A DNA stretch of 22,030 nt. Source: a virus. A program made the translations under genes and the position numbers. Positions 1 through 22,030 of this stretch are shown one piece after another. Under the pieces are notes generated by a model. It searched no databases and had not been told where the DNA came from. It worked only from the letters and a program-made list of their open reading frames with translations. Numbering within the stretch: position 1 is the stretch's first letter; every line of letters starts with the position of its first letter. The stretch is from IMG/VR virus record IMGVR_UViG_3300043411_000490, positions 1 through 22,030 of that record; one strand, given 5' to 3'.

Positions 1-74
1 TGCAGTTTGTCTGGTTTCCAATCGCTACGAGCGCCACAACTATTGCCGGTCACTACATCGAAACACAGGGGTAA
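1..74 (+). CDS. 3' end of an unidentified phage protein (partial)
   Basis: An open frame enters from the left edge (codons starting at base 3) and stops at TAA 72-74, four bases before the next ATG. Only 23 residues are visible, ending in HYIETQG. This is too little to name a function. The tight spacing to the fibre-like gene suggests the same operon and possibly another fibre or virion component. Confidence 0.6.
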   Translation, partial: QFVWFPIATSATTIAGHYIETQG

Positions 75-77
75 GCT

Positions 78-950
78 ATGGCTGTAACGGGCAAGGGCGA
101 CTTCCCGCTCCGCTCGGCATGGCTTGGTAGGGGCAGGGGCAGGGGCAGGGGCAGAGGCGCAAATCCCCGCAAGTTTGTCAATGTCGCTGCAACAAATAGT
201 GCGAATGAGGCGGTCTGGAAGGACTGGGCGTTTAATTCCGCAGGCGGCGCTTATAGCATGGCTGCTGACGCTGGAGTATTTACCCTAAGCGGCGCTGCTG
301 TAGGATTAAAGGTGGGCCGCAAGCTAGTCGCGGCTTCTGGCAGTTTTGCCTTAACGGGCGCTAACGTCAATTTCCGGCGCGGCTATTCAATGGTCGCCTC
401 GTCTGGTGCGTTTACACTCACCGGGCAGCCGGTTGCATTGCGTGTCGGTCGCAAGATGGTGGCGGCGCAAGGTTCTTACACGCTGACGGGTTCGGCGGTA
501 GGACTTAAGGTCGCAAGAAAACTGGTCGCATCGGCGGCAAGCTACACACTGACAGGGCAAGACGTAGGATTAAGGGCAGGAAGAAAACTAACCGCAAGCG
601 CTGGCGCATTTACCCTCGCGGGTGCATCGGTCGGTTTGACGGTTGCAAGGAAACTATCGGCTGCGTCTGGCGTATTTGCGCTAACCGGTTTCGGTGTGGA
701 TTTGGTTTACACTTCGTCTGCTGCGACATTCACTTTGTCGGCAGATGCAGGTTTGTTTGCTTTAATTCTAAAGCCTGTGTCACTGACATATTGGGCGCGG
801 TCAAATCCAGCGGCGGCTTCATGGAACTTTGATACACCAACGGCAGCCGCTTGGGATAGTGAGGCACCTAATCCTGCAACATGGGCCGCGCAAACACCTG
901 ACAGCCCGACTTGGAACAACGAAACACCTGTAAGCGAGGGATGGACATAA
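78..950 (+). CDS. Repeat-rich fibre-like virion protein
   Basis: 290 residues with three repeat systems in a row. Residues 18-27 form a Gly-Arg tract. Residues 61-214 hold seven exact-length 22-residue tandem units with consensus (M/L)VAAxGxFxLTGxxVxLxxGRK. Residues 239-289 place a Trp every ten residues. The short alternating beta-type repeats suggest an extended, beta-rich fibrous shaft, and similar LxAxxGxFxLTG repeats occur in proteins of alphaproteobacterial prophages (from memory). It sits beside a LamG-like gene and upstream of the terminases, consistent with a tail fibre or other surface protein. Start ATG 78 has a GGGG tract 7 bases upstream. The end overlaps the next start (TAATG). 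No enzymatic motif is visible. The exact role is inferred. Confidence 0.75.
   Translation: MAVTGKGDFPLRSAWLGRGRGRGRGRGANPRKFVNVAATNSANEAVWKDWAFNSAGGAYSMAADAGVFTLSGAAVGLKVGRKLVAASGSFALTGANVNFRRGYSMVASSGAFTLTGQPVALRVGRKMVAAQGSYTLTGSAVGLKVARKLVASAASYTLTGQDVGLRAGRKLTASAGAFTLAGASVGLTVARKLSAASGVFALTGFGVDLVYTSSAATFTLSADAGLFALILKPVSLTYWARSNPAAASWNFDTPTAAAWDSEAPNPATWAAQTPDSPTWNNETPVSEGWT
129..158 (+). repeat. Hexanucleotide AGGGGC tandem repeat encoding Gly-Arg
   Basis: Four perfect AGGGGC units (129-152) are followed by one variant AGAGGC (153-158). They lie in frame and encode a short Arg-Gly run in the fibre-like protein. Because the unit is six bases, gain or loss of copies would change the number of RG dipeptides without shifting the frame. 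Confidence 0.85.
258..719 (+). repeat. Seven 66-bp (22-residue) tandem protein repeats
   Basis: Seven consecutive 22-residue units (61-82, 83-104, 105-126, 127-148, 149-170, 171-192, 193-214) with no insertions, which makes exactly 462 bases. Conserved positions are Gly6, Phe/Tyr8, Leu10, Thr11, Gly12, Val15 and the closing GRK or ARK. DNA identity between units is only moderate, so the repeat is old and held by protein selection rather than a recent duplication. Confidence 0.9.
792..947 (+). repeat. 30-bp (10-residue) Trp-anchored repeat
   Basis: Trp residues at 239, 249, 259, 269, 279 and 289 of the fibre-like protein are spaced exactly ten residues apart. From 249 on the unit reads Wxx(D/E/Q)(T/A)P plus four variable residues. 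It ends at the C-terminus of the protein. Confidence 0.85.
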
Positions 951-1675
951 TGCGACCAGCCCTAGGACTGACATTGACGCACGGAAGGCGCGACCCCAAC
1001 CTAGACTTCACCAAACTCCTTATGGGCATGGAAGGTGCTGACGCTTCTGTTGTATTCACAGACGAAAGCCCGGACAACAGAACGGCTTCAATCGGCGTTG
1101 CGGGCAATGCGCAGATTGACACCGCGCAATTCAAATTTGGCACGTCATCGGCATTGTTCGACGGGACAGGCGACGGGCTTAGTATTTCATCGACCGGCCT
1201 TGCAATCAGGACAAACCAGTTCACGATTGAAGGCTGGTTTCGGCCGGCTTCTGTAACCGGCTCGCAAGCCTTAATCCATCATGGTCTTAACCTGTCTGCG
1301 GATGCTACAAACAGCATGAGCCTATGGATGTTGGGTGGCGTTCCCCGCTTCTCCAGCGTTCCGCAAGGTTCGAGCACTTGGGCCGACGACTTGATTGCGA
1401 CTACAACGCTATCGACTGGTGCATGGACGCATATAGCCGTTGACCGCAATTCAGCAAATCTGATGCGCCTTTATGTCAACGGGGTTGTTGAGGCATCCGC
1501 TACAATATCAAAAGACATTAATGACGTAACCGGAAGCCGTGACCTGCGCATTGGCCAGACCAGCGGCGGCACCCTTGGCTATAACGGCCACATGGACGAA
1601 GTTGCATTTCTAATGGGCAAGGCGCGCTTTGATGGCGCGTTCACACCGCCCGCAACAGCTTACGCAAGGAGTTAA
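950..1675 (+). CDS. LamG-like (concanavalin A-like jellyroll) domain protein
   Basis: The region after the N-terminus has the hallmarks of phage LamG/laminin-G-3 domains: FTDESPDNRTAS, AQFKFGTSSALFDGTGDGLS, FTIEGWFRP, WTHIAVDR, LYVNG and GHMDEVAF. These jellyroll domains bind carbohydrate or protein and are common in phage tail and appendage proteins, so a receptor or surface-binding role is likely. ATG 950 overlaps the previous stop (TAATG) and has GAGG about 10 bases upstream, giving 241 residues. In-frame ATG codons at 941 and 911 are possible, but 941 lies one base from the same ribosome site and 911 lies deep in the previous gene. Binding partner unknown. Confidence 0.85.
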   Translation: MRPALGLTLTHGRRDPNLDFTKLLMGMEGADASVVFTDESPDNRTASIGVAGNAQIDTAQFKFGTSSALFDGTGDGLSISSTGLAIRTNQFTIEGWFRPASVTGSQALIHHGLNLSADATNSMSLWMLGGVPRFSSVPQGSSTWADDLIATTTLSTGAWTHIAVDRNSANLMRLYVNGVVEASATISKDINDVTGSRDLRIGQTSGGTLGYNGHMDEVAFLMGKARFDGAFTPPATAYARS

Positions 1676-1678
1676 ATC

Positions 1679-1957
1679 ATGCCATTGCAAATCACCTATT
1701 GGACGGGAACTGCTGGCAACGCCCCGGCAGCAGGCACGGATATTTCCAGCGAGGCGCTATCAATTTCGGGCGTGTCTGCCCAAAGCGGCGCTGCTCCGTC
1801 AAACTCTGCGCTCGTTTCGATTTACGCTACCGAAAACGCACGTTTTGCGGTAGGGTCCAATCCCACAGCATCGGCAACATCTGCTTATATCGGCTCTGGC
1901 GAGCGCATCTGGCGCACAATCGATCCCGCACAAAAGATTGCAGGCATCACCGCATGA
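1679..1957 (+). CDS. Small conserved phage protein, probable structural accessory
   Basis: 92 residues. The pattern (SISGVSAQSGAAPSN, SIYATENARFAVGSNPTASATSAYI, then RIWRTIDPAQKIAGI) is like small beta-rich phage proteins often found near tail or head genes, and I do not know a proven function for them. No signal peptide or membrane segment. ATG 1679 has GGAG at 1668-1671. The stop overlaps the next start in ATGA. A decoration or fibre-attached beta-sandwich protein is a guess from composition and context. Confidence 0.7.
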   Translation: MPLQITYWTGTAGNAPAAGTDISSEALSISGVSAQSGAAPSNSALVSIYATENARFAVGSNPTASATSAYIGSGERIWRTIDPAQKIAGITA

Positions 1958-2115
1958 TTGTAGAGTATCAGGGAATGATATTTCCTGTCCCGTTCGAACC
2001 TGACTTTCGCGTCACCGAAGCCACGCAAGCAATACACATTGAAATGCTAGGCGAAGAGGCGGCAGAAGCATTTGTTCAAGCCGCCCGCTACTGCGAAGCC
2101 AGCAACTCGATTTAA
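1954..2115 (+). CDS. Small unknown phage protein
   Basis: 53 residues. The start at 1954 is set by the ATGA overlap with the previous gene. An earlier in-frame start would lie fully inside that gene. The sequence has an aromatic/proline N-terminal part (VEYQGMIFPVPFEPDF) and an acidic-helical C-terminal part (LGEEAAEAFVQAARYCEA). I do not recognise a family. Translational coupling to the preceding small protein is expected. Confidence 0.55.
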   Translation: MIVEYQGMIFPVPFEPDFRVTEATQAIHIEMLGEEAAEAFVQAARYCEASNSI

Positions 2116-2123
2116 GGGAATAT

Positions 2124-2834
2124 ATGACCCGCAAGATATGCATATTGGGTTCGGCGGAATCCACTAAAGACCTGGCACCCTTTGACGATCCATCGTGGGA
2201 GATATGGGGCCTTGCTTGGAGGTTCTTTGACCATCCGCGCATGGACGCCTGTTTCGAAGTTCACGACGAATACCAATGGAACCGCTATGTAAAGCCAGAG
2301 ATCTACGGTTCATGGTTGAAAGACCCGAAGACTGACGAAGGCAAGGAAGTTCCTGTTTACGTCCTGCCAAGCGTTCAGCAGCGATATAAGAAATGCAAAG
2401 CCTATCCGGTTGACAAAGCCGCTGACCTGATGGGCCGCAACTATTTCACCAGTTCGTTTAGCTACATGCTGGCACTGGCCATGTTGGAAGGTGCAACCGA
2501 GATTGCCATTTACGGCGTCGATCTGGTGATTGGCGAAGAATATGAATACCAAAGGCCAGCCGCTGAGTTTCTATTAGGCATGGCACAGGCAAAGGGAATC
2601 AAACTGACTATCCCGCCAACGTCCAGCCTTCTCAAATCAAGTTTCGTATATGGGGTTGACGAATTGCCGGAAGAAAATCCCGTTATCATCCGTTACAAGG
2701 AAAAGGCGGCAGACTATCGCGAGAAAATCGCAGACCTGAAGGCACAGATATACACGCTCGAAGGCGCGGCCCATGAATGCGATGAATTTGTTGCCGCGAT
2801 GATGTCAAAAGACAGGGGCCTTTGGGGCAAATAG
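2124..2834 (+). CDS. Conserved phage Rossmann-like protein (possible MptE/DUF115 relative)
   Basis: 236 residues. The N-terminus is a beta-strand plus glycine turn (ICILGSAEST), followed by WEIWGLAWRFFDHPRMDACFEVHDEYQW. Later come GRNYFTSSFSYMLALAMLEGATEIAIYGVDL and a YEYQRPAAEFLLGMAQAKGI stretch. This is a recurrent phage protein, usually annotated as hypothetical. The strand-helix layout recalls nucleotide-binding or glycosyltransferase-like folds such as the DUF115/MptE-like group, but I cannot assign a reaction. Residues from about 190 to the end look like a coiled coil (EKAADYREKIADLKAQI). AAGGGA precedes ATG 2124. It stands alone between the fibre genes and the terminase. Confidence 0.65.
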   Translation: MTRKICILGSAESTKDLAPFDDPSWEIWGLAWRFFDHPRMDACFEVHDEYQWNRYVKPEIYGSWLKDPKTDEGKEVPVYVLPSVQQRYKKCKAYPVDKAADLMGRNYFTSSFSYMLALAMLEGATEIAIYGVDLVIGEEYEYQRPAAEFLLGMAQAKGIKLTIPPTSSLLKSSFVYGVDELPEENPVIIRYKEKAADYREKIADLKAQIYTLEGAAHECDEFVAAMMSKDRGLWGK

Positions 2835-2878
2835 CACAACAAGCCAGCAGGCCTTAGCGCACTGGCAGGAGTGATAAC

Positions 2879-3307
2879 ATGACAGCAGGCAGGCCAAGCG
2901 TCTATAAAGACGAGTTCGCAACGCAGGTTAAAAAGATAGCTGAACTTGGCGCAACAGACCAAGAAGTTGCTGACTTTTTCGATGTTGATGTGCGGACCGT
3001 GTATCGCTGGAAGCATGATTATCCAGAATTTTGTCAGGCCCTAAAGGTCGGCAAGGATGTTGCAGACGAACGGGTGGAGCGCAGTCTTTACCAAAAGGCC
3101 ATCGGTTACGAACAGGATGAAGTTAAGATATTCATGCCCGGTGGCGCGGAAGCCCCTGTGTATGCACCGTTCCGAGCCAAGATAGCGCCGGACACCACGG
3201 CGGCTATATTCTGGCTTAAGAACAGGCGCAGTCAGCAATGGCGCGACAAGCAGGACGTCGAACATAGCGGCGGCATCAACGTGACGATAAACAAGCCCGG
3301 TGCTTAA
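2879..3307 (+). CDS. terS: Terminase small subunit
   Basis: 142 residues. The N-terminal part is a helix-turn-helix: GRPSVYKDEFATQVKKIAEL, then ATDQEVADFFDVDVRTVYRWKHDYPEF (about residues 21-49). It is followed by the typical VERSLYQKAIGYE segment and a C-terminal FWLKNRRSQQWRDKQ. Family proteins bind the packaging site on concatemeric DNA and regulate the large subunit. GGAG lies about 10 bases before ATG 2879. The gene overlaps the large terminase by eight bases, which supports the assignment. Confidence 0.88.
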   Translation: MTAGRPSVYKDEFATQVKKIAELGATDQEVADFFDVDVRTVYRWKHDYPEFCQALKVGKDVADERVERSLYQKAIGYEQDEVKIFMPGGAEAPVYAPFRAKIAPDTTAAIFWLKNRRSQQWRDKQDVEHSGGINVTINKPGA

Positions 3308-4619
3308 TATCAACCTCCCCAACAATTGGGAGCCTAGGGATTACCAAACACCGCTTTGGAAATACATGCATGGTGGCGGCAAGCGAGCAATTGCAATATG
3401 GCCAAGACGACATGGCAAGGATGATGTCGCGCTACAGTTTACGGCTTGCGCGGCCCATGAAAGAGTTGGGGTTTATTGGCATCTATTGCCACAACAAAAT
3501 CAGGCCCGCAAAGCAATATGGGATGCAGTCGATCCGCACACAGGACTAAAGCGAATTGATTGGGCTTTCCCCAAAGAGTTAAGGGAGACAACCCGCGAGC
3601 AAGACATGATGATACGCTTCAAGAGCGGCTCAACATGGCAGGTCATCGGTTCTGATAATTATGACGCGCTGGTAGGGACTCCCCCTGTTGGCGTTGTCTT
3701 TTCGGAGTGGGCTTTAAGCAACCCTCAGGCATGGTCATTGATACGGCCCATTCTCGCTGAGAACGGCGGGTGGTCGATGTTTATTACCACGCCGCGCGGA
3801 CGCAATCACGCGCACCGCATGTTTGAAATGGCCAGTAAGAGTGATGACTGGTTTTCCGAACGACTGACAGCCGATGGAACGGGAGTGTTCTCGCCGCAGG
3901 TATTGGAAACCGAACGGCAAGAGTTGATTGACGAGCGCGGCGAAGAGGATGGCGACGCGATATTCCAGCAAGAATATATGACCAGCTTTAGCGCTGGATT
4001 GCCGGGTGCCTATTATGCCAAGATTATTGATAAGTTGGACGCAGCGGGGCAAATCACAGCGGTTCCCCACAATCCGCAAAAGCAGGTCCACACTGCTTGG
4101 GATTTGGGCCGCAATGATGCGACGGCTATTTGGTTCATCCAACGTCACGGCACTGGTTGGGCGGTCATTGATTATCTGGCCAATACCAGCGTCGGCATTG
4201 ATTACTATGTCAGGGAATTGAAGGACAAGCCTTACAACTACGGCGAGCATTTGATGCCGCACGATGCGGACAATGACCTGCTGACGGGCTCAATCAAAGA
4301 AACAGCCGAAAGCATGGGATTGAAGGGCATTAGGATCGTGCCGCGCACACCCAATGTGGCGAACGATATTAACGAGGTCAGGCAGGTTTTGCCGACCTGC
4401 TATTTCGACAAAGAAAAGACCGAAAAGGGCGTTGATGCCCTGCGTTCCTATCGGCGGATATGGGACGAAAAGCTGAAAGCCTATCGAGACACGCCGCTAC
4501 ATGATTGGGCAAGCGACCCTGCTGACGCCTTTAGGACGTTCGCAATGGGCAAGCCCGTTGATGTTGGCGAGATGAATTGGGGCAAGGCTATAAAATATCC
4601 GAAAGTCGGGGTCGCTTGA
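3300..4619 (+). CDS. terL: Terminase large subunit (packaging ATPase and nuclease)
   Basis: 439 residues. A deviant Walker A reads WPRRHGKDD (residues 34-42). Walker B reads VGVVFSEW with Glu136 as the catalytic acid, the acidic residue before it being Ser. A coupling-type motif ITTPRG follows at 161-166. The RNase H-like nuclease begins near AWDLGRND (Asp268), with further acids in MPHDADND and the C-terminal DWASDPADAFR (402-412). It drives DNA into the procapsid at the portal vertex and cuts the concatemer. The start is GTG 3300, overlapping terS. No nearer ATG is in frame until inside the ATPase domain. The end overlaps the portal start (TGATG). Confidence 0.93.
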   Translation: MLNINLPNNWEPRDYQTPLWKYMHGGGKRAIAIWPRRHGKDDVALQFTACAAHERVGVYWHLLPQQNQARKAIWDAVDPHTGLKRIDWAFPKELRETTREQDMMIRFKSGSTWQVIGSDNYDALVGTPPVGVVFSEWALSNPQAWSLIRPILAENGGWSMFITTPRGRNHAHRMFEMASKSDDWFSERLTADGTGVFSPQVLETERQELIDERGEEDGDAIFQQEYMTSFSAGLPGAYYAKIIDKLDAAGQITAVPHNPQKQVHTAWDLGRNDATAIWFIQRHGTGWAVIDYLANTSVGIDYYVRELKDKPYNYGEHLMPHDADNDLLTGSIKETAESMGLKGIRIVPRTPNVANDINEVRQVLPTCYFDKEKTEKGVDALRSYRRIWDEKLKAYRDTPLHDWASDPADAFRTFAMGKPVDVGEMNWGKAIKYPKVGVA

Positions 4620-6793
4620 TGGACAAAACACAGATTCAGGCAATTGTGGCTGCTGAAAAGCGCGCTGCGATTGGTTCCTCGACATCTTCAGATTTAACGA
4701 AACAGCGTTCGGACGCGCTTGACTATTATCTGGGCGATATGGACGAGCTTATGCCCACGACCGAGGGGCATTCGCGCGCCGTCTCCACGGACGTTTCGGA
4801 CACTGTGGAGGCCATGCTTCCCCCGTTGATGGATATATTCACAGGCGGTGACGAATATGTGGAGTTTGCCCCTGTAGGCCCGGAGGATGAAGAAGCGGCG
4901 GCGCAAGAGACGGATTACGTCAATCACGTTTTCATGAATGAAAACCCCGGCTTTCTCATTCTGTATAATTTCATCAAGGACGCGCTGCTTTCCAAGAATG
5001 GCATTATCAAGGCTTGGTGGGAAAAAGTCGAAAGTGTTGAAAAGGAAACATACCGCAATCTGGACGAGGCGGGATATTCAGCAATCGCCAGTGATCCGGA
5101 AGCCGAGATTATTCAGCAGACGCCTTACAGCGATGAGATGGGCATGGCGCGCTATGACGTTGTGGTCAGGAAGGCTTATACGAAAGGCTGTTTCAAGGCC
5201 GCGAACGTGCCTCCTGAAGAGTTTGGTATTAGTTCGGCTGCAAAGGACATTCCGACCAGCCCTTATTGCTATCACAAGTTCCAGCGCAGCGTTTCGCAGC
5301 TAATCCAAGAGGGTTACAGCAAGGACGATGTGGAGGGCCTGCCTACCACGTCAACACGCGGGCAGGAGGACACGGAAGAAGGGCGCTCACGCGATACATT
5401 TGCGGATGAAAGCGACCCTTCGACAACGGTAAACAAGGCCATGCGAATGGTCGATGTGACCGAGCATTATATCCGCCTCGACGTGGACGATGATGGCGTT
5501 GCCGAATTGATTAAGGTTGTCACTGCCGGTTCAAGCGAGAAAATGCTTGGCGAACCGGAAGAGATTGACCGGATGCCGTTTCATTCGATCACACCATTCC
5601 CTATGCCGCACCGCTTCTTCGGTCGGTCGATTGCGGATTTGGTGATTGAGGTCCAGCGCATCAAAACGCACTTGCTGCGCCAGTTGCTCGATAATGCCTC
5701 GCTGTTGAATAACCAGCGCATTGCAGTTGGTTCGCAGGGCGCGGATGAAAACACGCTCGATGACTTGCTGACGAACCGACCGGGCGGCATTGTCCGCATG
5801 AAGGACGTTGGCCAGCTCCGTGAAATACCCAATCAGCCGCTTGGCAGCTACGTCATGCCGATGATTGAATATATCGACCAGACCAGAGAGGCGCGGACGG
5901 GCATTAGCCGCAATGTCGGGGGCATTGACCCCGATGTATTGAACAAGGCTGCATCGACCGCAACTGGCTTTCAGGGGCTTCTAGACCAGTCCATGATGCG
6001 GATTAAACTGATCGCCCGTATCTTTGCGGAAACCGGCATCAAAGAGCTTTTTCTGCATATCCATGAGCTTTGCCGGAAGCATCAGGACGAACAGAAGGTT
6101 GCACGGCTTCGTGGACAGTGGGTGCCAGTTGACCCGCGTAACTGGAAAACCCGCAATGACATGACTGTCAATGTTGCGTTGGGGACGGGCAGCAAGCAAC
6201 AGCAGCTTATGCTCTTGAACGCCATCCTTGAGCGTCAGGTGCAGGCGGTCGAGTTCCAAGGCGGTGCAGATGGTCCGCTTGTTACGAAAACCAATCTGTT
6301 CAACACCATGAAGCGCATGACTGAATTGGCTGGCTTCAAGAATGTTGAGCAGTATTTCAGCGAGCCGCAGCCTGACGATCCGAACGCACCGAAGCAGGAA
6401 GCGCCCGACCCCAAAATGGTTGAGGTGCAGGGCAAAATGCAGATGGAACAAGCCAAACTTGAAATGCAGAAGCAATCGGACGTTGCCAAGTTCCAGATGG
6501 ATAGCCAGCGCGCCGAAGCTGAAATGCAGTTCAAGGCGCAAGAGGCGGATTTGCGGTTGCAACTAGCCCGTGAAGAGGCGGCGTTAAGAGCTGATCTGGA
6601 ACGCGAAAAGGCCGAACGCGAATATACGCTGGCTGTCCAGAAACAGCAGGCGGAAATGCAGTTGGCGCGGGAAAAAATGGCAATGGAAGCAGAATTGGCA
6701 CGTGAACGTGCGTTGATTAACGCGGAAGTATCAATGGCAACGCAGCCGGACGATTTACCTAGCAATCGCGATGGCGGGAGTTTGGCAGAATGA
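4619..6793 (+). CDS. Portal protein
   Basis: 724 residues from the TGATG overlap at 4617-4621. An upstream in-frame GTG at 4577 lies within terL and is less likely. Family landmarks are SRAVSTDVSDTVEAMLPPLM, IFTGGDEYVEFAPVGPEDEE, and NPGFLILYNFIKDALLSKNG with AWW, matching the large portals of podovirus-like phages with SU10-type capsids. The ring forms the DNA channel, docks terminase and later binds the adaptor. Residues from about 597 to 707 are a long Met/Gln/Glu/Lys-rich coiled coil (the barrel or an extended helical region), followed by a polar tail. The stop overlaps the next start (ATGA). Confidence 0.93.
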   Translation: MDKTQIQAIVAAEKRAAIGSSTSSDLTKQRSDALDYYLGDMDELMPTTEGHSRAVSTDVSDTVEAMLPPLMDIFTGGDEYVEFAPVGPEDEEAAAQETDYVNHVFMNENPGFLILYNFIKDALLSKNGIIKAWWEKVESVEKETYRNLDEAGYSAIASDPEAEIIQQTPYSDEMGMARYDVVVRKAYTKGCFKAANVPPEEFGISSAAKDIPTSPYCYHKFQRSVSQLIQEGYSKDDVEGLPTTSTRGQEDTEEGRSRDTFADESDPSTTVNKAMRMVDVTEHYIRLDVDDDGVAELIKVVTAGSSEKMLGEPEEIDRMPFHSITPFPMPHRFFGRSIADLVIEVQRIKTHLLRQLLDNASLLNNQRIAVGSQGADENTLDDLLTNRPGGIVRMKDVGQLREIPNQPLGSYVMPMIEYIDQTREARTGISRNVGGIDPDVLNKAASTATGFQGLLDQSMMRIKLIARIFAETGIKELFLHIHELCRKHQDEQKVARLRGQWVPVDPRNWKTRNDMTVNVALGTGSKQQQLMLLNAILERQVQAVEFQGGADGPLVTKTNLFNTMKRMTELAGFKNVEQYFSEPQPDDPNAPKQEAPDPKMVEVQGKMQMEQAKLEMQKQSDVAKFQMDSQRAEAEMQFKAQEADLRLQLAREEAALRADLEREKAEREYTLAVQKQQAEMQLAREKMAMEAELARERALINAEVSMATQPDDLPSNRDGGSLAE

Positions 6794-7068
6794 CCGATGA
6801 GTTCAAACTCGGTGATGCCATTCACAAGGGCTATCAAGCCGAAACTGAATTGGAGCGCACTAGGGATGCTTTTGGCATTTTGAAGCGCGAATATATTGCA
6901 GCATGGGAAACCACGCCGCTAAGGGATACGGAAGGCCGGGAACGTCTCTGGCAAGCCGTGCAGATAGTCGGGAAGGTCGAAAACCACCTGATTAGCGTTA
7001 TGGCCAATGGCAGGGTTGCCGAACGCGATTTGAAGCACCTGCGCACGGGCAAAAAGCCCATCTTCTAA
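6790..7068 (+). CDS. Small conserved head-region protein
   Basis: 92 residues, mostly helical by composition (FKLGDAIHKGYQAETELERT, ERLWQAVQIVGKVENHL, ERDLKHLRTGKKPIF). ATGA overlap with the portal gene decides the start. Proteins of this kind lie between portal and scaffold in related phages and are uncharacterised. The position suggests a role in head assembly, but that is context only. Confidence 0.7.
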   Translation: MTDEFKLGDAIHKGYQAETELERTRDAFGILKREYIAAWETTPLRDTEGRERLWQAVQIVGKVENHLISVMANGRVAERDLKHLRTGKKPIF

Positions 7069-7078
7069 AGGATGATTT

Positions 7079-8023
7079 ATGGACGCCGATAATGGCGCGT
7101 TGTCACTAGACAGCGCGGTCGAACTGCTGCGCACTCCAGAGGAGCAGGCACAGCCGGAAGCACAGGCCGAGCCTGAACCGGCAGAAGAAGAAAACGAAAT
7201 TCCAGCGGAAGCCGAGGCCGAACCAGAAGGGGAGGAACAGCAGCCGCTAGAAGCAGACGAGGCCACGGAAGAACCGGCAAGTCCGGCAGTCGAACCGCCC
7301 CCGTTCTGGACCCAAGCTGATAAGGAAGTCTTTGCAACTCTCCCACCCGAGGCTCAGCAAGCAATTGCCAGGAACCACAAGGCAGGCGAGGCGCATGTCA
7401 ACCGGATTCAGCAAGAAATAGCCGCCGAACGCAAGGCCTATGCCGAGCAGCAAGCGGCTCTTGAGCAAGAACGCGCCCAGTATCAAGAGGCACTGCTTTC
7501 CAACTTTCCGCAGCCACCCAATCCGGCGCTAATCGACAGCGATCCTGTCGAATATCTGCGTCAGGATGCGATGTATAAGCAAGCCGTCCAGCAATGGCAG
7601 GTTGCCGAGCATCAACGGCAGCAGGAAGCGGAAAAGCAGCAGGCCAAAGAACAGGCAGAACGTCAACAGTTCGAACAGGAACAGAGGCAAGAGCTTGTAA
7701 AGCTACTCCCTGAAATTGCCGACCCTGTAGAGGGGCCGAAACTCGCGCAGGCCATTTATGCTTACGGTCAGGAACTTGGTTACGACACCGAGATCCTTGG
7801 CGAAGCGATGGCACGCGATTTGGTCACACTCGACAAGGCCCGCCGATGGGATGCCGCACAAGCCGCTGCAAAAGCCGCCAAAACAACGCCGCTTCCCAAA
7901 GTGGCCGCGCCGGGGGTTTCACGTTCACGTTCCGAACGGGATGCAGAAGCCCGCAAGGCAACTCTTGCTCGTCTCGAACGCACCGGCTCCATTGAGGACG
8001 CCGTGGCAGCACTCCGAACATAA
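7079..8023 (+). CDS. Scaffold (head assembly) protein
   Basis: 314 residues with the build of a scaffold. The N-terminus is very acidic and Pro/Glu-rich (about 15-75). The middle is a Gln/Glu/Ala-rich coiled coil (about 100-215, repeated EQ and KQQAKEQAERQQFEQEQRQE). The C-terminus is basic (SRSRSERDAEARKATLARLE), as expected for binding the capsid protein. It lies immediately before the major capsid gene. The family role is to shape the procapsid and then leave. AAAGGA lies a few bases upstream of ATG 7079. The assignment rests on composition and position, not on a conserved motif. Confidence 0.82.
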   Translation: MDADNGALSLDSAVELLRTPEEQAQPEAQAEPEPAEEENEIPAEAEAEPEGEEQQPLEADEATEEPASPAVEPPPFWTQADKEVFATLPPEAQQAIARNHKAGEAHVNRIQQEIAAERKAYAEQQAALEQERAQYQEALLSNFPQPPNPALIDSDPVEYLRQDAMYKQAVQQWQVAEHQRQQEAEKQQAKEQAERQQFEQEQRQELVKLLPEIADPVEGPKLAQAIYAYGQELGYDTEILGEAMARDLVTLDKARRWDAAQAAAKAAKTTPLPKVAAPGVSRSRSERDAEARKATLARLERTGSIEDAVAALRT

Positions 8024-8034
8024 GGAATTGAATA

Positions 8035-9003
8035 ATGGCACAGCCGACCAATACCTTTAGCTCATATGACGCTAAAGGCATCCGTGAAGACCTCTCGGAT
8101 ATTATCGATCGCACGGAACGTGAAGAAGTTCCGTTTTACTCCACCATTGGCCGCACCAAGGCCACACAGCGGACCCACGAATGGCAGACGCAAGCACTTG
8201 CTTCGGCTGACGCAGACAACGCGGTTATCGAAGGCGACGAAGCCACGATGGACGCAAGCACTGCAACCGTTCGTGTCAACAACCGCACCCAAATTTCGGA
8301 CAAGACCGCAACCGTCACTGGCTCGGTTGACGCGTTCGACAAGGCGGGCCGTGCTTCGGAAATGGATTATCAGGTTATCCTGAAGGGTCTGGAACTGAAG
8401 CGCGACATTGAAAAGCGTTTGACCTCGAACAAGGCGTCTGTCGCAGGCACCGATACGCTACCGTCACAGTGCGGTGGCTTCTCGGCATGGCTGACCTCGA
8501 ACGTCTCGAAGGCAACCGACACCACGCTTGGCGGCTTTAAGTCATCGACCAATCTGGTCGAGGCTCGCGTTGCTGGCACCGATCGTCGGTTCGAGGAATC
8601 GCATATCAATGATGTGATGGAATTGGCCTTTGATGCTGGTGCACGTCCGACGATCATGATGATGCCTGCGGCTCTGAAAACCCGCTTTTCGGCGTTCACC
8701 GGCATTGCCGATTTGCGCCGCGATGTGAACGGGTCGGGTCAGGCAACCATCGTTGGCGGTGCTGAAGCCTATATCTCGAACTTCGGCACTTTGACCGTTG
8801 TTCCGCAGACCTTCATGGAAAGCGATGACGTGATTATCTATGACCCCAAAAAGGTCAAGTTGGCCGTCGCGCGTCCGATGAAGTCTTGGGATTTGGCCAA
8901 GACCGGCGATACGACCAAAAAGCAGATTCTCACCGAATACACGCTGGAAGTGTCGAACGAGAAGGCTCACGCGCTCATCACTGACGTTAAGAAGTCGTCT
9001 TAA
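8035..9003 (+). CDS. Major capsid protein (SU10/DUF5309 type)
   Basis: 322 residues of HK97-fold type as seen in SU10-like capsid proteins (DUF5309). Landmarks are FSSYDAKGIREDLSDII, REEVPFYSTIGRTKATQRTHEWQTQAL, VTGSVDAFDKAGRASEMDYQ, LKRDIEKRL and ARPTIMMMP, with a C-terminal VIIYDPKKVKLA and TLEVSNEKAHALI. It forms the icosahedral or prolate shell. AAGGAAT precedes ATG 8035. A strong terminator follows directly, fitting high-level expression of this unit. Confidence 0.92.
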   Translation: MAQPTNTFSSYDAKGIREDLSDIIDRTEREEVPFYSTIGRTKATQRTHEWQTQALASADADNAVIEGDEATMDASTATVRVNNRTQISDKTATVTGSVDAFDKAGRASEMDYQVILKGLELKRDIEKRLTSNKASVAGTDTLPSQCGGFSAWLTSNVSKATDTTLGGFKSSTNLVEARVAGTDRRFEESHINDVMELAFDAGARPTIMMMPAALKTRFSAFTGIADLRRDVNGSGQATIVGGAEAYISNFGTLTVVPQTFMESDDVIIYDPKKVKLAVARPMKSWDLAKTGDTTKKQILTEYTLEVSNEKAHALITDVKKSS

Positions 9004-9011
9004 TAAGGGGA

Positions 9012-9039
9012 GGGGGAGGGGAAACCTTCCCCCTTTTTT
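9012..9039 (+). terminator. Rho-independent terminator after the capsid gene
   Basis: GGGGGA (9012-9017) pairs with TCCCCC (9028-9033). GG (9018-9019) pairs with CC (9025-9026) around a one-base bulge, and the loop is GGAAA. Six T residues follow (9034-9039). It lies nine bases after the capsid stop and ends only two bases before the next ATG. Confidence 0.85.
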
Positions 9040-9041
9040 AT

Positions 9042-9359
9042 ATGAAAAAACTGCTTTCCAACAAAAACGGGGTGGAGCGGTGGCTTCATCATGACGGCGA
9101 GACAATCGCCATCGAAACCAAGGAAAACTTAGACGCGATATTCGATATTACGCGGCGCCTGCGAAACGAATTTCAAGGATACAAGGACAAGGGCGACCAG
9201 CACTTCCACATGTATGCCTTTTTTCCCAGAATAATTATCGACAAATGGCGCAATGACTACGGAATAGACGTTTTCGATCCTGAGGATGAGCCGCGCGTTC
9301 GCAAACTCTTGAACGACCCCGATTGGCGCTATCTGCGCACTACGGAAGGGACAATCTAA
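9042..9359 (+). CDS. Conserved protein downstream of the major capsid protein
   Basis: 105 residues, with an FDITRRLRNE helix, an FFPRIIIDKWRNDYGIDVF core and a C-terminal WRYLRTTEGTI. Similar small proteins follow the capsid gene in related phages and have no known role. ATG 9042 sits just after the T tract of the terminator and has no free Shine-Dalgarno site, since the purine-rich tract upstream is the 5' arm of the hairpin. Translation may depend on read-through transcripts. The end overlaps the adaptor start (TAATG). Confidence 0.75.
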   Translation: MKKLLSNKNGVERWLHHDGETIAIETKENLDAIFDITRRLRNEFQGYKDKGDQHFHMYAFFPRIIIDKWRNDYGIDVFDPEDEPRVRKLLNDPDWRYLRTTEGTI

Positions 9360-9973
9360 TGGCCTTGGACACCTATGCCAATTTGCAAACATCGATTGGC
9401 AACTGGTTAAAGGATAGCACCCTTACGTCTGTAATTCCTGACTTTGTGACGCTGGCAGAAGCCCGCTTCAATCGTGAAATTCGCGTTCCTGAAATGGAGG
9501 CGGTTTCTTCTTCGAGCGTTTCCAGTGAAAGCGTGGCATTGCCGACCGGCTTTTTGGAAATGCGCTCGGTCTGGACCGATGCAAATCCCGATGTGCCGCT
9601 AGAGTATTACACGCCGCAGCAATTCAAACAGTTGGTGGCATCCGATGAAACTGGCGCGCCAAGGGCTTACACGATTATTGGTGAAGCCCTTTATCTGGCT
9701 CCCACTCCCGGCTCTGCCACGACCGTCAAACTTGCCTATTATGCCAAGATACCGGCACTGGCTTCAAACTCGACCAACTGGCTGTTGACCAGCCATCCCG
9801 ATATTTATCTTGCCGCATCCTTGGCGGCTGGTGAGGCGTTCGGATGGAATGACGAGCGCATAGGTTTGTGGAATGCAACCGTTGCAGACGGCATTGCAAC
9901 ATTGAACGAACAGGGCTGGAAAAAGCGTATCGGGGCTAATCCGATGGTGCGACCGGCAAGGGCGTTTAGCTAA
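9359..9973 (+). CDS. Head-tail adaptor (SU10-type adaptor protein)
   Basis: 204 residues. The N-terminal pattern (YANLQTSIGNWLKDSTLTSVIPDFVTLAEARFNREIRVPEME) and a following beta region with LPTGFLEMRSVW, YTIIGEALYLAPTP and LAYYAKIPAL match phage adaptor proteins that attach under the portal. The C-terminal helix has AGEAFGWNDERIGLW. The start is set by TAATG at 9357-9361. An upstream in-frame start at 9323 would lie inside the previous gene. Its position between the capsid and nozzle genes agrees. Confidence 0.82.
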   Translation: MALDTYANLQTSIGNWLKDSTLTSVIPDFVTLAEARFNREIRVPEMEAVSSSSVSSESVALPTGFLEMRSVWTDANPDVPLEYYTPQQFKQLVASDETGAPRAYTIIGEALYLAPTPGSATTVKLAYYAKIPALASNSTNWLLTSHPDIYLAASLAAGEAFGWNDERIGLWNATVADGIATLNEQGWKKRIGANPMVRPARAFS

Positions 9974-11403
9974 TGTATTGGCAGCTAGGTTCCTACGCGC
10001 CTGACCGCGCGCCGCGTTTGAATGACACTGTTTTGCGCGTGGCCGATAATGTTTACCCGTCGCCTGATGGATATCGGCCTGTAGGCACTTGGACGCAGGA
10101 ATATAGCGCGCTATCCGGCACGGTTAAGGGTGCCGCGTCATTCACCAGTCGTGAAGGCGTGACCTCGATCATCGCGGGCAACGCGACAAACCTTTACAAA
10201 GCAGAAAGTGGCGCTTGGACCAGCATTGGAACGGGTTATTCCTTGCTTGGCAATGCCCGCTGGCGCTTCGCACAGTTTGGCGGGCTTGGGATTGCTACCA
10301 ATGGCAGCGATCCGATGCAAAAAATCAATCTGGACACGCTGACAGTTGCGGATTTGGGCGGCACTCCCCCAAAGGCTGAAATTCTGGCTGTCGTATCCGA
10401 TTTTCTGTTTGCAGGTGTAGTCGATGGCGACACGCTCAAGCTGCAATGGTCTGGGCGTAACAACCCCGAATGGTGGACGCCTGCACAGCGGTTTTCAGAC
10501 TTTCAGATATTGCCAGACGGGGGCCGTATTAACGGCATATTGTCGGGTGAATATGGGATTATCCTGCAAAGGAACGCAATCCGCCGCGTGGACTTTGTGG
10601 GCGGGAATACGGTTTTTGCCTTTAATGTGGTTTCAAACAATGTCGGCTGCGTTACGGTGCATTCGGTGGCGCAATATGGGCGGCTCGGTTTCTTCTATTC
10701 CGACAACGGCTTTATGCTTTGGGATGGCCAGCAAGTTATCCCAATCGGGCAAGAGGAGGTAAATAGGGACTTTGCAGCCAATTACGGCATTGCGACATTC
10801 CCGCAAATGTCCACGGCTGTTGACCCTGAAAACGACTGTGTAATGTGGTCGCTGAATGGCAAGATTTACATCTATAATTGGGTTTTGAAGCGCTGGGCGA
10901 CCATAACTTACACCGCTCCGGTTATCTTTTCTGGAGTGACCCGTGGAATTAGCATTGACGAACAAGACCCCGCAGTCGGGGCGGGTGATGATGACATTGA
11001 CGGGGTAGGACTTGCCACACTGGACAGCGACGCGTTCAAGGGCGGCGATCCGCGCTTTTATGTGTTTTCATCCGGTGGGGCGTTAGGTGCGTTTTCTGGA
11101 ACGCCAATGGCCGCAACCTTTACGGGCGGCGACATTGAAATGAACCAGATGCGCTCGACGCGGTTGCGTAAATTCCGGCCTGATACCGATGCGGCTTCGG
11201 GGGTTACTTTGAGCGTTTTGGAAAAGCAGAAACTAAGCTCTACAGGGGCGACAAGCACGTTTAATACGCTGATGGCCAATGGCGACATGCCAACACGCAC
11301 ACAGGCGCGCTATTTGCGTCCTACGGTCACAATTTCATCGGGGACAAGCTGGACATATATCAGGGGCGGTCAATTCCTGCACGAGCCGGGGAATAGAGGG
11401 TGA
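9973..11403 (+). CDS. Tail nozzle / DNA-stabilisation-like protein
   Basis: 476 residues, beta-rich throughout, beginning WQLGSYAPDRAPRLND and including NVYPSPDGYRPVG, FGGLGIATNGSDPMQKIN, LQWSGRNNPEWWTP and YGIILQRNAIRRVDFVGG. Repeated WSLNGKIYIYNW-type strands suggest a beta-propeller, as in P22 gp10-type packaged-DNA stabilisation and nozzle proteins. It would close the head-tail channel below the adaptor. TAATG joins it to the adaptor gene and GTGA joins it to the next gene. I am fairly sure of the tail-machine role and less sure of the exact class. Confidence 0.72.
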   Translation: MYWQLGSYAPDRAPRLNDTVLRVADNVYPSPDGYRPVGTWTQEYSALSGTVKGAASFTSREGVTSIIAGNATNLYKAESGAWTSIGTGYSLLGNARWRFAQFGGLGIATNGSDPMQKINLDTLTVADLGGTPPKAEILAVVSDFLFAGVVDGDTLKLQWSGRNNPEWWTPAQRFSDFQILPDGGRINGILSGEYGIILQRNAIRRVDFVGGNTVFAFNVVSNNVGCVTVHSVAQYGRLGFFYSDNGFMLWDGQQVIPIGQEEVNRDFAANYGIATFPQMSTAVDPENDCVMWSLNGKIYIYNWVLKRWATITYTAPVIFSGVTRGISIDEQDPAVGAGDDDIDGVGLATLDSDAFKGGDPRFYVFSSGGALGAFSGTPMAATFTGGDIEMNQMRSTRLRKFRPDTDAASGVTLSVLEKQKLSSTGATSTFNTLMANGDMPTRTQARYLRPTVTISSGTSWTYIRGGQFLHEPGNRG

Positions 11404-11879
11404 GTGATCCGGTATTCACGTTCGTATGCACGACCACGACTTATGAACGGGTTATTCCTTCAAACGCCTTGTCCGATGCGGAATTTAAGCGCCAGACGCA
11501 ATTGGCTTTCCAGTCCTTTGTAGGTGGAACGACACGGGCAGGGGATTTGCTTTTTCGGTCAACGCAAGACGCGGTTGCCAATCATGTTTTGGCCGATGGC
11601 ACGGTTTACACATATGAGCAGTTCCCAGAGTTGTTTTCGCTCTTTGGCAGCACATTTGGAGGGGATGGAGTTACGACCTTTGCCGTGCCCGACCATAGCG
11701 GGGCAGCACTTACAGCCGGAACGATTACGGTAACGCAGGAAGTCAGCGAAGGCGGCACGGTAACAACAGGCGGGACGGTTACAGAGCCGACGCAACCGGG
11801 CGAGACGGGCGGGACAACGGGTGGCAATATCCCGTCTGGTGGACGCCCTGTGCGCATAACGGGCGACTTTGAAGTATGA
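11400..11879 (+). CDS. Tail collar-domain protein
   Basis: 159 residues from GTG 11400 (GTGA overlap). Residues about 45-100 carry a collar-like motif (RAGDLLFRSTQDAVANHVLADGTVYTYEQFPELFSLFGSTFGGDGVTTFAVPD), as in phage tail collar domains. A low-complexity Gly/Thr tail with repeated TVTxGGTVTEP-type segments follows. Collar domains connect fibres to the tail. This short version probably decorates or completes the tail tip. The stop overlaps the next start (ATGA). Confidence 0.75.
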   Translation: MSDPVFTFVCTTTTYERVIPSNALSDAEFKRQTQLAFQSFVGGTTRAGDLLFRSTQDAVANHVLADGTVYTYEQFPELFSLFGSTFGGDGVTTFAVPDHSGAALTAGTITVTQEVSEGGTVTTGGTVTEPTQPGETGGTTGGNIPSGGRPVRITGDFEV

Positions 11880-12253
11880 GATTTGGATATGTGCCGTCGC
11901 CAGCAGCAGCACAACTGGAAAAGGCGCAAGAGTATCTAACCCCGGCCCTTAACCGAGGGGGTTATACTTGGGGGGAATGTGCAGGGCTAATTGATAGCAG
12001 CCATGCGCAATTGTGGATGAGCGATGAGGCCGCGCTGGTGAGTCGCAAGGATGGCGATACGCTGGAATTGTGGCTTTGCGGCGGGCGCGTCGTGAACGCT
12101 TCGGACAGGTTTTTGGAAGTGATTGAACGGGCAGCAAGGGAAAGCGGCCTTCAATGGATGCGGCTGACTGGTCGCAAAGGTTGGGACCGCCATTTGGCAA
12201 AATGGGGTTGGGTCAAGGTCGGGGAAGATTTGGTGAAGGACATCAGAACATGA
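11876..12253 (+). CDS. GNAT-like virion-associated protein
   Basis: 125 residues. The middle and end (LELWLCGGRVVNASDRFLEVIERAARESGLQWMRLTGRKGWDRHLAKWGW) resemble truncated acetyltransferase-like (GNAT) proteins encoded among internal virion genes of podoviruses. The C-terminal GRKGWxRxLAKWGW is the most telling part. Whether it binds acetyl-CoA is uncertain, because no clear full acetyl-CoA pyrophosphate loop is visible. Start and stop are both in ATGA overlaps. Confidence 0.6.
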   Translation: MRFGYVPSPAAAQLEKAQEYLTPALNRGGYTWGECAGLIDSSHAQLWMSDEAALVSRKDGDTLELWLCGGRVVNASDRFLEVIERAARESGLQWMRLTGRKGWDRHLAKWGWVKVGEDLVKDIRT

Positions 12254-13098
12254 AAAGTAAAACGGTTCAGAAGAACGATCCATGGGCACCTGCGCAGCCG
12301 TATATTTTGAAAGGCTTGGAGCAGTCTGGCCAAGTGTTCGACCAGCAGCAGCCGACGCTCAACAAATATAGCGGTATGCAGATGGATACTTATGGCCGTG
12401 TTGCGCCGGGTGCCGAACAAGGTATTATGGGCGCGCAAGGGCTGGTGAATGATACCATCGGCGGGAAATTCCTGTCCGGTAACCCCTATCTGGACGCTGT
12501 TCTAGGCCGCACTCGCGAGAATGTGGGCGATGCTGTGGCGGGTGAGTTTATGCAGGCTGGCCGCTATGGTTCGGGCTATAATCAGGCGATACTCGCCCGC
12601 GAATTGGCAGATGCTGAAAATAGCGCGCGTATGCAGGATTACAGCCGTGAGCGCGCTTATCAGAGCGATGCCGTTGGACAGGCGCAGCAGCTTATGGGCG
12701 GCTCGCAAGGTCTGTTGAACAATGCAGCGGAATTGCCTTGGATTGGGGTCGGCGCTTTGAATGGCAATGTCCGCAACGCTTCAGGCGGCTATGGCACGAC
12801 CACCACGACGCAGAAACAGGGCATGGGGGGGCTACTAGCGCAGGCCGCTGGCACGGCGCTTAGTGCTTATGCCGGTTCCGACATTCGCCTGAAAGCCAAC
12901 GTGGAAAAGGTTGGCGAATATCCCGATGGCCTTGGTATTTACGAATGGGATTATCTGCCGATTGAGGGCCGGATTGCCGCTTTTATGCCTGAAGGCCGCC
13001 AACGCGGTGTTATGGCTGACGAGGTTGCTGAACTGCGGCCCTACGCACTCGGCCCCGTCATCGAAGGCTATGCAACTGTGAACTATGGAGCACTATAA
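12250..13098 (+). CDS. Internal virion protein with C-terminal S74-type self-cleaving domain
   Basis: 282 residues from ATG 12250 (ATGA overlap). The N-terminal DPWAPAQPYILKGL pattern is typical of ejection/internal virion proteins of podoviruses. A Gly/Ala/Gln-rich helical middle follows. Residues 210-282 look like the intramolecular chaperone of endosialidase/peptidase S74: SDIRLK with Ser210 and Lys215 five apart, as in the catalytic dyad, then IYEWDY, RGVMADEVAEL and GYATVNYGAL. Such domains trimerise, fold the upstream part and then cut just before the Ser. Here cleavage would release about 73 residues. TAATG overlap with the next gene. Confidence 0.75.
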   Translation: MKSKTVQKNDPWAPAQPYILKGLEQSGQVFDQQQPTLNKYSGMQMDTYGRVAPGAEQGIMGAQGLVNDTIGGKFLSGNPYLDAVLGRTRENVGDAVAGEFMQAGRYGSGYNQAILARELADAENSARMQDYSRERAYQSDAVGQAQQLMGGSQGLLNNAAELPWIGVGALNGNVRNASGGYGTTTTTQKQGMGGLLAQAAGTALSAYAGSDIRLKANVEKVGEYPDGLGIYEWDYLPIEGRIAAFMPEGRQRGVMADEVAELRPYALGPVIEGYATVNYGAL

Positions 13099-13688
13099 TG
13101 GCGATAGGTTTCCGCACTAGCGGCATGTTCGGTAGGCCTCCTATGCAGGCCCCTCAACCGGGAACCATGCCAATTGGCGTTGAACAAATGCAGCAGAAAC
13201 CCGGCTTCTTTCAGCGCTCCGGCGTCAAGACTGCGGCAGGCATTCTAGGCGACACCTTGCTAACGCTTGGCGGTGGGCAAGCGATGTATGCGCCGATGAT
13301 GCAGCAGCGGAAATTGCAGGAAGAAGACGCGCGCATTCGCCAACAGATGTTTGAGCAAAAGCGCATTGCAGAACGCGAAGACAAGCAATGGGAATGGCAG
13401 AACAAGCCTAGGGATGAGCGAGCGCCCTACCGATGGGAGGCCAATGATGGCAGCCTGATGGAGGTCGGCCCTGATGGACAGCCCCGCCAAGTCTATAAAG
13501 ACCCAACACCTAAAACCACATATATCAGCGTTGACAATAGCGACGGCACAAAAACGGTTGTTCCTGTTGTCAACGGTCAAATTATGGGCGGCGGGCAACG
13601 TCCACAAATTGGCGCTGTAGTTGCTGACCCTCGAAAACAAGGAGGTCAGGCGGCACCCCCGCCTGCTACCTTTCGGGGCGGACTTTGA
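13098..13688 (+). CDS. Internal virion protein, upstream frame of a likely frameshifted fusion
   Basis: 196 residues in the unshifted frame. Residues 1-40 are Met/Pro/Gln-rich, 41-65 a Gly/Leu-rich apolar stretch, and 66-103 a charged coiled coil (QQRKLQEEDARIRQQMFEQK). A YRWEANDGSLMEV motif at 111-123 resembles repeats in the 972-residue virion protein nearby. A Gly/Pro/Ala-rich linker then ends in CTT TGA. The linker looks like a join to another domain rather than a natural C-terminus. A +1 shift at 13683-13686 would continue into the M15 domain, making 296 residues. TAATG sets the start at 13098. Function of the helical part is unknown; virion location is inferred from context. Confidence 0.72.
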   Translation: MAIGFRTSGMFGRPPMQAPQPGTMPIGVEQMQQKPGFFQRSGVKTAAGILGDTLLTLGGGQAMYAPMMQQRKLQEEDARIRQQMFEQKRIAEREDKQWEWQNKPRDERAPYRWEANDGSLMEVGPDGQPRQVYKDPTPKTTYISVDNSDGTKTVVPVVNGQIMGGGQRPQIGAVVADPRKQGGQAAPPPATFRGGL

Positions 13689-13989
13689 TCCTCTGAGCAC
13701 ATTCCAGCAGGCTGGGTTCCAACCGACAAGCGGCTTCAGGACGCAGGCCCACCAAGACGCGCTGAGAGCGCAAGGGCTCACAAAGACTAGCCGCAGCCAG
13801 CATACAATGGGCAATGCTGTGGACTTCGCAATTCCGCAAGGTTGGTCAAAGGCAAAGGCTCTCGAATGGGCTAAAAAACAGTATCCCGGCGCTCGCTTTG
13901 AGGCGACCAACGGAAATTCAATACACGGCACGTTCCCCGGGTGGGGGCGTGCGCCTGATGTTTCAAATTCTCGCGGAAGGTATCGCTAA
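13621..13989 (+). CDS. M15 (D-Ala-D-Ala carboxypeptidase-like) zinc peptidase domain
   Basis: The convincing part starts at 13687: DPLSTFQQAGFQPTSGFRTQAHQD, then SQHTMGNAVDF and SIHGTFPGW. SGFRT and HxxxxxxD plus a later His fit zinc ligands of M15_3/VanY-type peptidases. In fusion numbering these are His235, Asp242 and His276. These cut peptide cross-links of peptidoglycan. The frame stays open back to TTG 13621, but the residues before 13687 look non-coding (KEVRRHPRLLPFGA), TTG has no ribosome site, and the next possible start is CTG 13663. Expression by +1 frameshift from the preceding gene is the best explanation. A role in local wall opening during DNA entry is inferred. TAATG overlap with the next gene. 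Confidence 0.75.
   Translation: MLTLENKEVRRHPRLLPFGADFDPLSTFQQAGFQPTSGFRTQAHQDALRAQGLTKTSRSQHTMGNAVDFAIPQGWSKAKALEWAKKQYPGARFEATNGNSIHGTFPGWGRAPDVSNSRGRYR
13671..13690 (+). other. Candidate programmed +1 frameshift site (RF2-like CTTTGA)
   Basis: Zero-frame codons run TTT CGG GGC GGA CTT TGA TCC. In the E. coli RF2 gene (prfB) an SD-like AGGGGG lies three bases before CTT TGA and drives +1 shifting. Here GGGG (13675-13678) lies four bases before CTT TGA. After the shift, tRNA-Leu re-pairs on TTT and the next codon is GAT 13687, entering the M15 frame exactly where its homologous-looking sequence begins. Confidence 0.6.
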
Positions 13990-16907
13990 TGGCGCAATTT
14001 GTCCAAGACGGTGTTATTTATGAAGATTTGGGCGACGGCAATGTGCGTGTTGTCGGCTATGAAGACGCGCCGCAAGGTGGCCAGCCCGCGCCGATGACGT
14101 TTGGCATGCCTAAGCCTAAAGACGCGCCATCCGGCTATCGTTGGGGGCCTAATGGCGAATTGATCGCCATTCCGGGGGGGCCTGCTGACAAGCCGACTGA
14201 CAATCCGAACGCGCCCAAGTTGCCCACTGGCTATCGCTGGAAGCCAGACGGCACGGCAGAACTTATCCCCGGCGTTGCGGCCCCCGGCGCAAATGCGAAA
14301 GGTGACCCCGGCAAAGCAGGTGCTTACAATTCAGTCATTCAGCAAATCGACCGGCTTTATCAGCTTTATAATGAGGGCATTGGTTCAACTAGCGGCCTTG
14401 CAAGCGCGCTTGACTATCTTCCTTCGGACGCGAACGCAGCATTTGACACAGCGGGCGCTGCACTTGGCGATCAGGGCAATGCGGCTTTTAAGGTCCCCGG
14501 TATGGGGGCGCCATCGGATGCAGACGCAGCGCGCTTTGTTGCGGCTAACCAGCCACAATCAACTGACCGCGATGTAGCCGCGCTGGAAAAGCTGCGCGCC
14601 CTTCGCCAGCGCCTTGAATCCAATATGGCCGCCGTTGGCCTTCCTGCCCCGCAGTGGAATTATGACTTGCAGGGCAAGCCTGCAACCCAAGACGCCCGCA
14701 TGCCGGAAATGACAGGCGGCTTGCCGACCGGAACGGATATTCAATTTAATTACGCCAAGCCAGACGGCGGCTTTGACCGCAATGCTTGGCTGCAAGCTAA
14801 TTTCGGCATTTCTCCAGACCAAGAAGCACAGATTACTGCATTCATGCGCGCTAATCGTGGCAACCCGAATTTCCGTTACGAGAACTTGCGCGACTATTAT
14901 CAAGCCATTGGTGCGCCTGCACCGCAGCGCGATGACGCGACAATTGAAGCCATCCGCAGCGGCAACGCAAATGTCACCGGCTATGATAGTTCGCAAGCGG
15001 AAGCCGCTTACAATCAAGCCCTTCAGCAGCGCGTCCGCGAGCGCGACACGACGCTTGGCGCGGTTGACACTGTAGGCCGCACTGCCGCCAATGCTTTCTT
15101 TGGCGCTGGTGATCGTGTAGCTGCAGCCTTTGGGCCGGATGACTACGCCACCAACCTTGCAGCGCAGCGGTTTGAAACTGACGCGGCACGACAAGCCAAC
15201 CCAATTGCGGCTTTTGGCGGTGATGTTGCTGGCCTGCTGGCTGGAACCTATACAACCGGCGCAACGGCACAAAATCTTGCAACCCGATTTGCGCCCGGCC
15301 TTGCCCGTCAAGGAGCATGGGGTAGCAGTGTAACGCGCAACCTTGCAAACGATGCCGCCTACGCAACCGGACTTGCGGCCATTAACGACCAAAACCCATA
15401 CGCTGCGGGAGCCTTAGCCGTTGGCGGCAGCGCAGCAGGGCAACTTATTGGCGCACCTGTCGGCAAGGCGCTTGCTAACACCATGCAATCATCCCCGACC
15501 GCTATGCGGGCTGTTAACAGCCTTGGGGGTATGTTTGGAGCGCGTCAAAAGCCAACCTTACCGGAAATGTCCACAGCGCAGCGCATAATGGTTGATGCAG
15601 TTGGAGATCGTGGCCCGCAAGTGTTGAACAACTTGCAGCAGGCCGCGCAGATGGGTGTTCCCATGTCCTTAGCTGACGCGGACACCGGACTAACCGCGCT
15701 TGGTGGTCAGGTTGTTCGTCGTTCGCCTGACGCTCGCAACATCGCTATCAATGCCTTTGAGCCTCGCGCACAGGGACAATATGACCGACTTGTGGGCGCA
15801 GTGGAACGCAACTTCGGGCCGGTTGCCAACATTCCGCAGCGTAGCGAAGACCTAATCCAGCAAGCCCGCACCGCAGCGCGCCCGCTTTACGAGCCGCTGG
15901 AAAACATGCCGCCCCGCACTTCGCCTGCATTAGACGAAATGCTAAACACAAATACCGGCATTAACGCCATGCGCAATGCTACGCAAATTGCTGATGCAGA
16001 CCAAGTGCCTGCGGGGGTGATGAATATCGGGACTGATGCGGCAGGCAACCCAACCTTTACCGCAACACCAAACTTTCAAACGCTGAATTACGTCAAGCAA
16101 GGCTTCGACCGCTCACTAGAAGCGTATCGCAACCCCATTACGCGGCAGCTTGACCTTTCCGGCGATCCGCTTGCTCGTGCAACAGAAGGGCTTCGCGGTC
16201 GCTTTGTTTCGGAAATGGACAACCTATATCCGGGCTACGCCGAAGCCCGTGCGGCCTATGCAGGCCCCGCTGGTGAACGTCAGGCTTTTCAGCAGGGCGT
16301 CAGTGCTCGCAATATGACACCGGATAGCATGGCTTATGCGATTAAAGACATGCCAGACCCTCGCCTAGAACAATTCCGGTTGGGCCGAATTTCCGATATT
16401 GTCGATCAGGCAGGCAAGGTTAAATACGCCTCTAATCCTTGGAATAGCGTTGTCGGTTCGCCTTCCGAGCAGCAGCGCCTTGCTTTGCTTTACCCTGAAA
16501 ACGCGCCTAGCTTCATTAAGCAATACCAATTGGAGCGCGACATTGCCCGTTCGCAAAATGCTATTCTTGGTGGCAGCCCCACAGCAGAGCGGCAATTGAT
16601 GGATCAGGCTTTTCAAGGCAATCTTGCTGGCGACATTGCACTAGATGCAATGACCACAGGCGCACCGATTAAAAGTGGCATCAATATCCTTGGACGCCTT
16701 AGCAAAGATGAATTGGGCCGCATCGGCGCTGAAAAGAAGGCAAAGGAACTTGCGCCAATCCTGTTCGATACAGACGCTGCGAAGGCTGCTGCGGCGTTCC
16801 GCAAATCCAAAAAAGCCAAAAAGGCTCGCGGCATGTTTGGCCGACGCGGCGCTAGGGCTGGTGCGTCAGTTGTTTCTGCCCCGATTGTGGCGAGCGGCAA
16901 CGAATGA
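13989..16907 (+). CDS. Large internal virion / DNA ejection protein
   Basis: 972 residues, the largest protein here. Two tandem N-terminal repeats, SGYRWGPNGELIAIPG (48-63) and TGYRWKPDGTAELIPG (80-95), match a motif seen at the start of many phage virion proteins. A long Ala/Gly-rich middle (about 355-510) contains apolar stretches (AFGGDVAGLLAGTYTTGATA, GALAVGGSAAGQLIGAPVG) that could insert into a membrane. The rest is helical, and the C-terminus is very basic (KSKKAKKARGMFGRRGARAG). The size, position and composition suit an internal protein ejected with the DNA to form a conduit across the envelope. No transglycosylase motif is visible. TAATG decides the start. Confidence 0.72.
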   Translation: MAQFVQDGVIYEDLGDGNVRVVGYEDAPQGGQPAPMTFGMPKPKDAPSGYRWGPNGELIAIPGGPADKPTDNPNAPKLPTGYRWKPDGTAELIPGVAAPGANAKGDPGKAGAYNSVIQQIDRLYQLYNEGIGSTSGLASALDYLPSDANAAFDTAGAALGDQGNAAFKVPGMGAPSDADAARFVAANQPQSTDRDVAALEKLRALRQRLESNMAAVGLPAPQWNYDLQGKPATQDARMPEMTGGLPTGTDIQFNYAKPDGGFDRNAWLQANFGISPDQEAQITAFMRANRGNPNFRYENLRDYYQAIGAPAPQRDDATIEAIRSGNANVTGYDSSQAEAAYNQALQQRVRERDTTLGAVDTVGRTAANAFFGAGDRVAAAFGPDDYATNLAAQRFETDAARQANPIAAFGGDVAGLLAGTYTTGATAQNLATRFAPGLARQGAWGSSVTRNLANDAAYATGLAAINDQNPYAAGALAVGGSAAGQLIGAPVGKALANTMQSSPTAMRAVNSLGGMFGARQKPTLPEMSTAQRIMVDAVGDRGPQVLNNLQQAAQMGVPMSLADADTGLTALGGQVVRRSPDARNIAINAFEPRAQGQYDRLVGAVERNFGPVANIPQRSEDLIQQARTAARPLYEPLENMPPRTSPALDEMLNTNTGINAMRNATQIADADQVPAGVMNIGTDAAGNPTFTATPNFQTLNYVKQGFDRSLEAYRNPITRQLDLSGDPLARATEGLRGRFVSEMDNLYPGYAEARAAYAGPAGERQAFQQGVSARNMTPDSMAYAIKDMPDPRLEQFRLGRISDIVDQAGKVKYASNPWNSVVGSPSEQQRLALLYPENAPSFIKQYQLERDIARSQNAILGGSPTAERQLMDQAFQGNLAGDIALDAMTTGAPIKSGINILGRLSKDELGRIGAEKKAKELAPILFDTDAAKAAAAFRKSKKAKKARGMFGRRGARAGASVVSAPIVASGNE

Positions 16908-16961
16908 AACAATCGCGGCAACAATAAGCCCTTTGGCGAAAAACGCAAAAAAGTAGTCCAT
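16866..16961 (-). CDS. Possible tiny antisense membrane protein
   Basis: On the minus strand ATG at 16961 opens a 31-residue frame to TGA at 16866-16868. Residues 4-23 (FFAFFAKGLIVAAIVSFVAA) would form one membrane helix, followed by a basic tail (ARHNRGRNN). It overlaps the end of the 972-residue gene. No clear Shine-Dalgarno or promoter is visible, so this is a weak call. Chance antisense coding is quite possible. Confidence 0.25.
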   Translation of the reverse strand: MDYFFAFFAKGLIVAAIVSFVAARHNRGRNN

Positions 16962-16997
16962 AGCCGCACAATAACACAAAACCAAAGCAACCCCAAG

Positions 16998-17021
16998 CCC
17001 TGCCTTTTGGCGGGGTTTTTT
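16998..17021 (+). terminator. Rho-independent terminator before the tailspike gene
   Basis: CCCTGCC (16998-17004) pairs with GGCGGGG (17009-17015), with one T-G wobble, around a TTTT loop. Six T residues (17016-17021) follow. It sits in the 129-base gap after the large virion protein, the longest plus-strand gap in this half of the window. Confidence 0.88.
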
Positions 17022-17036
17022 GTTTGAGGAAACACA

Positions 17037-18557
17037 ATGGAAATTGGCAACTGGTCAACATCGGCAGCATCTAACACTTCCGTTGGCGGCGTTAGCATCG
17101 GAGAAGGCGCGGCCCGCGCAAATATGAACGACATGGGCCGCGCAATCATGGCTGGCGTCAAGGAATGGCAGGAAGGCAGCGGCGTTTCCGTAAAGGTTGA
17201 AGGTGCGGTTGCCGATGGCGCTACCAATGACTATGCTGTTTTTGCAGCCGCAGCCACAGCAGCAGGCGTAGGCGGGGCGGTTATTGTTCCCTACGGCACG
17301 TATCTGGTAAACGATACGCTGAACATCCTTGATGGCCAGACATGGATATTTGAAGGGGCAACCCTAAAGCATACCGACGATACCAAATACATTCTGCGCG
17401 CCAACAACAAGGATGACTGGCAGATATTGGGCCGGGTGTTTCTGGAAGGTGCGCTTGTCACCGCAGGAACAGCCGCCGAATGTGGATTGTATATCACCGA
17501 TGGCAGCGGCTTCCGCGTTGAAGGCGTAACCGCCCGCAAATTCAAGGGCAAGGGCATCTATCTCGACGGCTCAACAGCCCCGTCATATCGCTCAAATCGC
17601 GGTCAGTTTGTCGATTGCGCCGCCAATGAATCGACCATCGGCATTCAGATTGACGCAGGCGCGGAATATCACAGCTTTGCTAATTTCAACGCGGGCGGGA
17701 ATATCCACGGTGCCAAGATTTACGGCGGCAACAATGTGTTCGTCGGCGGCTCGATTGTTGACAACACGACCGGCGTTTATCTGGGCAACGGCACGAACCA
17801 CGGCCACGGCGCTTTTATCGGCACGAATATCAATCACAATGGCAGCGCGAATATCGAAGCTGTGGGCGTTCTGAATGGCTATACCTTCACCGGCTGCCAT
17901 ATCTACGGCAATGGCACTTCGACCGGCCCGATCTGGCTTAATGGGTGCAAGGGCATCACAATCCAAGGCGGCATTATCGACTGCTGGATTTACAACGATA
18001 GCGGCACGGGTTCGGGCGCAAACTACATTGTCGATAACTATTTCCCCGGCGATTACGGCGTCACGCTCAACACGAACAATTCAGCACTTGGCCAATTGTT
18101 CATTGCTGGCAATTACACCAGCGCGGGCATGTCTGACTTGAACGATCCGGCTCCGGTATATGTTGAGGCGACCCGCTCCTCTTCTACGCAAAACCTGTCT
18201 GCCGGTGCTACCACATTGGACTTCAACAATGAGGTAAAGGACAAGCGCGCTAACTTTGCGTCCGGCGTATTTACCGCACCTGTTTCGGGAATGTATGAAA
18301 TCCAAGCGGTGCTTACGGTTACTGCCGACAGTGGGCTTGCCGCGAATAGCTATGTTGCAATAGTCCATAACAACACGACCGATTATGGATATATCCCGAT
18401 TGTTCCCCTGTCCGGAACGCTCGGCGTCGGGTCTGGTGCGATCACCATCACCTTGGCCGCAACCGACACAATCCGTCTTAAATCGACTATCACGGGAACT
18501 AATCCGGTCTTGGCGCAAACCCAAAGTCGTATCTGCATCAAGCAGGTGAGCCGTTAA
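17037..18557 (+). CDS. Tailspike with beta-helix and C1q-like C-terminus
   Basis: 506 residues. The first 50 or so (NWSTSAASNTSVGGVSIGEG, ARANMNDMGRAIMAGVKEWQ) match particle-binding N-termini of podovirus spikes. From about 60 it reads as a pectate-lyase-type right-handed beta-helix (DGATNDYAVFAAAATAAGVG, VIVPYGTYLVNDTLNI, then repeated Gly/Asn/Ile strands to about 370). Residues about 385-506 (TTLDFNNEVKDK, FASGVFTAPVSGMYEIQAVL, a SYVAIVHN strand) fit a C1q/TNF-like trimeric head. It likely binds, and may degrade, a surface polysaccharide. Catalytic residues cannot be assigned by eye. GAGGA lies 7 bases before ATG 17037. A terminator precedes it, so it is probably transcribed separately or by read-through. 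Confidence 0.85.
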   Translation: MEIGNWSTSAASNTSVGGVSIGEGAARANMNDMGRAIMAGVKEWQEGSGVSVKVEGAVADGATNDYAVFAAAATAAGVGGAVIVPYGTYLVNDTLNILDGQTWIFEGATLKHTDDTKYILRANNKDDWQILGRVFLEGALVTAGTAAECGLYITDGSGFRVEGVTARKFKGKGIYLDGSTAPSYRSNRGQFVDCAANESTIGIQIDAGAEYHSFANFNAGGNIHGAKIYGGNNVFVGGSIVDNTTGVYLGNGTNHGHGAFIGTNINHNGSANIEAVGVLNGYTFTGCHIYGNGTSTGPIWLNGCKGITIQGGIIDCWIYNDSGTGSGANYIVDNYFPGDYGVTLNTNNSALGQLFIAGNYTSAGMSDLNDPAPVYVEATRSSSTQNLSAGATTLDFNNEVKDKRANFASGVFTAPVSGMYEIQAVLTVTADSGLAANSYVAIVHNNTTDYGYIPIVPLSGTLGVGSGAITITLAATDTIRLKSTITGTNPVLAQTQSRICIKQVSR

Positions 18558-18568
18558 GGAGAAGTGAA

Positions 18569-18697
18569 ATGGGTGAACTCGTTTACAAGCTGAATATGGC
18601 AAGCCAGCCTCCGGGCAGTGGCGGACAGACGCCTCCTCCCCCTCCGGGGCCTAACCCGCCCGATCTTCCGCCTGAAATCCCAAGGGAAGGCGAATGA
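18569..18697 (+). CDS. 42-residue proline-rich protein
   Basis: Short gene with a clear ribosome site: AAGGAG at 18556-18561, about 7 bases before ATG 18569. It reads MGELVYKLNMASQPPGSGGQ, then a Pro run (TPPPPPGPNPPDLPPE) and an acidic end. The TGA overlaps the ATG of the next gene (ATGA). No signal peptide or membrane segment. Function unknown. Proline-rich linker-like sequence near a spike gene could serve attachment, but there is no direct evidence. Confidence 0.65.
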   Translation: MGELVYKLNMASQPPGSGGQTPPPPPGPNPPDLPPEIPREGE

Positions 18698-19131
18698 TAA
18701 CCCCGCTTGTCCTCCTGTATTTGGCGACCCTTTGGTGCATCCGGCGCAATGACATTGGACATGCGCTTGCTGTGAATTGGGCTGTCAATCAGGCGGCGGT
18801 AATGTTGAACGCTGGTCACCCGAATTTCATCGTCTTTATTGCGGTGGATTTACTGACTGGCGTTTGGCTATCACTTCGCGTCCAGACAAAAGCAGCGCGG
18901 CAAGCGGCTGTGTTTTTCCTTCCCATGATAGCTTTGAACGCAGCGGCCTATGTGGTCGGGCAGCCAACGCCTGCATGGCATTACGGGGTGCTTTTCGGGC
19001 TGGCTTGGCTTCAACTTATCTGGGTGGTGACTGGAATATGGGGCAATGGACTTATGGAAATTATGGATAATTGCGGTCGCGGCTTTCGCCATTCAATATC
19101 TGGCTGGTTTGTTTTTTGGAGGGCGAAGTGA
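18694..19131 (+). CDS. Four-helix membrane protein
   Basis: 145 residues with about four apolar segments: residues 3-16 (TPLVLLYLATLWCI), 43-62 (PNFIVFIAVDLLTGVWLSLR), 70-88 and 95-116 (FGLAWLQLIWVVTGIWG). The C-terminus is soluble and basic. AAGGGAAGG precedes the ATG, which overlaps the preceding stop. It sits at the start of the lysis cassette, so a holin-like or accessory lysis role is possible. I do not recognise the family. Confidence 0.65.
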   Translation: MITPLVLLYLATLWCIRRNDIGHALAVNWAVNQAAVMLNAGHPNFIVFIAVDLLTGVWLSLRVQTKAARQAAVFFLPMIALNAAAYVVGQPTPAWHYGVLFGLAWLQLIWVVTGIWGNGLMEIMDNCGRGFRHSISGWFVFWRAK

Positions 19132-19168
19132 GGAATCTGAGCGACGAGGACGTGACGGCGATAGTTGA
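19046..19168 (+). CDS. Possible overlapping small membrane protein in the third frame
   Basis: ATG 19046 opens a 40-residue frame overlapping the end of the four-helix protein and the start of the next gene. It reads MDLWKLWIIAVAAFAIQYLA, then a few apolar residues and a highly charged tail (RSEESERRGRDGDS), which is the layout of a single-pass membrane protein. A weak GGGG lies about 3 bases before ATG. Overlap in lysis cassettes is common, but there is no stronger evidence, so chance is a real alternative. Confidence 0.25.
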   Translation: MDLWKLWIIAVAAFAIQYLAGLFFGGRSEESERRGRDGDS

Positions 19169-19313
19169 CGCGCTGGAAGTGCGGTTGACTGACAAGTTTT
19201 ATCGGGATGTCGGCAAGGGCTTTTGGGGCTTTGTCTGGAAGGGCGTTGTAACGGGAATGCTGTTTCTGGCAGCCCTTGGCGCGATGAAATACGGGGTAGG
19301 GGGGCAGCAATGA
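19128..19313 (+). CDS. Small single-helix membrane protein of the lysis cassette
   Basis: 61 residues from GTG 19128, chosen because GGAGG lies about five bases upstream and GTGA overlaps the previous stop. The N-terminal part is acidic and helical (NLSDEDVTAIVDALEVRLTD). A single membrane segment lies at about 33-53 (GFVWKGVVTGMLFLAALGAM). ATGA overlap with the endolysin gene. Comparable small proteins occur before endolysins in alphaproteobacterial phages (from memory). A holin or antiholin role is possible but unproven. Confidence 0.65.
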   Translation: MRNLSDEDVTAIVDALEVRLTDKFYRDVGKGFWGFVWKGVVTGMLFLAALGAMKYGVGGQQ

Positions 19314-19921
19314 AACGACCGTCTAAATTCTTCGACGCTTGCCGCGCTGGCATCATGGGGCCGACGCTGGACAATGACGAGGTATCAGGCGCAAATGCCA
19401 TTCTGGAGGCCATGCTAGGGCTTCCTGTGGCATGGACAGCCTACGCCTTAGCGACAGCTTGGCACGAAACGGCGCACACGTTGCAGCCTATCAAGGAATA
19501 TGGTGGCGATAGGTATTTTACCCGCATGTATGATATAACCGGCGCGCGTCCATCGCTTGCTAAGAGCATGGGGAATATGACCGCTGGCGACGGGCCTAAA
19601 TACTGTGGGCGCGGCTATGTGCAGCTAACTTGGAAGTCGAACTACGCAAAGGCAGGCCAGAAGCTAGGCGTCGATCTGGTAGGCAATCCAGGCCTTGCAA
19701 TGGACCGCAACATAGCGGCTGGCATTTTACGACATGGTATGCGCGAAGGCTGGTTTACCGGCAAGTCATTCCAAAGCTACTTGCCCGCCGCTGGTCTGGC
19801 GACAAAAGACCAATTCACAGCCGCGCGTCGGATTATCAATGGCACTGACAAGGCAAGCCTGATTGCTGGCTATGCAATGCAGTTTCAAGCGGCTCTGGTG
19901 GCAGGGGAGTGGGAAACATGA
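19310..19921 (+). CDS. Endolysin, GH19 chitinase/lysozyme-like
   Basis: 203 residues from ATG 19310 (ATGA overlap; a longer frame upstream lies in the previous gene). Signature parts are WTAYALATAWHETAHTLQPI with Glu53, the likely catalytic acid in the HETAHT motif, then IKEYGG (Glu63) and YCGRGYVQLTWKSNY (98-112), which matches the GH19 GRGxxQLT consensus. It cuts glycan strands of peptidoglycan at the end of infection. There is no signal peptide or membrane anchor at the N-terminus, so it should need a holin to reach the wall. Neighbouring small membrane proteins are candidates for that role. Confidence 0.88.
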   Translation: MKRPSKFFDACRAGIMGPTLDNDEVSGANAILEAMLGLPVAWTAYALATAWHETAHTLQPIKEYGGDRYFTRMYDITGARPSLAKSMGNMTAGDGPKYCGRGYVQLTWKSNYAKAGQKLGVDLVGNPGLAMDRNIAAGILRHGMREGWFTGKSFQSYLPAAGLATKDQFTAARRIINGTDKASLIAGYAMQFQAALVAGEWET

Positions 19922-20205
19922 AGTGGCCCACCGAAGAGACCCGTAATTGGTTCTACGCTATCCTATGGCCAGCGGGGGGCGTTGCGTCGGCTGTTATCCT
20001 GATATGGATGATAACCCTTATCCGTTGGGATTGGCCAGCAGGAACGGAAGAACAGCGCCTGACCATCCTTGGTAACATTGCTTATGGCATGGTCGGCATG
20101 ATGGCGCTAGTTAGCTTGGGATTGACCATGCGCAATGCTATAAAGAACCTAAAGTTGCAGGCTGGTGGAATGTCGGCTGAGGCAGAGGCGGGGGATGATA
20201 AGTGA
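19918..20205 (+). CDS. Holin candidate, two membrane helices
   Basis: 95 residues from ATG 19918 (ATGA overlap with the endolysin; GTG 19909 is an alternative). Two apolar segments lie at about 15-37 (WFYAILWPAGGVASAVILIW) and 49-69 (LTILGNIAYGMVGMMALVSL). They are followed by a basic then acidic C-terminus (MRNAIKNLKLQAGG, AEAEAGDDK). Two helices, a charged tail and the position right after the endolysin fit a class II-type holin. It has no defining motif, so this is a contextual call. Confidence 0.65.
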   Translation: MKWPTEETRNWFYAILWPAGGVASAVILIWMITLIRWDWPAGTEEQRLTILGNIAYGMVGMMALVSLGLTMRNAIKNLKLQAGGMSAEAEAGDDK

Positions 20206-20336
20206 CGCGGCCCCCTGCTGCTGAATTTTCCAGCTTACCGCTGATTGCAGTGGTTCAGGCGTTGCCGCGTCACTCGGTGCCAGACCTACCCCCGCCTTCG
20301 CAAGTTCAGACTAGCAACGCAGGATATACCACATGA
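20202..20336 (+). CDS. 44-residue protein between holin and Rz
   Basis: GTG 20202 overlaps the holin stop (GTGA), and the TGA at 20334-20336 overlaps the Rz start (ATGA), so the frame exactly fills the 127-base gap. GGGGGAT lies just upstream. The product begins MTRPPAAEFSSLPLIAVVQA and continues with Pro/Ser-rich sequence (PDLPPPSQVQTSNAGYTT). No membrane helix or lipobox. I do not recognise it. The perfect overlap geometry is the main evidence that it is real. Confidence 0.55.
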   Translation: MTRPPAAEFSSLPLIAVVQALPRHSVPDLPPPSQVQTSNAGYTT

Positions 20337-20857
20337 TAGCCCTAATCGCAAACTGGAAACGCATACTATACGGCACTGCCTTAGCCTTGCTTGGCACGTT
20401 GTTGTTAGTCCAGACCGCCCGCATTGAAGGAGCGTTATTCTGGAAAGGCCTGAAGGCAGAAAACACCGAACTACGCGAAGCTCTGGCCAAGGTTGAGCAA
20501 GCGCAAGAACTGGCTACCAAACTGGCGAAGGCCGAAAAAGCCCGCATTGAAGCGGAAAACGAAAGGAAGGCAGAAAATGCAAAAGCCGACTATCAGAAGC
20601 GCCTTGCTGCTAACGACGCTGCTTTGCGTAACTGGCTGCAAAACAATCGACGTTCGACCGGCAACCCCGATTTGTCCAGTTCAGGCGAAGCCACCAGCGG
20701 AACTTCTGACGCCGGTTCCGCGCCCGACATTCCTGCAACCCACGCCATAGTGCCTATTGCAGATTTAGAACTTAGCGCACAGGCTTTTGCGAAGCTGGAG
20801 GCGTTACAGGCGTTTTGGCTGTCAGTTGCGCATCAATCCAATCAGCCATCTCCCTAA
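20333..20857 (+). CDS. Rz: Rz-like inner-membrane spanin
   Basis: 174 residues. An N-terminal membrane anchor (about 10-28, RILYGTALALLGTLLLVQ) is followed by a long periplasmic coiled coil (about 40-110, many Ala/Glu/Lys heptads) and a Ser/Gly-rich then helical end. Location after endolysin and holin, and a lipoprotein gene embedded in another frame, identify it as an i-spanin. It bridges to the outer-membrane partner to fuse membranes in the last lysis step. ATGA overlap sets the start. The last 86 bases overlap a convergent minus-strand gene. Confidence 0.85.
   Translation: MIALIANWKRILYGTALALLGTLLLVQTARIEGALFWKGLKAENTELREALAKVEQAQELATKLAKAEKARIEAENERKAENAKADYQKRLAANDAALRNWLQNNRRSTGNPDLSSSGEATSGTSDAGSAPDIPATHAIVPIADLELSAQAFAKLEALQAFWLSVAHQSNQPSP
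20577..20750 (+). CDS. Rz1: Rz1-like outer-membrane lipoprotein spanin, embedded in Rz
   Basis: 57 residues in the +1 frame inside Rz. MQKPTIRSALLLTTLLCVTGC is a lipoprotein signal with lipobox V-T-G-C and Cys21 as the lipidated residue. The mature 37 residues are proline-rich (PATPICPVQAKPPAELLTPVP), as in classical Rz1. GGAAGG lies about 7 bases before ATG 20577. A longer frame from 20493 lacks the lipoprotein architecture at its N-terminus. Rz and Rz1 form a complex across the periplasm. Confidence 0.88.
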   Translation: MQKPTIRSALLLTTLLCVTGCKTIDVRPATPICPVQAKPPAELLTPVPRPTFLQPTP

Positions 20858-21188
20858 AAGCAAAGCTGATGCTGGCTAAATCTTCGGCATCCTCTAAAGT
20901 GCCATCGCTACAGCGGCGGGCTGCAGCGAATGCCTTGAGGCAATCCCGCAAATCAAACTGATAAACCGCATCTTCGTCTTCGAAAGGCCCCAAGGGGAGC
21001 GATACGCTTACAGAATAAGGGCTTTCCCCGCCATATGCCTTAGCAAAAAACAAGGTTGGCGGCTGCTCGTCAAAGGAATTCGCAATAACCGCGCTTACAG
21101 CTTTCGAAACAAGGTCGTTAAAATCTATGCCGAAATTCCAGGTATCAATCTTGATCGGCGCGGTGCATTCCCCTGAAGCTTCACTCAT
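20772..21188 (-). CDS. Unknown minus-strand phage protein
   Basis: 138 residues from ATG 21188, chosen over the adjacent ATG 21191 because AGAGG then lies six bases away. The start overlaps the end of the upstream minus gene. The sequence mixes aromatic and acidic parts (IDTWNFGIDFNDLVSKAVSA, GPFEDEDAVYQFDLRDCLKA, AFREMADWIDAQ) with a Pro/Lys tail. No membrane segment, signal or known motif. It is the last gene of the minus operon and converges on Rz with an 86-base overlap. Confidence 0.6.
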   Translation of the reverse strand: MSEASGECTAPIKIDTWNFGIDFNDLVSKAVSAVIANSFDEQPPTLFFAKAYGGESPYSVSVSLPLGPFEDEDAVYQFDLRDCLKAFAAARRCSDGTLEDAEDLASISFAFREMADWIDAQLTAKTPVTPPASQKPVR

Positions 21189-21360
21189 CATTCGCCTCTT
21201 CCCGTTCCTTAAGCAGTTCTGTTTCCGCCCTTGCCAGCAAGTCTGTAATATAAGTCCCCTTGTCATAGGCACCTACCAGCGCAGCACGTTCTACAACATG
21301 ACCGCGTAGTTTATCGCTAACAAATAGCTGACGGGCTTTAGCTACGGTTGGGTCGGTCAT
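21181..21360 (-). CDS. Small unknown minus-strand protein
   Basis: 59 residues from ATG 21360, set by an ATGA overlap with the upstream gene; an upstream TTG at 21375 is less likely. A largely helical sequence: TVAKARQLFVSDKLRGHVVE, then YITDLLARAETELLKEREEA. The basic N-terminal and acidic C-terminal halves could be a small regulator, but no DNA-binding motif is clear. Confidence 0.6.
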   Translation of the reverse strand: MTDPTVAKARQLFVSDKLRGHVVERAALVGAYDKGTYITDLLARAETELLKEREEANDE

Positions 21361-21575
21361 GGTATCATTACCCAATCGTCACGCTTTGGCGGCTGTTCCG
21401 CGCTCGGCATGTTGGTGAGTGCTTCGATACAATGGCTGATAGCCAAATTGTAGGCTTCGTCGGTTGCGGAATCTGTTTCGGCAGCATTAACCTTTTCCGC
21501 ATCCAGCAGCGCAATAGCCGCTTCTCTTGATATAAGGTCGGTCTGTGTTATCCGCGCTTCTGTCACTTCAACCAT
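21357..21575 (-). CDS. Small unknown minus-strand protein
   Basis: 72 residues from ATG 21575 with a strong AGGAGG six bases upstream. Helical and acidic (ISREAAIALLDAEKVNAAET, AYNLAISHCIEALTNM), ending PPKRDDWVMIP. It overlaps both neighbours by a few bases. Similar small proteins fill early regions of phages without known function. Confidence 0.65.
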   Translation of the reverse strand: MVEVTEARITQTDLISREAAIALLDAEKVNAAETDSATDEAYNLAISHCIEALTNMPSAEQPPKRDDWVMIP

Positions 21576-21930
21576 TGCCGCCTCCTATTGCTTTGCGGGC
21601 GGCAACGGGTATAGCGGCTCGGATAGCAGCGTCGTCGAAGTCTGCCAGATTGCAGTCAAAACCACATTCTACAGCCAGCCACTCGCCATCAGACATAAAC
21701 ATATGCGACCATCGGTCATCTTTGACATGGCCAGTGTTATAGGCGTTCCAGAGATTGTCCTCGCGTTCTGCAACTAAAGCAGTTTCCAGTGTCTCTACCC
21801 TTGCGGATAGGGTGGTGAGGGCGTCGGCTGCTTGATTGCCAATGTGCGTCGGAATGTCGCGTTCACCGCAGTCATCATAGGCGTGTGTCCGCAAGTCGCG
21901 TATCAGCCCCGCAATCTCATCCTTGTTCAT
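21568..21930 (-). CDS. Unknown minus-strand protein with heptad region
   Basis: 120 residues from ATG 21930, with GAGAGGA about 10 bases upstream. An N-terminal helical part (EIAGLIRDLRTHAYDDCGER) leads to a leucine-patterned stretch (ADALTTLSARVETLETALVA). A Trp/Cys-rich part (DNLWNAYNTGHVKDDRWSHM, WLAVECGFDCN) and IRAAIPVAARKAI follow. Three cysteines and a His could be structural, but no zinc motif stands out. Family not recognised. It is part of the minus operon. Confidence 0.65.
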   Translation of the reverse strand: MNKDEIAGLIRDLRTHAYDDCGERDIPTHIGNQAADALTTLSARVETLETALVAEREDNLWNAYNTGHVKDDRWSHMFMSDGEWLAVECGFDCNLADFDDAAIRAAIPVAARKAIGGGNG

Positions 21931-21943
21931 GGCTGTTTTCCTC

Positions 21944-22030
21944 TCAGTCTCTGTCCATTAGCCAGCGTTCAAGGTCGGCATCGTCCATGTCGTCCAGATC
22001 GCTGCGTGCATCTGCGTCCGGTGGCCAGAA
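21944..22030 (-). CDS. 3' end of a minus-strand protein (partial)
   Basis: An open minus-strand frame enters from the right edge and stops at TGA 21944-21946, 13 bases before the next start. The visible 28 residues are acidic (DADARSDLDDMDDADLERWL). Too short to identify, but the close spacing shows the minus operon extends beyond the window. Confidence 0.55.
   Translation of the reverse strand, partial: FWPPDADARSDLDDMDDADLERWLMDRD

What the first reader, a model, noticed from the sequence alone, without database searches (positions are those of the whole stretch)
13098..13989. Candidate RF2-like +1 programmed frameshift fusing a virion protein to an M15 peptidase
Seen: the upstream frame ends CTT TGA, with GGGG four bases before CTT. 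The M15 domain lies in the +1 frame and its recognisable sequence begins at 13687, exactly the first codon after a +1 slip. The M15 frame has no ATG, GTG or ribosome-site-linked start before the domain. Known: bacterial prfB uses AGGGGG, three bases, CTT TGA for +1 shifting. Inference: the phage uses the same mechanism to make a 296-residue minority product carrying a peptidoglycan-cleaving domain, so particles hold a set ratio of plain and enzyme-tipped protein. The shift could also sense release factor 2 levels in the host. I know of no described case for this gene pair.
Basis: partly seen in the sequence, partly recalled or inferred. Interest (0 to 1): 0.85.

Follow-up and report, generated by a model that had tools for sequence, protein, structure and literature searches.

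The report
Phage frameshift signal adding wall-cutting enzymes
A family of phages appears to make some copies of one particle protein with a cell-wall-cutting enzyme attached, by a conserved RNA signal (a ribosome-binding-like sequence, a hairpin and the letters UUUC) that makes some ribosomes skip one letter; I found no earlier description of this signal.

Summary
In the window a virion-protein ORF (13098-13688) is followed in the +1 frame by an M15 peptidase domain. Judged by frame alone, 58 of 58 related loci with an enzyme in the +1 frame carry one conserved element; none of 38 in-frame or own-start loci does. The element is GGAGG, an abutting hairpin, 4-5 nt, then UUU followed by C (71/76) or U (5/76). 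CTT-TGA occurs only in this window (1 of 76). The hairpin covaries in all 7 pairs of its main class; 70 of 76 elements have at least 6 bp against 4.4% of control windows. A search for the RNA pattern alone found 40 viral stretches; 36 have an upstream ORF and a +1 ORF of 80-130 aa, several matching SLT or M15_3 families. Best explanation: programmed +1 frameshifting at UUU-C by tRNA-Phe, stimulated by the SD-like sequence and the upstream hairpin, yields a minority virion protein tipped with a peptidoglycan hydrolase. This rests on comparative sequence only; no protein or efficiency data exist. The parts are known; I found no report of this natural combination.

The parts
13098..13688 (+). 0-frame ORF: small virion (ejection-type) protein, 196 aa to the UGA at 13686-13688
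   Evidence: relatives with the same N-terminus
13639..13645 (+). AAGGAGG, Shine-Dalgarno-like; GGA GGN in the 0-frame
   Evidence: GGA codon in all 76 elements (part of the search definition) against 10% of upstream Gly codons; 58/58 loci called +1 by frame alone
13646..13665 (+). hairpin: 7 bp (13647-13653 with 13659-13665), 5-nt loop 13654-13658
   Evidence: covariation in relatives; stem statistics; fold
13671..13674 (+). UUU-C, proposed +1 slip site (P-site UUU to UUC)
13675..13989 (+). +1-frame M15 peptidase domain (104 codons after the slip, TAA at 13987-13989)
13686..13688 (+). 0-frame UGA ending the unshifted product
13989..16907 (+). next virion gene (972 aa, phrog_5880); its ATG overlaps the enzyme stop (TAATG)
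12154..13098 (+). preceding virion/DNA-ejection gene (phrog_6121/4287, S74-like end)
19223..19921 (+). separate GH19-type endolysin gene, so the M15 domain is not needed as the lysis enzyme

Best explanation
Most ribosomes translate the virion protein and stop a few codons after UUU. A fraction slip forward one base when UUU (window 13671-13673) is in the P site: tRNA-Phe re-pairs from UUU to UUC and reading continues in the +1 frame, adding a roughly 100-residue peptidoglycan hydrolase (M15 here) to the C-terminus (296 aa in this window). Two upstream elements act as stimulators: an SD-like GGAGG that can pair with 16S rRNA of the elongating ribosome, and a hairpin that refolds right behind the E site. 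When the hairpin is folded, GGAGG lies only 4-6 nt from UUU, close to the 3-nt spacing of prfB, so hairpin folding and SD pairing would both push the ribosome forward. The result would be particles carrying mostly plain and some enzyme-tipped copies, useful for crossing the cell wall during DNA entry. Shown here by comparative sequence: conserved frame relation, conserved element, hairpin covariation, coding constraint in both frames. Inferred: slip codon, stimulator roles, product ratio, incorporation into virions.
For: All 58 loci called +1 by frame alone carry the element, 0 of 38 in-frame/own-start loci do. 76 distinct elements: GGAGG-to-UUU distance 22, 25 or 28 nt with stem or loop absorbing the change; 70/76 stems of 6 bp or more against 4.4% of control windows. 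Covariation: class A 93.6% of cells paired, 7/7 pairs with double changes, 47 double-change cells against 14.5 shuffled; class B 100% paired, 7/8 pairs. The fourth base is C in 71 (UUU to UUC, better pairing); the 5 with U are all UUU followed directly by a stop codon. Substitutions fall on codon position 3 of the 0-frame upstream (65/79) and of the +1 frame downstream (1735/2550). A protein-blind RNA pattern search found 40 stretches: 36 with a +1 ORF of 80-130 aa, 2 cut by the stored end, 2 in frame; it hits 3 of 398 Sphingomonadales genomes, all +1, with no hit of the reversed pattern. The covariance model has no off-target hit in 467 kb. No shared start codon in the enzyme frame. Precedents: an upstream hairpin stimulates +1 in a 70S system (PMC6321510); UUU_C slips by tRNA-Phe (PMC3498833).
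Against: No fusion peptide, reporter assay or virion proteome is available. The 4-6 nt loop-out spacing is not the 3 nt known for prfB. Six of 76 elements have stems under 6 bp by the simple measure, some with bulges. In a longer window context the folded minimum is not unusual (z -0.25). The only engineered upstream-hairpin result in 70S needed absence of RF2 at CUUUGA (PMC6321510).
Confidence: 0.87

Rival explanations
1. RF2-like +1 shift at CTT TGA (13683-13688), as first proposed.
For: CTT TGA and GGGG are present; both sites predict a product of the same length.
Against: Found in 1 of 76 elements; relatives with TTT TGA or TTT CGG TAG cannot use it; it would lose the DF residues that precede DP in most M15 relatives.
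Confidence: 0.03
2. The enzyme is made as a separate protein by internal or coupled initiation, with GGAGG as its ribosome-binding site.
For: Strong GGAGG; in some loci (L018, L024, L047) a GTG lies close behind it.
Against: No conserved start codon: L039, L046 and L061 have none and L068 is open only 7 codons upstream of the slip without a start there; the window has only a TTG upstream of the SD. It would not explain the in-frame TTT, the TTTC bias or the fixed distance to UUU.
Confidence: 0.05
3. A real recoding event at the same place but by another route: -2 slip, short bypass, or slip at the codon before UUU.
For: The same reading frame would result (inference from the frames).
Against: tRNA re-pairing is good only for UUU to UUC/UUU at +1; codons before UUU vary (GGC, ACC, AAC, AGC, GGG).
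Confidence: 0.05
4. Sequencing errors, pseudogenes or unrelated neighbouring frames.
For: A few loci (L034, L058, L163, L182) have the enzyme in the 0-frame, so indels do occur.
Against: Same frame relation in dozens of contigs and in prophages of sequenced genomes; both frames under coding constraint.
Confidence: 0.005

Closest known systems
Bacterial prfB (RF2) +1 programmed frameshift
   Same: +1 direction, internal Shine-Dalgarno-like stimulator, P-site tRNA re-pairing
   Different: Slip at UUU-Y not CUU-UGA; no stop codon directly after the slip codon in 71/76; hairpin between SD and slip site; structural and enzyme product, not autoregulation
UUU_C +1 frameshift class (influenza A PA-X, amalgaviruses; PMC3498833, PMC5009743)
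   Same: Same slip tetranucleotide and tRNA-Phe logic
   Different: Eukaryotic ribosomes and no evident stimulators in PA-X; here bacterial, with SD and hairpin
Engineered upstream-hairpin +1 stimulation in 70S (PMC6321510) and the T4 gene 60 5' stem-loop (PMC5009743)
   Same: Hairpin refolding behind the ribosome is thought to move it forward
   Different: The first is artificial, the second serves a long bypass; here it is natural, conserved and next to an SD
Listeria phage PSA +1 frameshifts in capsid and tail genes (PMC5009743)
   Same: Phage structural proteins with two C-termini by +1 shift
   Different: Proline codon with downstream pseudoknot or stop; no enzyme domain added (the last point from own knowledge)
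Virion lysozymes such as Bordetella phage BPP-1 Bbp11
   Same: Peptidoglycan hydrolase in the structural cassette
   Different: Made as an ordinary separate gene there, or as in-frame fusions in other contigs

Membership tests
Programmed +1 ribosomal frameshift signal | Conserved +1 relation between two coding frames | tested here: met
Programmed +1 ribosomal frameshift signal | P-site codon whose tRNA can re-pair one base on | tested here: met
   UUU-C 71/76, UUU-U 5/76
Programmed +1 ribosomal frameshift signal | Conserved candidate stimulator next to the slip site | tested here: met
   GGAGG and covarying hairpin at constant distance
Programmed +1 ribosomal frameshift signal | Fusion product detected | not testable with these tools
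   No proteome or reporter data
RF2 (prfB)-type frameshift | CUU UGA slip site conserved | tested here: not met
   1 of 76
RF2 (prfB)-type frameshift | SD-like sequence 3 nt before the slip codon | tested here: not met
   22-28 nt in sequence, 4-6 nt only if the hairpin is looped out
UUU_C +1 class | UUU_C tetranucleotide at the frame change | tested here: met
   71 of 76
UUU_C +1 class | Slow A-site codon or stop | tested here: inconclusive
   CCN/CGN enriched and all UUU-U sites followed by stop; decoding rates unknown
M15 peptidase | Sequence similarity to the Pfam M15 family | tested here: inconclusive
   PF13539 E 7.9e-5, below the curated cut-off
M15 peptidase | M15 fold | tested here: met
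   Model pLDDT 94; best structural matches are M15-type enzymes LysECD7 (Z 7.3) and ChiX, though Z is under 8
Known RNA family (Rfam 15) | Match to any covariance model | tested here: not met

The most novel reading that the evidence does not exclude
A modular recoding cassette in which a hairpin between a Shine-Dalgarno sequence and the slip codon folds during elongation, bringing the SD to frameshift-active spacing and driving a +1 slip at UUU-C. Phages have combined this one signal with many different cell-wall enzymes and virion proteins.
Probability: 0.55. Interest if true: 0.92.

Novelty: new variant of a known kind. Interest (0 to 1): 0.85.

Why it matters
It would be a natural bacterial +1 frameshift signal that combines an SD-like sequence with an upstream hairpin, an effect of hairpins that I found shown only with engineered constructs, and a bacterial counterpart of the UUU_C class. 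It suggests how phages could set a plain-to-enzyme ratio in the particle, explains hydrolase-like frames that lack start codons, and gives a compact, mutable system for asking how mRNA behind the ribosome moves the reading frame.

Tried and rejected
RF2-like CTTTGA: not conserved. Independent start for the enzyme: no shared start codon. Known isolates: tblastn of the window's M15 and virion protein gave nothing in 50,697 phage records at the thresholds used (only weak hits at E up to 10); the SLT query found only distant relatives, of which BPP-1, a second Bordetella phage and a Brevundimonas phage were opened and show ordinary separate genes; the 34-nt element gave only weak chance-like hits in phages and plasmids (Caulobacter phage S2B was opened, and not pursued). 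A profile search with the SLT alignment in Sphingomonadales genomes returned long ORFs that look like cellular transglycosylases. A class-B DNA pattern scan was mis-spaced and hit unrelated genes. The class-A covariance model does not find class-B elements. An alignment of the virion N-termini was too divergent to scan with. Sequence-profile search of the PDB with the M15 alignment found nothing. Literature searches found no report of this element; subscription papers, including Schwartz and Curran 1997 on UUU-pyrimidine sites, were not readable.

Full report
What is there. The window is a 22-kb viral record with terminase, portal, major head, tail and virion genes in order. ORF 13098-13688 (196 aa) ends CTT TGA; an M15-type domain follows in the +1 frame to 13989, where the next virion gene starts on the overlapping ATG. 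The +1 domain folds confidently (pLDDT 94) and its best structural matches are M15-type enzymes such as LysECD7 and ChiX, with Z values under 8. A separate GH19-type endolysin lies at 19223-19921, so a virion role for the M15 domain is more likely than lysis; that is inference.

Relatives. Eight viral contigs with the same M15 domain all have it in +1 relative to an upstream ORF, but their 0-frame ends differ: TTT TGA, TTT CGC GGC TGA, TTT CGG TAG. CTT TGA is therefore not the shared signal. Wider searches brought in further M15 loci, SLT transglycosylase loci and a second M15 type. One locus is a prophage of Pelagerythrobacter marinus H32, which belongs to the Sphingomonadales (own knowledge).

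The element. In these +1 loci the 0-frame reads GGA GGN, then a hairpin, then TTT followed by C or T. The distance from GGAGG to TTT is 25 nt (62), 22 (7) or 28 (7) in 76 distinct elements, with stem or loop taking up the difference while the hairpin mostly abuts GGAGG and ends 4-5 nt before TTT. Stems of 6 bp or more occur in 70 of 76 elements against 4.4% of 13,050 windows from the same ORFs. In 29 class A sequences 93.6% of cells pair and all 7 pairs show changes on both sides (47 cells, 14.5 in shuffles); in 9 class B sequences 100% pair and 7 of 8 pairs covary; sliding the partner destroys this. In the window: AAGGAGG 13639-13645, stem 13647-13653/13659-13665, TTTC 13671-13674.

Association. 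Classifying loci by frame only, 58 of 58 '+1' loci have the element and 0 of 38 in-frame or own-start loci have it in the +1 arrangement (L034 and L058, in-frame, keep a remnant); three loci where the enzyme would need -1 lack it. Five further element-bearing loci were put in the in-frame class only because their enzyme frame happens to be long. The element definition requires GGAGG and TTTY, so the 100% figures for those letters within the 76 are by construction; the 58/58 figure is the unbiased one. Some of these loci are near-identical contigs, so they are not all independent. Around the junction, substitutions between close pairs sit on third positions of the 0-frame before GGAGG (65 of 79) and of the +1 frame after UUU (1735 of 2550).

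Protein-blind test. The DNA pattern for the commonest stem, searched in 2.9 million viral contigs, gave 40 stretches, some of them contigs already known. All have a 0-frame ORF of 167 codons or more upstream; 36 have a +1 ORF of 80-130 aa, two are cut by the stored end (L173, L181) and two have the enzyme in the 0-frame (L163, L182). Of ten downstream ORFs scanned, SLT was found in three (one below cut-off), Peptidase_M15_3 in four, and three had no Pfam match. The pattern occurs in 3 of 398 genomes of the order of P. marinus, each with a +1 enzyme, and the reversed control pattern in none.

Mechanism. UUU and UUC are read by one tRNA-Phe that pairs better with UUC, so UUU-C favours a +1 P-site slip (PMC3498833). 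Here 71 of 76 have C; the 5 with U are all followed directly by a stop, a slow A-site codon. Upstream hairpins next to the site stimulate +1 in an E. coli 70S system to about 60% of an SD (PMC6321510), and SD spacing for +1 is 3 nt (PMC5009743). With the hairpin looped out the SD here lies 4-6 nt from UUU. The combined push model is inference. Efficiency, product ratio and virion incorporation are unknown.

Alternatives are listed with confidences. Loci where the enzyme is fused in frame or has its own start, and three with a -1 arrangement at C_CCU_UUY, suggest that a linked enzyme is selected by several routes.

Noticed in passing
L031, L055, L075 around 2950-3010: Enzyme lies in -1 relative to the upstream ORF at CCCUUUC/CCCUUUU (classic X_XXY_YYZ) with GGGAGG upstream: possible -1 version of the same fusion.
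   Followed up: partly
L034 (L010), L058, L163, L182: Element or remnant present but the enzyme is in the 0-frame: natural in-frame fusions or assembly indels.
   Followed up: partly
L018 and L019 (one 50.8-kb contig); L058 and L176 (one 86-kb contig): Two copies of the module on a single contig.
   Followed up: no
L157:1353-1685, L158, L175: +1 enzyme type NNPGALRVPG... (L157 and L175 without a Pfam match); candidate unassigned cell-wall enzyme.
   Followed up: no
L161:5151-5531: +1 ORF resembling an M23 peptidase by eye only; no Pfam match.
   Followed up: no
L035, L078, L079, L088, L094, L103, L108, L114: SLT domain embedded in one long in-frame virion protein with a further C-terminal part.
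   Followed up: partly
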